Source of the DNA: Serratia plymuthica
GTDB taxonomy: Bacteria; Pseudomonadota; Gammaproteobacteria; Enterobacterales; Enterobacteriaceae
DNA: 64,000 nucleotides
NCBI RefSeq assembly: GCF_018336935.1
Contig: NZ_CP068771.1
Span: forward strand, 62,001-126,000
Reading direction: 5' to 3'
Shown in pieces: positions 1 through 64,000 of the stretch (the stretch's first letter is position 1; each line of letters begins with the position of its first letter). A model generated the notes under the pieces. That model saw nothing but the letters and a program-made list of their open reading frames with translations. It did not search any database and had not been told where the DNA came from. A program made the position numbers and the translations under genes.

Positions 1-177
1 TATTTATGCGCCCAAAGCATAGCAGGAGGTCAGATCGTTGAAGTGAATGTCCATGAGAGACTCCCTATAAATTCAATCTATTTGGTATGGATTGATAGCT
101 CATTACGTAACCCACTCGTTTCAGGAATAAGAGACAGAATTCTCGAACTATCAAAAAATAGCGGATTTATGGTTTGA
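1..177 (+). CDS. C-terminal end of a LysR-type regulator (partial)
   Basis: Open reading frame running in from the left edge and ending with TGA at 175-177; about 58 residues are visible. The pattern (GGQIVEV, then IYLVW, then a terminal helix with RDRILELSK) resembles the end of a LysR-type substrate-binding domain. The DNA-binding half lies outside the window, so family assignment rests on this short stretch only. It converges on the deacetylase operon, and a hairpin at 191-209 separates the two. Confidence 0.5.
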   Translation, partial: YLCAQSIAGGQIVEVNVHERLPINSIYLVWIDSSLRNPLVSGIRDRILELSKNSGFMV

Positions 178-190
178 GATACATAAAACA

Positions 191-209
191 GGCAGCCTTA
201 TCGGCTGCC
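191..209. terminator. Bidirectional hairpin between convergent genes
   Basis: GGCAGCC at 191-197 pairs with GGCTGCC at 203-209, loop TTATC. An A-rich stretch precedes it and a T-rich stretch follows, so it could end transcription from both sides. Confidence 0.6.
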
Positions 210-215
210 GTGTCA

Positions 216-1097
216 TTATTTTATCCGTGGAGATCGCTTGGCAAAGTCATCTGCAATGTCATTCAATTTTAGGAATTTCACCCCTGGATGACCAAGCATA
301 TGAGTTAAGAGGCGTTCGAGCATCATTAACACGTGCGGGCGTCCAGATACGTCCGGGTGAATCGTAAAAGTAAAGATCGCATATTCATGCTCACGGTAGA
401 CCCAATCGAATTGATCTCTCCACAACTGTTCGATGTCCCTGGGATTCATGAAACCTTGGCTGTTGGGTTTTGTTTTCATGAACATGAAAGGAGGAATATC
501 GTCGATTGTCCAACTGGCGGGTAATTCAATAAGGTCCGTCTCTTCTCCGCGTACCAGCGGTTTCATCCATTCGGTCGGTGTCTTGGAATAATCTATCTTG
601 GTCCAGGAATCACCTTTCCTGACATAATAAGGCTGATGATCATGATGCATTAGTGAATGGTCATATTTGATGCCATTTTCTAATAGAAGATCTGTGGTTA
701 CAGGAGAAAATTCCCACCATGGAGCGACATACCCAGTAGGTCTCTTCCCTGTTAATTTTGTGACCATGTCAATGCCTTTTAGAAGGACTTCTCTTTCTTG
801 GTCAGGCGACATAGATATTGGGTTTTCATGACTGTAATTATGAACCCCTACCTCATGTCCAGCATTGACAACTGCTTCCATTTGCCGAGGAAAGGTTTCG
901 ATGGAATGACCAGGCATAAACCAGGTGGTGGGGATATTAAACTGGTCAAATAGATTCAGAAGACGTGGAGTACCTACTTCGCCAGCGAACATACCGCGAG
1001 ATATATCGCTTGGAGAATCTTCTCCCCCATAAGAAGATAGCCAGCCTGCAACGGCATCTACACCCACTCCAAAACCACATAGTATTTCTTTCGCCAT
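216..1097 (-). CDS. Polysaccharide deacetylase (HpPgdA/PuuE-like)
   Basis: NodB-fold deacetylase of 293 residues, close in pattern to the Helicobacter HP0310 (PgdA) group: an N-terminal GVxVDAVAGW motif, the block [19 protein letters not shown] near residues 24-42, metal-ligand histidines H86 and H90 in the [10 protein letters not shown] segment, and YVAPWWEF. Asp14, expected as a metal ligand, is present. Residue 12, an Asp in the relatives I recall (catalytic base), is Gly here (codon GGT). Members remove acyl groups from sugars or open cyclic ureide/amide substrates. It is the last gene of a four-gene minus-strand operon; GAGGAG lies just upstream of the ATG. Activity is uncertain because of G12. 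Confidence 0.8.
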
Positions 1098-1140
1098 GAG
1101 TTATTACTCCTCATACAGAAAAAATTGAAATAATATTGCG

Positions 1141-1872
1141 TTAAGAGGGTTTCTTGACTAATTTCAAGAGATCCTCGGTATCTAATTCATTAATTCCTTT
1201 TTGAAGTGCCATTAATTTATGCTCAGGGATGTTGTATCCCCAATTAGCCCAAAATGATTGAATGCCATGATCTAATGCATCAATAACATTTTGGATATTG
1301 TCATCAATAAATAGAATATCCTCGTTTTTATCGAAGGCTATTGATTTTAGCAAGGTAAGAGTCTTGTTTTTGTCAGTCATCCTCCCATATATTTTATTCG
1401 CGGGTATGTTTAAACCATATTTACTTAGAATGTATAATATAGACTCTTCATCTTTTCCTGATACAATATAGATATCATTAGCTGTTTCAAATAAATTTGA
1501 AACATCCAATAGCGGACGGTGTAGTTCAGCCCAAAGATCAGGGTAGAGACTTCTTGCCAGCTTCCTATAATGGATGAACTTATCCCTGAATATTTTCTTA
1601 TCTTCAGTTGGAATTGATTCATATATAGCAGTGAATCTGTCATTATCTATAGCTTCATTACCAAATTCAGTGAATGAGGCAATAAAGTGACCGTCATGGC
1701 GTACAAAATTCCTTAATTTCCTGAATCGTTTAGCCATCAGGCGTGGGATGTTTTGAAGTACATCTTGGTTAAAATCACTGAGAGGTCTGTCATGTAATAC
1801 ATTCCATGTAATTAGCATGCATTCGTCTACTCCATCAACCACGACCCCGTCGAAATCCATTGCTATTAACAT
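1141..1872 (-). CDS. HAD-superfamily hydrolase
   Basis: 243 residues with the HAD motifs in order: motif I DFDGVVVDG (nucleophile Asp6, general acid Asp8), motif II in IVSGKDE near residue 137, a motif III lysine in the KNKT segment, and motif IV FIDDN near residue 188. A helical cap lies between motifs I and II. Expected to be a cytoplasmic phosphatase; the substrate is unknown. It sits between the DJ-1 gene (4-nt gap) and the deacetylase in one AT-rich operon. A sugar- or nucleotide-phosphate substrate would fit the cupin and deacetylase neighbours, but that is inference. Confidence 0.75.
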   Translation of the reverse strand: MLIAMDFDGVVVDGVDECMLITWNVLHDRPLSDFNQDVLQNIPRLMAKRFRKLRNFVRHDGHFIASFTEFGNEAIDNDRFTAIYESIPTEDKKIFRDKFIHYRKLARSLYPDLWAELHRPLLDVSNLFETANDIYIVSGKDEESILYILSKYGLNIPANKIYGRMTDKNKTLTLLKSIAFDKNEDILFIDDNIQNVIDALDHGIQSFWANWGYNIPEHKLMALQKGINELDTEDLLKLVKKPS

Positions 1873-1876
1873 CGAA

Positions 1877-2452
1877 TTATACCACCAGCGGTTCTTTAAG
1901 AGTTTCGCCGCGTTTCCATCTATCTATTGCATCGAATGTCTGACGCATAAATTTTCCACATTCAGCATAATAGGAGCAAGTTATGATATTCCCGTCGACA
2001 ACTACATCTGCTTCAATTACATTGGCGCCGGAATTAACCATATCGTCTTTCAGACCAACATAAGCGCAGGTGAGTTTGTCTCTTAGAATACCGGCAGAAA
2101 TCATAATCCAGGGACCATGGCAGAGCCCAGCCACAACTTTCCCCTGTATTACCATCTGCTTTAGAAAATCTTTAACTCTCTGATCTTGGCGAACTCTATC
2201 AGGCGCTTCATGACCGCCAGTGAGAATAACAGCATCAAAATCAGTGGCGTTGAGTTGATCAAAATTAATATTGTCTTTGGATCTTTTATCCATAGGAACA
2301 GTGATGCCATATTTCCCTGTCACTGCACTTCCATCCTTTGTTGCAATAGATATATCGTATCCTTCCTCTTTAGAACGATAGTAAGTATAAACTACATCGT
2401 GATCCTGAAAACCTGGACCAGTGATTATCACTACTCGTGTCGGATTAGACAT
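1877..2452 (-). CDS. DJ-1/PfpI family protein
   Basis: 191 residues of the DJ-1/PfpI glutamine-amidotransferase-like fold. The nucleophile elbow is AGLCHGP (Cys near 110, His next), with an upstream TGGHEAP glutamate region. Family members include protease-like, glyoxalase/deglycase and chaperone proteins, so the exact activity cannot be read. The gene is tightly packed with the HAD gene downstream and the cupin gene upstream, suggesting one transcript. Start ATG at 2452; the preceding cupin ends at 2474. Confidence 0.8.
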   Translation of the reverse strand: MSNPTRVVIITGPGFQDHDVVYTYYRSKEEGYDISIATKDGSAVTGKYGITVPMDKRSKDNINFDQLNATDFDAVILTGGHEAPDRVRQDQRVKDFLKQMVIQGKVVAGLCHGPWIMISAGILRDKLTCAYVGLKDDMVNSGANVIEADVVVDGNIITCSYYAECGKFMRQTFDAIDRWKRGETLKEPLVV

Positions 2453-2473
2453 GTTATTTTCCTTCTTATTGCG

Positions 2474-3193
2474 TTACGGGACGTTAATTAAAAATACATT
2501 CTGACCACAGTACATTTCTGAGATGGCATCTTTAGCTCGTAGGATATGAATCTTTCCCATTAGATGGCTTTTTACATCTAATGAAATAAAAATAAAATCA
2601 TCCTCGTCATTCAACATTTTTCTATCAAGATTTTTGACGGAAAAGTATGCTAATTTGTGTAGGTCATGTTCTCTGATCAATGTGCCTGCAGCTATCTGTT
2701 GCAAAGGAGGTAAAAGATCATGTTCCTGTGATTTCTTTTCATATGCCATATTTTGCCGGCCATAATTATCTTTAAGTCTGAGTAAGTCGAATTTGTTTCT
2801 TGGATTTTCAACTTCGATTAATTCGATGCCTGATTTTCCCGAAATAGTCTGATGGAATACACCTTTTGCAATATATATGCTGTCCCCAGATTTTAACGCC
2901 TGATGTGTACCATCAAGAAATCTGGTCTCGCCATCACCATGTAGGCATATAAGGACGGTGTCTTTGAGTATATGACAATGCATTGACGTGGATTGATTCT
3001 TTGATATATGAAGGCGCCATACATCAAAAATAGAATCACAATAAACTCTATACTCATATCCCCATGGTTTTTCTATGAATCCATTGAGATGTAAGTCTTT
3101 CTCAAATGACTCACCATTATTTGAAGTTGAAAGTAGGATTTTGTTTATTTCAAGCAAGTCATATACATTTGGAGTCCGGTTGTGGATTTCCAT
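2474..3193 (-). CDS. Cupin-domain protein, sugar-isomerase-like
   Basis: 239 residues with a single cupin barrel. The motif TSMHCHILKDT supplies metal-binding histidines near residue 72, and GVFHQT supplies the second-motif histidine. WGYEYRVY upstream and NPRNKFDLLRLKDNYGR downstream match cupins found in surface-polysaccharide and nucleotide-sugar loci. Likely binds a sugar phosphate or related ligand. It is the first gene of the minus-strand operon, transcribed from the AT-rich region at 3194-3578. The whole operon is markedly AT-rich compared with the next 10 kb, hinting at separate acquisition. Confidence 0.7.
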   Translation of the reverse strand: MEIHNRTPNVYDLLEINKILLSTSNNGESFEKDLHLNGFIEKPWGYEYRVYCDSIFDVWRLHISKNQSTSMHCHILKDTVLICLHGDGETRFLDGTHQALKSGDSIYIAKGVFHQTISGKSGIELIEVENPRNKFDLLRLKDNYGRQNMAYEKKSQEHDLLPPLQQIAAGTLIREHDLHKLAYFSVKNLDRKMLNDEDDFIFISLDVKSHLMGKIHILRAKDAISEMYCGQNVFLINVP

Positions 3194-3578
3194 ATGGTCG
3201 CTCCCCCGCTAATTGAATTGCTGAATGTTGATTTCACTTCGGTCAATCGTTCTGTGATTTCAGTCTATAACGGTTATTTAGTACGAGAGAAATAACTTTT
3301 ATGATGATTGCCTATATTGTTTCTTTTGATCAGTCCTTCATACTCAATAATTACTGAAAACTATGCTTCTATACTTGGGTACTGTTAAAGATGCATAGAT
3401 TCTATGCCGTCAGGAGGTCATAGCTCACAAGCGATTAAGATGCTTAGCAAGATGCCGAACTCGGACGTCAGCACGATACATCGCATAATGTAGATATCGC
3501 AGCGTTTACGTCCCTGTTTGTAGCTCTATCTTAAGAAGTTGCCCCCATAGTGGTAGACAACACCTCAATCTTAAAGTA
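3194..3578. other. Intergenic region between divergent cupin and OsmC genes
   Basis: AT-rich in its left half, where the promoter of the minus-strand operon must lie. The right half (about 3400-3540) is more GC-rich, carries no open frame of note and resembles decayed DNA. No RNA gene recognised. Confidence 0.4.
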
Positions 3579-3600
3579 ATCTACCATCTAGTAGGTTGAT
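3579..3600. promoter_or_regulatory. Palindromic operator, site A (upstream of OsmC gene)
   Basis: 22-bp imperfect palindrome: left arm ATCTACCAT, centre CTAG, right arm TAGGTTGAT. Same length, centre and arms as four other sites in the window (4359, 8298, 10176, 21112). It lies about 53 bp before the OsmC start. Probable binding site of the TetR-family protein encoded at 4395. Confidence 0.65.
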
Positions 3601-3653
3601 TGCGTTTGGCACCAACCTTATCTTTGAGATCACTCGACACTTCAGGAGTTGTC

Positions 3654-4211
3654 ATGACTAATTCAAAAAAACCTTTTGCTGACGCTAATGTTATTCGCGG
3701 TACACGAGAAGCTATTCGCCAGCAGCCAGAGCTGGGCAATCTCACCTTTAACATGAAGAGTAAATCCAACGGTGGGGTATCCGTCCGTGTGGAAACTCAT
3801 GCGACTATCCAGAACGGCCAGGTTGATACCAGTCGCTCCGGAAAATTTGCTAATGTTGGCGATGAACCTGCTGATTTATCGGGTACTGATAGCGGTATGG
3901 GCCCAGCTGAGTACATTTTGCAGGCACTTGCCGGCTGTTATACCGCGACTCTGACTGTGATGGCGGCAGAAAAGGGCATTGAGCTTGATGGTATTGAACT
4001 TGACCTGAACTTCGACATTAATCTGAACGGTTTCCTGGGTCTTGACGAAAAAGTTCGCAACGGGGCGAAAGCGATCCGTGTTGGCGTTAAGCTCTCCAGT
4101 CCGACCGCCAGCCGTGAACAGCTTGAAGAAATGGTTCGTGCACTGCCAGAAAGCTCGCCGATCCACGATACGTTGGCGAACCCGGTCAGTATTGATACCC
4201 GGTTGGTGTAG
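3654..4211 (+). CDS. OsmC/Ohr-family peroxidase-like protein
   Basis: 185 residues starting at the ATG preceded by AGGAG; an upstream in-frame extension would run into the operator and is rejected. The OsmC signature is present as GMGPAEYILQALAGCYTATL, carrying the peroxidatic cysteine near residue 101. The second cysteine usual in Ohr/OsmC proteins (a CP motif late in the protein) is replaced by ESSPIHDTL, so only one catalytic cysteine is left. Family members reduce organic hydroperoxides with thiols. Preceded by operator A, so probably controlled by the nearby TetR regulator. Confidence 0.85.
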   Translation: MTNSKKPFADANVIRGTREAIRQQPELGNLTFNMKSKSNGGVSVRVETHATIQNGQVDTSRSGKFANVGDEPADLSGTDSGMGPAEYILQALAGCYTATLTVMAAEKGIELDGIELDLNFDINLNGFLGLDEKVRNGAKAIRVGVKLSSPTASREQLEEMVRALPESSPIHDTLANPVSIDTRLV

Positions 4212-4358
4212 GTAAACCTCAGAGAGGGAAATGCCTGAACACTGTCATTTCCCTACTGCCTGATGGCTATTAACCCCGACCAAAACGCGTTATCAGAGAA
4301 GGTTAAATCGCTGTTGTGAACTGATGTCCCCTTGCAGGGAACAACAGGCGCAGATAAT

Positions 4359-4380
4359 ATCTACCAACTAGTAGATTATA
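4359..4380. promoter_or_regulatory. Palindromic operator, site B (tetR promoter)
   Basis: ATCTACCAA, centre CTAG, TAGATTATA. It overlaps a consensus -10 box TATAAT at 4377-4382, 15 bp before the TetR start, the expected placement for autorepression. Confidence 0.7.
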
Positions 4381-4394
4381 ATTGTGAGGATTAT

Positions 4395-4964
4395 ATGTCA
4401 GTCATGACACGAGAAAGGCTTCTGAATGAAGCGGACCATCTGATGCGCGAACGGGGTTACTCTGCATTCAGCTATGCTGATTTGTCAAAGAGCATTGGTA
4501 TCACCAAGGCCAGTATTCATCACCACTTCCCAACAAAAGACGTTTTGGGCGAACAAGTGGTGATTCAGGCCCATACCGATACCAAAAACCGATTTGAACA
4601 GATTGAAGCGACGGAGAATACGGTTGCGCAGATGCTTACCGCCTATGTAGAGCTTTTCATCGAAAGCTATCGCACGTCGCGTATGCCGCTATGCTGTGCT
4701 TTGTCTTCGGAAATGGCCAATCTGCCACCGAATATCAGAGTACAGGCGACCGAATATTTCGATATGCAGATTGCCTGGTTGACCAAGATTGTCAGCCGTG
4801 GCGTTGATGCAGGGGAGCTGACTGCTGACCTGCTGCCATCAAAAATGGCTCTGCTTATTTTGAATTTATGCGAGGGCGCAAGCGTTGTTTCCCGGGCGAT
4901 TAATAAGCCTGAGCTTTTCAACGATACGCTTGAACAGATCCTAATGATTGTTAAAAGAAAATAA
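4395..4964 (+). CDS. TetR-family repressor, proposed regulon controller
   Basis: 189 residues from the ATG after GTGAGGATTAT; a longer upstream frame would include its own operator and is rejected. The N-terminal helix-turn-helix is recognisable (SYADLSKSIGITKASIHHHF, residues 26-45). The ligand domain carries the adjacent cysteines MPLCCALSSE near residue 98, a pattern seen in TetR proteins that sense electrophiles or oxidants. It is cotranscribed with the AhpD-like gene 16 nt downstream. Five matching palindromes near redox genes suggest it controls them; that link is inference from site placement. Confidence 0.85.
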   Translation: MSVMTRERLLNEADHLMRERGYSAFSYADLSKSIGITKASIHHHFPTKDVLGEQVVIQAHTDTKNRFEQIEATENTVAQMLTAYVELFIESYRTSRMPLCCALSSEMANLPPNIRVQATEYFDMQIAWLTKIVSRGVDAGELTADLLPSKMALLILNLCEGASVVSRAINKPELFNDTLEQILMIVKRK

Positions 4965-4980
4965 TTCTGGAGATGACCCC

Positions 4981-5322
4981 ATGTTAGATTGGAATGAATA
5001 CCGCTCAGAAGTGATGCAACGTGTTGGTGATCTGGGTAAGTTGACCCCGGAAACACTAAAAGGCGTCATGGCTTTGGGCAACGCCGGCAATAAGACCAAC
5101 CTCCTGGGCGCGAAAGTGCGTGAACTGATTGCACTGGCTTGTGCGGTGACGACTCGCTGTGATGGTTGCATCGCCGTCCATGCCGAAGCTGCCGTTAAAG
5201 CTGGCGCCACAGAAGAAGAAATTGCTGAAGCCCTGGGTGTGGCAATCAACCTGAATGCAGGCGCTGCCGTTGTCTATTCCGCACGTACGCTGGATGCGAT
5301 TAAGCAACTGAAAGCGCAATAG
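4981..5322 (+). CDS. Carboxymuconolactone decarboxylase/AhpD-like protein
   Basis: 113 residues. The CMD-fold active site TRCDGCIAVH (CxxC followed by His) near residues 59-68 is the AhpD-type redox motif, pointing to alkylhydroperoxidase or disulfide-reductase activity rather than decarboxylation. The ATG at 4981 follows GGAGATGACCCC. It forms an operon with the TetR gene and ends at a strong hairpin at 5341-5364. Its position between OsmC, thioredoxin and OYE genes supports a peroxide or electrophile role. Confidence 0.8.
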   Translation: MLDWNEYRSEVMQRVGDLGKLTPETLKGVMALGNAGNKTNLLGAKVRELIALACAVTTRCDGCIAVHAEAAVKAGATEEEIAEALGVAINLNAGAAVVYSARTLDAIKQLKAQ

Positions 5323-5338
5323 TTATCGCGTTGAAAAT

Positions 5339-5374
5339 ATAAAAGGGCATGACTGCCCTTTTTTCACTTCTGAC
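5339..5374. repeat. 36-bp direct repeat, copy 1, containing a terminator
   Basis: Aligns with 7924-7959 at about 33 of 36 positions. It contains the stem AAAGGGCA...TGCCCTTT followed by a run of Ts, acting as terminator of the AhpD-like gene. The two copies bracket the LysR/GH4 pair exactly. Confidence 0.7.
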
Positions 5375-5449
5375 AGACATTGTCATCATGCTCTCTGGCA
5401 TTAGGTCTGATATGACTTACATTGCCACTTATCAGAACGAAAACAGACT

Positions 5450-6352
5450 TTATTCCTCGTTAAACACATTTCTTACCCATTCGGCCAAAGCCTGAACGCC
5501 TGGTCGGTTAAGGTTTTCTCGTGGCATAATGAGGTCATATCCTCGCCCGGCGGGTATTTCTATTTCAAAAGGGGCAATCAGTCGGCCCTCATCGAGGTAA
5601 TGTCGAATGAGTCGTTTTCTGCCCATGATGATACCGCCGCCATTGAGTGCCGCTTCAATCGACATCTGACAATTGTTGAAGCTCAAAAAATTATCTTCAA
5701 CAGGCAGGTTTTTGCCAGACTCCCTGCACCATTCTCGCCATTCGGAAAAAACATTCTGGGAGTCAACGGATTCAGACGTATGAATGAATGGGACTTCAGC
5801 TAACCAATGGTTTGCTTGCCTGATTTTTTTTGCAAGAGATGGAATACAGACGGGAACCAGCGTCTCTTCAGATAACCGTTCGCAGTAGAGATCGGGGTAT
5901 TTCAGATTACTGTAGTAGATAGCGACATCTACTCGTTCGAGATTAAAATCTACCAGACCGGCTCTCACTCTGAAATTGATATTCAGCCCCGGCCACCGTT
6001 CGGTAAATACCGGTAAGCGCGGCATCAGCCAGAGAAAAGCGAAGGTAGGTGGAAGGCCGACAGACAAGGTTCCTCTCAGCCCCTGCACGCGAATATCTTC
6101 TATTTCATCACTGATGCGTTTAAGTGAAAACGCGAGTACGCCAAGTAAACGCTCCCCTTCATCGGTCAACTGAAGCTTTCTGGTCATTCTGATAAATAGC
6201 CTGAATCCGAGCATGGATTCAAGAGAACGAATGCGTTGGCTAACGGCCCCTTGCGTCAGATTGAGGGTAGTCGCCGCCTTAGTAAAGCTCATATGCAGTG
6301 CTGCCGTTTCAAACGTATGCAATAGTGCCAGTATGTTCTGTTGAGCGAGCAT
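5450..6352 (-). CDS. LysR-type regulator beside GH4 glucosidase gene
   Basis: 300 residues. The winged helix-turn-helix covers roughly residues 13-70 (FTKAATTLNLTQGAVSQRIRSLE), followed by the linker helix and a LysR substrate domain. The N-terminus resembles GcvA/AmpR-type members. It is divergent from the GH4 gene with a 141-bp shared promoter region, the usual arrangement for LysR control of the neighbour. The inducer is unknown; a phospho-glucoside or its product would be a reasonable guess. Start ATG preceded by GAAGGAAAATGATGA. Confidence 0.85.
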   Translation of the reverse strand: MLAQQNILALLHTFETAALHMSFTKAATTLNLTQGAVSQRIRSLESMLGFRLFIRMTRKLQLTDEGERLLGVLAFSLKRISDEIEDIRVQGLRGTLSVGLPPTFAFLWLMPRLPVFTERWPGLNINFRVRAGLVDFNLERVDVAIYYSNLKYPDLYCERLSEETLVPVCIPSLAKKIRQANHWLAEVPFIHTSESVDSQNVFSEWREWCRESGKNLPVEDNFLSFNNCQMSIEAALNGGGIIMGRKRLIRHYLDEGRLIAPFEIEIPAGRGYDLIMPRENLNRPGVQALAEWVRNVFNEE

Positions 6353-6493
6353 TCATCATTTTCCTTCTTAATTTTTCTTATGCATTATTTACAGTAATGC
6401 ATACCCCGGAATTGATCGTTTGTCCACTAAGCCCCTTGTCCTCTTTAATTGGCCCAACAGACGTCCTGACAACAACGATGAGGGGAATATCTA

Positions 6494-7813
6494 ATGAAGG
6501 GTCTTAAGTTAGTGGTTATTGGAGCGGGTTCAAGCTACACACCTGAACTGATGGAAGGCATTATCAAGCGTCAAAATGAATTTCCGATCCGCGAGTTATG
6601 GCTGGTTGATATTGAGGATGGCCGTGAAAAAATGGCGATCATTGCTGGCCTCACCCGACGGATGCTGGAAAAAAATGGGCTGGATATACCGGTTTATGAA
6701 ACCCTTGACCGCACAGAAGCACTGCTCGGTGCCGATTTTGTTTGTTCTCAGTTCAGGGCCGGCTGCCTGGAAGCACGGATCAGCGACGAAAGGATATCGC
6801 TGAAATACGACATGATCGGTCAGGAAACCAATGGGCTGGGTGGGTTTGCCAATGCATGCCGCACTATCCCGATTGCATTGGCTATAGCGAAAGAAATGGA
6901 ACAACTGTGCCCGGATGCCTGGTTGCTGAACTTTACCAACCCGTCGGGAATGGTCACTGAAGCGATACTGAAATACAGCAAAGTCAAAACCGTAGGGCTG
7001 TGCAATGTGCCTGTTATCATGCAAAAAGGTATTGCCAGTGCTTTAGGTGTCAGTGACATCAATGAATTTATCATGCAGGTCGCGGGACTTAATCACTTCA
7101 TTTTTGCGCGCCATATTTTTCATGAAGGTAAGGATAAGCTGCCTCAGGTTATTGAGCTGATTTCAGAGGGGAATGATCCTTTGGTGCCTAAAAATATTCC
7201 TCCTTTCAAATGGCCGGATCGGTTGTTGGCGAATATGGGAATGATACCTTGCCCCTACCTGCGTTATTACTACATGAGCGACGACATGTACCGTCAGGAG
7301 CTTGGCGAAGCACAAGGGGAAGGGACTCGTGGTGAGATCGTAAAGGAGCTCGAAAGAGAACTATTCGAAATTTATCGAAACCCGGAACTCGCCGAGAAAC
7401 CGAAAGCGCTGGAAGGTCGGGGAGGGCAGTACTATTCGGATGCAGCATGTGAATTGATGAGCGCAATATATAACGACAAACGCATCATCATGCATGTCAA
7501 TACGCGAAACGATGGTGCGATTGCGGGCCTGCCGGATGACTGTGCGGTTGAGGTCAGTTCAATGATCACCCGTTCAGGACCTATACCACTGAATGTCGAA
7601 CCTTTCCCGGAAGATGTACTTCGTCTGATTCAACTGATGAAAAGCTTTGAGCAATTGACCATTGAGGCAGCCATCAGTGGTAATCGGTATACGGCATGGC
7701 GCGCTTTGGTTATTAATCCCTTGGTCAAAAGCGGGCAACTGCTTGAAAATGCATTGGATGAAGTGATCGAACATAACAAAGCGTTGATGCCGGCCTTCCA
7801 ACACAATAAATAA
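6494..7813 (+). CDS. 6-phospho-beta-glucosidase, glycoside hydrolase family 4
   Basis: 439 residues, normal for GH4 enzymes (CelF/ChbF/LicH). The N-terminal NAD-binding motif is VIGAGSSYTPELMEG. Metal and substrate residues are visible in NFTNPSG, GLCNVP (Cys near 172) and the GLNHF histidine. GH4 enzymes use NAD and a divalent metal for a redox-elimination mechanism on 6-phospho-glucosides in the cytoplasm. No PTS transporter is adjacent, so substrate must come from elsewhere, possibly the PTS at 38.7 kb. The LysR/GH4 pair is bracketed by a 36-bp direct repeat. Confidence 0.88.
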   Translation: MKGLKLVVIGAGSSYTPELMEGIIKRQNEFPIRELWLVDIEDGREKMAIIAGLTRRMLEKNGLDIPVYETLDRTEALLGADFVCSQFRAGCLEARISDERISLKYDMIGQETNGLGGFANACRTIPIALAIAKEMEQLCPDAWLLNFTNPSGMVTEAILKYSKVKTVGLCNVPVIMQKGIASALGVSDINEFIMQVAGLNHFIFARHIFHEGKDKLPQVIELISEGNDPLVPKNIPPFKWPDRLLANMGMIPCPYLRYYYMSDDMYRQELGEAQGEGTRGEIVKELERELFEIYRNPELAEKPKALEGRGGQYYSDAACELMSAIYNDKRIIMHVNTRNDGAIAGLPDDCAVEVSSMITRSGPIPLNVEPFPEDVLRLIQLMKSFEQLTIEAAISGNRYTAWRALVINPLVKSGQLLENALDEVIEHNKALMPAFQHNK

Positions 7814-7923
7814 CGCTAAGCAGACTGGTCGGTTATTTTATAACAAAGCGGTTATCACTCTGAGCGAGGGGTAACCGCTTGCCGATGAGGCATCAGACCG
7901 CTAAGAGACTTTTTTAAACATAG

Positions 7924-7959
7924 ATAAAAGGGCATTACTGCCCTTTTTTCAGCTCTGAC
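7924..7959. repeat. 36-bp direct repeat, copy 2, overlapping thioredoxin 3' end
   Basis: Second copy of the 5339-5374 repeat. The hairpin AAAGGGCA...TGCCCTTT holds the stop codon of the thioredoxin gene (7935-7937) in its loop and can stop transcription from both sides. Confidence 0.7.
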
Positions 7960-8267
7960 AATGCTTGCTGATAAAACCCTGCCGATTTAACACCCGGTAT
8001 ACGCTGGACCAACTGCCCATCCTTGAATATCAGTACGGACGGCAGGCCCCAAATTTCATATTTGGTGGTCAGCACCGGTGCCAGATCCACATTCACTTTG
8101 CCGACTTTGACGTCGCTTTCAATCTGCTCGGCAAAATGGTTAAAAATGTCTTCGCTCATCTGGCAAGGTGGGCACCAGGGGGCAGAGAAGCGCACCACAG
8201 CAACTCCTTCATGCCTCTCGATTTCTCTAAAATTATCTTCATTGTAAAGGGTTAATTCACGCATCAT
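7935..8267 (-). CDS. Thioredoxin
   Basis: 110 residues, a single thioredoxin fold. The active site is SAPWCPPC (Cys near 31 and 34), with WCPPC instead of the usual WCGPC, and the cis-proline is in GLPSVL. Expected to reduce disulfides in the cytoplasm; no signal peptide. Start is one of two adjacent ATGs at 8267/8264 after GCAGGAGTG. Operator C lies 31 bp upstream, so it probably belongs to the TetR regulon with OsmC and the old yellow enzyme. Confidence 0.88.
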   Translation of the reverse strand: MMRELTLYNEDNFREIERHEGVAVVRFSAPWCPPCQMSEDIFNHFAEQIESDVKVGKVNVDLAPVLTTKYEIWGLPSVLIFKDGQLVQRIPGVKSAGFYQQALSELKKGQ

Positions 8268-8297
8268 TCACTCCTGCAGGATGTAACTTTGTAGTAA

Positions 8298-8319
8298 TAC
8301 TACCTACCAGTTGGTAGAT
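8298..8319. promoter_or_regulatory. Palindromic operator, site C (thioredoxin promoter)
   Basis: On the minus strand: ATCTACCAA, centre CTGG, TAGGTAGTA. Same 22-bp architecture as sites A, B, D and E, 31 bp upstream of the thioredoxin start. Confidence 0.65.
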
Positions 8320-8552
8320 TTAATTAACATAAAAAGCTATCATCGATAGAAAGGTGCTTAAGCGAAGACAATGCCATGTTTTATCAAGGGCTAAGCGTCA
8401 TCTTATGTGGACGGCGTGCTGAGGATTATGATATTTCACTCCATCTGAATGAGAAAACTGACGTATTGTAAAATCGGGATTACTTTATAAAAAAGCAAGC
8501 CCATCCATAAAGTGTCGGCCTACAGGGCAGGCCTATTCCTTTTCGTAAGGCG

Positions 8553-9398
8553 ATGATGGAAAGAACATTATCCAGTCGTATTAATGTGGGGAGTACAGCG
8601 CATGTGCTGCATACGCAACCCCTGATGATGCGCCATATCACTATAGATGAACCCACAATCATTCTGGTCCGCCATGGCAGGAAAATAATCCGCTGGGCGC
8701 AAAAGGAGATAACGCTGGAAGCGGGTGACGCGGTGGTCATCGGTGAAGGGCACTCTTTTGATATTATCAATACGCCATCACCTTTAACGGGTACGTACGA
8801 AGCATCATGGCTGAGTTTTTGTGCCGATTTCGTCCAAAACTACTGCTTCATGCATGCCCCACGTATGAGCATGAACGAAGCAGATAAAATGGCGGAGCCA
8901 GGCAACAGTTTTCTCCAGGCCTTTTATCACACCGCACAGGCCATTACAGATACTGAAAACATCCCTGAAAGTATCGTGGCCCGGCGTATGGAAGAGATGC
9001 TGAGCTGGCTGGATGAATACCGCATTTTCTTCGCGCTGAAACAACATGCCGGGCTGGCGATAAAAATCCGCAAACTCGTTGCAGCAGATATATCACAAGA
9101 CTGGAATACTGCGCAGGTAGCGGCTGAATTGGGTATGTCGGCCACCACCCTGAGACGTCATCTGCATGCCGAAAATACGTCATTCACCCATCTGGTGACT
9201 GACATTCGCATGTGTCGCGCCCTGACACTTTTGCAGGTGACCGACCTTTCTGTCACCCGCATCTCCCTGGAAGTCGGCTATGAAAATCCGTCCAAGTTCG
9301 CCGCCAGATTTCGAACTCGTTTCGGGTTCAGCCCCAGCCTGGTCCGGGTTTCCGGCCAGGCTATCGGCAACCAGGCTGCGGTTAGCGGCCCTGCGTAA
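8553..9398 (+). CDS. AraC-family transcriptional regulator
   Basis: 281 residues. The N-terminal half is a cupin-like sensor (LEAGDAVVIGEGHSFDI) and the C-terminal half has the two helix-turn-helix motifs of AraC proteins: NTAQVAAELGMSATTLRRHL near residue 190 and VTRISLEVGYENPSKFAARF near residue 235. Its target is not evident. Its end overlaps the end of the convergent YbhB gene by 17 bp. The 285-bp gap to the thioredoxin gene holds operator C, so both could be affected by the TetR protein. Confidence 0.85.
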   Translation: MMERTLSSRINVGSTAHVLHTQPLMMRHITIDEPTIILVRHGRKIIRWAQKEITLEAGDAVVIGEGHSFDIINTPSPLTGTYEASWLSFCADFVQNYCFMHAPRMSMNEADKMAEPGNSFLQAFYHTAQAITDTENIPESIVARRMEEMLSWLDEYRIFFALKQHAGLAIKIRKLVAADISQDWNTAQVAAELGMSATTLRRHLHAENTSFTHLVTDIRMCRALTLLQVTDLSVTRISLEVGYENPSKFAARFRTRFGFSPSLVRVSGQAIGNQAAVSGPA

Positions 9399-9945
9399 TC
9401 TGCAGGTGCGCTTCGCCCAGTGAGTTCGCTTTTGTTATAAAGCCGACCAGGGCAGGCGTCGAGTCCGCCGTTATTCCCGGCAGTTTGTCGACACGAAGTG
9501 CCGTCAGCGTGATCTCATAACGGTGCTTTTCGCCCTTCGGCGGGCAAGGGCCGCCATAACCCGGGATACCGAAATCAGTTCGGGTCTGAAGAGCCCCTTG
9601 CGGGAGATTTTTGTTATCCGCCGTTATCCCGGCCGGCAACGAGTGAAGTGATGAGGGAATATTCACCACCTGCCAGTGGATCCAACCCAGACCTGTCGGC
9701 GCATCCCTATCATAAATTTTGAGAGCGAAGCTTTGCGTTCCTGCCGGCGCGCCGCTCCAGTTAAAAGAGGGGGCAAGGTTTCCACCACTGCACCCAAATC
9801 CATAAGGTGAACTCAGGGTCTGAGCCGCGGGGAAATGATTTTTTTCAAGCTCATGGCTTGTCAGCGTAAAACCAGCCGCAAAAGCCACCTGGCTCGACAA
9901 CGCCAGGCATAATGTACTGATAACAGTAAGGTGAAGTTTGGACAT
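9382..9945 (-). CDS. Periplasmic YbhB/YbcL (PEBP)-family protein
   Basis: 187 residues. A signal peptide with cleavage after QVAFA near residue 23 points to export. Phosphatidylethanolamine-binding-protein motifs are present: APSFNWSGAP, the DRDAP anion site near residue 80, WIHWQVVNIP, and GYGGPCPPKGEKHRY near residue 131. The biochemical role of bacterial members is poorly known. Operator D lies about 230 bp upstream and is shared with the divergent old yellow enzyme operon. Confidence 0.85.
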   Translation of the reverse strand: MSKLHLTVISTLCLALSSQVAFAAGFTLTSHELEKNHFPAAQTLSSPYGFGCSGGNLAPSFNWSGAPAGTQSFALKIYDRDAPTGLGWIHWQVVNIPSSLHSLPAGITADNKNLPQGALQTRTDFGIPGYGGPCPPKGEKHRYEITLTALRVDKLPGITADSTPALVGFITKANSLGEAHLQITQGR

Positions 9946-10175
9946 TTACTCTTCTCCATCGGGGTGATTAACATCCCAATGATAAGGGGAGAGAAAGATC
10001 CCGCGCCGCCCTGAATCGGCCAGTCTTAGCTCCATAACGCCCAATAATGATATTTGTAATCCCCTGATTTCACAGGATGGCGGCCATCTCGCCGACGGCA
10101 GCTCACCTTGCGCAGCATTCCCTGTGTCCGTGTCCGGTGACAAAAGGACAGCATGATTTGTTCTTTTACCTATTG

Positions 10176-10197
10176 ACCAATCAACTAGTAGATAGGT
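10176..10197. promoter_or_regulatory. Palindromic operator, site D (YbhB/OYE divergent region)
   Basis: ACCAATCAA, centre CTAG, TAGATAGGT. Sits 116 bp before the old yellow enzyme start. The right arm matches the consensus half-site well; the left arm is weaker. Confidence 0.6.
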
Positions 10198-10312
10198 ATA
10201 GTGCAGCCATACGCTCAACCGGCATCAGGAACTGACAGACAGTTTCTTTGCTTTCTGAGCATAACTCCGGCCCCAGCGGGGCTTTTCTCTCTTTCGCCTT
10301 GCGAGGTACACG

Positions 10313-11419
10313 ATGAGTAAGTTGTTCACCCCCTACAATCTGCCCGGCATGCAGTTAAAAAACCGCGTGGTCATGGCCCCCATGACCCGCACCCGCACCA
10401 TGAACGACGTGCCGGATGACGTCGTTGCACTTTACTACGCCCAGCGCGCCTCTGCGGGGCTGCTTATCACCGAAGGCATGCCTGTTTCTGAAGAAGGGCG
10501 CGGTTATCTGTATACCCCGGGGATCTACAACGCTGCACACGTTCAGGGCTGGCGCAAAGTGACCGATGCGGTACATGCGAAGGGCGGCCGTATTTTTGCT
10601 CAGTTGTGGCATGTGGGCCGGATGTCTCATATCTCAATTCAGCCGGGCAACATCGCGCCAGTTTCCGCCGGTACCGTACAAGCGGTTAACACCACCGTCT
10701 TTGCACTGACCGAGTCTGGCGAACCGGGGCCTGTCGTTCCAAGCCAGCCGCGTGCGCTGGAAACCGCAGAAGTCCGACGCGTTACCGCTGACTTTGTTCA
10801 TTCAGCGCGTCTGGCAATGGAAGCCGGGTTTGATGGCGTGGAAATCATGGCGGCGAACGGCTTCATTTTCGACCAGTTCCTTAGCAGCGAGCTGAACAAT
10901 CGTACGGACGAATACGGCGGCTCCGTAGAAAACCGTCAACGGTTCCTGCTGGAAACCGTTGATGCCATTTCTGCGGCCATTGGCAGCAATAAGGTGGGCT
11001 TACGCATTTCACCGTTCGGGCGGATTTACGACCTGGCGCCTTATGAAGGTGAAGCGGAGATTTGGGCAAGTATCGCTGCGGCCCTCGGCCAGCGTGAGCT
11101 GGCTTATGTACACCTTTACTATCAGCCTGTTTACACCAAGGCACCGGTTCCTGACGGTTTCAAATCCGCGTTCCGTAAAACCCTGGGGGGCACCGTTATT
11201 GCCGCCGGCGGTTTCACCCGCGAGATTGCCGAAACTGCACTTGAGGCCGATGAACTGGATCTTGTCGCGTTTGGCGTGCCATACATCGCCAACCCTGATC
11301 TGGTCGAAAGAATGCAGAACGGCTGGCCGCTGGCTGAAAGCGATCGCACGACGTATTACGGCGTGACGGGTTCGCCGGAAAAAGGCTATACCGATTATCC
11401 CGCCTGGGAAGTCAACTAA
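10313..11419 (+). CDS. Old yellow enzyme-type ene-reductase
   Basis: 368-residue FMN TIM barrel of the OYE/NemA group. The FMN-binding start MAPMTRTR, ITEGMPVS, the QLWHVGRMSH strand, and NRTDEYGGSVENR are all present. The substrate-anchoring HxxN/H motif reads EIMAANGF, with Met in place of the first histidine (codon ATG at about 10846). Family members reduce activated C=C bonds of enones, quinones and nitro compounds with NAD(P)H. It leads an operon with FrnE-like and SDR genes and lies behind operator D. Start ATG after GCGAGGTACACG. Confidence 0.88.
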   Translation: MSKLFTPYNLPGMQLKNRVVMAPMTRTRTMNDVPDDVVALYYAQRASAGLLITEGMPVSEEGRGYLYTPGIYNAAHVQGWRKVTDAVHAKGGRIFAQLWHVGRMSHISIQPGNIAPVSAGTVQAVNTTVFALTESGEPGPVVPSQPRALETAEVRRVTADFVHSARLAMEAGFDGVEIMAANGFIFDQFLSSELNNRTDEYGGSVENRQRFLLETVDAISAAIGSNKVGLRISPFGRIYDLAPYEGEAEIWASIAAALGQRELAYVHLYYQPVYTKAPVPDGFKSAFRKTLGGTVIAAGGFTREIAETALEADELDLVAFGVPYIANPDLVERMQNGWPLAESDRTTYYGVTGSPEKGYTDYPAWEVN

Positions 11420-11507
11420 CACCACGCCGCTGTCGGTATTCGCGGTGCCCGCATGCAGGGGCGCCGCAAACCGAAAGCGGACATTAATGAGGTATTCAGG
11501 AGCCAAT

Positions 11508-12209
11508 ATGCAAGCCCTTAAGCCGATTATTACGATAGATATTTGGTCAGATCTGGTCTGCCCATGGTGCTGGATCGCCAAAAAACGTTTCGAAAAGGGC
11601 CTTACCGCCTTTGAGCATAAGGAACAGGTCGTAGTCCGCCACCACAGTTTCCGTATTTCCGGCGACCGGCCTGCCGTGCCGTTCCGCAAAGCCCTTTACA
11701 AGAAGTTTGGCGGGGAACATGGGGCGGAACTGATGATGAATCAGGTGGGCACGGCCGGGAAGGCTGAAGGGCTCCAGTATAACTTTGACACCATGCTCTT
11801 TGGCGATACCGAAGATGCTCACACGCTGCTCGCGGCTGCACGTCACGCCAATATGGGCGATGCTATGGCAGAACGGTTTTATCAGGCTAGTGTTACTGAG
11901 GGGCGTTCCATTTTCGATCCGCAGGAGCTCATTGCGTTAGCTACCGAAGTGGGCATGCCCAGAGCCGACGCTGAAAGCGCCCTTGCCAATGAGGATTTCC
12001 GTGCATCGGTGACCGAAGATGAAGCCCATGCCCGGTCGATCGGGGTCAGCGGTGTCCCGCTGTTCCTGCTCAATGAAAAATATGCCATCAGCGGCGCGCA
12101 ATCTGCGGACAACTTCCTGAACGCGCTGAAGCAAGTCTGGGAAGAAAAAGCGGCTGAATTGGCAAAAACCGACGGCCAGACCTGCGGCGCTGACGGTTGC
12201 AGCATCTGA
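11508..12209 (+). CDS. DsbA-family FrnE-like oxidoreductase
   Basis: 233 residues from the ATG after CAGGAGCCAAT; the longer upstream frame has no matching signal. Thioredoxin-fold active site DLVCPWCWIAKKRF near residues 16-29 (CPWC), long helical insertion, and cis-proline loop GVSGVPLF near residue 179. No signal peptide, so cytoplasmic. The C-terminal tail carries two more cysteines (GQTCGADGCSI). FrnE-like proteins act as dithiol-disulfide oxidoreductases or isomerases. Middle gene of the OYE operon. Confidence 0.85.
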   Translation: MQALKPIITIDIWSDLVCPWCWIAKKRFEKGLTAFEHKEQVVVRHHSFRISGDRPAVPFRKALYKKFGGEHGAELMMNQVGTAGKAEGLQYNFDTMLFGDTEDAHTLLAAARHANMGDAMAERFYQASVTEGRSIFDPQELIALATEVGMPRADAESALANEDFRASVTEDEAHARSIGVSGVPLFLLNEKYAISGAQSADNFLNALKQVWEEKAAELAKTDGQTCGADGCSI

Positions 12210-12272
12210 AATCTGAACGGACCGGCGGTATGGCTTGCCGGCAAATCTACCCTGCAAATAACGGAGTTCAAA

Positions 12273-13046
12273 ATGAGCGATTACTTTAAAGGCAAAAAAC
12301 TGCTTGTCGTGGGTGGCACCAGCGGCATGGGTCTGGAAACGGCGCGTATGGTGCTGAAAGCCGGCGGCAGCGTGGTACTGACGGGCAATAAAAAAGACAA
12401 GGCAGAAGCGGTTCAGAAAGAGCTGAGCCCACTGGGTTCCGTGTCCGTTATTGCGGCAAACCTGATGACCGAAGAGGGTATGAACGCCATTCGTCAGGAG
12501 ATCAATGCCAATCATCGCGATATCAGCCTGATGGTCAACGCGGCCGGGATTTTCATGCCAAAAGGCTTTACCGAGCATCAGGAAGCGGATTACGACATGT
12601 ACCTGACACTGAACCGGGCAACCTTCTTCATCACGCAGGACGTGGTGAAGAATATGCTGGCCGACGGCCGTGAAGGGGCAATTGTTAACGTGGGCTCTAT
12701 TGGGGCGCAAGCCGCACTCGGCGACTCACCGGCTTCCGCGTATTCCATGGCCAAAGCTGGCCTGCACGCGTTTACGCGCAACCTGGCTATTGAGCTGGCC
12801 AGTGCGGGTATCCGCGTGAACGCCGTTTCGCCAGGGATCGTGCATACCCCGATTTATGAAGGCTTTATGGCGAAAGAAGACATTGCCGGCGCGATGCAAT
12901 CGCTGAACGCTTTCCATCCGCTGGGGCGTGTCGGCACGCCGGAGGATGTGGCCAATACCATCTTCTTCCTGTTGTCCGACAAAGCCTCCTGGGTGACTGG
13001 CGCAATCTGGGATGTCGATGCCGGTATCATGGCCGTTCGCAGATAA
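12273..13046 (+). CDS. Short-chain dehydrogenase/reductase
   Basis: 257-residue classical SDR. Cofactor motif GGTSGMG near residue 14, NAAG near 88, catalytic Ser in the GSIGAQ segment near 139, YxxxK as YSMAK near 154, and SPGIVHTP after it. Substrate unknown. Last gene of the operon with OYE and FrnE-like proteins; a carbonyl product of ene reduction could be its substrate, which is inference. Ends at a strong terminator at 13065-13092. Confidence 0.85.
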
Positions 13047-13064
13047 GCTTTTCGTACCCTTGCC

Positions 13065-13092
13065 AAGCCGCCTTATGACAGGCGGCTTTTTT
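13065..13092 (+). terminator. Rho-independent terminator after the SDR gene
   Basis: AAGCCGCC at 13065-13072 pairs with GGCGGCTT at 13081-13088, followed by Ts. Confidence 0.85.
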
Positions 13093-13152
13093 ACATTTGC
13101 CTTCCCAGTCGCCACTGAATGAGTGTCATCATATTGAATACACGACCATCGT

Positions 13153-14334
13153 TTAGGCGAACATTTTTAACCGCCCCAACCCGGCGACCAGATCGGCTTT
13201 CAGGTCATCCATATCTTCCAGCCCGATTTGCAGGCGCAGTGCCCTACCGCCAGGCTGCCACGTCGTCACTGTACGGTATTCCGCACAGTTGAACGGAATT
13301 ATCAGGCTCTCGAAACCGCCCCAGGAATAGCCCATGGCGAAAATCGACATGTTATCGAGCATGTGATCGACGCTGGCTTTGCCATATTCCGGTTGCAGAA
13401 TAATGGAGAACAGGCCGGAGGACCCGGTAAAGTCGCGCTTCCAGATCTCATGACCGGGGCAGTCCGGGAAGGCCGGATGCAGTACTTTCAACACTTCCGG
13501 TCGGGATTGCAGCCACTGCGCCATTTCCAGCCCACGCTTCTCCGCTTCTTTGAGGCGCAAGTACATAGTGCGCATTCCGCGCAGCGCCAGGAAACAGTCT
13601 TCCGCACCAGGTAACATTGCCATCAGGTCATAGGTTTTACGTAGTTCAGGCCACCAGGTTTCGTTAGCGGAGACGACCCCCATCAGCAGATCGGAATGGC
13701 CGCCGAGGTATTTGGTCCCTGCTTCAACTGATAAATCGCAGCCGTGCTCGTGGGCACGAAAAAAAACCGGCGTCGCCCAGGTATTATCAATGATGGTGGC
13801 GATACCGCGTACTTTCGCCAGTGCTGTCATAGCGGGTACGTCCTGGATCTCAAAACTCTGCGATCCGGGTGACTCCAGGAACAACGTGCTGGTATTCGGG
13901 CGAAATAAAGTCTCAATGCCCGCGCCGATCAGCGGATCGTAATACTGGGTTTCGATGCCCATTTTGGCCAGCAAGCTCGCACAGAACAAACGCGTGGGTT
14001 TGTAGACGCTGTCTGGCATCAGCAAATGGTCACCCGCTTTTACCGTGGTAAGCAGCGCCAGGGCGATAGCACCAAGGCCGGATGGTGAGAGCACAGTTCC
14101 TACTGCACCTGCCAGTTCGCTCCATGCATTTTCCAGATTGGCTATAGTTGGTGTACCCATAGTACCGTAATTGAATTCAGCACGGTCGTTTTCGATATCG
14201 CTAACGGTGGGGAAAATTACCGTCGAACCGCGAAACACTGCGCTGTTCACGAAACCTTTTTGCTCTGCCGGGTTTCTGCCTATTTGGGTAATGCGCGTAC
14301 CGATACTGAAATTAGAATTTGTTTCTTTACTCAT
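13153..14334 (-). CDS. Cystathionine beta-lyase-like PLP enzyme
   Basis: 393 residues of the Cys/Met-metabolism PLP family. The PLP-lysine motif is SVEAGTKYLGGHSD near residue 212; FNYGTMGTPT, SPSGLGAI and IDNTWATP are also typical. Start chosen at the ATG at 14334 after GAAGAGGTATCTA rather than an upstream TTG. It likely cleaves cystathionine or related C-S amino acids. The upstream permease gene (35-bp gap) is probably cotranscribed, forming an uptake-and-cleavage unit for a sulfur amino acid; a LysR gene is divergent. Confidence 0.85.
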   Translation of the reverse strand: MSKETNSNFSIGTRITQIGRNPAEQKGFVNSAVFRGSTVIFPTVSDIENDRAEFNYGTMGTPTIANLENAWSELAGAVGTVLSPSGLGAIALALLTTVKAGDHLLMPDSVYKPTRLFCASLLAKMGIETQYYDPLIGAGIETLFRPNTSTLFLESPGSQSFEIQDVPAMTALAKVRGIATIIDNTWATPVFFRAHEHGCDLSVEAGTKYLGGHSDLLMGVVSANETWWPELRKTYDLMAMLPGAEDCFLALRGMRTMYLRLKEAEKRGLEMAQWLQSRPEVLKVLHPAFPDCPGHEIWKRDFTGSSGLFSIILQPEYGKASVDHMLDNMSIFAMGYSWGGFESLIIPFNCAEYRTVTTWQPGGRALRLQIGLEDMDDLKADLVAGLGRLKMFA

Positions 14335-14369
14335 TAGATACCTCTTCAACCAGCGTCATGTTGACCGTG

Positions 14370-15656
14370 TTATTCGAAAAATTTAAAGAAAGGAGCCAGG
14401 CACAGCAAGATGCCAAAAAAGGTGATAAACCACACGCCCGGACCTTTAAACTGATGCAGCGTTTTTACTTTGTAGACTAAATAGCAGGGGATCAGACAAG
14501 AGACTAACCCGAACAGTGGGCTACCGAGTTGCATAAAAAACAGGATCGAAAATCGAGTTGAAATCCATGCCCACAACCCAAGCACAACAATTGCGCTAAT
14601 GGCGATATGCAATACTTTCTGGTTTATTTTTTCTTCAGGTATAAAACGGCTAATAATATTTATCACAATCCCTTTAATTGCTTCATAGAATCCCAGATAT
14701 ATTCCGAGGAATGCCGTTAATATTGCAAAGATATTCAATAGCGCACTCATTGTTTTTACCGCGGAGCCAGGAATAACCTGCGCGGCAATTGCCAGTGCTG
14801 AGATGTTTTGCTCGTATGCTGATACGGCCTGGTCATGACTGATTGCAAAAGTGAATGAAAAGGCAAAAAATAAAACCGCTACTGCCAGTATAATATACGC
14901 TATCCTGTTAGCGCGAATGGCGCGGTAGGTCGCAATACGTCTGTCTGCCTCCACTTTACGGTAAGCGATATTCATTGGGCTGATAATTTGCACAAACAGA
15001 ATGGAAAATAGGGTAAATGGTAGCGTTAAGAATACATCGCGAAAAAATGGCCCCATCGGCGGAAACTCGCTAATATTATTAACATTCCAGTGTGGCACCA
15101 TTACCAGACCCAGCGCGACAATAATACCGAATTTCACACAGACCATTGGCCCGGACACCTTGAATAACAGGCGTTCACCCTGCGAGGCGATACTCACCAG
15201 TACGATCAGGATAACCAGCCCGTACCAGACGGAGTCTGACAGCAAATCTGTTGTTAACCCAAAGGTCTGAATATACGAAGCGCTGTCGAAGGTGACGGCC
15301 AGTGAATAAGAGAACATTCCGTGCAGTAACATTAAAAAATAGGCTGTCCCCAGCCAGAATCCCCAGTTTTTACCAAGGTACTGGGTAATGATATTAACGT
15401 AACTTTCACAATCTTCACTTTCTGATAGCGTTTTTAAATATAAGCTCTGCAATAAGTAAATAGCGGGGTAGGCAATAATAACCGAGGCGATAAGTACCCA
15501 TATACCCTTTATGCCAATTTGCACTGGCATAAAAACAATGCCGGAACCAATTGCCATGCCAATACACAGAACCACCCATCCCGCGTCATATTTAGTAAAC
15601 GGAACGGATTCATTAAATTTTTCGTAGCCTGGTAGAGAGTGATAAATGTTATTCAT
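14370..15656 (-). CDS. HAAAP-family (SdaC/TdcC-like) amino-acid permease
   Basis: 428 residues from the ATG after CAGGAAAACATT; about 11 hydrophobic membrane segments. The start [19 protein letters not shown] is the first-helix signature of serine/threonine/tryptophan proton symporters. [16 protein letters not shown] and the rest fit SdaC/YhaO-like inner-membrane carriers. Given the adjacent beta-lyase gene, a cysteine-, serine- or cystathionine-type substrate is likely, but not shown. Confidence 0.85.
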
Positions 15657-15904
15657 AATGTTTTCCTGTCGTAACTTATTAAAATAATAGTGGTGCATGA
15701 TGGTAACGACGGTAATAATTATTAAGATAAATAACCTTCTGAGTGCAAGAACATGGTATGTAATGTCAAGCGAAACGAAAAGAGGTCGGCGGTGCTAAGT
15801 ATTAATAAGACTTGTGCGTAAACTGCAAAAGTTGATGAGTATCGCTGTTTGGGTAAGTCGCAGTATGCTGGGGTATGGTTGATTCATTCTGGTGAGGGGC
15901 GTTG

Positions 15905-16876
15905 ATGAACAAGCTTTTTATGCCATTTAAAGCAAAAATTGATAACCATGCGATCTTCCGTCAACTGGAAATTTTCATCAAAGTTGTTGAATGCAATAGT
16001 TTCTCTGTTGCCGCGCAAAAACTGAATCTGACGCCGTCTTCAGTGAGCCGCAGTATTTCGCAACTGGAAGAGAGTCTCGGGATCGTGCTGTTAAAAAGAA
16101 CCACCCGAACCCTGATCCTGACCGAACCGGGTAAATACTTATTGAGCCGTGCGCAGCGGCTGCTGGGCGATCTTGATGATTCGTTAATCAACACCTCCAG
16201 TTTTCACCAACACCCGCAGGGACAGCTAAAAATTACCTGCTCCATTGCTTTTGGTGTGTCGCATCTGATGCGGCTGTACAGCGAGTTCCGGGCCCTGTAC
16301 CCGGATGTGCGCTTGTCCGTCGATCTTAACGATCAGAACGTGAATTTGAATGAGGAGAATTTTGATATCGCCTTGCGCATTACTGCTCGCCCGCCAAACA
16401 ATTTTGCCATCCGGGAAATATGTAAAATCAACTGGGTGTACTGTGGCAGCAAAATCTATTTCGAACGGCGTGGTATTCCTAAGTTGCTGGCCGATCTGGA
16501 ACAGCACGATTGTTTAATTAACCCGAACGTTTCGGATAACTGGTATTACATCGATGAACAACATCAGGCCAGGGCATTGAAAGTTAATAACATTATCGAG
16601 GTTAACAGCACACTGGGGCTACTGAACGCTGCTCTGCAACATCAGGGGATTGTCAGCTTGCCGACCTATTTGCTTGGTGACTATATTGCGCGGGGCGAGC
16701 TGTTGCCGGTACTGCTGGACCATGAAGTTAAACAGCATGAATACAGTTTGTATGCACTTTATCATCCCGGATATCACCAGGACCCCAAGATACGAAGTTT
16801 TATCGACTTTATCGTTGAGAGGATTTCCTCTTCGCCAGCATGGGATAAATGGTTGGGGGAAGGGGGGCCGGTGTAG
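15905..16876 (+). CDS. LysR-type regulator of lyase/permease operon
   Basis: 323 residues, starting at the ATG after GGTGAGGGGCGTTG. The helix-turn-helix is FSVAAQKLNLTPSSVSRSIS near residues 38-57, then SLGIVLLKRTTRTLILTEPG, typical of the LysR family. Divergent from the permease gene with a 248-bp AT-rich shared promoter, so it probably controls the permease-lyase operon. Confidence 0.85.
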   Translation: MNKLFMPFKAKIDNHAIFRQLEIFIKVVECNSFSVAAQKLNLTPSSVSRSISQLEESLGIVLLKRTTRTLILTEPGKYLLSRAQRLLGDLDDSLINTSSFHQHPQGQLKITCSIAFGVSHLMRLYSEFRALYPDVRLSVDLNDQNVNLNEENFDIALRITARPPNNFAIREICKINWVYCGSKIYFERRGIPKLLADLEQHDCLINPNVSDNWYYIDEQHQARALKVNNIIEVNSTLGLLNAALQHQGIVSLPTYLLGDYIARGELLPVLLDHEVKQHEYSLYALYHPGYHQDPKIRSFIDFIVERISSSPAWDKWLGEGGPV

Positions 16877-16919
16877 CTCGCTAGAAGTAAAAACACCTTG
16901 CGGTGGGCTAGCTTCATAA

Positions 16920-17480
16920 CTTTCCAAGTTGCCACGAATGCCAGGGGGCGAGAATAAACACTGAGATCATCGAGCTCAGCAGAGCGCGCAGCATATCGGA
17001 TTGAGTATCACATGGGGCACCCTGGCCGAGAATCAGTTCCACCCACCATTCAATCGACTCATAGAACGCGCTGATTGCTGGCGCGATACGTCACACCAGG
17101 AAAACCAGCATTTTGCGGCCGTTGATGTAACTGCTGCGAATCAATACTTTCTGCGCCGCCAGCACCGGAACTAAGCCCTGGAACAGGTGGCTGAGATTAA
17201 ACCACTCCTGCACTTCAAACCCGAGGGGCACTTTGGTATACGAGTACATCCCGCCGACGATAAGGGAAATGTAGCCGATGAAAATCAGTGAATAATAGAG
17301 TATAGGAGGCTGCGGATAGCGTTTCGCGGTGATCTACAGCACTGACGCGATAATAAAAATCGGTATGACTTCAAGTGGACAAGTAATCCTGCGGCCGGTT
17401 CTAAAGGCTGTGAAAGACAGCAGTAACGCAATAAGCACAATGCCCAGTAATACATAGAGCGGACGGGGGTTATCAGCGAG
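16920..17480 (-). pseudogene. Decayed YjdF/DUF2238-type membrane protein gene
   Basis: Translating the minus strand gives recognisable pieces of a YjdF-like inner-membrane protein: SLIVGGMYSYTKVPLGF, then FNLSHLFQGLVPVLAAQKVL, then AISAFYESIEWWVELILGQG and DTQSDMLRALL. At least two in-frame stops (near 17335 and 17090) interrupt it and segments are missing. It is clearly dead. It occupies most of the gap between the LysR and YhcN-like genes. Confidence 0.7.
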
Positions 17481-17607
17481 CCTTTATGGTGGTGAAAGTA
17501 GCTTTTAGCTGAAAAGAGGGAAAGTGCAAGGTGTTGGTGTTTGGCGTGTAAGCATCCCGCTTGCAGGATCAGTTTGGTAGGAAACTATTACCTGAAAATT
17601 AAAAATC

Positions 17608-17630
17608 AGGCCGCCTCAAGAAGGCGGCCT
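17608..17630 (-). terminator. Terminator of the YhcN-like gene
   Basis: AGGCCGCC and GGCGGCCT form the stem. Read on the minus strand it is followed by GATTTTTAATTTT. Confidence 0.75.
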
Positions 17631-17668
17631 GATAATAAGGTTCCAATAATAAAAAGCGTTGGGTGGCC

Positions 17669-17926
17669 TTATTTGTAAATAACAGCAGTACCATGAAGTT
17701 TGTTTGAGCCAGAAACCGAAGTGATCAGAAATGCTTCTGCACCGGCAGCCTCTGCCTTTTCCTTCAACTGGGCTTCCAGAGTAGACAGAGTACCTGCATT
17801 ACTGGCTGAAACGACGCCCACTTTTTCTTTATTCACTGGCGCGCTGTTGACTTGGTCAGCAGCAAACACGCTGAAGCTCATAGAGGCGAAAGTGGCGGCA
17901 AGCAGAACATTTTTTACATTTTTCAT
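17669..17926 (-). CDS. YhcN/BhsA-like periplasmic stress protein (DUF1471)
   Basis: 85 residues: signal peptide ending SFSVFA (about residue 22), then a mature domain with the DUF1471 pattern KVGVVSASNAGTLSTLEAQL and the LITSVSGSNKLHGTAVIYK end. Members are small periplasmic proteins induced by acid, peroxide or envelope stress; their molecular function is unclear. A single gene with its own terminator and AT-rich upstream region. Confidence 0.85.
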   Translation of the reverse strand: MKNVKNVLLAATFASMSFSVFAADQVNSAPVNKEKVGVVSASNAGTLSTLEAQLKEKAEAAGAEAFLITSVSGSNKLHGTAVIYK

Positions 17927-18237
17927 GATGTTTCTCTCAATTCATGTAACTACGATAGGGTTGCGACGTTATTTAATTAACGATCGATAATTAAATGATA
18001 GGCTCATGCAGTGCTGACGTCAACATGTTTTTTTAATGATCATTAATAAAATATTTATCTAATTGTATTTATTGGATTTTATTGATTTTTATGATGAGCG
18101 AGTCTTTCCTCAGTATTTTGCAAGTAGGGTCTGGTTTATGGAGGTGCTCTTCTTTTTACGGATTTTTTAGATAGTTATTGCATGTTTTATTAATGATTGT
18201 TAATTTAATTAAAACATACATGGCTCAGGAGAAACTT

Positions 18238-18885
18238 ATGCAAGCCATATCGGAGAAGCCCGCAAAAAGTGCGCGTGGCAGACCGAAAATATTCAATCGG
18301 GAGCGGGTACTGGACAAGGCGATGATGCAATTTTGGGCATACGGCTATGAAGGGACATCTTTGTCGCATCTGGTTGATGCCACAGGTGCTAAAGCACCTA
18401 CGTTATATGCTGAGTTCGGTAATAAAGAAGGCCTCTTTCGCGCGGCGATGGATCGCTATCTGGAGGTTTTCGAGGATCTTAGAAAAGGTGCGCTGGATCA
18501 GTCAGAGTATTCTGTCTCCCAAGGTATTGAAGTCTACTTGCGTTCAACGGCACGCAGTTTTACCGACAAGAGTAAACCTGCGGGGTGCTTTGTCATCTGT
18601 AATTCAATGGTGCTGGCTGCGTCATCAACTGATGTAGCAAAGATGTTGCGTAAACAACATCACACGCAGGAAGCTATACTTGAAACGTATTTGCAAGTGC
18701 GCCAGCAGCGGCAAGAGTTACCAGCTGATGTTGATGTCTCTGCTATCGCCCGGTATCTATCCTGTCTTTTGCAGGGAATGTCCGTACGTGCCCGAGAAGG
18801 TGCCACGTTGGCGGAACTGGAAGAGATTATTGCCACCTTTATGGGGCAGTGGCCAGCACTCACAGGTCTTACTTACAAGGGCTGA
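18238..18885 (+). CDS. TetR/AcrR-family regulator
   Basis: 215 residues from the ATG after CAGGAGAAACTT; upstream in-frame starts lack a ribosome site. N-terminal helix-turn-helix: RGRPKIFNRERVLDKAM followed by LSHLVDATGAKAPTLYAEFG near residues 42-61. The C-terminal domain has GCFVICNSM near residue 120. The next gene, an alpha/beta hydrolase 105 bp downstream on the same strand, is the likely target or cotranscribed partner. Confidence 0.85.
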   Translation: MQAISEKPAKSARGRPKIFNRERVLDKAMMQFWAYGYEGTSLSHLVDATGAKAPTLYAEFGNKEGLFRAAMDRYLEVFEDLRKGALDQSEYSVSQGIEVYLRSTARSFTDKSKPAGCFVICNSMVLAASSTDVAKMLRKQHHTQEAILETYLQVRQQRQELPADVDVSAIARYLSCLLQGMSVRAREGATLAELEEIIATFMGQWPALTGLTYKG

Positions 18886-18990
18886 TCTTCAAGGATACGA
18901 GCAGTCCAAACCATGCAGAAAAGACGCCGTTAATCATTGAAGCTTACGGGTTCTCTGCCTACTGAATCAATAATACTGAAAATTAACATA

Positions 18991-19743
18991 ATGAAAAAAT
19001 TAAAATTTACCTTTAAAAATGCAGAAGGTGAAGAACTTGCCGGGTTGCTTGAGTTGCCTGAAAACCCAAAAGCCTTTGCACTGTTAGCGCACTGCTTTAC
19101 CTGTGGGAAAGATCTGAAAGGTGCTGCACGCATTGCGAAGAAACTGACAGAAAATTCAATCGCGGTGCTTCGCTTTGATTTCACTGGGTTAGGCAACAGT
19201 GAAGGTGATTTTTCCAATACCAATTTTTCCTCGAATATTTCCGATCTGCTGTGCGCGGTCGATTATCTTCGTCGGGAATACGAGGCTCCTTCGCTGCTGA
19301 TTGGTCACAGCCTTGGCGGTTCGGCAATCCTCTCTATTGCAGCCAAAGTGCCTGAGGCCAGAGCGGTCGTAACCATCGGTTCGCCAGGCGAATTGACGCA
19401 TGTACAGCGGTTGTTCAAAGACAATATCGAAGATATCAGGAATCATGGCGCTTTCCCGGTAGAGCTTGCGGGCAGGGTATTCACGATCAAAAAGCAAATG
19501 CTGGATAACATTCAGGAGCATAAAATAGCGGAAAAGGTATTTACCATGAATAAGCCGCTATTGATTTTTCATGCTCCCAATGATGATACCGTACTCATTG
19601 AACAGGCAGAGAAAATTTTTAAAGCCGCCAGACACCCCAAAAGCTTTATCTCCTTGGGTAAAGCGGATCATCTTCTGACTCATCCTCAGGATGCGGAATA
19701 CGTCGCTGGCATTATCGTTGCCTGGAGTTCTGCTTATCTCTAG
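18991..19743 (+). CDS. Alpha/beta hydrolase (OsmC-partner type)
   Basis: 250 residues. Nucleophile elbow GHSLGG near residue 112, acid in NDDTV near 197, histidine in KADHLL near 225. The opening (FTFKNAEGEELAGLLELP, then LAHCFTCGKDL) is that of hydrolases that in many bacteria are fused to an OsmC domain; here the OsmC part is absent and the protein ends after the hydrolase fold. Probably a serine esterase acting on small esters. Start is the ATG at 18991; no strong Shine-Dalgarno is visible. Confidence 0.8.
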   Translation: MKKLKFTFKNAEGEELAGLLELPENPKAFALLAHCFTCGKDLKGAARIAKKLTENSIAVLRFDFTGLGNSEGDFSNTNFSSNISDLLCAVDYLRREYEAPSLLIGHSLGGSAILSIAAKVPEARAVVTIGSPGELTHVQRLFKDNIEDIRNHGAFPVELAGRVFTIKKQMLDNIQEHKIAEKVFTMNKPLLIFHAPNDDTVLIEQAEKIFKAARHPKSFISLGKADHLLTHPQDAEYVAGIIVAWSSAYL

Positions 19744-20083
19744 TTAGAAGTGGTTTTTAAAAACATGGCTTGTGTGGGAGGCATAAGCTGTGAGGAATTG
19801 CACTTCATTTCGATAATAGGGATCGTTAAGGCGTTAGTAAGTTAAAGTCGTCGGGTTGGCAAGAGTAGCGTTGGTTCCTATGTTGGCCGGAATATACGAA
19901 TTTGTATAACGTGTTTTGTTTGCTTACTTAAAAAAAGCCCTGGTGATATTCAGGGCTAAAGTTCTTAATTATATTTTTGATTATTATTATTTCCTGGTGT
20001 TGCTCAACTTCAGGCTCTCTGGCCTAGAGTTGAGATTTGCTACTTTGTTGAGCATCAAAAGCTATTACTTTTACGTAGCTATC
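19744..20083. other. Gene-free stretch before the XRE regulator
   Basis: AT-rich DNA with no convincing frame or RNA gene. Its right end leads into the tandem GTACC repeats. Confidence 0.4.
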
Positions 20084-20126
20084 GTACCTGTTTTGGGTAC
20101 GGTGGTAAAGTACCTGTAAAAGGTAC
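20084..20126. promoter_or_regulatory. Tandem 17-bp operator-like repeats before XRE gene
   Basis: Two copies of GTACCTGTnnnnGGTAC at 20084-20100 and 20110-20126, 26 bp apart start to start. Each is an inverted repeat (GTACC...GGTAC). The second covers the AAAGG ribosome site and ends 2 nt before the GTG start, fitting autorepression. Confidence 0.65.
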
Positions 20127-20128
20127 GA

Positions 20129-20389
20129 GTGACAAAAAGCATCCACTCTCCAGAAATGCAGGCGCTTCTTAACTGGCTTCGAGAAATTCGCGAAAACCAG
20201 GGTATATCCATGCGTGAAATGGGGGAACGTATAGGTCGTCCTCACAGCTTCGTGCAAAAAGTTGAAGTGGGAGAACGGCGCCTGGATGTTGTTGAGTTCA
20301 TCTGGTACTGCGAGGCGCTAGGTGTTCAGCCTCAAACCGGTATGGATATTGTTCAGAGTTACCGGGCACGGTTAAAAAACACTTTTTAA
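20129..20389 (+). CDS. Small XRE-family DNA-binding regulator
   Basis: 86 residues, GTG start, essentially one helix-turn-helix domain: LREIRENQGISMREMGERIG then RPHSFVQKVEVGERRLDVVEF. Resembles single-domain Cro/CI-type or antitoxin-like regulators; no toxin-like gene is adjacent. The two GTACC repeats immediately upstream are probably its own binding sites. Confidence 0.8.
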   Translation: MTKSIHSPEMQALLNWLREIRENQGISMREMGERIGRPHSFVQKVEVGERRLDVVEFIWYCEALGVQPQTGMDIVQSYRARLKNTF

Positions 20390-20488
20390 AATCTTGTTTA
20401 AACCCGCAAGTGTACTGCGTTGTTTTTCACCCATAAATATATGTTCCAGGGAGAGGTAGGTTACCTGCTTTATCTTCCTGAGAGACCA

Positions 20489-20983
20489 TCACTCCTGAAG
20501 AAAAATTGAGGTCACTTCACGGGCGGTATCGGCCAGAAGTTCACCGTTTTTGTAACTCTCAGTCACTTCCCCATTCTTGCCGATAGCGGTTTTAGGTCGT
20601 TCAATAAACTGCCCCAGCGGAGTCGCGTTCTCATCCAGTACCACGGCAAACGGAATTTTGACTTTATCGACACCAAAGTGTGCCTTAAAGACGGCTTCAG
20701 CCTTGTCGCGGGTGATAATACCCAGACGTATTGCCGGCGCTGACGCGGCAATGGCATGGATAACGGGCAAGTTTTTATGGCAGTCGGGGCACCACATTTC
20801 AGCAGCTACCAGAATGCTGTACGAACCCGGAAGTTGCGAGAGCTTACTAATGACATCGTCAGGTAATGCCTCGTTGGCAAGCCCCTCAAAATGCCGCAAT
20901 GCGTTGCGATCTTCTTCTGCTCCGCTGCCAACAAATTCGTTGTAATCCGATGCTGCTTCGAGCAGTACGTTGAAATCTTGCAT
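20489..20983 (-). CDS. Thioredoxin-family protein
   Basis: 164 residues from the ATG after AAAGGAGAACAC. Active site AAEMWCPDCHKNLP (CxxC) near residues 55-68 and a cis-proline in KIPFAV. No signal peptide, so cytoplasmic. Probably a thiol-disulfide oxidoreductase, though its partner is not evident. Operator E lies about 129 bp upstream, between this gene and the EamA gene, placing both in the proposed TetR regulon. Confidence 0.8.
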   Translation of the reverse strand: MQDFNVLLEAASDYNEFVGSGAEEDRNALRHFEGLANEALPDDVISKLSQLPGSYSILVAAEMWCPDCHKNLPVIHAIAASAPAIRLGIITRDKAEAVFKAHFGVDKVKIPFAVVLDENATPLGQFIERPKTAIGKNGEVTESYKNGELLADTAREVTSIFLQE

Positions 20984-21111
20984 GTGTTCTCCTTTGTTAG
21001 TAACGGGTATACGGCTGCACATAAACCTGGCAATCATAAAGACCAATGGTCAGGCATGACCTGAAGAGGCGTACCATTTCAGTGTCTGGCTGCCATAAGT
21101 AGATATTGCCA

Positions 21112-21133
21112 TTCTACCTACTAATTGATAGAT
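21112..21133. promoter_or_regulatory. Palindromic operator, site E (thioredoxin-like/EamA region)
   Basis: TTCTACCTA, centre CTAA, TTGATAGAT. Both arms match the half-site consensus. It lies 37 bp before the EamA start and 129 bp before the divergent thioredoxin-like start. Confidence 0.65.
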
Positions 21134-21169
21134 TATCACGTAATTTGTTAATTTTGAGGCGTAACGCTG

Positions 21170-22017
21170 ATGGGGCGATCTGTTGGATTCAAGATAGTGA
21201 TAGCAATGATGGCATTTGCAGCCAATTCTGTGCTCTGTCGGGTTGCGTTGAAAGGCGAACATATTGATCCGGTGACGTTCAGTGACCTTCGCCTGATGAG
21301 CGGGGCGGTGGTCTTGTTACCCCTGTTGTTGAGACGTGAGGGGAAAAAGCAGGGCGTCTGGAGCTTGAAAAGCGGGTTCTTTCTTATGGCCTACGCCCTG
21401 TGTTTCTCTCTTGCCTATATCCATTTGGATACAGGAACAGGTGCTTTGCTCTTGTTTGGCGTTGTGCAACTGGCGATGGTGGCCCATGGCCTTTTCCATG
21501 GGGAAAGGCTGTCTTTTTCCAGAGCAACGGGGCTTGGGCTGGCTGTAGCCGGCATGGCTGCTCTTCTCTTACCTGGTCCAAAGCGCCCCCCCTGGGCAGT
21601 GCTGTTCTGATGGCACTTTCAGGCCTTGCCTGGGCGGCTTATACCCTTTGCGGAAAGCGCTCTCCTGATGCTGCGCAGGTCACTGCGGCAAATTTCATCC
21701 TTGCTGTGCCTTTTGCCCTGGTGTTGTCGCCGTTCATTAGCCAGGGAGCGCACTTTGACAGTTTCGGAATTCTCCTGGCAGTGCTCTCTGGTGCGGGTGC
21801 TTCTGCCGGAGCCTATGTGCTGTGGTATTCACTTTTACCTCGTCTTGAGTCTGTTGCAGCCAGTACGGTTCAGTTGAGTGTGCCCTGTCTGGCGATGCTG
21901 GGAGGCGTAACATTTTTGGGCGAGTCACTGAGCCTCAGAATGGCATTTTCAACGCTGGCAGTCCTTGCGGGCATTCTGTTGGTGATCAAGGCACCGGGTC
22001 AGAAAATACGGCACTGA
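21170..22017 (+). pseudogene. EamA/DMT-family exporter gene, frameshifted
   Basis: Two overlapping frames encode one drug/metabolite transporter: residues 1-140 (SVLCRVALKGEHIDPVTFSDLRL and the following membrane segments) in the first, and the second EamA repeat (VLMALSGLAWAAYTLCGKRS to VLAGILLVIK) in the other. The break is at a run of seven Cs at 21586-21592; one more C would restore a 282-residue protein of normal family length with about ten membrane segments. Likely a metabolite exporter of the inner membrane, possibly for thiol compounds given the neighbours. Could be a sequencing slip, a true mutation or slippage-controlled. Confidence 0.75.
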
Positions 22018-22148
22018 TATCAACGTGCCAGTCATGACTTGATCACTCTACAAATTGGTTTTTTAGGTTTTAAAGCAATGGAATATCTAATCGTTAGAAA
22101 AATCAGTGACGCTGTGACCTCTTTGGATAAACTAATCGGGTAACCTCT

Positions 22149-23372
22149 ATGAAATACGATTTTGATGAAGCAGTGGACAGGGCAGGGACAGACAGCTTAA
22201 CCGTCGACGGCTGGCGTGAATATATGTTTGGTGCCCATGAAGGCCCCGTGCCGGAAGTACCGGCCAATGGTTTTATAAACCTCTGGGTAGCAGACATGGC
22301 TTTTTCCACCCCCGAGCCGGTGCTTGAAGCCATACGTTCCCGGTTAGATAAAAAAATTCTTGGCTACACCCGCATTTATGACAGGGATTACTATGAGATT
22401 TTTGGGGCCTGGTGTGAAAGGCATTACGGATACCGGTTTCAGGAAGAAAGCATTGTTTTCTCCCCGGGTATTATCCCTGCGCTTAACCGATTGGTGCCGT
22501 TACTGACCCACGAAGAAGACAGCATCCTCATCCTGACCCCTTCTTACGCACCGTTTAAAAAAGCCGGAGACTATAGCGGTCGTCGCGTCGTCGATTGCCC
22601 GCTTAGAAATAACGAAGGCCACTGGGCGGTAGATTTTGAGGCAATGGAACAAGCCCTGAGCGATGACCAGCAGCGAGTTAAAGCCTTCTTTCTCTGTAAC
22701 CCGCATAATCCCACCGGGCGAGTTTGGCGACGTGATGAGTTGCAGAAAATGATAGCGTTATGCCTTAAACATGATGTGTGGGTTATTTCTGATGAAATCC
22801 ACTGTGATTTATCCCGCTCGGGCGTCACGCATATTCCCGCCGCGTCAATTTTTCCTGAAAATCATAAAATTATCACCTGCATGTCGACCAGCAAAACGTT
22901 CAACCTGGCGGGTAACCTGCTGGCAAACATCATGATCCCTGATGCCTCAGTGAGAGCCGAATGGCTTCGCCTGCATGATGATTTTATCTCTCCGCTGAGC
23001 CTGGTGGCTAACAAGGCCGCCTGGTCCGAGTGCGATGAGTGGTTGACTCAGGTCAGGCACTACATTGACGAGAACTTCCGTTTTCTGCAGGACTACCTGG
23101 GGACATATCATCCGCTGGCCCGTTTTATCATTCCTGAAGGGACTTATCTTGCCTGGATTGATATCTCTCGTCTGGTAGATGTCAGTAATCAGGAAGAGGT
23201 AACCCTTTTTTTTGCCAGACATGCGGGTGTATTGCTTGAAGGGGGACAAATGTTTGTCAGTAACGGCGACGGGCACATCCGCCTTAATCTGGCTTGTCCA
23301 CGCGCTATGCTTGCTGAGGGGCTCAACCGCATAAGCAAGGCATTGAGTGCCAGTTCTGTCGATGCTACCTGA
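22149..23372 (+). CDS. MalY/PatB-family PLP C-S lyase
   Basis: 407-residue fold-type I aminotransferase-like enzyme. Visible motifs: LWVADMAFSTPEPV, LGYTRIYD, NPHNPTGRVWRRDEL, SDEIHCDL, and the PLP lysine in MSTSKTFNLAG near residue 250. PatB/MalY proteins cleave cystathionine and cysteine conjugates to a thiol, pyruvate and ammonia. It is followed by glutathione reductase and dsbG on the same strand, so a role in thiol or conjugate turnover is likely. Confidence 0.85.
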   Translation: MKYDFDEAVDRAGTDSLTVDGWREYMFGAHEGPVPEVPANGFINLWVADMAFSTPEPVLEAIRSRLDKKILGYTRIYDRDYYEIFGAWCERHYGYRFQEESIVFSPGIIPALNRLVPLLTHEEDSILILTPSYAPFKKAGDYSGRRVVDCPLRNNEGHWAVDFEAMEQALSDDQQRVKAFFLCNPHNPTGRVWRRDELQKMIALCLKHDVWVISDEIHCDLSRSGVTHIPAASIFPENHKIITCMSTSKTFNLAGNLLANIMIPDASVRAEWLRLHDDFISPLSLVANKAAWSECDEWLTQVRHYIDENFRFLQDYLGTYHPLARFIIPEGTYLAWIDISRLVDVSNQEEVTLFFARHAGVLLEGGQMFVSNGDGHIRLNLACPRAMLAEGLNRISKALSASSVDAT

Positions 23373-23406
23373 ACCATGACCGCAGCGATGCTGCCTGGAG
23401 AACAAA

Positions 23407-24759
23407 ATGACGAAACACTATGACTATATCGCGATTGGTGGTGGTAGCGGTGGTATCGCCTCAATCAACCGTGCGGCGATGTATGGGCAGAAATGCGCTT
23501 TGATAGAAGCCCGGGAGTTGGGCGGGACTTGCGTCAATGTGGGGTGTGTACCGAAAAAAATAATGTGGCACGCTGCGCAAATCGCAGAGGCCATTCATCT
23601 TTATGGCCCAGACTATGGCTTCGATACCACATTAAACCGCCTCGACTGGGCTACCTTGCTAAAAAACCGCAGTGCCTACATCGATCGTATTCATACTTCA
23701 TACGAAAATGTGTTGGGTAAAAACAAGGTAGATGTCATCAAAGGTTTTGCCCGGTTTGTGGACGCGCATACGGTGGAGGTCAACGGGGAAACGATTACCG
23801 CTGACCATATATTGATAGCCACCGGTGGTCGCCCTAGCCATTCCTCTATTCCGGGAGCGGAATACGGAATTGATTCAGATGGTTTTTTTGCGCTTGAGGC
23901 GCTACCGGAGCGCACTGCAGTTGTTGGTGCAGGCTACATTGCTGTTGAACTGGCAGGTGTTCTCAATGCATTGGGGTCAAAAACCCATTTGTTCGTACGT
24001 AAGCATGCGCCTTTGCGCAGTTTTGACCCGTTGCTTACAGAAACACTTGTTGAGGTCATGAACGTCGAAGGCCCAACGTTGCACACCCAAGCGATCCCCA
24101 CTGCTGTGGTCAAAAACCAGGACGGCAGCCTGACACTGAAGCTGGAAGATGGTCGTGAACAAACGGTTGACTGTTTGATCTGGGCGATTGGCCGTGAGCC
24201 AGCCAATGACAAGTTGAACGTTGAGATGGCGGGTGTTGAACTCGATGAAAAAGGGTACGTCAAAGTTGATAAATATCAGAATACCAACGTGCCGGGTGTT
24301 TACGCGGTGGGTGATAATACCGGTGCGGTTGAGTTAACACCGGCAGCTGTTGCTGCGGGCCGTCGCCTTTCAGAACGCTTGTTTAACAACAAGCCGGATG
24401 AATATCTGGATTACAACAATATCCCCACAGTTGTCTTTAGCCACCCGACAATAGGTACCGTTGGCCTGACTGAACCCCAGGCGCGTGAGGAATATGGTGA
24501 TGATCAGGTGAAAGTTTATCAGTCATCTTTTACCGCCATGTACACCGCCGTGACGCGACATCGCCAGCCATCCCGCATGAAACTGGTATGTGTGGGGACG
24601 GAAGAGAAAATCATCGGTATCCACGGCATCGGTTTAGGCATGGATGAAATACTGCAAGGCTTTGCTGTTGCGCTGAAAATGGGAGCAACGAAGAGAGACT
24701 TTGACAATACCGTGGCAATTCACCCAACTGCGGCAGAAGAATTTGTCACGATGAGATAA
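23407..24759 (+). CDS. gor: Glutathione-disulfide reductase
   Basis: 450 residues, the same length as Escherichia coli Gor. FAD motif [12 protein letters not shown] at the N-terminus, redox disulfide [13 protein letters not shown] near residues 38-50, NADPH motif [12 protein letters not shown] near 174, a second FAD motif YAVGDNTG, and the catalytic histidine in AIHPTAAEE at the C-terminus. It reduces glutathione disulfide with NADPH in the cytoplasm. Probably in one transcription unit with the upstream PatB-like gene (34-bp gap); GGAGAACAAA precedes the ATG. Confidence 0.93.
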
Positions 24760-24849
24760 TGGTGAGTATTGCCATTTAGCATGTGACGGGAGGGCCGGAG
24801 GTTTATTAAACAACGACCCGTAATGAGTACGTATTATATGGAGATAAGA

Positions 24850-25611
24850 ATGAACAAATACATCCTGGCGTTATCTGCTGCACTTATCGGCTCGCAGGTT
24901 CAGGCAGCAACGCCCGCAGCGCTTCCCGCACCGGTCAAGCAGTTGGAAAAACAAGGTATAGAAATCATTAAACCCTTCACGGCTCCCGGTGGGGTTCAGG
25001 GCTGGTTGGGAAAATATCAGGGAACGGGGGTGACAATTTATCTGACCCCCGATAAAAAACATGCCATATCAGGTTATATGTACGATGAGAACGGAAATAA
25101 TCTGAGCGAAAAAATCATAAAGGACGAGATTTACATCCCTGCCGGCAGGGAAATGTGGCAAACACTCTTAAAAGCTCCAGGTATCATGGAGGGAAGTGAT
25201 AAGGCAAATTGCCAAATTGTCGTGTTTGCCGATCCCTTCTGCCCTTACTGTAAAAAATTCAGGCAGGAAGTTCAGCCCTATATCAAAGACAATAAAATCG
25301 CCATGAAAACCCAGTTGGTTGGTGTCATGCAGCCTGACAGTGGCCGTTATGCGGCGGCGATGTTGTCTGCTGATAATCCTGCGAAGGCCTGGCAGGATTT
25401 CGAGCTGTCTGGCAGTAAAAGTAAGCCGGCGCTTCTAGAGAAAACACCACAGCCGATTTTTTCCCAGATCCAGTACAACCAGAAATTGATGGACGATCTG
25501 GGCGCCAACGGCACACCGGCAATTTATTATCTGAACCACGCCAACACGCTTCAACAGATCGTCGGCCTGCCGGATAAAGATCAAATGGCCGATCTTGTGG
25601 CATGCAAGTAG
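24850..25611 (+). CDS. dsbG: Periplasmic disulfide isomerase DsbG
   Basis: 253 residues from the ATG after GGAGATAAGA. Signal peptide with cleavage after GSQVQA (about residue 19), N-terminal dimerisation domain, then thioredoxin fold with ADPFCPYCKKF (CPYC) near residue 130 and cis-proline NGTPAIYY. DsbG protects and reduces single cysteines and disulfides in the periplasm. Follows gor in the same direction. Confidence 0.9.
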   Translation: MNKYILALSAALIGSQVQAATPAALPAPVKQLEKQGIEIIKPFTAPGGVQGWLGKYQGTGVTIYLTPDKKHAISGYMYDENGNNLSEKIIKDEIYIPAGREMWQTLLKAPGIMEGSDKANCQIVVFADPFCPYCKKFRQEVQPYIKDNKIAMKTQLVGVMQPDSGRYAAAMLSADNPAKAWQDFELSGSKSKPALLEKTPQPIFSQIQYNQKLMDDLGANGTPAIYYLNHANTLQQIVGLPDKDQMADLVACK

Positions 25612-26088
25612 TTTACACGTCGATTATCGCTTAGGTTTATCCTGAACAACAGGTGGTGGTGCATTTTCCAGCCAGCACCGCACTGGTAGCCTCGGACGAT
25701 GAGGGTAAGGCTCTCAAAGCCAAGTGCTAGGGTAAATCGCCTAAATCTGAAATTGAAAAATGGCCGTATGGTGTCGGACAAGGACCAGATTGCCTATGCG
25801 TCAGCCAATATCAGGCATTCAAAAACCTGCAAGGGCATTCACTAACGTTCATCACCTTGGGCCTGGGGTGATCGGCGGTATTTAGGGACATTGTCCACTT
25901 ACCGTATCGACGATATGAAAGGCAAAGTTTGGACGGTTATGCCCGTTACTGAGAAGACGCCTCTATAATGATGAAGCTCCATTTCGGGGGGATAGTTATC
26001 CGTTAACGGGCGTTTAGCTGTTGATCCTGCTTGGCATTGTTTCGATTATCATTGATGTCGGTTCTGTGAGACTCAGCTGCAGGAGTGC
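25612..26088. other. Decayed DNA without genes
   Basis: No frame of convincing length or composition on either strand; stops are frequent. Start of a 2.5-kb decayed stretch reaching 28.1 kb. Confidence 0.4.
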
Positions 26089-26313
26089 CTATCCGCGCTG
26101 CCCTGTTGGCACGGCGCTGTATTCAACCGTCAGCGCCTTACAATCCAGTATCCCGATATAATGACGAGCATCTTGTTGGAAGGGAACCATCCACACCTCG
26201 CCATTGCGTTCGATGTCGGACAAGGGTAAATCAATCCCTTGCAGATGAGACAACGCTTCGGCCTGGGTGAATACCGTTATTTCGTCTTTGGGCGCTAGCC
26301 GCGTAAGCGGCTG
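26089..26313 (-). pseudogene. Unidentified gene remnant (C-terminal piece)
   Basis: An open minus-strand frame of about 74 codons without a start, with natural-looking residues such as QAEALSHLQGIDLPLSDIER and QQDARHYIGILDCKALTVEY, ending TAG. I do not recognise the family. A perfect hairpin (AGCCGC, GTAA, GCGGCT at 26297-26312) marks its junction with the truncated MFS gene. Confidence 0.35.
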
Positions 26314-27290
26314 CTATTAGTGGCCATGGGGTTGTTCACACTTGGCAATGCGGTGGTGAGTCAGTCATATACATTGACGCCGATGCTGATTGCTCGATTC
26401 GCGTCCGGCCTCGGCCATGGCGTTTTTCTTGCCGTAGCTTCAAGCGTTGCCACGCAACTTGTTGGTCGTAATCGCGCCGGCGCTGCCGTCGCCGTTGTAT
26501 TCGGCGGATTGACTCTTGCCCTGGTTCTGGGCGTACCCTTGGGAACATATTTCGGCAGTCTCCTGAACTGGCAGGTGATCTTCATGTTGGTGGCCGCCAG
26601 TGGTGCGATCGGTTTCATGGGATTGCTCGTCCTGATGCCGACTGTTCAAAATGACGTATCGGCGCAGGTTAATGCCATGGACGGTCTGAAGGCTATGTTA
26701 AATCCACACCTGTTGGCGGGGGCTGGCATCACTGTTCTGGCCTATGCAGGTTCTTTTGCACTTGACACCTACATTTCACCAATCCTCCTGAAGGTCACAC
26801 AGGTCAGTGAAAGCACCAGCAGCCTGCTCATGCTCGGCTACGGGGTCATGGCGGCCATTGGTAACGTCTGGGGGGACGACTGACGGATCGTAATGGCGCA
26901 GATCATGCGGTGATTGTGGTATTGGTAGGGCTGGCGGTGGTACTGCTCGCTATATGGGGAGCTGCATCGTCGATCGTACTGATGGCGATCCTGAGCGGCT
27001 TACTAGGCGCTCTGACCTACGCGGCTGTCCCTGCGCTTCAGGCGCGGGTGATAGGTATGTCTCATGATTATGCCCCACAGGCACCAGCGGTTGCGGCAGG
27101 TCTGAACATCGCCGGGTTTAACGGTGGTATAGCTCTGGGCTCGATTTTGGGTGGCGTTACCTTGGATATTTCCGGCCTTGTAAGCACTGCATGGGTGGGC
27201 GCTGGTGTCGTCGTTTTGGGTATATTCTGGATGTTGATGCAGATCTCCGCTTCCAGACGTAGAAACGTTCAGAGGTCTTCCTCCGACTGA
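26299..27290 (+). pseudogene. MFS transporter gene, 5'-truncated and frameshifted
   Basis: Reads as an AraJ/YdhP-type major facilitator from PRKRLLLVAMGLFTLGN onward; the first two membrane segments (about 75 residues) are missing. A second lesion is a run of six Gs at 26870-26875 in GNVWG; a seventh G would give GNVWGGRLTDRNG and join the two frames. The C-terminal half (about 26880-27290) carries membrane segments and GLNIAGFNGGIALGS. Non-functional because of the 5' truncation. Confidence 0.75.
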
Positions 27291-27323
27291 TTTCTGCAAA
27301 ACAGCCCTCTCAAAGTCTTCAGA

Positions 27324-27356
27324 AGCCAGCGGCAAATCAACCGCTGGCTTTCTTGT
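27324..27356 (+). terminator. Terminator after the MFS pseudogene
   Basis: AGCCAGCGG pairs with CCGCTGGCT around an 8-nt loop, followed by TTCTTGTTTTT. Confidence 0.75.
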
Positions 27357-27493
27357 TTTTAATACGTTATGTGACGGTCGTTATGACGCGTTCTTGGCTC
27401 GTAGGGAGAACAGTAAGATAGGAATTACTCGTGACGACGTTAGGAAACGGGCCAATGGGGCAATTAGCGGATAACCTGGTAGCCATGCCCGCC

Positions 27494-27611
27494 ATGAAAG
27501 ACACTTATCCCCGACGATATCGCCCTCCTTAAACAGCATCTGGCCGAACAGGAGGTGCGGATACTCGCCCTCGAGGCAAAACTGGGTGCACGCGAGCGCA
27601 AGGTCGGTTAG
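27494..27611 (+). pseudogene. IS66-type TnpC N-terminal remnant
   Basis: The plus strand encodes PDDIALLKQHLAEQEVRILA followed by LEAKLGARERKVG and a stop, the pattern of the leading coiled coil of IS66-family TnpC transposases. One frameshift follows MKDT. No ends or partner genes remain. Confidence 0.5.
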
Positions 27612-27954
27612 GCGGCGGTATAGGGCATTGTCGGGTAACGTGACTACCGTCAGGGCGAAGGCCCTCCGTAATCGCCGGCGGAACTACTCTTCCGTATATC
27701 GACCGAAGGCGTAATATTGCCGGCAATGATGTTTCTCATCGGCGTGGAAATTGCCGTCCCGCCGCTGAATGCGGATGCCTCGGGTTCTGCCCCTTTATGG
27801 CAGGCAGTACAACTCGCCGCGTTAACCACTCTTTCTCCCTGGTGCAGCTGGGTCGAGTGGCGTCTGTGGCCGCCGCAAGGTGACCCAGACTGACGATGAA
27901 AAAACTTAATATCAATAAATTAGCGAGATGATTTAGCCGGTATTGTATTTTCAT
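27612..27954 (-). pseudogene. Cytochrome c subunit gene remnant (GADH/ADH type)
   Basis: Minus-strand fragments in shifting frames match the cytochrome c subunit of membrane gluconate or alcohol dehydrogenases: signal-like start (LLILSFFIVSLGHLAAA), heme site AASCTACHKGAEPE, then FSGGTAISTPMRNIIAGNIT and YPTMPYTAA. At least three frameshifts and an early end; not functional. Confidence 0.65.
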
Positions 27955-28170
27955 CGCTTTCGGTCTTATCGTCGTGAGACTGTCGTTGTCGCAGAAGATG
28001 AACAACTGCTGTTCAATAATTCGGGGGTCCCTTCTACTCAGTGTGAACAGGCAAAGCATCTTGTGTTCGCGGGTGGTTGTTTGTTCGAAGCCACCGGCCG
28101 GGGGAGACACTTACGGGAGTAATAATGCGCCGGCTTTCCAGCGCATGTGTAAAACTTTCAAATATTCACA

Positions 28171-29304
28171 TCATTCAGAAACCGATGACGCCCCTGATAG
28201 CGCAGACTCGCGTAAAACATACAGCCCGCACAATGCAATCAACCCGCTGTAGGCGGCCAGCAACCAGAAGGGCATCAGCGGTGGCATGGCCGTCACCAGT
28301 TGTCCAACGATCAACGGACCGGTAACCCCGCCGGCCAGCGCAGCCATCACAATAATCGAGCCGGTTCTGGCATCTTTTCCCATCCGATAAGAGCTAAAGA
28401 CAAAAAAGTTGGGGAAGAGACTGCCAATGAAGAACCCCGCTAGCGGGTAAGTGAGGGTAGGGGCAACGTTAAAACCGGCACAGACCAGCAGCAGCGCCCC
28501 TCCGGTAAACCCGGCTATCAGCATCGGCGCCGCAGGTAGCCGCTGACCGACCAGACTTAATGTAATCCGTCCGGAAAGGAAAAAGACAAAAAACAGTGAT
28601 AAGGCACTCGCCGCCGCGTTATCGGAATACCCTCCGCCGAGCAAGATCACCGGCCCGAGGCCAATCAGACAGGCTTCTATCGCCGTTCCGGAAGCCCCGA
28701 TAAACAGCGTGGGGAAGGAAATTTTCCCCCGGTGAGTATTTTGCGAGATGGTTTGTTCGCTATGTGTCCGGGGAAAGAAGAAAGAGAGCAGAAAGGGAAG
28801 CACCAGTCCTGCGGCCAGGATGCCAAAGCAAAGCTCGGGGTTGCGCGCCAGCGCGACAAAAACTAACGGCGCAACAATCGCCCCGCCGCCAAACAGCGCA
28901 TTCACCAGGCTGACCAGCGACGGTCCTGCTTTTTCAAACGACTGCATCAGACGTGAGTTAACCAGCGCCAGGCTGGCGCCGTAACCGGCACCGAATGTCA
29001 GTGAGCCGATAAGCGTTAAAATCCAGCTCAGTTGCAGCGCCATCAAGCCAGCGCCGATGATTAACAGGCCGAACGCCACGCGTGTCCAGTCGCGTTTACC
29101 GGCTAAAAACAACGCCACGACGCCAATCAGCGCCCCGACCCATTGCGCTGTCACCGCCATACTGGCAGAGGCCACCGAGAGTTTAAATGCGGTACGAAAC
29201 TCAGGCAGTGAAGGCCCCATCAATGACTGCCCGGCCCCCATCAGGATGAATGCAATGATGCTCCCTGCCAGCAGCAGGCCATTTTTCCTGTTTACGTTAT
29301 TCAT
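28171..29304 (-). CDS. MFS transporter of the polyol-type cluster
   Basis: 377 residues with about 12 membrane segments, FucP/FHS-like in pattern (AFILMGAGQSLMGPSLPEF at the start, NFFVFSSYRMGKDARTGSI late). Start ATG preceded by GAGGAGTAAGAG. Divergent from the dehydrogenase-kinase-aldolase operon with a 272-bp shared regulatory region holding a 10-bp direct repeat. It is the only transporter in the cluster and so the likely importer of its substrate, probably a sugar or polyol. Confidence 0.8.
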   Translation of the reverse strand: MNNVNRKNGLLLAGSIIAFILMGAGQSLMGPSLPEFRTAFKLSVASASMAVTAQWVGALIGVVALFLAGKRDWTRVAFGLLIIGAGLMALQLSWILTLIGSLTFGAGYGASLALVNSRLMQSFEKAGPSLVSLVNALFGGGAIVAPLVFVALARNPELCFGILAAGLVLPFLLSFFFPRTHSEQTISQNTHRGKISFPTLFIGASGTAIEACLIGLGPVILLGGGYSDNAAASALSLFFVFFLSGRITLSLVGQRLPAAPMLIAGFTGGALLLVCAGFNVAPTLTYPLAGFFIGSLFPNFFVFSSYRMGKDARTGSIIVMAALAGGVTGPLIVGQLVTAMPPLMPFWLLAAYSGLIALCGLYVLRESALSGASSVSE

Positions 29305-29500
29305 CTCTTACTCCTCACCCCTGCTCGCAGGGTCACCCATAGTGATAATCGTGAATGAATGAAAACTCCTTCACTTCGCAGTAACACTTAACGAAGGAAG
29401 CTGTTTTATCTTTTTAAGAAACAACAAATTAAAAACTTCGCCTCGATATCTTCCGTTTCCATTTACGTTACATATCCATACCTTTCTGCAACATCATTGT

Positions 29501-29530
29501 TGACATATGTATATCATTCATGACATATGT
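29501..29530. promoter_or_regulatory. TGACATATGT direct repeat, possible SorC operator
   Basis: TGACATATGT at 29501-29510 and again at 29521-29530, starts exactly 20 bp apart (two helical turns). The first overlaps TTGACA, a consensus -35 box. It lies in the divergent MFS/dehydrogenase promoter region, 47 bp before the dehydrogenase start. Confidence 0.5.
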
Positions 29531-29576
29531 AAAGGACGGGCAGCATTTAATTTGATCGTTTCGTGAGGCAGATCGC

Positions 29577-31238
29577 ATGTTCAGCACAGAAGGAAATTCC
29601 CCAAATGCGCAGAGAAAGGAAATGTGGGAAAAGCTGCGCACCACGCTTGCGCCAGAAGTTTTGATTATTGGCGGCGGGGTAAATGGTATCGGTCTGTTAA
29701 GAGATTTGGCGCTGAACAATGTGTCAGCGACGCTGATAGACAGCGGAGATTTTTGCTCGGGCGCCAGTAGCGCTTCCAGTCGCATGGCGCATGGCGGTTT
29801 ACGTTATCTCGAAGGCCGTGAGTTTGATCTGGTTCGTGAATCAGCGCGTGAACGCAATATGTTATTGCATGACGCCGCTCACCTGGTGAAACCGCTGGAA
29901 GTCGTCGTGCCAGTCAGGCACTGGATAAAAGGGCTGCCACGGACGGCATTACGTTTCTTTGGCTTATCCGGCAAATCGGGGCCACTGAGTTTTGTCGCAC
30001 TGAAAAGCGGCTTACTGGCTTATGAACGCTTTGGCGCGATACGTCGGGCACTCCCGCATCATAATGTCGCCATCAGACGGTCGCAGTTTCCTGCCGGTCT
30101 GCCTCGTCCGGTGCGTTCTGTCATCAGTTACTACGACGGTCAGATTGTTGGCCCGGAAGCGCTGATGTTTGAGATGTTGAGCAGCGCAATACAGCAGGAA
30201 AACGTCGCGGCCATCAACCATATCAGCTGGCGCTATAGCGCGCCCGGCAAGGTTGAAATTACCAACACGCAGTGCAACGACAGCGTCGTGCTGACGCCAA
30301 AAATTATTGTTAACGCAGCCGGTTCCGCCATTGATAAGGTTAATCAACAGCTGGGCCTGGAGACGCACTACGTCCGTGGCGTGAAAGGCGCGCACCTGGT
30401 ATTACGCCATCCGGCGTTGCAGCAGCGTATGGCAGGACGTTCGTTTTATTTCGATGACGGGCACGGTCGCATGGTGGTGTCATTACCGGTGGAGGAGGTC
30501 ATTTTAATCGGGACAACCGAAGTGGAAACTGAGGACCCCGGCGATCGTCAGGTTTCATCCAGTGAGGTCGATTATCTGCTCAATGCCCTGAATAGCCTGT
30601 TTGACGATATTCGCGTTCAGCCGGAACATATTGTGGCGGTCACCAGCGGCATCCGTCCTTTACAGGCCAGCGAAGGTAGCGCCACGCAGGCGGCGCGTGA
30701 CCATGCTCTGCAACAAAACCGGGCAGGCGAAACGTCGGTGCTTTCGCTGGTCGGCGGGAAATGGACAACCTTCCGCGCGTTTGCCGAATTGGCGGCCAAC
30801 ACCGTGCTGCAACAGTTAAAGCGCCCCCGCCAGACGACCACGCTGGGACTGCGTTATCCGGGCGCCGGAGAACTGAATCTGACTGAACTGGCTGACAGCT
30901 GCGGGCTGCCGTTAGCTCGCGTCCGGCAACTTTATACACGCTATGGCACTCTGGCTAAAGAGGTGGCCGACTTCTGCGGTTTGCAGACAGACCGGCCGCT
31001 GACGGAAAGCTATTCACAACGCGAAATAATCTGGTTAACGCAACGGCGCATGGCGCTATCGCTGGAAGATATGATCCTGCGCCGTACCAATATCGTGATG
31101 ACCGGGCAACTGACGAAAACCACGCTGGCAGACATTGCACGCGTGATGGCGCAGACGCTGGGTTACGACGAAACCTGGGCTGAGACGCAGACGACAAACT
31201 GCGCGGCCGATCCCCGTATTATCTGGAATGGAAGATAA
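29577..31238 (+). CDS. GlpD-like FAD-dependent polyol-phosphate dehydrogenase
   Basis: 553 residues of the glycerol-3-phosphate dehydrogenase family. FAD motif VLIIGGGVNGIGLLRDLAL near residue 28, SGDFCSGASSASSRMAHGGL, RGVKGAHLVL, IGTTEVETEDPGD and VGGKWTTFRAFAE near 410 are all typical. Oxidises a polyol phosphate, passing electrons to the quinone pool at the membrane. Next to an FGGY kinase (5-bp gap) and an aldolase, so the substrate is probably a polyol phosphate made by that kinase rather than glycerol 3-phosphate; EryB of erythritol use is a precedent. Confidence 0.8.
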   Translation: MFSTEGNSPNAQRKEMWEKLRTTLAPEVLIIGGGVNGIGLLRDLALNNVSATLIDSGDFCSGASSASSRMAHGGLRYLEGREFDLVRESARERNMLLHDAAHLVKPLEVVVPVRHWIKGLPRTALRFFGLSGKSGPLSFVALKSGLLAYERFGAIRRALPHHNVAIRRSQFPAGLPRPVRSVISYYDGQIVGPEALMFEMLSSAIQQENVAAINHISWRYSAPGKVEITNTQCNDSVVLTPKIIVNAAGSAIDKVNQQLGLETHYVRGVKGAHLVLRHPALQQRMAGRSFYFDDGHGRMVVSLPVEEVILIGTTEVETEDPGDRQVSSSEVDYLLNALNSLFDDIRVQPEHIVAVTSGIRPLQASEGSATQAARDHALQQNRAGETSVLSLVGGKWTTFRAFAELAANTVLQQLKRPRQTTTLGLRYPGAGELNLTELADSCGLPLARVRQLYTRYGTLAKEVADFCGLQTDRPLTESYSQREIIWLTQRRMALSLEDMILRRTNIVMTGQLTKTTLADIARVMAQTLGYDETWAETQTTNCAADPRIIWNGR

Positions 31239-31243
31239 TTATT

Positions 31244-32728
31244 ATGCCAACCCCCTACACCCCCCTGGTTCTGGCGATTGACGCTGGCGGTACGGCAGTA
31301 AAAGTTGCGCTGTTCGACGCGACAGGCCGTATCGTTCGTCATCGCAATGCTGAAGTCACTACGCTGCACTACCCGGATGGCCGGGTGGAACGCGATGGCA
31401 ATGCGTTCTGGCAAGCCACGCGATCGACCATCCGTGAAATCCTTCAGGACGATATCGCCCAACGCGTTGTCGCCGTTGGGTGTACCGGTTTTGGCAACGG
31501 GATTTTTTTAGTTGATGACGCCGGTCAGCCAACCCGCCCCGGCATTGTCTCTGTTGATCATCGCGCCCAGCCCATTGTCGACCAGCTGAGTGCCCGACAT
31601 CAGGCTCAGGCTCTCAGTCATGAAAATGGGCACCGCCCGTGGGGAGGACAAACACTATTTCAACTGGTTGGGTTGGCGCAAAACGAGCCGGAGGTAATGG
31701 CGAAAACCCGCTGGGGGTTGGCCTGCAAAGACTTTATTCGCTTCTGCCTGACACAGGAAGCCGTGACCGATCCGTCGGATGCCAGCGGTGGTGGGCTAAT
31801 GAACCTGGAAAGACAAGATTACTCCAGCGAAGCGCTGACGATGCTGGGGCAGCCGGGCCTGAGGGATAAACTGCCGCCGGTGGCGAACAGCTCATCGCCG
31901 GCAGGGCGCATCAGTGCAAGGGCGGCGCAGGAAACTGGCTTGCCAGAAGGCATTCCGGTGGCGGGCAGTATGATGGATGTCGCGGCCTGCGCGCTCGGCG
32001 CAGGCGTGGTCTCTGACGAACACATGGTTTTTATCGCCGGCACCTGGGCGATTAACGCGCTGGAAGTCACCCGACCGATTCAGGATAGCTACCCGCTGTT
32101 GAATATGCTGTATCGCGATGGCGCAGCCCGTCTGGTGGCGGAAGGCAGCCCCTCTTCAGCCGCCAACCTCGGCTGGTATCTGAAAAATGCCATGGGCGAT
32201 CACCTGAGCGTTGAAGAGGCGCTGACGCTGGCTGAAGGCTGTGCCATTGGCAGCCAGCGCTGCTACTTCATGCCCTATATTCACGGCCCCAAACCTAATC
32301 AGGGTAGTTTTGTGCGGCTGAGCGCATCGGATAATCACGCCTCAATGATTCGCGCCATCTGCGAAGGGGTCGCCTTTGAGCATCGTCGCCATGCGGAAAC
32401 CTTGATGGAATATAGCGAGAAACGCTGGCCTGAAACCATTCGCCTTACCGGCGGCGCCGCACGTTCGCCATTCTGGGCGCAGATCTTTGCGGATGCCACC
32501 AACTGTCCGGTTGAAGTGGTAGACGCGCCGGAAATCGGTGCGCTGGGTGCAGCTATCTGCGCAGCGGTTGCAGGTGGGCTGTATAGCAGCCTGGAGGAAG
32601 CGGCAGGAGAGATGAGTCGTATTTCCCGCTATCACGCGCCGGTTGCCGACAATGTCGCGATACTTGACGAGCGGTACCATGAGTTTTTGCGCCTCGATCA
32701 GGGAATACAGGCATTACTCGACGTTTAA
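31244..32728 (+). CDS. FGGY-family carbohydrate kinase
   Basis: 494 residues. First phosphate-binding motif LAIDAGGTAVKVALFD at residues 10-25; the FGGY-family second domain has FIAGTWAINALE near 264 and the signature region IRLTGGAARSPFWAQIFAD near 403, with ALGAAICA after it. ATP-dependent phosphorylation of a sugar or polyol. Kinase, GlpD-like dehydrogenase and aldolase form an operon, so a polyol substrate is proposed. The subfamily cannot be named from sequence alone. Confidence 0.85.
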   Translation: MPTPYTPLVLAIDAGGTAVKVALFDATGRIVRHRNAEVTTLHYPDGRVERDGNAFWQATRSTIREILQDDIAQRVVAVGCTGFGNGIFLVDDAGQPTRPGIVSVDHRAQPIVDQLSARHQAQALSHENGHRPWGGQTLFQLVGLAQNEPEVMAKTRWGLACKDFIRFCLTQEAVTDPSDASGGGLMNLERQDYSSEALTMLGQPGLRDKLPPVANSSSPAGRISARAAQETGLPEGIPVAGSMMDVAACALGAGVVSDEHMVFIAGTWAINALEVTRPIQDSYPLLNMLYRDGAARLVAEGSPSSAANLGWYLKNAMGDHLSVEEALTLAEGCAIGSQRCYFMPYIHGPKPNQGSFVRLSASDNHASMIRAICEGVAFEHRRHAETLMEYSEKRWPETIRLTGGAARSPFWAQIFADATNCPVEVVDAPEIGALGAAICAAVAGGLYSSLEEAAGEMSRISRYHAPVADNVAILDERYHEFLRLDQGIQALLDV

Positions 32729-32756
32729 TTTGTGACGATAACAGAGGGAACACACC

Positions 32757-33770
32757 TTGAGCGCATTATTTGATATGGCGCAGACGCGCTTTGCAGCAAA
32801 AATCTCGCGGATACGCGAGGGACGTTATCGCGTTGGCGATTTTATCCTCGCCGACGCAAAAGATGTGGATGTGGCTGGCGGCGTTCCCGCGATGGGGTCA
32901 CGCCGGGGGGCGGACGCTCAACCCGCAGGTCACCGCACGCGAGCGCAATTTCATCAACAGATTCGCGCATTGATTGAACAGGACGTTTTAGACATTATGC
33001 TGACGTCCATCTCCACCCTGGAGATGCTGATTGAGCAGCATGCCTTTGACGGTAGCCAGATAGCGCCCGCTTTTCGCGGCAACGAAGCCACTGACGCCTG
33101 GGTAGGTATTCGCGGCGGACGCTATCGCGATTTTGCGCCGCTGCCTTATCGTGGCGCCTCGCTGGAGTTTGCCCGCGTCCCGCTGAGTCTCTACTCCCTG
33201 ACCTATGTTAATGATGCGCAGCATGATGTGGCCTCGCTGGAGGCCTATGCCAGGTTTCGGGCCGACACGCGAACCCACGGCATTACACACTTTCTCGAAG
33301 TGTTTAATCCGGGTATCGATACCGGCCTCACGGCGGAGGCGATCCCGGCATTTATCAACGACTGCATTATTCGCACGCTGGCATCACTCACCCGCGCCGA
33401 GCGTCCGGCCTTCCTCAAGGTGGCCTATAACGGGCCTGACGCGCTGGAGGAACTGGTCACTCACGATCCCGGCATGGTGGTAGGGGTTCTTGGCGGCGGG
33501 CAAGGGACGCATCGCGATACCTTTGAGCTTCTTGCGCAGACTGAACGCCACGGCGGTCGCCTTGCCCTGTTTGGCCGCAAAATTAACGCCGCAGAACATC
33601 AGCCGACGATAGTGCAGTGGATGCGGCGCGTTGTCGACCAGGAGGTCAGCCCGCTGGAGGCGGTTCGCGGCTATCATGGCGATCTTCAACGGCAGGGCTT
33701 GCGGGCGGATCGTTCACTTGAAACAGATAGCCAGATAACAGAAGATGTCCTCCGGTCAGACGCAAAATAA
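32757..33770 (+). CDS. Class I (LacD/YihT-like) TIM-barrel aldolase
   Basis: 337 residues from a TTG start after AGAGGGAACACACC. The second half matches class I aldolases: RPAFLKVAYNGPDALEEL (the Lys is the likely Schiff base), VGVLGGGQGTHRDTFELL and ALFGRKINAAEHQ, then EAVRGYH. The segment around residues 35-62 is unusually rich in Gly, Arg and Ala and could hold compensating frameshifts. Expected to split a ketose phosphate into a triose phosphate plus an aldehyde. Third gene of the catabolic operon. Confidence 0.75.
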   Translation: MSALFDMAQTRFAAKISRIREGRYRVGDFILADAKDVDVAGGVPAMGSRRGADAQPAGHRTRAQFHQQIRALIEQDVLDIMLTSISTLEMLIEQHAFDGSQIAPAFRGNEATDAWVGIRGGRYRDFAPLPYRGASLEFARVPLSLYSLTYVNDAQHDVASLEAYARFRADTRTHGITHFLEVFNPGIDTGLTAEAIPAFINDCIIRTLASLTRAERPAFLKVAYNGPDALEELVTHDPGMVVGVLGGGQGTHRDTFELLAQTERHGGRLALFGRKINAAEHQPTIVQWMRRVVDQEVSPLEAVRGYHGDLQRQGLRADRSLETDSQITEDVLRSDAK

Positions 33771-33784
33771 CCGGGAGTAGGGCT

Positions 33785-34747
33785 ATTAAGATCCAAACCA
33801 GGGGCGCAACGCCTTCGGATAAAGTCATTGCGGAGGCGGCGTGGCTTTATTATGTCAAGAATCTGACGCAAAGCGAGATTGCCGCGAAAATGAAGCTTTC
33901 CCGCCCCACGGTCATTAACTATTTACGCCTGGCGAAAGCCCGTGAAATTGTTTCTGTCCGTCTGAGCGGCGATCACTTTCGCCTTAACGATCTGGCCGAT
34001 CGCCTGACTCAGCAATTCAGTCTGGATGAAGTCAACGTTATTCCTGGGGAGGGGCTCTCTGATGAGAGCCGCCTTCATGAAGTCTGTGAAGCCGCCGCCC
34101 ATATTCTGTTAAATTTTGTCCAGCCTGGCGATCAGCTTGGCGTGAGTTGGGGCTCAACATTGAGCCTTATCTCCGACAGCGTCCCGTTCTGGTCGGTGGA
34201 AAATCTCACTATACGTCAGCTTATCGGCGCTATGTCAAACCCGCTGCTGCCAACGGCGGAACGCTGTTCGATTGAGATAGCCCATCGCCTGAATGCGCAA
34301 TGCATCAACCTGAATGTCCCGGCGGTATGCAGTTCATCGGAGCTTGCGGCCATGCTGAGGGCGGAGCCGATTATTGCTGATCAACTATCCCAGCTAAAAA
34401 ACTGCAATAAAGCCATTTTCACCGTCAGCCCCGCAACCCGCGACGGCCATGTCACTCAATTCAATATTGTCACCGAACAGGAGGCCGAACGCTATATTAC
34501 CAACGGTGCCGCCGGTATTATTGCTGGTCGCTTTATCAATGCGGAAGGCGAGCCAATGACCGGGAATGTTGATGCGCGTTTGATGGGAATTGAATTAACG
34601 CATTTACGCCAGATGAGCGGATTGCTGGTGGTATCCGGACAAGAAAAGCTCTCGGCGGTTATCGCCACATTAAAAGGCGGGTTTGCAAATCATCTGGTGC
34701 TGGATTCACTGTTGGCTGAGGCTATCCTGGCACAACAAAATGCATAA
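33785..34747 (+). CDS. SorC/DeoR-type regulator of the catabolic cluster
   Basis: SorC-family protein: helix-turn-helix AWLYYVKNLTQSEIAAKMKL then SRPTVINYLRLAKAREIVSV, followed by the sugar-phosphate-binding domain (LGVSWGSTLSLI, LIGAMSNPL, GAAGIIAGRFIN). The only ATG in the frame before the domain core (33890) lies inside the helix-turn-helix and would destroy it. Homology extends upstream to an ATT at 33785 preceded by CGGGAGTAGGGCT; either this rare start is used or an original ATG was mutated. Probably senses a phosphorylated intermediate and acts on the TGACATATGT repeats. Confidence 0.75.
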   Translation: MKIQTRGATPSDKVIAEAAWLYYVKNLTQSEIAAKMKLSRPTVINYLRLAKAREIVSVRLSGDHFRLNDLADRLTQQFSLDEVNVIPGEGLSDESRLHEVCEAAAHILLNFVQPGDQLGVSWGSTLSLISDSVPFWSVENLTIRQLIGAMSNPLLPTAERCSIEIAHRLNAQCINLNVPAVCSSSELAAMLRAEPIIADQLSQLKNCNKAIFTVSPATRDGHVTQFNIVTEQEAERYITNGAAGIIAGRFINAEGEPMTGNVDARLMGIELTHLRQMSGLLVVSGQEKLSAVIATLKGGFANHLVLDSLLAEAILAQQNA

Positions 34748-34927
34748 CGACTATGCTAGGGCCGCGGAACGTCGCTTCGACAGCAACTTTCCGGCTCACC
34801 CGTGGAGTGACTGGCACATAACGGTTCAGCGTACCGTGTCCATGGGGCATAGCGTTTCGCCCGGATAGTGGGATTTGAGCCGAAAACACTCCGGTACACA
34901 GCCCGGAAAGTCAGTGAATAGTAGAGA
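34748..34927. other. Short decayed stretch between SorC gene and IS remnants
   Basis: No convincing frame; stops on all frames or unnatural composition. Marks the right edge of the catabolic cluster. Confidence 0.3.
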
Positions 34928-35165
34928 ACTGCAGGCTGTTTCGCACCATGTGCACGATGCACAGCTGGATATAGTCCATGAACGGTCTGAGTTTGGCCAT
35001 TTTGTGGCGTGTTTTTCTGGCCGGAGGTTCCGGGTATTTCAGGTACCGTCTGACAGTCCGCTCAGAGCAACCAACCTGAGTGGCATTATCGACAATATAC
35101 GCACCCTGCTGGCGCATTTGCTTTATCATGTAAAAGTCCTCTCTGCTCAGCGTGCTGACGTCCTT
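34928..35165 (-). pseudogene. Mosaic of IS21-type istA and IS256-type transposase pieces
   Basis: Minus strand from about 35165: LSREDFYMIKQMRQQGAYIV, then GCSERTVRRYLKYPEPPARK up to FMDYI, the N-terminus of IS21-type IstA. The frame then passes directly into IQLCIVHMVRNSL, a hallmark of IS256-family (Mutator-type) transposases, and stops. Two unrelated ISs are thus fused in one frame by deletion or recombination. Confidence 0.6.
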
Positions 35166-35299
35166 TCTGGTGTGAGAGCCTCAAGGAAACAACATGTTAG
35201 GTGGAGCGGACAATAAAATAGTCCAAGAAAACATCCGCACCCCCACCCCAAACACGTTTCACACAACGGCAACAGGAAACAGCGCCCTGAGTTTCTCAA

Positions 35300-35611
35300 C
35301 TAACGAGAATTGTTCAGGGAGTCTGACATCAAGAGCGCGGTAGCCTTTTTTATTATATCCCTTTCCATTTCAACGCGTTGAAGTCTTTTTTTCAACTCAC
35401 GTATCTCAATCTGCTCAGGTGTCATGGGTGAAGCTATGGGTGATTTTCCCGCTCGCTCTTCTTTCAGTTGTCGAACCCATTTGTCCATCGTGGATTTGCC
35501 GACATTCATCGCAGTGGCAGCGGCGGCAACGGTGTAGTGCTGATCGAGTACAAGCTGGGCAGCTTCGAGGCGAAACTCGGGGCTAAAATTGCGTCTGTTA
35601 CGCCCGGTCAT
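35300..35611 (-). CDS. IS3-family OrfA (orphan)
   Basis: 103 residues: [20 protein letters not shown] start, helix-turn-helix [20 protein letters not shown], and the C-terminal leucine-zipper helix ([20 protein letters not shown]). This is OrfA of an IS3-family element near the IS51/IS150 groups. The orfB half, which should follow on its 3' side (below 35300), is missing, so it is a remnant. Confidence 0.7.
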
Positions 35612-35693
35612 AATGTCACCTGTTTTGACTATGAGGTGATGATATCACCTCTATTCAGGTGGCCAGTATCAGTGTGCCATATATGGACGTCCC

Positions 35694-35916
35694 GTGTTGT
35701 GCAAGCACTGAGTTGATACGGTTTGCTGCCATATATCCGGCGTCATTACTGGGTTAAACAACCCGCGCCATGATGTCATCCGCATCCTGTTTCCTTATCA
35801 CTACACCGGTATGTCACTACCTCGGCACACTTCAGGCTATTACAGGATCGGTTTACCGTTTTCTCATCAGTATTTGCAAACTCAGGAGGAATACTATTCC
35901 CCGGATACAACGACGG
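35694..35916 (-). ncRNA. Candidate bridge-RNA region of the IS110-type element
   Basis: 223-bp non-coding end on the 3' side of the transposase gene, where IS1111-group elements encode their bridge RNA. Assigned by position only; I did not fold it and no loop matching the target could be identified. Confidence 0.35.
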
Positions 35917-36951
35917 TTAGCTCATAGCGAAAGCCCTGTTAATGTTAAAACTTGTAAGTTCTGTCAATAATCGCCAGGCAATGCGTGTCATCTTATTGGC
36001 CAGCGCAACCGTGGCTTTCATTTTGCCTCTTCGTTCAGTAAGCCGTTTCAGCCACACATCCAGTGCGTCATCGCGTTTATGAGCCCAGTGCACAACAGAC
36101 CGCGCACCATGAATGATCAGTGTCCGGAGGTCATGATTGCCGTTTTTGGTCATCAAAGAAAGGCTGCTTTTGCCTCCTGAACTGTGTTGCCTGGGGACCA
36201 GACCACACCAGGCAGATAATTGCCGTCCGTTAGTAAGCTGCCCTGCGTTCACTTCACTCAGAAAGGCTGCTGCAATAAGTGGACCGATACCCGGTATTGT
36301 CATCAGTACTTTGTATTTGGGTTGTTGCTGGCAAAGAGCCGCAAGAATGTGCTCTACAAAAAGAATGCGTTCATTAAGTGAATGTATATTTTCGAGCAAC
36401 GAGAACAGTAATTGGCGGAGCACGGGAGAAATTAACTGCTCTGCATCTTCAATAATGTCGGCCAGACGTTGCTGTAAAATATGAATCCCGACAGGGATCT
36501 CGATACACTGTTTTGCCGCCAGTGACCGAGCCTGATTTGCCAGCGCAGTACGCTGTTCTACCATCAACTGACGGGCTGCTCCGAGAGCCTTAATATCCTG
36601 TTGTTCAACTGTTTTTATAGCTACGAAATGAATGCCCGGGCGCAGAGCTGTCTCACAAATAGCCAGCGCATCGTTGGCATCGTTTTTCTGGTGATGTGTT
36701 AATGCTTTTACGTGTTGAGTGGGGATCAGCCGGACCTGAAAGCCGATTGACTGAAAAGTGCGATCCCAGTAATGGGAAGTAGCGCAAGCCTCCATTGCAA
36801 TCATTGAACCTGCAGGAAATTGACGAATGGTATCCAGCAATTTAGCCCGGGAAATATTACTGTTAGATGCAATACTCCCGTCGCTCATCCAGACGCAAAC
36901 CTGAAAGACAGATTTAGCCAGATCGATACCGATAACTTTTATCTTGTTCAT
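35917..36951 (-). CDS. IS110-family DEDD transposase
   Basis: 344 residues from the ATG at 36951. The N-terminal RuvC-like DEDD domain has VIGIDLAKSVFQV, the MIAMEACATSHYW glutamate, and HHQKNDANDALAI. The C-terminal Tnp20 domain has LMTIPGIGPLIAAAFLSEV, then NGRQLSAWCGLVP and SSGGKSSL with the conserved serine. Full length and uninterrupted, so possibly active. Enzymes of this family recombine DNA guided by a bridge RNA from the non-coding end of the element. Confidence 0.85.
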   Translation of the reverse strand: MNKIKVIGIDLAKSVFQVCVWMSDGSIASNSNISRAKLLDTIRQFPAGSMIAMEACATSHYWDRTFQSIGFQVRLIPTQHVKALTHHQKNDANDALAICETALRPGIHFVAIKTVEQQDIKALGAARQLMVEQRTALANQARSLAAKQCIEIPVGIHILQQRLADIIEDAEQLISPVLRQLLFSLLENIHSLNERILFVEHILAALCQQQPKYKVLMTIPGIGPLIAAAFLSEVNAGQLTNGRQLSAWCGLVPRQHSSGGKSSLSLMTKNGNHDLRTLIIHGARSVVHWAHKRDDALDVWLKRLTERRGKMKATVALANKMTRIAWRLLTELTSFNINRAFAMS

Positions 36952-37079
36952 GATGCAGTACCTCTGTGAATAAGATCGCTCAGCATAAGTATGGCAGGAC
37001 TTACACAGAGGGACGTCCATCACATCACTACAGTCCACTATTCGCGAGTAGGATCACTCGGGGGAGTTTTCCCTGGTAG

Positions 37080-37199
37080 ACAGTGCTGACTCGGCAATGC
37101 CCGCCGATGAACGTCAGTGGTAAAGAGTTTTGGGATGAATACCTTCCTGTCGTGCTATTTGATTAACTGACTGATTATGCGGAGGTAACATTCTGGCGA
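37080..37199 (-). pseudogene. Transposase helix-turn-helix remnant
   Basis: Minus strand encodes MGVYSTERKAAVIARMLPPH then NQSVNQIARQEGIHPKTLYH and a stop, the N-terminal DNA-binding part of an IS transposase OrfA. The rest is missing. Confidence 0.5.
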
Positions 37200-37220
37200 T
37201 CACCGCGGCTTTACGTTCTG

Positions 37221-37436
37221 TTGAATAAACACCCATACAACATCCCCAGCCACCTGATAATTTTTCCGAAGGAGGCGACAACTGACATGGGGGGACCTGG
37301 CCAAAGTGTCGACTTTGAGCTGACCTATGCTTTGCTGAAAGATGCTGAACAGGTGAAAGTGTATCAGGACAAGATCAAGACGCTGCAGGGGAGCAATCAG
37401 CCCAAACTGGTTGAGACGCCTATCGCGGTAGAATAG
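37221..37436 (+). CDS. Short unrecognised frame ending at a terminator
   Basis: 71 codons. The last ~47 (from GGPGQSVDFELTYALLKDAE) look like natural coding sequence and run into a strong terminator at 37462; the first part overlaps IS-derived DNA and is unlikely to be original. Probably the 3' end of a gene whose front was removed by the adjoining ISs. Function unknown. Confidence 0.3.
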   Translation: MNKHPYNIPSHLIIFPKEATTDMGGPGQSVDFELTYALLKDAEQVKVYQDKIKTLQGSNQPKLVETPIAVE

Positions 37437-37461
37437 TCGTCAGTGGGAATTGTACCGATCG

Positions 37462-37490
37462 CGGGCCAACCTTGTTGGCCCGTTTTTTTT
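37462..37490. terminator. Strong hairpin terminator before the lacI-type gene
   Basis: CGGGCCAAC and TTGGCCCG form the stem, followed by eight Ts on the plus strand. Confidence 0.8.
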
Positions 37491-37510
37491 CCGGCGGCGC
37501 CGGCAATCGC

Positions 37511-38464
37511 TTAACGTTTGTGTCTGTCCGGGATAATCAAATCCCCGCGCAGCACGCAGGCACCGAGCATATCCCGGGTTTTCTCCGTCAACCAACTGAC
37601 GATGCGCGCCGCCATGGCGTCCATTGAATATTCGATGGAGGGGATCGCCGGAATGCCGGGTAAATGCAGCGAACCGGCCAGGCTAAAGACCATAATGTCG
37701 TCCGGTACGGATTTATTGAACGCCTGTAGCTGAGTAATCACCCGCTGTGCCTCCTGCTCGTCCGCCACCAGCAGCGCGTTGAAATTGAGCGTGGTGGCGT
37801 TATTGAGCAGTACCTGTACCGCGACGGAAGAGGTGGTCGAATCCATAAACACCAGGTTGCGATTGAACGGCAAAAAGTTGTTTTCCAGGGCAAGCTTGTA
37901 ACCGAGCAGCAGTTGATCGGCAGAGCCGCCGGCATCCGGATGGATCAAGGCTATTTGGCGTCTGCCTTGGCTAATCAGGTAATTGCAGGCGCTTTCGGTG
38001 GCGAAAGCGTGGTCGAACTGAATGCTGTTGGGCGTGTCGGCCTCAACGCAATCGACCAGGATCACGTTGTCATTCGGGATGTTGAGCGGGAAACGGGCAC
38101 CGATAATCAGCACGTCGTCGCACAACCCGCAGGTGAGTTCGTCCAGCGCGTTCATTACGCCCGCTTTGGTGTTGGCGAAACGCAGCAGCAGATGCTTTTG
38201 ATGCTGGCTGAGCTGTTTTTCCAGCGCATAAAGATAACCTGTGGTCTGGTTAATGTTCTCCTGCGCGCAGATAACCCCGATGCAGCCCGTCGATTGGCTA
38301 AGCAATGATTGCGCGATCACATTGGGCCGATAATTGAGCTCTTCTGCTGCCTGCAATACCGCGAGACGGCTGGCTTCCTTAACGCCGCGCGATCCACTCA
38401 ACACCCGTGAGACTGTGGCTTTTGACACCCCAGCTAAACGTGATACATCGTTGATTGTTGACAT
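37511..38464 (-). CDS. LacI-family repressor of the beta-glucoside operon
   Basis: 317 residues, AscG-like. Helix-turn-helix INDVSRLAGVSKATVSRVLS and hinge helix NYRPNVIAQSL, then the periplasmic-binding-like sensor domain. Divergent from the PTS operon, with two ATGGAAA-type palindromes in the 297-bp intergenic region, one near each promoter. Probably represses the operon until a beta-glucoside or its phosphate appears. Confidence 0.88.
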   Translation of the reverse strand: MSTINDVSRLAGVSKATVSRVLSGSRGVKEASRLAVLQAAEELNYRPNVIAQSLLSQSTGCIGVICAQENINQTTGYLYALEKQLSQHQKHLLLRFANTKAGVMNALDELTCGLCDDVLIIGARFPLNIPNDNVILVDCVEADTPNSIQFDHAFATESACNYLISQGRRQIALIHPDAGGSADQLLLGYKLALENNFLPFNRNLVFMDSTTSSVAVQVLLNNATTLNFNALLVADEQEAQRVITQLQAFNKSVPDDIMVFSLAGSLHLPGIPAIPSIEYSMDAMAARIVSWLTEKTRDMLGACVLRGDLIIPDRHKR

Positions 38465-38561
38465 CTTTCTCTCCTGACAGACCCAAGCTGCAGCCTGTAA
38501 AAAACCATCCGGTAATGGCTCACATTATCGCCGCCAGCAGTATAACCTTTTTCTTTTTTTC

Positions 38562-38580
38562 ATGGAAACCGATTTTCCAT
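38562..38580. promoter_or_regulatory. LacI-type operator 1
   Basis: Perfect inverted repeat ATGGAAA, spacer CCGAT, TTTCCAT, 98 bp upstream of the repressor start. Confidence 0.7.
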
Positions 38581-38654
38581 AGCATCTCAAAACCTCTCGG
38601 GGTGAGGCAAAAATATGTGATGCAAATCCAATAAAAAACCCTTGCACTGCCTAG

Positions 38655-38676
38655 ATTATGATGAGTATCACACTTC
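38655..38676. promoter_or_regulatory. Possible CRP site
   Basis: ATTATGATGAGTATCACAC: a TGA-N6-TCACA arrangement with one good half, about 87 bp before the PTS start. Catabolite control would be normal for such an operon. Confidence 0.4.
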
Positions 38677-38688
38677 CATTCTGACCCA

Positions 38689-38706
38689 ATGGAAAACGGT
38701 TTCCGT
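38689..38706. promoter_or_regulatory. LacI-type operator 2
   Basis: ATGGAAA, spacer ACGG, TTTCCGT, 56 bp upstream of the IIB start. Matches operator 1 in both arms with one mismatch. Confidence 0.7.
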
Positions 38707-38761
38707 ATGATATCCAATCATTCCCGCATTCAGGTTATTTACTCGTTGAGGATGGTTGTCG

Positions 38762-39076
38762 ATGTACAAAATTATGCTGTGTTGTTCTGCCGGGATGTCT
38801 ACCAGCCTGCTGGTCAGAAAAATGGTCGAGGCGGCGGATGAAAGGGGGTTGCCGGTCGAGATCGACGCCTATGGCGTAGCCGAGTTCGATACGCAGTTTC
38901 CACGCTATCAGGTGGTGCTGCTGGGGCCGCAGGTAAAATATATGCTTAAAACACTGTCAGAAAAGGCTGCCGTCCAAGGCATACCCGTTCAGCCCATTGA
39001 TCCGATGGACTACGGCATGCAGCGCGGTGAGAAGGTACTGGACTATGCTCTGTCGCTGATCGAAGCGGCGCACTAA
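38762..39076 (+). CDS. PTS lactose/cellobiose-family IIB component
   Basis: 104 residues from the ATG after TGAGGATGGTTGTCG. P-loop IMLCCSAGMSTSLLVRKM carries the phosphorylated cysteine near residue 7; length fits ChbB/CelA-type IIB proteins. Receives phosphate from IIA and passes it to the sugar at IIC. First gene of a five-gene operon. Confidence 0.9.
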   Translation: MYKIMLCCSAGMSTSLLVRKMVEAADERGLPVEIDAYGVAEFDTQFPRYQVVLLGPQVKYMLKTLSEKAAVQGIPVQPIDPMDYGMQRGEKVLDYALSLIEAAH

Positions 39077-39088
39077 AAAGGTGTTCCT

Positions 39089-40417
39089 ATGAGTTCGTTA
39101 TATCAGTCAATGGTTGCCGTCATCGAGCAATCCATCACCCCGCTGGCCGGCCGCCTGGGACAGCAAAAATATGTCATTGCCATACGCGATGGTTTTACCG
39201 CCGCGTTGCCGTTTATGATTATTGGCTCGTTCATGCTGGTCTTTATCTTTCCGCCGTTCTCCGCCGACACCACGAACAGCTTTGCGCGTGGCTGGCTGGA
39301 TTTTTCGCAGACTTATCGCGCACAGCTGATGTTGCCGTTCAACCTGAGTATGGGGGTGATGACCTTCTTTATCTCCGTGGGGATTGGCGCCAGCCTCGGG
39401 CGGCAGTTTAATCTCGATCCGGTGATGTCCGGCTTGCTGGCATTTATGGCCTTTTTACTGGTGGCTGCCCCTTATGCCGACGGTAAAATATCCACCCAGT
39501 ATCTTTCCGGGCAAGGGATTTTCACCGCCCTGATCACCGCAATTTACTCAACCCGCGTTTACGCCTGGCTCAAGCAGAACAACGTCACCATTCGTCTACC
39601 GAAAGAGGTGCCCACCGGCGTGGCGCGTTCGTTCGAGATCCTGATCCCGGTGCTGGTGGTGATTGGTACGCTGCATCCGCTGAATCTGTTTATCGAAGCG
39701 CAAACCGGCATGATCCTGCCTCAGGCGATTATGCATCTGCTGGAGCCGCTGGTGTCCGCCTCGGATTCGCTGCCTGCCATTTTGCTGTCGGTATTGTTGT
39801 GCCAGATTTTCTGGTTCGCCGGCATTCACGGTGCGCTGATCGTCACCGGTATCATGAACCCGTTCTGGATGGCGAACTTGTCGGCAAACCAGGCGGCGCT
39901 GGCGGCCGGGGCGGCATTGCCTCACGTTTATTTGCAGGGGTTCTGGGATCACTATCTGCTGATTGGCGGCGTAGGTTCGACGTTACCGCTGGCTTTCCTG
40001 CTATTGCGCAGCCGCGTTGCCCACTTGCGCACCATCGGCAAGATGGGCGTGGTGCCGAGCTTCTTTAACATCAATGAACCGATCCTGTTTGGTGCGCCGA
40101 TCATCATGAACCCGATGTTGTTCATCCCCTTCGTTTGCGTTCCGCTGGTCAACGCCGTACTGGCCTATACCGCGACGCGTTTGGGATGGCTGGCGCAGGT
40201 GGTGTCGCTCACGCCGTGGACCACGCCGGCGCCCATCGGTGCCTCCTGGGCGGCCAACTGGGCGTTCAGCCCGGTGGTGATGTGCGTCATCTGTATGGTG
40301 ATGTCTGCTCTGATGTACTTGCCGTTCCTGCGTGCTTACGAGCGCTCTTTAATGAAAACCGAAGAGCAAAAAGTGCAGAACGGGGCACCGCTGGCCGGAA
40401 CCCTCGGCAACAACTGA
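39089..40417 (+). CDS. PTS lactose/cellobiose-family IIC permease
   Basis: 442 residues with about ten membrane segments. LPFMIIGSFMLVFIFPPF, WFAGIHGALIVTGIMNPFW and the substrate loop FNINEPILFGAPIIMNP are the conserved parts of ChbC/CelB permeases. Transports and phosphorylates a beta-glucoside or diglucoside such as cellobiose. Lies 12 bp after IIB. Confidence 0.9.
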   Translation: MSSLYQSMVAVIEQSITPLAGRLGQQKYVIAIRDGFTAALPFMIIGSFMLVFIFPPFSADTTNSFARGWLDFSQTYRAQLMLPFNLSMGVMTFFISVGIGASLGRQFNLDPVMSGLLAFMAFLLVAAPYADGKISTQYLSGQGIFTALITAIYSTRVYAWLKQNNVTIRLPKEVPTGVARSFEILIPVLVVIGTLHPLNLFIEAQTGMILPQAIMHLLEPLVSASDSLPAILLSVLLCQIFWFAGIHGALIVTGIMNPFWMANLSANQAALAAGAALPHVYLQGFWDHYLLIGGVGSTLPLAFLLLRSRVAHLRTIGKMGVVPSFFNINEPILFGAPIIMNPMLFIPFVCVPLVNAVLAYTATRLGWLAQVVSLTPWTTPAPIGASWAANWAFSPVVMCVICMVMSALMYLPFLRAYERSLMKTEEQKVQNGAPLAGTLGNN

Positions 40418-40437
40418 TATTTATGGAGAAGTGAAGC

Positions 40438-41841
40438 ATGAAATACGAATTTCCCGAGCACTTCTGGTGGGGCAGCGCCAGCTCCGCGCTGCAAACCGAA
40501 GGGGATAGCCGGCAGGGCGGTAAAAGCCCGACAATCTGGGACACTTGGTACGCCAATGAGCCCTGGCGTTTTCATCAGCAGGTGGGGCCGCAGGAGACGT
40601 CAACCTTTTACCGGAACTGGCGCCAGGATATCGCGCTGCTGAAACGGCTCAACCATAACAGTTTTCGTACCTCCCTCAGTTGGTCGCGGCTGATCCCGGA
40701 CGGCACGGGCGAGGTGAATCCGCAAGCGGTGGCGTTCTATAACAACGTGATTGATGAGCTGCTGGCGCAGGGCATCAAACCGTTTATTACGCTGTTCCAC
40801 TTCGATATGCCGATGGCGATGCAGGAGAAGGGTGGCTGGGAAAACCGTGACGTGGTCGCGGCCTTTAGCCGCTATGCGCAGGTCTGTTTTGAACTGTTTG
40901 GCGACCGGGTGATGCATTGGTTTACCTTCAATGAGCCGATTGTGCCGGTCGAAGGCGGCTACCTGTATGATTTCCACTATCCCAATGTGGTCGACTTTAA
41001 GCGGGCGGCGACGGTGGCATACCACACGATGCTGGCGCATGCGTCGGCGGTGCAGGCGTTTCGTGCCGGGCTTTACGCCGGGGAGATCGGGATCGTGCTG
41101 AACCTGACTCCGTCCTACCCGCGTTCGCAAAACCCGGCGGATGTGAGTGCCACGCATCACGCCGACCTGCTGTTTAACCGCAGTTTCCTCGATCCGGTGC
41201 TGCGCGGCGAGTACCCGGCCGAGCTGGTGGCTTTGCTGCAAACCTGGGATCAGCTTCCGGCTTGCCAACCAGGCGATCGGGCACTGATCGCCGAAGGAAA
41301 GATTGACCTGCTCGGGGTTAACTATTACCAGCCACGCCGCGTGAAATGCCGCGACAGCGCCGTAAACCCGCTAGCGCCCTTTATGCCTGAATGGTTATTC
41401 GAAAACTATGAAATGCCCGGTAGAAAAATGAACCCTTATCGCGGCTGGGAAATTTACGAACCGGGTATTTATGACATTCTGACAAACTTGCGCGTTAACT
41501 ATGACAACCCGCGCTGTTTTATTTCCGAAAACGGCATGGGCGTGGAAAACGAACAACGCTTTGTGGAAAACGGCCAAATCAACGATCGCTATCGTATTGA
41601 GTTTGTTTCCGAACACCTTAAATGGCTGCATAAAGGTATTAGCGAAGGCAGTAATTGCCTCGGCTATCACATGTGGACGTTTATTGATAACTGGTCATGG
41701 TGCAACGGATATAAAAATCGCTATGGCCTGGTGCAATTGGATTTAGCCAGCCAGCAACGCGCCGTCAAGAAAAGCGGAGAGTGGTTTGCCGCCACCGCCG
41801 CAGACAATGGGTTTAACGAACTGGAGACAAATGATGATTGA
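40438..41841 (+). CDS. 6-phospho-beta-glucosidase, glycoside hydrolase family 1
   Basis: 467 residues. N-terminal FWWGSASSALQTEG, acid/base glutamate in WFTFNEPIVP near residue 165, nucleophile in CFISENGMGV near 361, and the phosphate-binding end region GYKNRYGLV. Hydrolyses the phosphorylated beta-glucoside delivered by the PTS to glucose 6-phosphate and the aglycone. Overlaps the IIA gene at its stop, suggesting coupled translation. Confidence 0.9.
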   Translation: MKYEFPEHFWWGSASSALQTEGDSRQGGKSPTIWDTWYANEPWRFHQQVGPQETSTFYRNWRQDIALLKRLNHNSFRTSLSWSRLIPDGTGEVNPQAVAFYNNVIDELLAQGIKPFITLFHFDMPMAMQEKGGWENRDVVAAFSRYAQVCFELFGDRVMHWFTFNEPIVPVEGGYLYDFHYPNVVDFKRAATVAYHTMLAHASAVQAFRAGLYAGEIGIVLNLTPSYPRSQNPADVSATHHADLLFNRSFLDPVLRGEYPAELVALLQTWDQLPACQPGDRALIAEGKIDLLGVNYYQPRRVKCRDSAVNPLAPFMPEWLFENYEMPGRKMNPYRGWEIYEPGIYDILTNLRVNYDNPRCFISENGMGVENEQRFVENGQINDRYRIEFVSEHLKWLHKGISEGSNCLGYHMWTFIDNWSWCNGYKNRYGLVQLDLASQQRAVKKSGEWFAATAADNGFNELETNDD

Positions 41842-42136
41842 ATTGGAAGAGGCGGTCATGGAGATTATCGTCAACGCCGGCCAGTCGCGCAGCCTGTGTT
41901 TTGAAGCGTTGCGCGCCGCACGTGAAGGCAACATCAGCGAAGCTAAAGCGCTGTTGCAGCAGGCCGATGGCTTCTCGCGCCAGGCGCATCATATGCAAAC
42001 CAAACTGATCGAGCAGGATGCCGGTGAAGCCCGACAACCTATGACCTTGATTATGGTACACGCGCAGGATCATTTAATGACGTCGTTACTGGCGCGTGAA
42101 CTATCGGAAGAAATTATTCATCTTTACCAACGTTAA
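41834..42136 (+). CDS. PTS lactose/cellobiose-family IIA component
   Basis: 100 residues. Helical IIA of the ChbA type with LEEAVMEIIVNAGQSRSL, an EAKALLQQADGF segment, and the phosphorylated histidine in LIMVHAQDHLMTS near residue 76. The ATG pair at 41831/41834 lies inside the end of the GH1 gene; the GGAG at 41823 favours 41834. Confidence 0.88.
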   Translation: MIELEEAVMEIIVNAGQSRSLCFEALRAAREGNISEAKALLQQADGFSRQAHHMQTKLIEQDAGEARQPMTLIMVHAQDHLMTSLLARELSEEIIHLYQR

Positions 42137-42360
42137 TGACACATTGTTCATTTCAATAAGGGGAAATAATTACGAAGAAAGTTTAATTGCTCTGTACCCA
42201 TATCAATAATAAAGAATCAGCTTGTTTTGGTGATAGCACGGTTTTGTTTTAAAAAAACCAAAACAGGATGGCTGTTATCTAACTATAAACCAGCCCACAC
42301 ATATCATTAAAGCTGCCTTCAGGTGGCTGATAAGATCACGTGTGTACAATTGAGATAACC
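42137..42360. other. Gap between IIA gene and porin gene
   Basis: Contains an inverted repeat (GGTTTTG at about 42240 and CCAAAAC at about 42259) that may attenuate transcription into the porin gene or serve as a separate regulatory element. Confidence 0.4.
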
Positions 42361-43743
42361 ATGAAAATATATAATAAATTGCCAATGGCGTTGGCGGTAA
42401 TGGCCGCGCTTTGCTCTGGATCCGTACTCGCTCAAGAATTTACCCAAGAACAAATCGATGCCATTGTGGCCAAAGCGGTCGATAAAGCCCTGGCGGAACG
42501 GCAGGCGAAAATAGATACCGCCATGAATAAGAAAGCCGATGTCATTACCGAACCGCAAAGCGCCGCACAGTCGCCGGATATGGCGATCCCGTTTGGCGTC
42601 AAATTTTCTGGTTACGCCCGTTACGGCGCGCAGTTCCAGGGCGGCGATCAGAAATTCGTCGGCGTTGACGGCTCCTACAACGGCGCGTCCGCACTGGGCC
42701 GCCTGGGCAACGAAGGCAACGGCGGCGAATTCCAGCTGTCCAAAGCGTTCAAAGGCGATAACGGCGCAATCTGGGATGTCAATGTGATGTTCGACCACTG
42801 GGGTGACGAGGTAAACCTCAAGAAAGCCTATGCCGGCGTCACCAATATTCTGGCCTCGAACCCGAATGCCTATCTGTGGGCCGGCCGCGATTTTCATCAG
42901 CGTCCGCAACAGGGCATCAACGACTATTTCTGGATGACCCACGATGGCCAGGGCGCGGGGGTGAAGAACTTTGATATCGGCGGCGTACAGTTTGACGTCG
43001 CCGCCGTCGCTGCCGTCGAATCCTGTGATCCGAGAGTGGCGGAAGACGAAGCCAACCCGTCGCGTATCACCTGTACCGGTGGTTCAGGAACCGGCGATAA
43101 AGGCAACTACGCGCTGACCTCGAAAATTCACGGTATGAAGGTCGGCCCGCTGGATTTGGAACTGTACGCCAACTATGGCTTCGATTCCAAAGCCGTGGAA
43201 AGCGATGAGCGCCTGAAAGCCTGGCAGGGCGGCGTGGTACTGAGCCATACCGGCGACAAAGGGGTGAATAGAGTCATCGCCCGTTACTCCAACAATGCGG
43301 ATAACAGCGTTTACAACAAAACGGACGAGTTGACGGCGGTTTACGCCAGCTTCGAGGGGAACTACAAGTTTACTCAACAGGCGCAAGTGGAATACCTGCT
43401 CGCCTTCCATGATTACTCCAACGACGCCGACGGCACTGACGATCGCCGCAACTACGGCGCGATTGTGCGGCCGATGTATTGGTGGAACGACGTGCATTCA
43501 ACCTGGCTGGAGGCGGGCTACCAACGAGTAGACTACGACCAGGGCGGCGATAACCACGGCTGGAAACTCACGCTGTCGCAGAATATTTCGATTGCGATGG
43601 GGCCGGAGTTCCGTCCTATGCTGCGCTTCTACGTTACCGGCGGCGAGGTGGATAACAAACATACCGCACGCGTGAACGGTACTGACGACGATACCCAACT
43701 GGATTCGTTCAACGTCGGCGCAATGTGGGAAGCCTGGTTCTGA
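42361..43743 (+). CDS. LamB/BglH-type outer-membrane carbohydrate porin
   Basis: 460 residues. Signal peptide ending GSVLA (about residue 24), a coiled-coil-like stretch (QIDAIVAKAVDKALAERQAK), then the LamB-type barrel beginning GVKFSGYARYGAQFQGG and ending MWEAWF with the terminal Phe typical of outer-membrane proteins. Provides outer-membrane entry for the beta-glucosides used by this operon, as BglH does for bgl. Confidence 0.88.
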   Translation: MKIYNKLPMALAVMAALCSGSVLAQEFTQEQIDAIVAKAVDKALAERQAKIDTAMNKKADVITEPQSAAQSPDMAIPFGVKFSGYARYGAQFQGGDQKFVGVDGSYNGASALGRLGNEGNGGEFQLSKAFKGDNGAIWDVNVMFDHWGDEVNLKKAYAGVTNILASNPNAYLWAGRDFHQRPQQGINDYFWMTHDGQGAGVKNFDIGGVQFDVAAVAAVESCDPRVAEDEANPSRITCTGGSGTGDKGNYALTSKIHGMKVGPLDLELYANYGFDSKAVESDERLKAWQGGVVLSHTGDKGVNRVIARYSNNADNSVYNKTDELTAVYASFEGNYKFTQQAQVEYLLAFHDYSNDADGTDDRRNYGAIVRPMYWWNDVHSTWLEAGYQRVDYDQGGDNHGWKLTLSQNISIAMGPEFRPMLRFYVTGGEVDNKHTARVNGTDDDTQLDSFNVGAMWEAWF

Positions 43744-43750
43744 TCAGTGT

Positions 43751-43780
43751 CCGGAGTGGCCGAATCAACGGTCACTCCGG
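43751..43780. terminator. Hairpin shared by convergent porin and small ORF
   Basis: CCGGAGTG and CACTCCGG form the stem (43751-43758 and 43773-43780). No strong T-run. The stop codon of the small minus-strand ORF lies in it. Confidence 0.5.
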
Positions 43781-43942
43781 TATCACCATCAAGGAAAGTT
43801 GGGTCTGGTTGGCGCGCTCCGCAATGAAGTGGTCAACAAAAATTGGCCACAGCTTTAGAGTTTTTCCAGTATCGATTTTCTGATTCGTTTGGATGATAAA
43901 TCCAGGCATCTGGGTCAGTGAACTACTGGAATGTTGCGTCAT
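43772..43942 (-). CDS. Small unrecognised protein with strong ribosome site
   Basis: 56 residues, beginning MTQHSSSSLTQMPGF and containing KIDTGKTLKLWPIFVDHF; no transmembrane segment. AAGGAGGAACAAGCTGG precedes the ATG at a workable distance, better than most genes in the window. No known family recognised. It could be a true small gene or the end of a vanished one. Convergent with the porin. Confidence 0.4.
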   Translation of the reverse strand: MTQHSSSSLTQMPGFIIQTNQKIDTGKTLKLWPIFVDHFIAERANQTQLSLMVIPE

Positions 43943-44206
43943 CCAGCTTGTTCCTCCTTGTTAATATTTGTCCGACGGCGCCAGGCCTGATTGCTTAATA
44001 AATTAGTGACATGAAATTATTTGAATTATTTTGGCATCAAATGTCTTGATTTGACTTCCTTGCTTACATAAAAGCCTTTTGTCGGAGAAAAAATCGTTGA
44101 GAGCCTACCTTCCCTCTGGGAACGACGGCGGATAAATCCCTGCCTGCTGGCGGTGCGTGTGGTTAGCCATCGGGTTATGTCACGTTAACGGCGGCAGGTC
44201 AGCAAA
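43943..44206. other. AT-rich intergenic stretch left of the IS6-family element
   Basis: Would contain the promoter of the small minus-strand ORF at 43772-43942. No other gene or RNA seen. Confidence 0.3.
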
Positions 44207-44936
44207 CATGGTGTTGCCGTTTATTTAGGCAGCCAACAGATAAAACTGTTCCGCCGGTGATAAATGCCCCCCGCCAAGACGCTGAAGTTGTCCTTTGCGT
44301 ATCATGTGCACTACCTCGATACCCGCCAATATCGTCTGCGCCCGCCGAAATGATTTGAATCCCAACATCAGGCGTATTCGCCGTTTGATATTTCGGTGGT
44401 CCTGTTCAATCAGATTGTTCAGGTATTTACTCTGTCTGACGGTGATGGTTTCATCTTCTGCTTTATCGCCGTTAAGTATGGCCAGTGCCGCTGTGTTGGC
44501 ACCACTTTTATCGATAGTGACCACTTCGGGTTCGCCATGAAGACGAATAGCCTTGCGAAAGAAACGCAGGGCTGCGCCCGCATCCCGTTTGGCAGTCAAT
44601 AGAAAGTCGATGGTCTGGCCGTTAGAGTCCACGGCCCGGTATAGGTATTTCCACTGGCCTCTTATTTTGATATAAGTCTCGCCCATGCGCCAGCGACGAC
44701 CCACGGACCGTTTATGTCGGCGAAAGACCTTATTCAGTAGCGGAACCAGGCGGATGACCCAACGGTGAAGCGTGGAATGGTCAACGGTAATACCGCGCTC
44801 TGCCATCATCTCCTCCAAATTGCGCAGGCTCAGAGCGTAAGCCAGATACCAACGAACACATTGCGCGATGATATCGACGGGATAATGCTGGCGTTTAAAG
44901 GCTTTTCGGCTCAGAGACATGGTTAGGCAACATCGT
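44207..44936 (-). mobile_element. IS6-family insertion sequence, probably inactive
   Basis: About 730 bp with a single transposase gene. TGGTGTTGCC near 44209 and GGCAACATCG at 44927 form the likely inverted ends, similar to the TGTTGC core of IS26-type ends. It truncates the IS4-type remnant on its right. Exact ends uncertain. Confidence 0.65.
44225..44920 (-). CDS. IS6-family transposase with catalytic Asp to Gly change
   Basis: 231 residues, close to IS26/IS1006-type transposases: QHYPVDIIAQCVRWYLAYAL, LLTAKRDAGAALRFFRKAI, VTIDKSGANTAAL (second Asp) and YLNNLIEQDHRNIKRR (Glu) are conserved. The first catalytic position, normally MDETYIKI, is MGETYIKI here (codon GGC), so the DDE triad is broken and the enzyme should be inactive. 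Confidence 0.85.
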   Translation of the reverse strand: MSLSRKAFKRQHYPVDIIAQCVRWYLAYALSLRNLEEMMAERGITVDHSTLHRWVIRLVPLLNKVFRRHKRSVGRRWRMGETYIKIRGQWKYLYRAVDSNGQTIDFLLTAKRDAGAALRFFRKAIRLHGEPEVVTIDKSGANTAALAILNGDKAEDETITVRQSKYLNNLIEQDHRNIKRRIRLMLGFKSFRRAQTILAGIEVVHMIRKGQLQRLGGGHLSPAEQFYLLAA

Positions 44937-44944
44937 AAAAAATA

Positions 44945-45236
44945 GCATGTTATCTGACGACGCCTTAATGCGACAGAACCTTCGACCGGCTGTAGGGTGT
45001 AACTGGCACGACGCCCGAATCCGAAGCACTCACTTTTTCATCGCGGAAGTTTTGTTCTATCTGCATTCTTCTGCTGTACAACTTCATGATTTCTCGGGAC
45101 TTGAAACCATTGGTGCTCGTAAATATCAGCCAAGGCTCCCGACCCGATACCTGCTGTTCTTTCTGAGTTGTTGGATTATGTAACCGTCCTCGTGACCGCC
45201 TGTTTTTACGCTTTTTTTGGGCTTTTTTCTGAAGGT
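44945..45236 (-). pseudogene. IS4-family transposase, C-terminal part
   Basis: Minus strand: KKRKNRRSRGRLHNPTTQKE, REPWLIFTSTNGFKSREIMK, then the YREK-type motif SRRMQIEQNFRDEK, as in IS10/IS4-group transposases. The end is frameshifted and cut off by the IS6-family element. Its upstream half continues at 46554 beyond the inserted IS3 element, with the frames joining exactly when the insert is removed. Confidence 0.75.
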
Positions 45237-45292
45237 TGACCCGTCCTGAATAGCGTTGACACGTTTTCGACTTAAATCCGGAGAACGTGATA

Positions 45293-45508
45293 ATGGCTGA
45301 GTTTAAACGCACACAACGTGACTATCCTTTGTCTTTTAAAATTGCTGTTGTTGAGCAGGTTGAAAAAGGCGAAATGACCTACAAACAGGCTCAACTGCGC
45401 TATGGTATTCAGGGACGTTCGACCGTTCTGACCTGGTTGCGCAAGCATGGCCACCTTAACTGGGCCCCAGGTCTTCCCTCTCTCTCTCCAGCCGGGAGTT
45501 GCCCATGA
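45293..45508 (+). CDS. IS3-family OrfA, first part
   Basis: 71 residues: helix-turn-helix RYGIQGRSTVLTWLRKHGHL typical of IS3-family OrfA. Stops at TGA overlapping the ATG of the next frame (ATGA at 45505-45508), so the second part is probably translated by coupling or frameshift. Confidence 0.7.
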   Translation: MAEFKRTQRDYPLSFKIAVVEQVEKGEMTYKQAQLRYGIQGRSTVLTWLRKHGHLNWAPGLPSLSPAGSCP

Positions 45509-45693
45509 GCCAACCGTCTGCCCCTTTAACTCCTGAGCAAAGGATCAGGGAACTTGAAGAACAGCTTGAGCTGGTCACCCAGAAAGCGGAGTTCCTTGAT
45601 GCTGTCGTTAACGTGCTGAAAAATGACTATGGGATCAGTGTCATAAAAAAGCGGCCAGGCAAGTCCTCACGCAAAAACAGACCCAAAAAATAA
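45505..45693 (+). CDS. IS3-family OrfA, second part
   Basis: 62 residues carrying the coiled coil LTPEQRIRELEEQLELVTQK. It ends PKK-stop over a run of six As near 45684-45689, a good site for the -1 frameshift into orfB that IS3-family elements use. Confidence 0.65.
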   Translation: MSQPSAPLTPEQRIRELEEQLELVTQKAEFLDAVVNVLKNDYGISVIKKRPGKSSRKNRPKK

Positions 45694-46547
45694 CCATTAC
45701 CCGGGTCTGCCAGTTCCTGGGACACAGCCGACAGGCCTGGTATCAGCACAATACACGGCTTAGTAAGCAGCGGGCGCGTGATGTCCGGATCGTCGATTTT
45801 GTTAAAACGATAAGAGTACGTCAGGCGCGTATCGGGACCCGCAAACTGCATTATCTTCTTAATAAACAATCAGATGATGCATTACATGTCGGACGTGACC
45901 GGTTGTTCTCCCTGCTGAAGGAACGCAGGCTGTTGGTGCCAGTCAGACGGGCGTACCATAAAACAACGGGCAGCCATCACCGTTTTCGGTGACACCCCAA
46001 TTTATTAAAAACGGGGCCGGAACAGGTGGTGGTAAGGCGACCAGAACAGGTATGGGTAGCGGATATTACCTATCTTCCAACCCGGAATGGCATGGTCTAT
46101 CTGAGCCTGATAACGTATGCCTGTTCAAGGAAAATTATGGACCATCATGTACACAGCAATCTGCGTACTGACAATGTCGTGCAGGCTCTGAAACAGGCTT
46201 TAAAGCAGAGAAAAACGACTCAGCCGCTGATCCATCACTCGGACCGAGGAATACAATATTGTTCAGCAAGTTATCAGTCAATCCATGAAAGACACGGGCT
46301 AATATGCTCAATGACAGATGGCTATGACTGCTATCAGAATGCATTGGCGGAAAGGGTGAACGGGATACTGAAGACGGAGTTTTTGCTATCACGCCCGGCA
46401 GATCTGGAGCAGGCAAGAAAGATGGTGAGGGAATCGATAGAAATTTACAACAGAGAGCGGCCTCACCAGTCGCTAAAATACAAAACGCCCGATGCAGTGC
46501 ATCAGGCGTTTTACAGGCATAAAAGTGTCAACCTATGCCAGGACTAG
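45694..46547 (+). pseudogene. IS3-family OrfB with an in-frame stop
   Basis: rve-type integrase: VWVADITYLPTRNGMVYLSL, HHSDRGIQY and NALAERVNGILKTEF supply the DDE residues. The frame opens directly after OrfA but has a TGA at 45990-45992 in the segment HHRFR-stop-HPNLLK; a C to T change from CGA explains it. The catalytic half downstream (46026-46547) is intact. Confidence 0.75.
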
Positions 46548-46553
46548 TCAGGT

Positions 46554-46990
46554 AAAAATGACCGTTACAGCGGGCATATTCAGTTCGAGATAATGTACCA
46601 GGCTCCAGATACTCCGACTTATTGCTTGCTTTGAGTCCTTGAAGCTTTAGCCAGGTTTCGCCGTCATCATTCAACCTGAGTTGGGTATTCCCACGGATTC
46701 GACCAATAAAATCCCAGCCCAATGACTTGATATACCGAAACCCGGAATTTTGAAAGCCGGCATCCGTGATGATAATCATTTTTGCTTTTGGATTAATGGT
46801 TGCGGCAAGCACGTTGAGAAACTCATTTTTGAGCCAGGTATTATTTTGTTTTTTGAGGGAATAATCTGGCTGAGTTATGGAATGGAACATCCGTCACAGA
46901 TAAGGCTGGCACGAAGGACATGATATTTCTGAGACGGATAACCGCTCCAGTCGACAGCTATCACTTCTCCAGAAGTACCAGTGCTTCTTA
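46554..46990 (-). pseudogene. IS4-family transposase, central part
   Basis: Minus strand: VIAVDWSGYPSQKYHVLRAS and LICDG (first Asp motif), a frameshift, then MIIITDAGFQNSGFRYIKSL and WDFIGRIRGNTQLRL (second Asp). The 5' third of the gene is absent. Continues at 45236 after the IS3 insertion. Confidence 0.75.
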
Positions 46991-47331
46991 GCTGAATTAG
47001 TGATAATTATGAAAGCTGAGGCATATCCATTCGTGAAATCGGAATGAGTGTTAACCATCCCTTTCGCTGCGTGAAAAAATTAATCTTGGAACGTCATCAG
47101 GGAATTGTTGAATTAATTGGTTAATGTGATGTGCTTGTTATTTAATCAGTCATAGGCATGAATATTTTTAAGAGTCACTGGCCTCGATTGTATATGTTGG
47201 TTAAAAATATAAAAATATAAAAATATAAAAATCGAAAAGAGCGGACAGATTGTCTCCATTAAAAGATTGTTGAGTGGGTGAAAATGTTTTCAAACCCTCT
47301 GTTGACGTATTAATAATATGATTTATTAGCG
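46991..47331. other. AT-rich stretch without genes
   Basis: No frame supported. It includes a tandem repeat, AAAAATAT about 3.5 times at 47203-47231. Confidence 0.4.
47203..47231. repeat. Short tandem repeat AAAAATAT
   Basis: Three full copies of the 8-bp unit plus part of a fourth. Copy number could vary by slippage. Confidence 0.7.
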
Positions 47332-47550
47332 CTATTTCAAGTTTGTACCTAGGAACTCCAATGCATCTCGATAAAGCTTGAAATTTTTTTCTTCAGGGGT
47401 GCTTTCCATTTCGGTTACTATTTGAGAAAGAATGTTTTCTGCGCTGATTCTCATTTTTTTTACAAGTAAGATGACCACGCAGTGACCTATTATCAACTCA
47501 ACGTTTCTTAGTTTCTGTATCTCATCTTGGCTAAGGTAATCTACGCGCAT
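47332..47550 (-). CDS. YmgB/AriR-like small regulator
   Basis: 72 residues, alpha-helical, with ELIIGHCVVILLVKKMRISA then ENILSQIVTEME and a final helix, the outline of the YmgB/AriR/BssR-type proteins linked to biofilm and acid resistance. The match is by pattern, not by strong identity. A single gene with TTGGAGATTTT before the ATG. Confidence 0.5.
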   Translation of the reverse strand: MRVDYLSQDEIQKLRNVELIIGHCVVILLVKKMRISAENILSQIVTEMESTPEEKNFKLYRDALEFLGTNLK

Positions 47551-47655
47551 AAAATCTCCAATAGTGAAAGTTGATTTTGTGGGTTTTGCAAAAATATAAC
47601 CAGCATGACTTTGTTGGAATCAAAATATTAATTGGTGAGTAAGTGAAAACGTAAG

Positions 47656-48597
47656 TTATGGCTTTGATAAAGCATTATCCTTGGTTAAGTTAACTATCAA
47701 ATGTGGTTGCAGTAAGGCTTCGAACCACGAATGAAAAACAGCCAGGCGTCGGGATCGTTGGCGACGATGCGGATAAATAAGAGATATCGGCATTGAGGCG
47801 GCGCGATAGTCTGACATGACCTCAATCAGTTCCCCTGAGTTCAGAAGGTGCTGAACATCAAAGCGGGGGATCTGTATCAGCCCAAGGCCAGCCAGGCAGC
47901 AAGCGATATAACTTTCGGCATTGTTCACTGCAACCTGGCTGGGTATATGGAGATTATGTGTGTGGCCATTATTTGACTCATATTCCCATGGTAACTCTTT
48001 ACCGGTTTTGGATGAGGTGTAACCGATGGCCCAATGCCCTTGGGTGAGATCGCTCGGTTGGGATGGCAGCCCGTGTTCACTGAGATAAGCAGGGCTGGCG
48101 CAATTGATCAGGGCGATATGGCCGAGAGCGCGGACGACCAAACTGCTGTCATGCAACGCGCCCACACGGATGGCGCAATCCACACCTTCCTGCACCAAAT
48201 CGATAGCCCTGTCCGCCGATCCGAGAACCAGCTGTAATTGCGGGTGGCGACGCAATAATCCTGGTAGCGCCGGGGCAATCAGTCGGCGAGCAATGCGGCT
48301 TGGGACATCAATAGTCAGCTTGCCGGAAACCTGGCATTGACTGAGCTGAAATGACTGGTCGATGTCTTCCACTTCGGCCAGCAAGGGGCGCACGCGTTCG
48401 AGCAACTGTTCGCCGTCGGCCGTCAGTCGCACCTGACGAGTTGTACGGTGTAGTAGCCTTACGCCCAGCTGCGATTCTAATTGCTGGATGGCGGCGGAAA
48501 CCGAAGCGCGCGGTATATCGAGTGCATTGGCGGCTCGGACAAAGCTTCCCATTTCTGCTACCTGCACGAATACGCGATATTGGTTGAACCTGTCCAT
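47656..48597 (-). CDS. LysR-type transcriptional regulator
   Basis: 313 residues of the CrgA/PA2206-like LysR group: FVRAANALDIPRASVSAAIQ helix-turn-helix near residues 19-38, LLHRTTRQVRLTADGEQLLE, then the substrate domain with GCLAGLGL-like segment CCLAGLGLIQIPRFDV. Faces no divergent gene; it lies downstream of the DUF924 gene on the same strand, so its target is open. The SDR and DJ-1 genes at 51-54 kb are plausible. Confidence 0.85.
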   Translation of the reverse strand: MDRFNQYRVFVQVAEMGSFVRAANALDIPRASVSAAIQQLESQLGVRLLHRTTRQVRLTADGEQLLERVRPLLAEVEDIDQSFQLSQCQVSGKLTIDVPSRIARRLIAPALPGLLRRHPQLQLVLGSADRAIDLVQEGVDCAIRVGALHDSSLVVRALGHIALINCASPAYLSEHGLPSQPSDLTQGHWAIGYTSSKTGKELPWEYESNNGHTHNLHIPSQVAVNNAESYIACCLAGLGLIQIPRFDVQHLLNSGELIEVMSDYRAASMPISLIYPHRRQRSRRLAVFHSWFEALLQPHLIVNLTKDNALSKP

Positions 48598-48724
48598 TTT
48601 TATATCTCGTTGTTATTTTTGAAAAATGCAAATTCGCTATTTTCTATCAGTCTTTGGGAGGGGCGGGATTCGCAGAATATAACTCATCCTTTTTTCAGTA
48701 TGAAATTCAGTTAGTGCGGTGCCG

Positions 48725-49306
48725 CTAACCTGCGAATCCGCCTGCATCGAGAAAGACCTGCTCTTGTGTTGTGGTTTCGCGTAGCAGCAGTCGATTACGA
48801 TGCGGAAAACGCCCAAACCGTCGAATAATATCGCGGTGTCCTTCAGCATGCGAGCGTTCAACCGCGCCCAACTGAGCGTTTAGCGTGACAGAAAGATCCT
48901 GATCAGCCAGTGTTTCAGAGTGGGCAAACGGAAGACAAAAGAACAGGCGCAGAGCAGGTTCGACAGTATTCATATATCCCTTCTTGATGGCTATGAGTGC
49001 AAAATGCCGCGCCAGTCCATCAGTCGCATACATGTGGCTGGTGTTACGAAAGGCATTTCGAGGAAACTGATCGAGTAAAATCACCAGTGCCAGCGCGCCT
49101 TCAGGTGTGTTTACCCAATCGTCATGTTCACGTCTGGCCGCAGCCAAATGCAGGGCCCAAAAGCGTTCGCGGAAATTTCCGTCAAAAGCCGGGTCTTTGC
49201 TGAACCACTGGCTGGGCCCGACTTGCCGCCAAAACGCCACGACATCGCTCGCTCGTTGTGCCACTTTGACGGGGACATTGTTGTGCTGACATAAGGTTGT
49301 CGGCAT
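48725..49306 (-). CDS. DUF924-family protein
   Basis: 193 residues. The DUF924 pattern is clear: VVAFWRQVGPSQWFSKDPAFD, then ALALVILLDQFPRNAFRNTS and FALIAIKKGYMN, RLFFCLPFAHSE, FGRFPHRNRLLLRETT. All-helical TPR-like fold; function unknown. Sits 5 bp from the antiporter gene on the same strand and is likely cotranscribed with it. Confidence 0.85.
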   Translation of the reverse strand: MPTTLCQHNNVPVKVAQRASDVVAFWRQVGPSQWFSKDPAFDGNFRERFWALHLAAARREHDDWVNTPEGALALVILLDQFPRNAFRNTSHMYATDGLARHFALIAIKKGYMNTVEPALRLFFCLPFAHSETLADQDLSVTLNAQLGAVERSHAEGHRDIIRRFGRFPHRNRLLLRETTTQEQVFLDAGGFAG

Positions 49307-49311
49307 AGGGA

Positions 49312-51081
49312 CTAATCCTTCTTCGCTTTAATGACCGCATTGCCCTGAATCATCGATTTACCGGCATAAATGCCGCCAGAGATTTCCATGTCCAGGCGCT
49401 CGGTATCTTTGCGGCGTAATTCAGCCACCAAATCGGCTGCATCCTCAGGCGAAGAACCCAGTGTCAGCAGAGCCTCGTGCCCAAAAGCCATGGCGGATTC
49501 GAAAGTAACCCGGACCTGGTAATCCACATTCGCCTTGATTAATTCAATCGCATGTTCTCGATCATGTGCGCGCGCCAGTACCCGGGCGTGAGGGAAATGC
49601 GTTTTGGCATGCTCGACAATCATTGTGGTTGCCCGAGGATCGTCGATGCATATCAGAATGGCCCGGGCGTGATGGGCTCCGGCGGCATGCAGGACATCCG
49701 CACGCTCGCCATCACCATAGTACACTTTGAAACCGAATTCCTCTGCGTCGCGCGCGACCTGCGGTTGGCGATCAATGATGGCAATATCCGCACCCATGGC
49801 CAGTACATGTTGGCTCACGATCTGCCCAAAACGGCCGAACCCGATGATGAGGACCGAGTTGGATAATGACTCCGGCCGTTGGGCTCCTGCCAATGAGTCG
49901 CCGGGAACGGCGCGCCAACGTCGATGCAGAAGTACTGCCAGCGGTGTCAGGGCCATGGACAGTACGACGATGGCGGTCATGTTGGCATTGACCTCTGTGG
50001 GTAATGCGCGGTTGGCTAATGCAGCGGCGAAGAGCACAAAGGCGAATTCTCCCCCCTGAGCCATCAGCACGGCGCGCTCCAGCGCGTCGGCATGTGAACT
50101 CTTCGTCAGTCGCGCCACGCCATAAATGCACAGACCTTTAATCAACATCATCGCCAGAACGCCTGAGATAATGAGGGGCCAATTACGCGCGACGACCGCC
50201 AGATCCAATGACATCCCGACACCGAGGAAGAACAGCCCCAACAGCAGACCCCGGAAGGGATCAATATCGGCCTCTAACTGATGACGAAAGGTGGATTCAG
50301 ACAGCAGTACACCGGCCAGAAATGCGCCCATGGCCATGGACAAACCGCCTGATTGCATCAGCAGCGCCGCGCCGAGCACAACCAATAATGCGGCGGCAGT
50401 CATCACTTCCCGTGCTTTGGCATTGGCCAATATGCGAAACAGCGGATTCAACAGCCAGATGCCGGCGGCGACCAGAGTGGCCAGCGCGCCTGCAGCGATA
50501 GCGATGTTCATCCAGATTGCGTTGGGCGGCGATGAGGATGAACCGGCCGGCGCGAGGAAAGCGACCAACGCCAGCAGGGGCACGATCAGCAGGTCCTCGA
50601 ACAGCAGTACAGCGACAATTTTTTGTCCGCGAGGCGTAGCGCTATCACCGCGTTCCCCCAAAAGCTGCATAACGATCGCGGTAGACGTGAGGACGAAGCC
50701 CATCCCGCAGATGAAGGAGACGGCCAATGAAAAACCGAAGAGGAGTCCTATACCGCTAAGCAGCAGGCCGCAAATCAGTACTTGCAGGCTACCCAGGCCA
50801 AAAATGTCACGCCGCATGTTCCATAAATGGGACGGGCGCATTTCCAGGCCAATGATAAAGAGAAACATCACGACGCCAAGTTCTGCCGTATGCAGGATCG
50901 TTTGAGGATCATTAAAAAGGCCCAGACCGAAGGGGCCGATAACCAGGCCTGCCGCGAGGTAGCCGAGCACGGACCCCAGGCCCAGACGTTTGAATAAGGG
51001 TACGGCCACTACGGCTGCACCAAGCAATGTTACGACCTTGAGCAGATCGCCGGCGCTGCCGTTTGCTAACGCTTCAGACAC
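49312..51081 (-). CDS. KefB/KefC-type monovalent cation:proton antiporter
   Basis: 590 residues from a GTG that overlaps the upstream gene by 8 nt. Twelve or so membrane segments of the CPA2 family (VLGYLAAGLVIGPFGLGLF, FEDLLIVPL, AQGGEFAFVLFAAAL), then a cytosolic RCK/TrkA-N domain with the nucleotide motif VLIIGFGRFGQIVSQHVLAM near residue 410. Such systems release potassium and acidify the cytoplasm during electrophile stress, under glutathione control. An upstream extension to 51183 is disfavoured. Confidence 0.85.
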   Translation of the reverse strand: MSEALANGSAGDLLKVVTLLGAAVVAVPLFKRLGLGSVLGYLAAGLVIGPFGLGLFNDPQTILHTAELGVVMFLFIIGLEMRPSHLWNMRRDIFGLGSLQVLICGLLLSGIGLLFGFSLAVSFICGMGFVLTSTAIVMQLLGERGDSATPRGQKIVAVLLFEDLLIVPLLALVAFLAPAGSSSSPPNAIWMNIAIAAGALATLVAAGIWLLNPLFRILANAKAREVMTAAALLVVLGAALLMQSGGLSMAMGAFLAGVLLSESTFRHQLEADIDPFRGLLLGLFFLGVGMSLDLAVVARNWPLIISGVLAMMLIKGLCIYGVARLTKSSHADALERAVLMAQGGEFAFVLFAAALANRALPTEVNANMTAIVVLSMALTPLAVLLHRRWRAVPGDSLAGAQRPESLSNSVLIIGFGRFGQIVSQHVLAMGADIAIIDRQPQVARDAEEFGFKVYYGDGERADVLHAAGAHHARAILICIDDPRATTMIVEHAKTHFPHARVLARAHDREHAIELIKANVDYQVRVTFESAMAFGHEALLTLGSSPEDAADLVAELRRKDTERLDMEISGGIYAGKSMIQGNAVIKAKKD

Positions 51082-51343
51082 GGGAATACTGCCAGAGTGC
51101 AATGCCGGCCACGATAGCGGGCACGGCAAAAACCAGCAACAAGATGGGCAACTCCGCGCGCAGGCTGTAGCCTGCGTGCACAACCCCCACCCACATATTG
51201 ATCACCGATATTGCCAACCAGGCTGGCACGAAGCATTTGGCTGCCAGCGCCATACCTGCGGCGCTGGCTCCCCAAAGCCAGCCGAACAGCACAAATATGC
51301 CTAAAAGAAGCAGGCCACCACCAATAACCATGAGTACATGCAT
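51074..51343 (-). CDS. Small membrane protein upstream of the antiporter
   Basis: 89 residues from the ATG after AGGAGGAAATGGA, with three hydrophobic segments (GGGLLLLGIFVLFGWLWGAS, AWLAISVINMWVGVVHAG, LLLVFAVPAIVAGIAL). No known domain recognised. Its stop overlaps the GTG of the antiporter, so translation is coupled and the two products probably work together. Confidence 0.7.
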   Translation of the reverse strand: MHVLMVIGGGLLLLGIFVLFGWLWGASAAGMALAAKCFVPAWLAISVINMWVGVVHAGYSLRAELPILLLVFAVPAIVAGIALWQYSRV

Positions 51344-51410
51344 TCCATTTCCTCCTTTCCCATTAATGGGGTTCAAACCCAACAGACCGATCGTTGTGCC
51401 TATTCATCAT

Positions 51411-52169
51411 TTAACGTTCGTCGAGTGCTTCCAGCACCAATTCGGCGGTGATTGCGCTGCTGTATTGTTGCTGGCCTGTGATTAGCCGGCCGTCGCGAAT
51501 AGCGAAGGGTTCGTTGGCCGCACGGCGCAGGAATTGGGTGTTCGGTAGCGCGGCGGCTTCGCTCTCGATCGTATATTCGTTGAGCGTCATGCCGAAGGTT
51601 CGGTTGATTTGCTCTTCTTCCTCATTGGTAAAACCCGTCCACTTTTTGCCCTCGGCCAGCAGCCGTCCATTTGACAGGCGTGTCCACAGCAGTAGCGCAG
51701 AACCGTGGCAGATCAGTGTGACGATCTTGCCCTTCTCGTAGAAATCGGCGATCAGCTTGTGTAACGCCTGGTCATCCTTGAAAGTCAGCAGCGGGCCGCC
51801 GCCGCCGGCGACCCAGACTGCATCGTAATCGGCTACGTTCAGGGTGCTGATGGGCAGTGTGTTCTTCAGCATCTCCCCGAACGTGGCGTGGTGCACGAAA
51901 CCCAGGCTGATGAGATCGTTGGCATAGGCGCCGTCTGGCGTACGTGGGTCGCTGTGTATATCGAACATCACCTCGCCGCCTTTTGGAGAGGCAAGATCCA
52001 CTCGATGCCCGGCTTCGATGAACATAAGGAAGGCGCGGGTCATTTCTTCAGCGAAGAAACCGACCGGGAAGCCTTTGAGTTGAGCGGTGTTGGAGACGAT
52101 GGAAAGAATGCGGCTCGGTGTGTGCTTCTTGCCCAAGCGGGTTTCGACTTTCAGATCGGATATCGACAT
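51411..52169 (-). CDS. DJ-1/PfpI-family protein (Hsp31-like)
   Basis: 252 residues. Nucleophile elbow VTLICHGSALLL (Cys near 153) and an Hsp31/class III layout with VASPKGGEVMFD-like LASPKGGEV and the AGGGGPLLTF loop. Members act as glyoxalases, deglycases or chaperones and protect against reactive carbonyls. Probably cotranscribed from the same direction as the SDR gene upstream (109-bp gap). Confidence 0.8.
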   Translation of the reverse strand: MSISDLKVETRLGKKHTPSRILSIVSNTAQLKGFPVGFFAEEMTRAFLMFIEAGHRVDLASPKGGEVMFDIHSDPRTPDGAYANDLISLGFVHHATFGEMLKNTLPISTLNVADYDAVWVAGGGGPLLTFKDDQALHKLIADFYEKGKIVTLICHGSALLLWTRLSNGRLLAEGKKWTGFTNEEEEQINRTFGMTLNEYTIESEAAALPNTQFLRRAANEPFAIRDGRLITGQQQYSSAITAELVLEALDER

Positions 52170-52278
52170 GGTGAGCCCTCTGGGTGGATTTAACGGCGGT
52201 GGCGGTCATTATCTCAATAAACGGTCATCCGCAACGTTAATGCGGTGACCGTCGGTATAGTTGCTGAATATCGGCAGA

Positions 52279-53052
52279 TTATTTAGTGGTGTAACCACCG
52301 TTGATGAGAATGGTTTGGCCAGTGATCCACCACCCGTCGCTCACCAGATGGCGAATGAAAGGCACCACGTCTTCGATATCGGTCAGGCCGGTTTTGCTGA
52401 AAGGCGAAAGCGCTGCTGCGGTTTTGTGATACGCCACAGCGTCGGCACCTTCTGCAGGGTAAAAGAAGGGCGTATCCATTGGACCTGGTCCCACTGCGGT
52501 CACCGAAATACCGCGTTCGCCGAACTCCTTAGAGGCCGCCCGGGTGAAATGTTCTACCGGGGCTTTGGTGCCTGCGTAGGCGGCGTAGAAGGGGGTATAA
52601 GCGCCAAGGAGCGAGGTGACTATCGTACAGATTTTACCGTTGTCGTTGAGGTTTTTACCCGCCTCTTTGAGGAAAAAGAAAGCGGTTTTTGAGTTGACCG
52701 ATGTCATCTCGTCGTATTCTGGTTCGCTGATCTCTGCCATTGGCTTTTTGAGCACTTTGCCGACGGTGTTGATAGCGATATCCGGTTTACCAATGGCGGC
52801 GATGGCATCGGCAAAGAGTTTCTCGACGGCGGCTGCGGTCGTCAGATCGGCCTGCAATGCCACCGCCTGCGCGCCAGCGGCTTCGATAGCGGCCAGGGTT
52901 TCATCGGCATCCGCTTTTGAGGATGCGCTGTTATAGTGAATGGCAATGGCCTTCGCGCCTTGAGCGGCCAAATCGCGGGCGATCAAACCGCCGAGGTTTT
53001 TGGCGCCGCCAGCAATGAGGACGGTTTTGCCTTTGATAGAATGGTCTGCCAT
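52279..53052 (-). CDS. Short-chain dehydrogenase/reductase, copy 1
   Basis: 257-residue classical SDR: GGAKNLGGLIARDLAAQGAK cofactor region, NTVGK, Ser in VTSLLGAYTPF near 146, YxxxK as YAGTKAP near 160, PGPMDTPFFYPAEG, and the ILINGGYTTK end. Oxidoreductase of unknown substrate. Its promoter block (GAGTCTAGACG near 53081) is repeated before the broken copy at 54.4 kb. A third SDR gene lies between them. Confidence 0.85.
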   Translation of the reverse strand: MADHSIKGKTVLIAGGAKNLGGLIARDLAAQGAKAIAIHYNSASSKADADETLAAIEAAGAQAVALQADLTTAAAVEKLFADAIAAIGKPDIAINTVGKVLKKPMAEISEPEYDEMTSVNSKTAFFFLKEAGKNLNDNGKICTIVTSLLGAYTPFYAAYAGTKAPVEHFTRAASKEFGERGISVTAVGPGPMDTPFFYPAEGADAVAYHKTAAALSPFSKTGLTDIEDVVPFIRHLVSDGWWITGQTILINGGYTTK

Positions 53053-53493
53053 GAAACTCTCCTTGGATAGTAGTAGAAAACTGAGTCTAGACGTTTCTAT
53101 CGCAAAGATAAGTGGTAATAAATCGAATAAACAATCCAGAAAAGCAGACTAATCTTTAGGAGTAATTATCCAAAGAAAACCGCTGATTGAGGTAACACAT
53201 TGTCAATAGAGGCTGTGATTTCGAAATGGCTCGAACGATGACATGCTGAAGTATTGATGTACGGTAGCGTAAAAGGCCTCTCTGTTTTCTCAGCTTTTTT
53301 GCCACGTGATTGTGTTTATGCGTAGTTTTTTTTTAGTCGCTAAAAAAAATTGCTTTTGAAAGCTGAATACAGTCTGAAACTGATCCCCGGCCATAATAAA
53401 TAGCGTTACTTATGGTGATATGTCAGGTCGGCAAACTTCAAACCTTGCTGACCCGATGCATCCGACTATGCGGACAGGTTGTGATACTGGCGG
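53053..53493. other. Promoter region of SDR copy 1 plus gene-free DNA
   Basis: The first ~110 bp match the region upstream of the broken SDR copy (54711-54820), including GTCTAGAC and GCAAAGATAAG. The rest carries no recognisable feature. Confidence 0.5.
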
Positions 53494-54312
53494 TTAGTTA
53501 ATAGGAGAGATGATGCCTCCGTTGATGAAGCTAGTGGTCCCTGTCATCCAACGTGCTTCTGGTGAAACCAGATAGAGCGCCAGACCGGTAATATCGGGGA
53601 TATTGCCGAGACCTCCATCAATCGACATGGATTGCAGCCAAGCAATATTCTCATCAGATTCTGCAGGGTAAAAGAATGAGGTATCAAGTGGACCCGGTGC
53701 TATGCAGTTTACTGTAATCCCTCGTGGGCCGAGTTCTTTCGCCAGTGCTTTGCTGAAATGCTCGAGAGGTGCCTTGCTACCCGCGTAACCGGCATAGGTC
53801 GGTGCAAAAGCGGCGACCATGGTGGTGACAAAACTCAATATACGTCCTTCATCCGCCATTTTTTTCGACGCTTCTTTAAGCAGGAAAAAGGCGGCTTTAG
53901 TATTAACGTTGAAAAGAGAATCAAATTCCGCTTCGTCAAACTCCGCGAGCGGTTTGCGTATGATTTTTCCCGCAGTATTAATAAGAATGTCCACTTTGCC
54001 AAATTTTTCGAGCGCCGCATCGAATAAAGCCGTGGCCTGTGCTGGGCGGGTAAGGTCGGCCTGGAAAATCAACGCTTCCTGACCATATTTACGGACGGTC
54101 TCGGCAGTTTCTTCCGCCAATGCCTGTTTCGACGTAGAATTATAGTGGATCACCACATCTGCGCCTTCCTGCGCTAACAGTTCGGCCAGCGCCCGACCCA
54201 CGTTAGCCGATGCACCTATCACCATTGCCGTTTTGCCAACAAAGCGGCGTGCCCCAGTACTGGTCGCTGAAGGGTATGTTTTCTTGATGGTTTGATGACT
54301 TATGGCAACCAT
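53494..54312 (-). CDS. Short-chain dehydrogenase/reductase, copy 2
   Basis: 272 residues from the ATG after AAAGGAGTTTGAAT. MVIGASANVGRALAELLAQE cofactor motif, NTAGKIIRKPLAEFDEAEFD, Ser in FVTTMVAAFAP, YAGSKAPLEHFSKA (YxxxK), PGPLDTSFFYPAESDE, and TGTTSFINGGI end. Clearly related to copy 1 along its whole length, so the pair arose by old duplication or repeated acquisition. Confidence 0.85.
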   Translation of the reverse strand: MVAISHQTIKKTYPSATSTGARRFVGKTAMVIGASANVGRALAELLAQEGADVVIHYNSTSKQALAEETAETVRKYGQEALIFQADLTRPAQATALFDAALEKFGKVDILINTAGKIIRKPLAEFDEAEFDSLFNVNTKAAFFLLKEASKKMADEGRILSFVTTMVAAFAPTYAGYAGSKAPLEHFSKALAKELGPRGITVNCIAPGPLDTSFFYPAESDENIAWLQSMSIDGGLGNIPDITGLALYLVSPEARWMTGTTSFINGGIISPIN

Positions 54313-54400
54313 ATTCAAACTCCTTTGAAAGAAGAAATAGATGCACGTTATTCACATGCACGATGCGATTGGGGCGAAAATACAGCGTTGATGCTGTCGG

Positions 54401-54707
54401 TTATTTGGTGGTATAGCCACCGTTGATCAGGATCGTCTGCCCAGTGGTCCAGCAACCGTCACTCACCAGATGGCGGATGCAAGGCGCTGTGTCTTGGAGA
54501 TTGGTCAGGTCGGTTTTGCTGAAAAAGCGCTGCTGCGGTTTTGTGATTCGCCGCGGCGTAGGCATCTGCTTTTGAGGATGCGTTGTTATAGTGAATGGCA
54601 ATGGCCTTCGCATCTTGAGCGGCTAAATCGAGGGTGATCAGACCGTCAAGGTTTTTGGCACCACTGGCGATGAATGCGGTTTTGCTTTTGATCGAATGGA
54701 CCGCCAT
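54401..54707 (-). pseudogene. Broken third SDR copy
   Basis: Begins MAVHSIKSKTAFIASGAKNL and ends TGQTILINGGYTTK exactly as copy 1, but the middle (about 150 residues, including the active site) is deleted: ASSKADA joins directly to NHKTAAAL, followed by a frameshift. Upstream DNA also matches copy 1, so a gene with its promoter was duplicated and then decayed. Confidence 0.8.
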
Positions 54708-55112
54708 GGAACTCTCCTTGGATAGGTATTAGATATTTAAGTCTAGACCTTCCGATAGCAAAGATAAGAGGTGATAGTCTGAATAAACAATCCAGAAAAT
54801 AAAGCCAATCATTAAAACCCATAATTTTCCCAGCTCTTCTTAATGTGTTTTTCATTTACAAGGGGGAAGGTATTTGCTATGTGACTGAAAAGTAATATGA
54901 ATGGTGTTTTTGTGATTCTTTTGTGATTAATAACAGGGGCGTCATTGACAGTTTTGTTAAATTTCTGGATTTTTTCTATTCATCTCATCGGCTACAGTTT
55001 TGAATGAACAAAACATATCAATGAAAACTCGCCTTTGAGGGGCGTGGGTGCGGATGAGTGCGGAGTTTAGATGCATCATTTTAAAGTTTTCTGTTTGTTA
55101 TTAGCAATAACT
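54708..55112. other. Upstream DNA of the broken SDR copy, then AT-rich gap
   Basis: 54711-54820 repeats the copy 1 promoter block. 54840-55112 is AT-rich and shows no gene. Confidence 0.4.
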
Positions 55113-55138
55113 TGGATTTGCCCCTATATTTCCATACA

Positions 55139-56050
55139 CTATTTATCACTTAACCCATTACTGGTCCGACGCCGCAGATATTCACGTGGCGAACGGTATC
55201 CCAGCGCACTGTGCGGATGCCATTCGTTATAGTGTTCGAACACCTCCGCAAGGTACCTCGCTGCTGTCAGCCCATCCGGTTTTGGCATGATGCTGATGTA
55301 GTCACGCTTCATCGTTTTTACGAAGCTCTCTGCCATACCGTTACTTTCCGGGCTGCGCACTGCTGTTGTTTTCGGCTCCAGACCCACCATTTTTGCGAAC
55401 CGGCGTGTTTCGTGAGCCCGATAGGCCGAGCCATTATCTGTCAGCCATTCAACCGAGATCGGCGGTAGTCGGTTTCCGAAGCGACGCTCCACCGCACCCA
55501 GCATCACATCCTGTACCGTAGCGCTGTCGTACCCTCTGGTACTCGCCATCCAGTGCAGCGCTTCACGATCGCAGCAGTCCAGTGCAAAGGTAACCCGCAG
55601 TTTCTCTCCATTGTCGCAACGGAACTCGAACCCGTCGGAACACCAACGTCGATTGCTTTCTTTTACCGCTACCTTGCCCGTGTGCGCCCGGTTTGATACT
55701 GCCAGTGCGGGCCTGTGCTCAAGTAATAACGCATGTTGACGCATGATCCGATAGACTCGTTTGGCGTTAATAACCGCGACGCCTTCATTTTCCGACTGTC
55801 TGCGCAACAACGCCCATACCCGCCGGTAGCCGTAGGTCGGAACTTCACCGATAACAGCATGGATACGGTTCAGTGCTTCCGTATCGTCGGGCTGACGCTT
55901 GCGTCGGCGATCCTGCCAGTCAGCCGGGCGGTGGGTTATCGCATGAAGCTGCGCACGTGAGACCCGCAAACAGCGACTGACGAAGCTTATTCGCCATCCT
56001 CTGGTAACAAGGGTACGTGCGCTATCCACTTTTTTGCCGGCCGATATCAA
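55139..56050 (-). CDS. IS2-group OrfB transposase
   Basis: About 300 residues reading from the frameshift region with orfA; the annotated frame opens at 56071. rve integrase core: [15 protein letters not shown] (first Asp), [15 protein letters not shown] (second Asp), [18 protein letters not shown] (Glu), and [20 protein letters not shown]. Expressed as a fusion with OrfA by -1 frameshift in this group. Confidence 0.85.
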
Positions 56051-56351
56051 CGGCTTCGCGCAGTAACTCAACTTCCATCGTTTTCTTACCCAACATACGC
56101 TGAAGCTCTTTGATCTGCTTCATGGCTGCGACCAGTTCCGACGCGGGAACAACCTGTTGACCGGAAGTGACGGCGGTAAGACTGCCGTCCTGATATTGCT
56201 TACGCCAGAGGAACAACTGACTTGCAGCAACACCGTGTTGACGGGCAACCATCGACACAGTCATACCTGGCTCGAAGCTCTGCTGAACGATAGCCATTTT
56301 TTCCTGCGGGGTACGTCGTCTGCGGCGCTCAGGGCCTAAAACGTCGATCAT
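56022..56351 (-). CDS. IS2-group OrfA
   Basis: 109 residues from the internal [23 protein letters not shown], helix-turn-helix [20 protein letters not shown] near 36-55, and the leucine-zipper helix [20 protein letters not shown]. Overlaps orfB by about 30-50 bp, the usual place of the programmed frameshift. Confidence 0.85.
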
Positions 56352-56447
56352 CCTCAACTCCATGACTAGTCTAAAACTAGCATTAAGACTATCACTTATT
56401 AAGCGAGTCAAAGTGTCTGGATATTCAAGGGTCTAGTCTATAATATA

Positions 56448-56897
56448 GGCTGCAAACGTTTAATCGTTTCTGACACTTTTTATGACGCAATACAACGACC
56501 CAGAACGACATTAGTCACGGCTGGAATCGAAAGAGTGACTTCAAACGGTATTTATACTCAGGATGGTCTGTTTCATGAATTCGATGTTTTAATTATGGCT
56601 ACCGGGTTTTATGCAATGGACTATTTGAGGGGGATTGTCATTGAAAACCAAAAGGGTGAAACCTTAAATGAGAAATGGGCTAATGGGGCCTTTGCGCATC
56701 GTTCTGTTTCTATCGCCGGTTATCCCAACCTTTTTATGATAGCCGGTCCTCACAGCCCATATGGCAATCTGCCCGTGACACAAATAGCAGAAATACAAGT
56801 GGATTATTTATTGGTGCTTATAGGTGAGGTACAACGGGTAAGGTGGGGAGTATTTGCACCAAAGAAGTTGCGCAAAATAAATACAATTAAAAAATAA
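56448..56897 (+). pseudogene. Flavin-containing (BVMO-like) monooxygenase, C-terminal fragment
   Basis: Reads GCKRLIVSDTFYDAIQRPRT, then GIYTQDGLFHEFDVLIMATG-FYAMDYL and YPNLFMIAGPHSPYGNLPVT, the C-terminal third of a flavin monooxygenase or Baeyer-Villiger enzyme. The FAD and NADPH domains are missing; homology begins within a few bases of the IS2-group element end, so the insertion or a linked deletion removed the front. The 3' end is also ragged. Non-functional. Confidence 0.75.
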
Positions 56898-57149
56898 AGG
56901 CTGCACTCCCCCATACCCTATGGGCCAGCGGATGCACCAGCTGGTATCTTGATGCGAATAACTCACCCCGGGTTTATCCGTTTTCACCAAGAGAGTTCAG
57001 AAATGAAATGAAGACAGTAAATTTTGACGAGTATTATATATCCCATTGATATTAAATTAATTGTTGGGCGTGGGGTGTTAAGTGTTATAGCAGCAAGGAG
57101 CCTGCAGTGCTGTCTCACTCTGTAAGCCCCTTGCATAAGTTGAAACTCT
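56898..57149. other. Gap right of the monooxygenase fragment
   Basis: No gene or RNA recognised. Confidence 0.3.
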
Positions 57150-58025
57150 TTATGGCTCTGTGGGTAATATCAGTTCGAGCTGGTTTGTTAGCGTGGCTAT
57201 CTCTTCCTCATCACGATAAACCAGAATGTCACACTGTATCAAGGGAGGCTGAGTTTGCTTTAATATTACACTGAATTTTAATTCCGTATCGGCACTAATC
57301 AACTTTTCCGCTGATAATTGCGTGTCATTTACGTAAAATCGAATGCCGGGGCCATAAATGTTCTTGAGTAACTCACCCGTGGCCTGAAAAGCCGTTTGTG
57401 AAATGATGGCTACTGGCCAACATGGATAGTTGGCAAAATGACCGGTGCATTGTTGAGGTGATAAAGGGCCAGCAATCGCATCAAGTCCTCTTTCATGGAA
57501 CTCTAGGCTATGTAATGAAACAGGATATCGATAAGGTGAGTCTGGTGATGTAGACAATATCTCGCTGGCATAATTTTTGAAAGTACGTTGGAATAGTACA
57601 GGTGAAAGAATGGCATACTCACAATGTAATTCCGCTATGGGGCTATTCCCCCATGCCTGAGCGGAAATTTTCAGCGTCCGCTTATCCATGTCTACGACCT
57701 GAGCTCTCGCATATAACATTTCCTGGCGTAGGACATTCTTTTCCGATTTGCGAATGAAATGCGCCTTTGTTGCCAAATAGTAGCCTTCTTGCCCGCTGTG
57801 CAGTGCGACTGCAGTACAGCTTCCTAATATGGCCAAGTGCCTCCCCAACTCTCCTGCTGTAATACAGCCCGCTTCGTATAGGAGTGGCTGTTCAGAGGTA
57901 AATGAACCAACCAACGATTCTCCCTCTTGCCAGAGTTATTGGAAAGCAAAGTAGGGGTTTTGTACCTTAATGCGTTGAGTTATTTCATTAATGTCAAGGA
58001 GGTTCGCTCGTTTTTCTCTGCTCAT
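57150..58025 (-). pseudogene. Hot-dog-fold (FabA-like) protein gene with nonsense codon
   Basis: A full frame starts at an ATG at 58025 (MSREKRANLLDINEITQRIK) but meets TAA at 57936-57938; the remaining 261 codons are open (QEGESLVGSFTSEQPLLYEA then GELGRHLAILGSCTAVALHS). The layout of a leading ResidueE-L-xxH helix and mixed strands resembles hot-dog dehydratase/thioesterase-like domains, possibly two in tandem, but I am not sure of the family. A TTG at 57914 could restart translation. Confidence 0.4.
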
Positions 58026-58135
58026 AGATACCTAGCCTATTTAATTAAATGATAACCAAAAAAGTTGTCCATTAATCATAGAACTACTATGGCGGATGCA
58101 CACTGTTATATAGCTTAAAAAATCAGGGAGTCGCA

Positions 58136-58166
58136 GACGCCCATCATACGACTCCCCATTGCCATT
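58136..58166 (-). terminator. Terminator of the small minus-strand gene
   Basis: GGGAGTCG and CGACTCCC form an 8-bp stem; on the minus strand it is followed by TGATTTTTTAAG. Confidence 0.75.
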
Positions 58167-58323
58167 CGGCGATGTTTATAATAGCAGATTTATATTACAA
58201 TATGTAATGTGAGTGCTTTCCAATAATCCTGCAACGGATAATCACTGCGAGTGAAACGTTTCATCTTGACAACTTTATATGCTGCACTGCTGCACTAATG
58301 CGTGCGTGTGAGAGACGGTGGGA

Positions 58324-58653
58324 TTATGCTAAATAACTTTTGCGACCGACCTGGACAGATCGATCTGTTTGACAAATGCCCCGCGTGCCGGTAGCGAAAA
58401 GCTGATGAACATCAATGATGGTATCAATCACTCCGGGCTGGGTAAGGTCTGATTTTCCGGCCAAGGGATAAATAAAGCTTGTGTAATGCAATGCACCGCG
58501 AACTACTCTCCCCCTCTTACACAACACGACTGAGTTACATTCTGGCTCCGGTCTACCAGATATATTCGACAGGCTTAAAGAGGCATAAACGGCTATGAGT
58601 AGCGGACCCAGGATTACGAACGCAATTAACGTCCATTTCATTGGTTTTCGCAT
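58324..58653 (-). CDS. Small membrane-anchored or exported protein
   Basis: 109 residues. An N-terminal hydrophobic segment (WTLIAFVILGPLLIAVYASL) after MRKPMK looks like a membrane anchor or uncleaved signal. The rest has three cysteines and no recognised domain. GAAGGAGCAGT precedes the ATG and a good terminator follows 158 bp downstream, so it is probably a real gene. Confidence 0.5.
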   Translation of the reverse strand: MRKPMKWTLIAFVILGPLLIAVYASLSLSNISGRPEPECNSVVLCKRGRVVRGALHYTSFIYPLAGKSDLTQPGVIDTIIDVHQLFATGTRGICQTDRSVQVGRKSYLA

Positions 58654-58743
58654 ACTGCTCCTTCTTTGATTTCACGCTCACACCAAGCTTCTGACCTGAT
58701 AAGAGGCCAAGGATATAACATTTTTTTTGCGGAGCCTGCTTAT

Positions 58744-59013
58744 ATGTCCATCACCATATTAGTGGTGCCAATACAGGATTACAAAAACCTTTTTAAGTCA
58801 TTTTACGCCGTATTTACTCCAGCGTTTCGTTATCACCTCGCCGGTGATAGGTCGGGTGATTTTCTCAGTGGCCGTGTGTCACAAGTTACTCTATTCCAAG
58901 ATTTACAATCACATGTAAATTTTGCTAAATTGATGGTGTTGTTGGATAGATTGAACCATTATGAAAAAGGTAGTGTATGGTTACTGCTTAGAATGTATAT
59001 ACACTGCTGCTAG
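58744..59013 (+). CDS. Unrecognised small ORF in AT-rich DNA
   Basis: 89 residues starting MSITILVVPIQDYKNLFKSF. Composition is fairly natural and the frame is open, but the ribosome site is weak (GCGGAG, 12 nt away) and the C-terminus looks degraded. No family recognised. May be a remnant. Confidence 0.3.
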   Translation: MSITILVVPIQDYKNLFKSFYAVFTPAFRYHLAGDRSGDFLSGRVSQVTLFQDLQSHVNFAKLMVLLDRLNHYEKGSVWLLLRMYIHCC

Positions 59014-59435
59014 TAATATTTGCAGGGATAGGTGGCAGACGGCCAGTCTCACTAATTTATAGGGGGTGTTATTCGTAGGGAAGTAATTAATATATTTGGT
59101 AAGGTGGTGAATTATTAGTCGGGAATTTATGGCTGCTGTAAAACGTTCCAAGAAATGGAATCTTGAAGTGCCTGAGATCAATTTGAGTAAAACTCCATTC
59201 CTGACTGTGGATAAAAGTAAAACTGCGCTAAAAGTAATTAATAGTGTTGGTTAAAACATAATCCATAAGAGGTTTCACAACAATGCTTTGGATGTGTTTA
59301 TTTCGTTCAGGAAGCTTTGCAAACTCCGTTTTATTATACTTTAGGTTATGCTGATTATGAAAATTGGCCTGTTTTTTATACGAGTAAGAGGAGTTAAAAA
59401 GTAATCTGGACAATCTGCTGTCAGATGTAGGAGAG
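59014..59435. other. AT-rich stretch with one tiny frame
   Basis: Contains a 41-codon frame at 59129-59254 (MAAVKRSKKWNLEVPEINLS and on) without a clear ribosome site; possibly a remnant. Nothing else seen. Confidence 0.3.
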
Positions 59436-59669
59436 ATGAATTTACATGCGTGGTTGACGACGCCAAATATGGAAGTAATCGACCTTACATTTTCCACCAC
59501 ATATGGCATTGTAAATAATGTTCCATCCATAATTGGCCGTTGTTCATTTCAACATCACTCTGCCTTTAATGAAAATATGATCTATCACCCTCAGTTGGTC
59601 GGTGAAGATTACTTTAAACAGATTGGCGTCTTTGTTGGTTTTAGGGCGTTAAATATATTTGTAATATAA
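59436..59669 (+). pseudogene. Remnant of a plasmid/phage-type hypothetical gene
   Basis: NLHAWLTTPNMEVIDLTFST and YHPQLVGEDYFKQIGV resemble the last part of a family of small plasmid or phage proteins with a HAWL...VIDLT pattern. The front is missing. Function unknown. Confidence 0.35.
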
Positions 59670-59685
59670 TATTGGTGGTTTTCTG

Positions 59686-59701
59686 TTTTTTTTTTTTTTT
59701 T
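59686..59701. repeat. Run of 16 Ts
   Basis: Uninterrupted T16 in an AT-rich gap. Prone to slippage and to miscounting. Confidence 0.8.
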
Positions 59702-59846
59702 GTAGTGATGGTTACCCCTAGGTTTTATTGTTTTTGTCTGGCATTTTGAAAAAATAATCAACGTAAAATATGAGAGGTTTTTTTATAATTAACTTGTTAT
59801 GATTGACGACATTAGGTCAAATCATTTAATCTTTCCGTGTTGTACT

Positions 59847-60044
59847 GTCGTCTCCGGACGACCACCAATGCTCAGTGGGTCTGTGATGAGCGCCTTCGGG
59901 TGACCCAGCTGTCGAAAGACGGCCACCAATGATCTGGCCATCTGCGAGGATCGCCTTCGGGTGATGGCAAAAGAAAGCTTCCGTAGCCTGAGAGGGAGCA
60001 CGCCAGGTATGGTGTGGTACATCTGCCCGCCTTTGGGAGCAGAT
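59847..60044 (+). ncRNA. Structured pseudoknot RNA, copy 1 (STAXI-like)
   Basis: 198 nt. Hairpin GTCGTC/GACGAC with a TCCG loop (59847-59862). Pseudoknot 1: GCTCA 59870 with TGAGC 59887, crossed by GGGTC 59877 with GACCC 59902. Hairpin CTGTC-GAAA-GACGG (59909-59922). Pseudoknot 2: GATC 59931 with GATC 59949, crossed by GCCATC 59937 with GATGGC 59963. Then hairpins CACGCC/GGTGTG and ATCTGC/GCAGAT. Both pseudoknots share CACCAAT before and GCCTTCGGGT after the first stem. Tandem pseudoknots with UNCG loops near an XerD-type integrase fit the STAXI motif. Confidence 0.65.
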
Positions 60045-60775
60045 ATCGCTCATCCAACGTAGTATTCGGAGCGGTTAAGGCTGCTGAAAAGTCATCTCAA
60101 TGCCTTGGTGCTATCTCGCCAGGCACACATCTACATTGGGCAGTCCTTGCCTGGATAAATTAGTCACAACTGACTGATATCGCTTACTTCTTTAAAGCTG
60201 TTAAAGGCTTAAATGACGTGTTGCCGACGATGCAACCTTTGAACGAACGTGTAAAGCCAATGGGTACATTTGGCTGCTTACGTGAGTCTCATTGGGAGCA
60301 GAGGAGCGCGCGTCACTTGTGAAGAGGCGAAGACACTACCAAGTGACGCGCGTAGCGCATAACGTCTCAAACCACGCACGACGTGGCTTTCAACGTTTTA
60401 CTACCATCTGACCAACATGTAGTCCGTGTCAGTACGGTCTTAAACACTCATTCACTTCAACGTAATTACGACGGGAAATCCGTTTTGAACGTTTCACTAT
60501 CTAAAAGGAGGAAATCGACTCGGTATCGATGGCGACACTACGAACAGTAGTGTTGGAGGCAGCTTGACGAAAGTCAGCTCTGCATAAGCAGCAAACGGAT
60601 CAGAGATCTGGGGTGCCTCGCAAGAACTCAACATTTCGCCGCCCCGATGCACAGATACCAGTCGAGACGCAGGAAGCGCAAAAGCAACCGTGTCGTCGGG
60701 GTTGAAATTATTGGGGTACAGATCCGTCTGCTTCTTTTAAAGTAGAGGGACGTGTATCCAATTGGAGATATTGAA
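60045..60775. other. Non-coding, hairpin-rich region upstream of the integrase
   Basis: No gene. Strong inverted repeats: CGCGCGTCACTTG (60307) with CAAGTGACGCGCG (60340), 13 bp perfect; CCACG/CGTGG at 60372-60386; ACACTAC-GAACA-GTAGTGT at 60535-60553. A perfect ribosome-site-like AAAGGAGG at 60504 precedes a 12-codon frame (ATG at 60529, MATLRTVVLEAA). The region may hold the integrase promoter, regulatory RNA or a recombination site. Confidence 0.5.
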
Positions 60776-61675
60776 ATGTCCAGATTCGGTAAACAGCTAG
60801 GAAAACAACTTGTCACGCTTGCTCGTCAGGGACGAGGGAGTTTTAAAACCGTTGCTGACCGTTCCAGAATTGCAGACCGTTTTTCTGAACGTCTGGCAAA
60901 GTTGAATATTCAAATTCGTGATGTAAAACACATCAAGACGACCCATATCGAAAAATACATTCATAGCCGGCAGGCTGAAAACCTGTCGCTCCGTACATTG
61001 CAAAACGAGATGGCAGCAGTGCGTTCAATCATGTCAGCTGCGGGGCGGAATAAACTGGCTGATCCCAATCATGAGAAATTGAGCAACCAGGCTCTCGGGA
61101 TTTCAGGTGCTAACCGTGATGGGACAAAAGCTCCTATTTCGGATGAAAAGTTAACTGCTGTCATAAATCACGTCTTAAAAAAAGATGCAGGGGTAGCATT
61201 GGGTGTTCAGTTGTCTCGCTATGTAGGTTTGCGAACGGAAGAAACTGTTCAGTCAGCAAAGTCTTTAAAAACATGGCGCCAGGCTTTAATTAATGGAGAC
61301 GAGCGTGTTCGGGTTGTTTTTGGCACGAAAGGAGGTCGTCCTCGTGATACGACCATTTTTAATCGTGAGAAGGTTTTATCTATTTTAGATGCGGCAATAA
61401 AACATTGTGATGAACACAATGGGAAACTGATTGATAAGCCTTCATTGCATACAGCAATAGAACGGTACAGGAATATTGTTCGTGAGGCAGGAATGACAGG
61501 GAAAGATGCTCCCCATAGTTTGCGATACGCGTATTCACGCGATGCGGTAACTCATCATGTTAAAAATGGAATGAGTCGCGTAGAAGCAGAGGCATTGGTA
61601 TCGATGGATTTGGGCCATGGTGATGGCCGAGGTCGTTATATTAAGCAAGTCTATTTCAAAGGTGATGTGGAGTAA
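60776..61675 (+). CDS. Integrase_1-type tyrosine recombinase
   Basis: 299 residues from the ATG after TTGGAGATATTGAA. SAM-like N-terminal domain (MSRFGKQLGKQLVTLARQGR then RTLQNEMAAVRSIMSAAGRN) and a tyrosine-recombinase catalytic domain: Arg in YVGLRTEETVQSA near 163, KGGRPRDT, HSLRYAYSRDA (His-x-x-Arg) near 251, second His in MDLGHGDGRGRYI and Tyr in that segment. The family is found in ICEs and islands of Gammaproteobacteria, often with cargo genes like those that follow. Flanked on both sides by the structured RNA. Confidence 0.85.
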   Translation: MSRFGKQLGKQLVTLARQGRGSFKTVADRSRIADRFSERLAKLNIQIRDVKHIKTTHIEKYIHSRQAENLSLRTLQNEMAAVRSIMSAAGRNKLADPNHEKLSNQALGISGANRDGTKAPISDEKLTAVINHVLKKDAGVALGVQLSRYVGLRTEETVQSAKSLKTWRQALINGDERVRVVFGTKGGRPRDTTIFNREKVLSILDAAIKHCDEHNGKLIDKPSLHTAIERYRNIVREAGMTGKDAPHSLRYAYSRDAVTHHVKNGMSRVEAEALVSMDLGHGDGRGRYIKQVYFKGDVE

Positions 61676-61760
61676 CGGATTAATCGCATTCAGTGTGCGG
61701 AATTTTATTAATTTAAAATTTCTCAACTGTATACGTGAATATGATGGTTCGTACATAACG

Positions 61761-61785
61761 GTCGCAGCTCTCACAGGGCTGCGAC
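61761..61785 (+). terminator. Hairpin downstream of the integrase
   Basis: GTCGCAGC (61761-61768) pairs with GCTGCGAC (61778-61785), 8 bp. Weak T-run follows. Confidence 0.55.
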
Positions 61786-61909
61786 CTCAAAATCATAATC
61801 GTACTGAGACGTTACGTTATTAGGATAACAGGAAATATTATTCCAAAACCAGGGGCGCATGCCCTCTTGACAGATCAGTGATTTGCTCGGAAAATAAACA
61901 TGCTTACTC

Positions 61910-62108
61910 GTTGTCTTCGGACAACCACCAATGCTCAATGGGTCTGTGATGAGCGCCTTCGGGTGACCTAGCTGTCAGTCGACAGCCACCAATGATCCAG
62001 TCACTTGTGAGGATCGCCTTCGGGTAGTGGCAAAAAAAAGCTTCCGTAGCTTGAAAGGAAGCACACCGTTTACGGTGTAGTACATCTGCCCGCCTTTGAG
62101 AGTAGATG
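61910..62108 (+). ncRNA. Structured pseudoknot RNA, copy 2 (STAXI-like)
   Basis: 199 nt, same plan as copy 1, with compensatory changes. Hairpin GTTGTC/GACAAC with TTCG loop (C-G to T-A pair changes). Pseudoknot 1 with GGGTC/GACCT, pseudoknot 2 GATC/GATC crossed by GTCACT/AGTGGC (against GCCATC/GATGGC), hairpin CTGTC-AGTC-GACAG, hairpin CACACC/GGTGTA and ATCTGC/GTAGAT. The conserved loops GCCTTCGGGT and CACCAAT are unchanged. Lies between the integrase and the first cargo gene. Confidence 0.65.
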
Positions 62109-62175
62109 TCATCGTAGTTTTGATGAACAAGGCTTAACTTTCTTACCTATGATGATTGCGCGTGACGCAATCAAA

Positions 62176-62235
62176 TCCCAAGGGAAATACCTTTCCCCTG
62201 GGAGTGGTGTTTCCCTTTTTTACAGGAGAAACACC
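62176..62235 (+). promoter_or_regulatory. Attenuator-like leader 1
   Basis: Segment a GGGAAATACC (62182-62191), segment c GGTGTTTCCC (62206-62215, followed by TTTTTT), segment d GAAACACC (62228-62235) ending at the start codon. c can pair with a as a 10-bp terminator stem (one G-U pair) or with d, hiding the AGGAG and start. A separate hairpin TCCCAAGGGAAA/TTTCCCCTGGGA forms if a pairs locally. Confidence 0.6.
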
Positions 62236-62574
62236 ATGTCTGTTTTTACTTCTTCAGTTGTTCCTGATTTCTTCTCAACCCTGCACCGTGTCAAATCGGC
62301 TGTCCAGCGAATACCTTTTCGCATGACGCCGCCGCGTTTTACTGACTGGTACGTCAATGCAGCAGGTAATTTTGCCGTTCGCGCGCATGTTATCTGCAGT
62401 GATGATGGTTCGGTCAGCGCGTTGCTGACGCTGCGCAAAGGTTGGTACAAAGCCGAATATACCTACGCAAGCACCCATGTTGTGCTGGCTTGCAAACATA
62501 CCGAGCGCAGAAAAGCTTACCGACTCGCTAGCCAACATGCTGAGCATTTGGCCAGACTGCGTTACCGCTTTTAG
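62236..62574 (+). CDS. ICE-type cargo protein, function unknown
   Basis: 112 residues starting MSVFTSSVVPDFFSTLHRVK; no recognised domain. The start is the ATG directly after the leader hairpin. Contains CSDDGSVSALLTLRKGWYKA and a basic C-terminal helix. Part of a same-strand series of cargo genes behind the integrase, each with the same type of leader. Translation is likely controlled by that leader. Confidence 0.6.
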   Translation: MSVFTSSVVPDFFSTLHRVKSAVQRIPFRMTPPRFTDWYVNAAGNFAVRAHVICSDDGSVSALLTLRKGWYKAEYTYASTHVVLACKHTERRKAYRLASQHAEHLARLRYRF

Positions 62575-62603
62575 AGCTGTCGGTTTACCCACTTAATACC
62601 CTG

Positions 62604-62664
62604 ACGGGGATTTACACCCGTTATGGGGATAAATCCCGCTTTTCTTTTTGTGGAGGATTTATCG
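62604..62664 (+). promoter_or_regulatory. Attenuator-like leader 2
   Basis: Segment a GGGATTTA (62607-62614), hairpin ACGGG/CCCGT around it, segment c TAAATCCC (62630-62637, followed by GCTTTTCTTTTT), segment d GGATTTATC (62655-62663) just before ATG 62665. GATAAATCC pairs with d and covers the GGAGG ribosome site; c with a makes a terminator. Confidence 0.6.
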
Positions 62665-63039
62665 ATGCATACCCAGTTACCCAACGTACTTGACGTGAAA
62701 ACCGCGCTTGATGCGTTTCATTTCCTTTGCCTGGTTGAAGGTAAGCTCATGAGTATACGGGCTTGCCAGCGCCTGGGATTGGGTATTGAACGTGAAGACC
62801 CCACTGAGCTGAATGATGTGGAAAATGCCGTTATCAATGCGGGAGAGGCCTTTGGTGGTTTCCTGCTGGTCATGCAGTACGGCTATATATCGACACTTTC
62901 CGCTAACGGGCAAGCGCTTATGGCTCGCCTGGATACGCTGAGCAAAGATATTCACGCGTCTTATTGGGCGCAGGCCGTGGAGCAAGGCAAGCGTTATGTC
63001 GAAGCCGACATAGCTATTGGCGAGCTCGAGGTTTGGTGA
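62665..63039 (+). CDS. ICE-type cargo protein, function unknown
   Basis: 124 residues: MHTQLPNVLDVKTALDAFHF, SIRACQRLGLGIEREDPTEL, mostly helical with no recognised domain. GGAGG precedes the ATG inside the leader hairpin. Second gene of the cargo series. Confidence 0.6.
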   Translation: MHTQLPNVLDVKTALDAFHFLCLVEGKLMSIRACQRLGLGIEREDPTELNDVENAVINAGEAFGGFLLVMQYGYISTLSANGQALMARLDTLSKDIHASYWAQAVEQGKRYVEADIAIGELEVW

Positions 63040-63070
63040 TCGGCACGGCAGCCTGACAGACACACATCCT

Positions 63071-63135
63071 GACGGGGATTTATTCCCGTCCGGGGGATAA
63101 ATCCCCCCAATTTTTTTGTTACCGGAGGATTTATC
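63071..63135 (+). promoter_or_regulatory. Attenuator-like leader 3
   Basis: Hairpin GACGGG/CCCGTC (63071-63076, 63085-63090). Segment a GGGGATTTAT (63074-63083) and segment c ATAAATCCCC (63097-63106, followed by CCAATTTTTTT) can form a 10-bp terminator. Segment d GGATTTATC (63127-63135) abuts the GTG start and pairs with GATAAATCC at 63096-63104. Confidence 0.6.
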
Positions 63136-63663
63136 GTGAGTATGAACGTGTATTTTGTCACACCACCGTCCCAGGACGCGTGGATTGATTTTACCCTGGC
63201 GGTGACCGAGGTGTTCTGGTTGTTGCCGTATGAGGCACGACCAGAAGGTGTCACGGAAGCCGGCCAGCTGTTCGATGGCATGATCTTCGAAACAGCCGGT
63301 TTACGTTTATCATCGGAATCAGAGGAAAATATCCCGATGCAACCGCTGCCTTACGTCGAAGAACGTGTGGGGTTCTTTCAGCGCCCCGACTTTTTTCACC
63401 GACTGGTCCTGATACTGCTCCATAACCTGTGTCCGGGCTCTGTACGGATAGAGCGGAACGACACCAGACTCTCCAAATATCCAGGATGGGAGTTGCCACT
63501 ACTCTGGTTGCGGCATCATCTCAAACGCCCGGAACTTGTTGCTCCGGAGGATGTAGATGAAGCGACCATGACTGATGACTCCACGCTTTTCTATTTGGCG
63601 AAGTACAGCACTCTCATCGACTACTCCAATGACTTGCCGTGTCACTGGCGGGTTATTGTCTGA
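63136..63663 (+). CDS. ICE-type cargo protein, function unknown
   Basis: 175 residues from a GTG directly after the leader hairpin: MSMNVYFVTPPSQDAWIDFT start, then LPYVEERVGFFQRPDFFHRL. No recognised domain; the body looks globular with no membrane segment. Third gene of the series. Confidence 0.6.
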   Translation: MSMNVYFVTPPSQDAWIDFTLAVTEVFWLLPYEARPEGVTEAGQLFDGMIFETAGLRLSSESEENIPMQPLPYVEERVGFFQRPDFFHRLVLILLHNLCPGSVRIERNDTRLSKYPGWELPLLWLRHHLKRPELVAPEDVDEATMTDDSTLFYLAKYSTLIDYSNDLPCHWRVIV

Positions 63664-63731
63664 ATGGACGAAGTGTTGACGCAGCGCCTGAGTCTGGCGC
63701 ATTCAGCAGCATAACTGCTTTTTAATTACCC

Positions 63732-63784
63732 GGCAGGGCCTCCCTGCAGGGGAGCTCCTGTCTGTTTATCGAGAGGAGTGACCC
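63732..63784 (+). promoter_or_regulatory. Attenuator-like leader 4
   Basis: Hairpin GCAGGG/CCCTGC (63733-63747). CTCCT (63755-63759) pairs with AGGAG (63774-63778), extended by GGG 63749 with CCC 63782-63784 next to the ATG. The alternative a:c helix is less perfect and lacks a strong T-run. Confidence 0.5.
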
Positions 63785-64000
63785 ATGGGGCTTGATATTA
63801 ACTTTTTCCGTCAGCGTAAGGCTGACTATCCGATGTTGCCGGTTAACGGCGACTGGACACCCGTTGGCGACTGGGTGCCGTGTTCACCAGCGTGGCTGGA
63901 GGACGGCGGTGATTGCGCGCAGGCACCGCGAATATACAACCACAAAACGTGTAACCACTACCATCCGCCGCAACTGGTTCACTCCTGTCATTTTCGCGGG
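63785..64000 (+). CDS. ICE-type cargo protein, partial
   Basis: 72 codons from the ATG to the right edge of the window, no stop seen: MGLDINFFRQRKADYPMLPV, cysteine- and histidine-rich end (CNHYHPPQLVHSCHF). No family recognised. Fourth gene with the leader architecture. Confidence 0.55.
   Translation, partial: MGLDINFFRQRKADYPMLPVNGDWTPVGDWVPCSPAWLEDGGDCAQAPRIYNHKTCNHYHPPQLVHSCHFRG

Follow-up and report, generated by a model that had tools for sequence, protein, structure and literature searches.

In Serratia plymuthica, the right-hand end of an ICE-like element raises the question of why consecutive genes should each be preceded by a leader RNA in which one segment can pair with two others, and of what would allow such genes to be expressed. 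The window, that is, the whole stretch of DNA analysed, comprises 64,000 nt (GCF_018336935.1, NZ_CP068771.1 positions 62,001-126,000, forward strand); only the right end of the element lies inside it, and the conjugation genes of the closest relative (L003) have no alignment there. Four genes were considered, all on the + strand and without a Pfam match: gene 1 (62236..62574, 112 aa, ATG start), gene 2 (62665..63039, 124 aa, ATG start), gene 3 (63136..63663, 175 aa, GTG start) and gene 4 (63785..64000, 161 aa, ATG start), which continues beyond the window end. These had been called cargo genes in the initial annotation, a label that is replaced here, as they belong to a conserved anti-restriction cluster (ArdC, DUF3085, DUF1281 and N6-methylase) behind a STAXI RNA. 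Homologues were found in SGI4, in a STEC ICE and in elements of Pantoea, Klebsiella, Citrobacter and Erwinia, and the cluster proteins had no match in loci L047-L050, which were chosen for weak DUF3085 matches.

Leaders of the anti-restriction cluster

The plan proposed initially, with segments a, b, c and d before each gene, is present in leaders 1-3, and leader 4 is a weak form of it. All features are on the + strand. In leader 1, a predicted 5' hairpin (P1, 62176..62203) contains segment a (62180..62191), which has 12 pairs with segment c (62206..62217, with a U-tract to 62221), the latter placed by helix score, fold and sequence; segment d (62228..62235) has 8 pairs with c in the predicted fold and abuts the ATG at 62236. 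Leader 2 has its predicted a at 62607..62614, c at 62628..62637 (from sequence and predicted fold) followed by a U-rich tract, and d at 62655..62663, with 9 predicted pairs with c, before the ATG at 62665. In leader 3, a-b-c (63074..63106) makes a terminator-like hairpin of 14 pairs with CCAATTTTTT after it, a lying at 63074-63086 and c at 63094-63106 in the predicted fold, and the predicted d (63127..63135) abuts the GTG at 63136. Leader 4 (63732..63779) has a at 63732-63738, c at 63754-63762 and d at 63774-63779, before the ATG at 63785. In leaders 1-3, as described initially, d ends at or one base before the start codon (gaps of 0, 1 and 0 nt) and a U-tract lies 3' of c. In leader 4 the gap is 5 nt and the U-tract is absent; this leader is the weaker one, with a combined helix score of -22.8. 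The arrangement of an intrinsic terminator, a GC-rich hairpin with a U-tract between promoter and gene, is thus found in leaders 1-3 and is absent from leader 4.

A leader at each gene had also been claimed; this stands for 8 of the 10 cluster starts, five of them strong, and fails for two small genes, and the array runs past the window end. Scores of -25 or lower were obtained at five of the ten starts (62236, 62665, 63136 and, in locus L002, 5041 and 7751), and the weaker forms at 63785, L002 4358 (-23.5) and L002 6714 (-19.1) were accepted by their anatomy. The small gene at L002 6331 has no triad, and the candidate leader of the small gene at L002 6045 (-21.4), being built of upstream coding sequence, was taken as chance. 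The triad score simply adds up stacking terms along helices without gaps, the G-U terms being in part approximations, and it gives ranks, not free energy.

The combined score of -25 was reached by 99 of 132 distinct homologous leaders, many of which are orthologues and hence not independent, versus 11 of the 178 genes taken as controls from the same genome. The other 33 fall below this standard, with weak scores in the G4 and DUF1281 groups, and just 1 of the 12 IncI-plasmid genes of L024, in the DUF1281 neighbourhood, scored -25. After dinucleotide shuffling, 87 of the 132 leaders were equalled by at most one of 40 shuffles. Of 21 places located through STAXI alone, 7, including two near-duplicate pairs, have a triad at -33 or lower within 700 nt, versus 5 of 1120 control segments; the remaining 14 have no such triad inside 700 nt, and 8 of the 21 have none reaching -20, a value reached by 17% of the 1120 control segments. 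These 21 wide loci come from 27 STAXI places, after omission of the window's own two and of four on short or weak contigs, and include one below the Rfam cut-off (L086) and the near-duplicates L089/L100 and L097/L099. The 700-nt scan took every ATG or GTG preceded by a Shine-Dalgarno sequence, with both helices at -8 or better, and treated the controls, 400 kb of one genome, by the same rule; in one scan of the STAXI places the choice of the best start biases the result toward hits. The small plasmids L054 and L055 were left out of triad scoring.

The leader had no Rfam match in the window or the scanned loci at the thresholds used, a 'mir-612' match in L104 being under its cut-off and disregarded. 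The Rfam families STAXI (RF01728), EFASI (RF02957) and radC (RF01754) do not take in the gene leaders, and no description of the leader family was found in the literature searched.

Co-variation and alternative folds

Stems that differ in sequence while keeping their pairing had suggested selection on structure, and permutation tests support this for the cluster leaders as well as for the DUF3577 leaders described below. In 38 diverse leaders, a:c scored -18.3 for own arms versus -12.8 (sd 0.53) for swapped arms, and c:d scored -12.4 versus -9.6 (sd 0.34), with none of 2000 permutations as good in either case; the own c:d was the best among all partners in just 8 of the 38. The sequence common to the leaders is mainly the CCC/GGG clamp of a conserved hairpin, and the stems otherwise vary widely. 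RNAalifold recovered only 3 pairs from a 40-row MAFFT alignment (excluding the G4 family, L009:7129, which is probably not a leader, and the shortened leader L004:9056), we believe because arms of differing sequence fail to register.

That a and d compete for c, the former giving a terminator-like state and the latter one that masks the ribosome binding site (RBS), is borne out by predicted folds of 113 leaders, the 132 minus 19 with triads weaker than -20. In prefix folds, where d is not yet transcribed, the terminator-like a:c is predicted in 81 of the 113, and in full folds, with d included, the RBS-masking c:d is predicted in 92. The hairpins are predicted to be mutually exclusive, P1 and c:d appearing in full folds and a:c in prefix folds, and the median cost of leaving d single-stranded is 7.4 kcal/mol. 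When the folded sequence was lengthened to include 90 nt upstream and 12 nt of the gene, leader 3 took the a:c fold rather than c:d.

Outside Enterobacterales, the leader sits 5' of DUF3577, mostly without a U-tract, the TTTT run being absent from -44 to -12 in 10 of 13 such leaders. Among 23 DUF3577 loci, four had no such ORF and one had its start too close to the end; the swap tests also dropped L117, which has no leader, and the copies L107, L122 and L123. In 17 DUF3577 leaders, own arms outscored swapped arms for a:c (-15.7 versus -12.75) and for c:d (-14.8 versus -11.0), with none of 3000 permutations as good for either, and in the 12 from outside Enterobacterales the a:c and c:d values were reached by 8 and 0 of 5000 permutations, respectively. 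In nine non-redundant leaders lacking TTTT, a:c still gave -16.4 for own versus -13.5 (sd 0.80) for swapped arms (4 of 5000 permutations), which argues that a:c is not solely a terminator. Since these leaders are mostly devoid of a U-tract and a:c nevertheless co-varies, the core of the design lies in c pairing with one or the other of a and d. The c:d loop contains no run of at least four T in 35% of the 113 leaders of the cluster and in 72% of 18 DUF3577 leaders.

A pairing of the P1 loop with c is predicted to reach -5 kcal/mol or better for 53% of the 113 leaders of the cluster and 56% of the 18 DUF3577 leaders, but a large share of a belongs to the P1 stem, the fraction inside the loop having medians of 0.30 (cluster) and 0.21 (DUF3577). 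With only about one third or less of a in the loop, strand exchange is favoured over a simple pseudoknot.

STAXI RNA and operon terminators

Two STAXI copies in the window scored 108.1 and 105.6 bits against a gathering cut-off of 40.5; the second (61909..62086, +, 108.1 bits) is at the head of the proposed leader transcript, and EFASI likewise lies within the window. The parts of the literature covered give no function for STAXI or EFASI. Both also occur on small ColE1-like plasmids, where the cluster is absent behind STAXI. In the 18 scanned DUF3577 loci the only STAXI is that of the window's own genome, and in L102 a radC RNA occupies the STAXI place before DUF3577; a search for radC RNA in 369 gammaproteobacterial genomes found it in one genome only. 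The gene calls around the four copies of radC RNA are poor, and leader-like stretches were seen there by eye only.

A strict terminator was predicted in the 95 nt upstream of a start codon in 18 of 144 STAXI-operon pairs versus 1 of 119 controls (Fisher p 1.1e-4), several of the 18 being orthologous or the leader hairpins themselves. The pairs counted are codirectional and follow STAXI or the position expected for it, and the STAXI set includes genes up to 8 kb downstream plus nine named loci, in which the STAXI place comes partly from similarity and not from Rfam (L011 being an assumed position). The methylase ATG has a predicted canonical terminator 59-79 nt upstream in 11 of 19 loci, and the stems of these terminators are of several kinds. 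This enrichment, together with the well-formed a:c and U-tract of leaders 1 and 3, counts against a purely translational switch, in which a in the P1 loop would pair with c, by exchange of strands or as a pseudoknot, and so uncover the RBS, with the U-tracts of Enterobacterales being secondary and STAXI having an unrelated job. The co-variation of a:c in the nine leaders without TTTT and the pairing available to the P1 loop in about half of the leaders speak in its favour, and the small part of a within that loop speaks against its simple pseudoknot form; overall, we regard it as rather unlikely.

Both pairings look inhibitory and the CCC/GGG hairpin is conserved, as would be expected of the double lock suggested initially, which a leader-binding protein or RNA encoded by the element would open in trans. 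Pairing of STAXI or EFASI in trans with 8 leaders gave no excess over 60 shuffles each (z -0.8 to 1.0), however, and the stem sequences vary too widely for much beyond the clamp to be shared, which makes such a factor improbable.

The second STAXI copy is preceded by a promoter-like pair, TTGACA-17-GAAAAT (61867..61895, +), which is a consensus match only and the sole promoter-like site with 10/12 matches in the 7.3 kb scanned. TTGAC is present 5' of STAXI in 24 of 30 homologous places (4.2, sd 1.8, in shuffles), at a distance of 41-43 nt in 17 of these 24 (17/30 overall). A -35-like box at such a fixed distance, and a pairing in register with the RBS that makes sense for RNA, argue against STAXI and the leader hairpins acting as single-stranded DNA during conjugative entry, as a promoter or priming site that confines expression to transfer. 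The gene kinds present (ArdC, antirestriction protein, SSB and DUF1281/YfaB), which we take to be reminiscent of plasmid leading regions, favour that role. Single-stranded DNA was also entertained for STAXI by Weinberg et al., although the UUCG loops of STAXI favour RNA, as excerpts of that paper state (PMC2864571), and another paper reports that vesicles of a single strain contained STAXI and EFASI RNA, as detected by real-time PCR (PMC12370729); a DNA role is accordingly distinctly improbable. Ordinary intergenic terminators with chance complementarity to Shine-Dalgarno regions, of the kind seen in 11/178 control genes at -25 and 17% of control segments at -20, are hardly credible as the explanation, given the 99/132 leaders and the permutation tests.

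A proposed fail-safe switch

The reading put forward here, plausible although short of probable, is that the leaders are a fail-safe switch with termination resistance conferred by STAXI. It builds on the computed pairings and their co-variation, on the U-tracts and operon terminators, and on STAXI standing at the operon head behind a promoter-like box. Several of the results above count against it: the leaders whose c:d loop has no T-run, the STAXI places that have no strong triad nearby, the plasmid copies of STAXI with no cluster behind them, the single STAXI among the DUF3577 loci, the leaders that fall short of -25, the own c:d pairs surpassed by other partners, the three pairs recovered by RNAalifold and the a:c fold of the lengthened leader 3. 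The leader would be a three-strand RNA switch, with c pairing with either a or d and P1 carrying a. Segment d would supply the gene with its Shine-Dalgarno region and spacer, and c:d would hide the ribosome site; a:c would release it, yet double as an intrinsic terminator where a U-tract follows c. With an ordinary polymerase, the RNA would end if a:c forms, and if P1 holds a, the polymerase would pass and c:d would mask the RBS. A terminator-obeying polymerase would thus meet termination or masking, and no protein would be made either way. The initial claim that both pairings shut the gene off would hold for such a polymerase; on read-through, by contrast, the model predicts that a:c leaves the RBS accessible. 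Full-length RNA in which a:c has formed and d is unpaired would come from a termination-resistant polymerase only, and the resistance would come from the STAXI RNA at the operon 5' end, acting in cis on the polymerase like the HK022 put RNA. We infer, then, termination and masking in cells, a:c as the ON state and STAXI as the antiterminator. More broadly, and possible if rather doubtful, STAXI (in other proteobacteria, radC RNA or an unlabelled structured stretch in the same place) would represent the cis-acting processive antiterminators of Gram-negative ICEs, the leaders silencing polymerases that bypass the head RNA.

Transcription attenuators as a class have mutually exclusive terminator and antiterminator hairpins. 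The leaders are similar in that P1 excludes a:c in predicted folds and a U-tract follows a:c in leaders 1-3; unlike in attenuators, the segment repeating a, d, is 3' of the U-tract and is the RBS, and would therefore act on translation after read-through. In the repZ switch of ColIb-P9 (Rfam PK-repZ), a hairpin loop can pair with the 5' arm of a stem that masks the RBS, and the P1 loop of about half of the leaders may pair in a comparable way with c; unlike in repZ, a reaches into the P1 stem and the leader is repeated before many genes. The candidate STAXI lies directly downstream of a putative promoter, recognised by consensus only, and has predicted terminators in the operon behind it, as a processive antiterminator would. 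RNA antiterminators at the heads of operons with internal terminators are reported from Gram-positive conjugative elements, in which canT (Tn916) and conAn (pLS20) are described as lying right after the main promoter, with intrinsic terminators within the operon and a use against stray transcription (PMC11658703, PMC8955417). STAXI would be alike in these respects, its antitermination being a proposal; it differs in that its elements are Gram-negative and the predicted terminators double as RBS switches before single genes. Similarly, HK022 put is a structured RNA directly after a promoter in an Enterobacterales mobile element, with terminators downstream (PMC9378689), and has about 70 nt and two stem-loops, unlike STAXI, which is described as a pseudoknot repeated at least two times (PMC2864571) and spans 178 nt here.

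If the proposal is true, the operons of these ICEs would be readable from their own licensed promoters only, through a compact AND-gate in which RNA and translation both require a termination-resistant polymerase. It would provide a Gram-negative counterpart of canT and conAn and explain how an ICE family silences anti-restriction, SSB and methylase genes against stray transcription. The tie between STAXI and operons with terminator/RBS switches gives STAXI a testable role. The recurrence of the leader design in related elements of other bacteria points, at the level of sequence, to a putative shared silencing of genes until they are needed, and the leader would be a widespread RNA switch family even should STAXI do another job.

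Leader-bearing genes of the ICE-like element

Judging from sequence similarity, the window contains no more of an ICE-like element than its right end (59354-64000), and the element goes on to position 17717 of L002, the continuation of the same genome. Similarity to the pE36_1 ICE (L003) begins at 59354, and the annotated conjugation genes of L003 gave no alignment to the window. A tRNA gene (L002 17645-17717), adjoining a tyrosine recombinase gene (L002 16418-17449), seems to mark where the element stops. Related clusters were found in S. marcescens pE36_1, a Citrobacter plasmid, E. coli, Salmonella SGI4, a STEC ICE, and Pantoea and Klebsiella plasmids, and most of the 18 further loci fetched through DUF1281 similarity carry several cluster genes. 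Because clusters of related genes recur across elements, the leader-bearing genes are not cargo, as the initial annotation had called them. Elsewhere in the window, 52279-54707 holds what we take from their protein sequences to be two adjacent short-chain dehydrogenase-like genes and a seemingly broken further copy, adjoined by a presumed IS3-like element (55139-56411).

Each leader consists of a P1 hairpin with segment a, followed by b, c and d, where c can pair with a (terminator-like when followed by a U-tract) or with d, which would mask the ribosome-binding site (RBS). Each upstream region was scored by its strongest two helices taken together, a c:d helix in contact with the start region and an a:c helix built on the same c (triad score; more negative is stronger). 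The four leaders lie where the initial annotation had placed them, and its description of c as complementary to both a and d in leaders 1, 2 and 3 was borne out, with 12, 8 and 13 ungapped a:c pairs and 8, 9 and 9 c:d pairs, respectively. In these three, U-tracts lie 3' of c, and d ends 0 or 1 base ahead of the start codon. Leader 4 is weaker, as had been noted, with only 7 (a:c) and 6 (c:d) pairs; its d ends five bases ahead of the ATG, it has no U-tract, and its gene is cut by the window end and goes on in L002. The continuation also carries genes for a DUF3085 protein (L002 4358), ArdC (L002 5041), DUF1281 (L002 6714) and an N6-methylase (L002 7751). Five of the 10 cluster starts score -25 or better (62236, 62665, 63136, L002 5041 and L002 7751), and three weaker ones, 63785 (-22.8), L002 4358 (-23.5) and L002 6714 (-19.1), are counted as leaders from their anatomy and orthologues. 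In the ArdC leader, the helices picked by score differ from the a and c arms of its orthologues, as identified by eye. Two small genes between ArdC and DUF1281 (L002 6045-6603) are leaderless: at L002 6331 no leader anatomy was found, and at L002 6045, the gene with a CbtA_toxin match (PF06755), the best score (-21.4) falls within upstream coding sequence.

Predicted alternative pairings and co-variation of the arms

A score of -25 was reached by 99 of 132 distinct leaders but by just 11 of 178 controls, genes drawn from 400 kb of the window's own genome (Fisher p about 1e-38; orthologues are numerous among the 132, and a few rows are probably something other than leaders). Medians of the eight families with at least 10 rows each range from -22.8 (G4) and -23.3 (DUF1281) up to -36.9 (G3), and in 87 of the 132 leaders at most 1 of 40 shuffles matched the real score. 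Leaders were folded twice, as a prefix ending just before d and with d included, for 113 of the 132, the 19 omitted having triads weaker than -20. The prefix fold contained a:c in 81 of the 113, the fold with d contained c:d in 92, and 64 showed both behaviours; the median cost of leaving d unpaired is 7.4 kcal/mol. Leaders 1-3 show both folds in 68-nt foldings, and leader 3 remains in a:c once the folded stretch takes in 90 nt of upstream sequence and 12 nt of coding sequence. The folding thus predicts the two states proposed in the initial annotation: the terminator-like a:c would be the pairing available when c has newly emerged, and the full-length RNA would mostly favour the RBS-masking c:d.

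Exchange of arms between leaders, graded as a stronger test than the score comparison, supports the earlier suggestion of selection on structure. Among 38 diverse leaders, own arms averaged -18.3 for a:c against -12.8 (sd 0.53) with permuted partners and -12.4 for c:d against -9.6 (sd 0.34), and none of 2000 permutations reached the own value for either helix. The own partner was best of all in 14 of 38 leaders for a:c and 8 of 38 for c:d, low counts that are expected if all arms have a common CTCC/GGAG core. When 40 leaders were aligned with MAFFT, RNAalifold recovered only 3 pairs.

The leader extends beyond Enterobacterales with DUF3577, a gene family carried by 20 of the 369 genomes of Gammaproteobacteria searched, from 18 genera. 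Of 23 loci, 18 had a usable DUF3577 start, and 14 of these reached -25, two sets being copies of one sequence; by eye, all usable loci except L117 have a in an ACCC...GGG hairpin, c after it, and d at the start codon. For 17 non-redundant DUF3577 leaders (13 from the gammaproteobacterial loci and 4 from STAXI loci), own arms averaged -14.8 against -11.0 permuted (sd 0.67) for c:d and -15.7 against -12.75 (sd 0.63) for a:c, with 0 of 3000 permutations reaching either. Restricted to the 12 outside Enterobacterales, the values were -14.4 against -10.5 for c:d (0 of 5000) and -15.7 against -13.4 (sd 0.73) for a:c (8 of 5000). Nine of the 12, some of them related, have no TTTT run; here 3 of 5000 permutations reached the own c:d value and 4 of 5000 the own a:c value (-16.4 against -13.5, sd 0.80), so a:c is preserved where termination is hardly possible. 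A T-run of 4 or more occurs in 65% of the 113 cluster leaders. On these sequence comparisons, the conserved core of the leader is c choosing between a and d, and the terminator is an add-on in many Enterobacterales leaders.

STAXI RNA and predicted terminators in the cluster

Rfam places two copies of STAXI RNA (RF01728) in the window (59846-60023 and 61909-62086), the second ending about 150 nt upstream of gene 1; in all seven other cluster loci scanned (L003, L004, L006, L007, L008, L020 and L023), a STAXI ends 125-150 nt upstream of the gene 1 homologue. The first copy and the EFASI RNA (60515-60664) that follows it span 59846-60664, upstream of the integrase gene. TTGACA-17-GAAAAT, just upstream of the second STAXI, is the only promoter-like site with 10/12 matches in the 7.3 kb scanned, where such sites are not above chance (6 against 6.3 expected). 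TTGAC occurs in 24 of 30 STAXI upstream regions, some from close relatives, against 4.2 (sd 1.8) in shuffles, and in 17 of the 24 it lies 41-43 nt ahead of STAXI. With a promoter-like box at this set distance, STAXI would be the extreme 5' end of the transcript. In the same 7.3 kb, terminator-like sites outnumber the chance expectation (20 against 7.2, sd 3.3), with both strands included and overlapping versions of one hairpin counted separately.

A search of 394 Enterobacterales genomes located STAXI in 7, at 27 places in all, of which 3 score under the family cut-off. Every ATG or GTG preceded by a Shine-Dalgarno sequence within 700 nt downstream was scanned at 21 of the 27. Triads reaching -33 were present at 7 of the 21 (two pairs being near-duplicates) against 5 of 1120 control segments, those reaching -25 at 10 of 21 against 6.6% of controls, and those reaching -30 with TTTT present in the c:d loop at 4 of 21 against 0 of 1120. 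At the 14 places where -33 was not reached within 700 nt, some have no sense gene downstream, or an ORF of integrase size, judged by size. Genes behind STAXI include DUF3577 then SSB, antirestriction protein and N6-methylase. A strict intrinsic terminator ending at most 95 nt from the next start was found in 18 of 144 codirectional pairs behind STAXI against 1 of 119 controls (p 1.1e-4), several of the 18 being orthologous and several being the leader hairpins themselves. The methylase gene is the clearest example: in 11 of 19 loci, a predicted terminator of canonical form, for which several distinct stems occur, ends 59-79 nt upstream of the ATG, and the leader occupies the remaining space; this gene seems to be reachable mainly through read-through of the upstream terminator.

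Among the 18 DUF3577 loci scanned, STAXI was present in only one, that of the window's own genome. In seven loci outside Enterobacterales (L105, L106, L108, L110, L116, L118 and L121), a stretch rich in inverted repeats, identified by eye, occupies the place of STAXI about 80-250 nt before the DUF3577 start; Rfam gave no match to it at E values up to 0.5, and it is possibly a new RNA family. In L102, a radC RNA takes the head position before DUF3577, and the G653 genome (L128, L129) has four radC RNAs, three within 3.4 kb directly upstream of the DUF3577 gene. Another STAXI and DUF3577 pair lies 3 Mb off in the window's own genome (G000:C1:3182651-3183430), a possible second ICE.

Proposed mechanism

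The leader resembles an attenuator coupled to an RBS switch, with only part of the features that define an attenuator. Descriptions of such leaders were not found in the literature searched, which is thin on subscription journals, and novelty is claimed only within those limits. A role of a:c in termination alone would sit oddly with its conservation in leaders that lack a U-tract, and if it only freed the RBS, the U-tracts would be superfluous. Here it is proposed that a:c is the translation-competent fold and that, with a U-tract, it would be passable only for a termination-resistant polymerase, which fits both the U-tracts and the conservation without them. An ordinary polymerase would either stop when a:c forms or, with P1 holding a, pass and leave an RNA whose RBS is masked by c:d; as it would fail both ways, an antiterminator would be required, and STAXI would supply the resistance.

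RNA antiterminators that sit at the operon head, with internal terminators downstream, are known: put of HK022 (PMC9378689), canT of Tn916 (PMC11658703) and conAn2 with ConAn1 of pLS20 (PMC8955417). STAXI shares with them the head position and, by prediction, the internal terminators, and is placed here as a candidate by position, not as a processive antiterminator. Weinberg et al. characterised STAXI as pseudoknots that occur in repeats close to genes for DNA handling, and considered a role as single-stranded DNA, favouring RNA given the UUCG loops (PMC2864571); STAXI and EFASI RNA are reported to have been detected by real-time PCR in vesicles of one strain (PMC12370729). The small plasmids L054 and L055, which also have a Rop gene, bear a similar STAXI-EFASI unit, in which EFASI was recognized by eye. 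Since both RNAs exist on small plasmids without the cluster, STAXI may have a role other than, or additional to, antitermination; for the leader-bearing clusters, its position points to STAXI as the natural candidate for the antiterminator.
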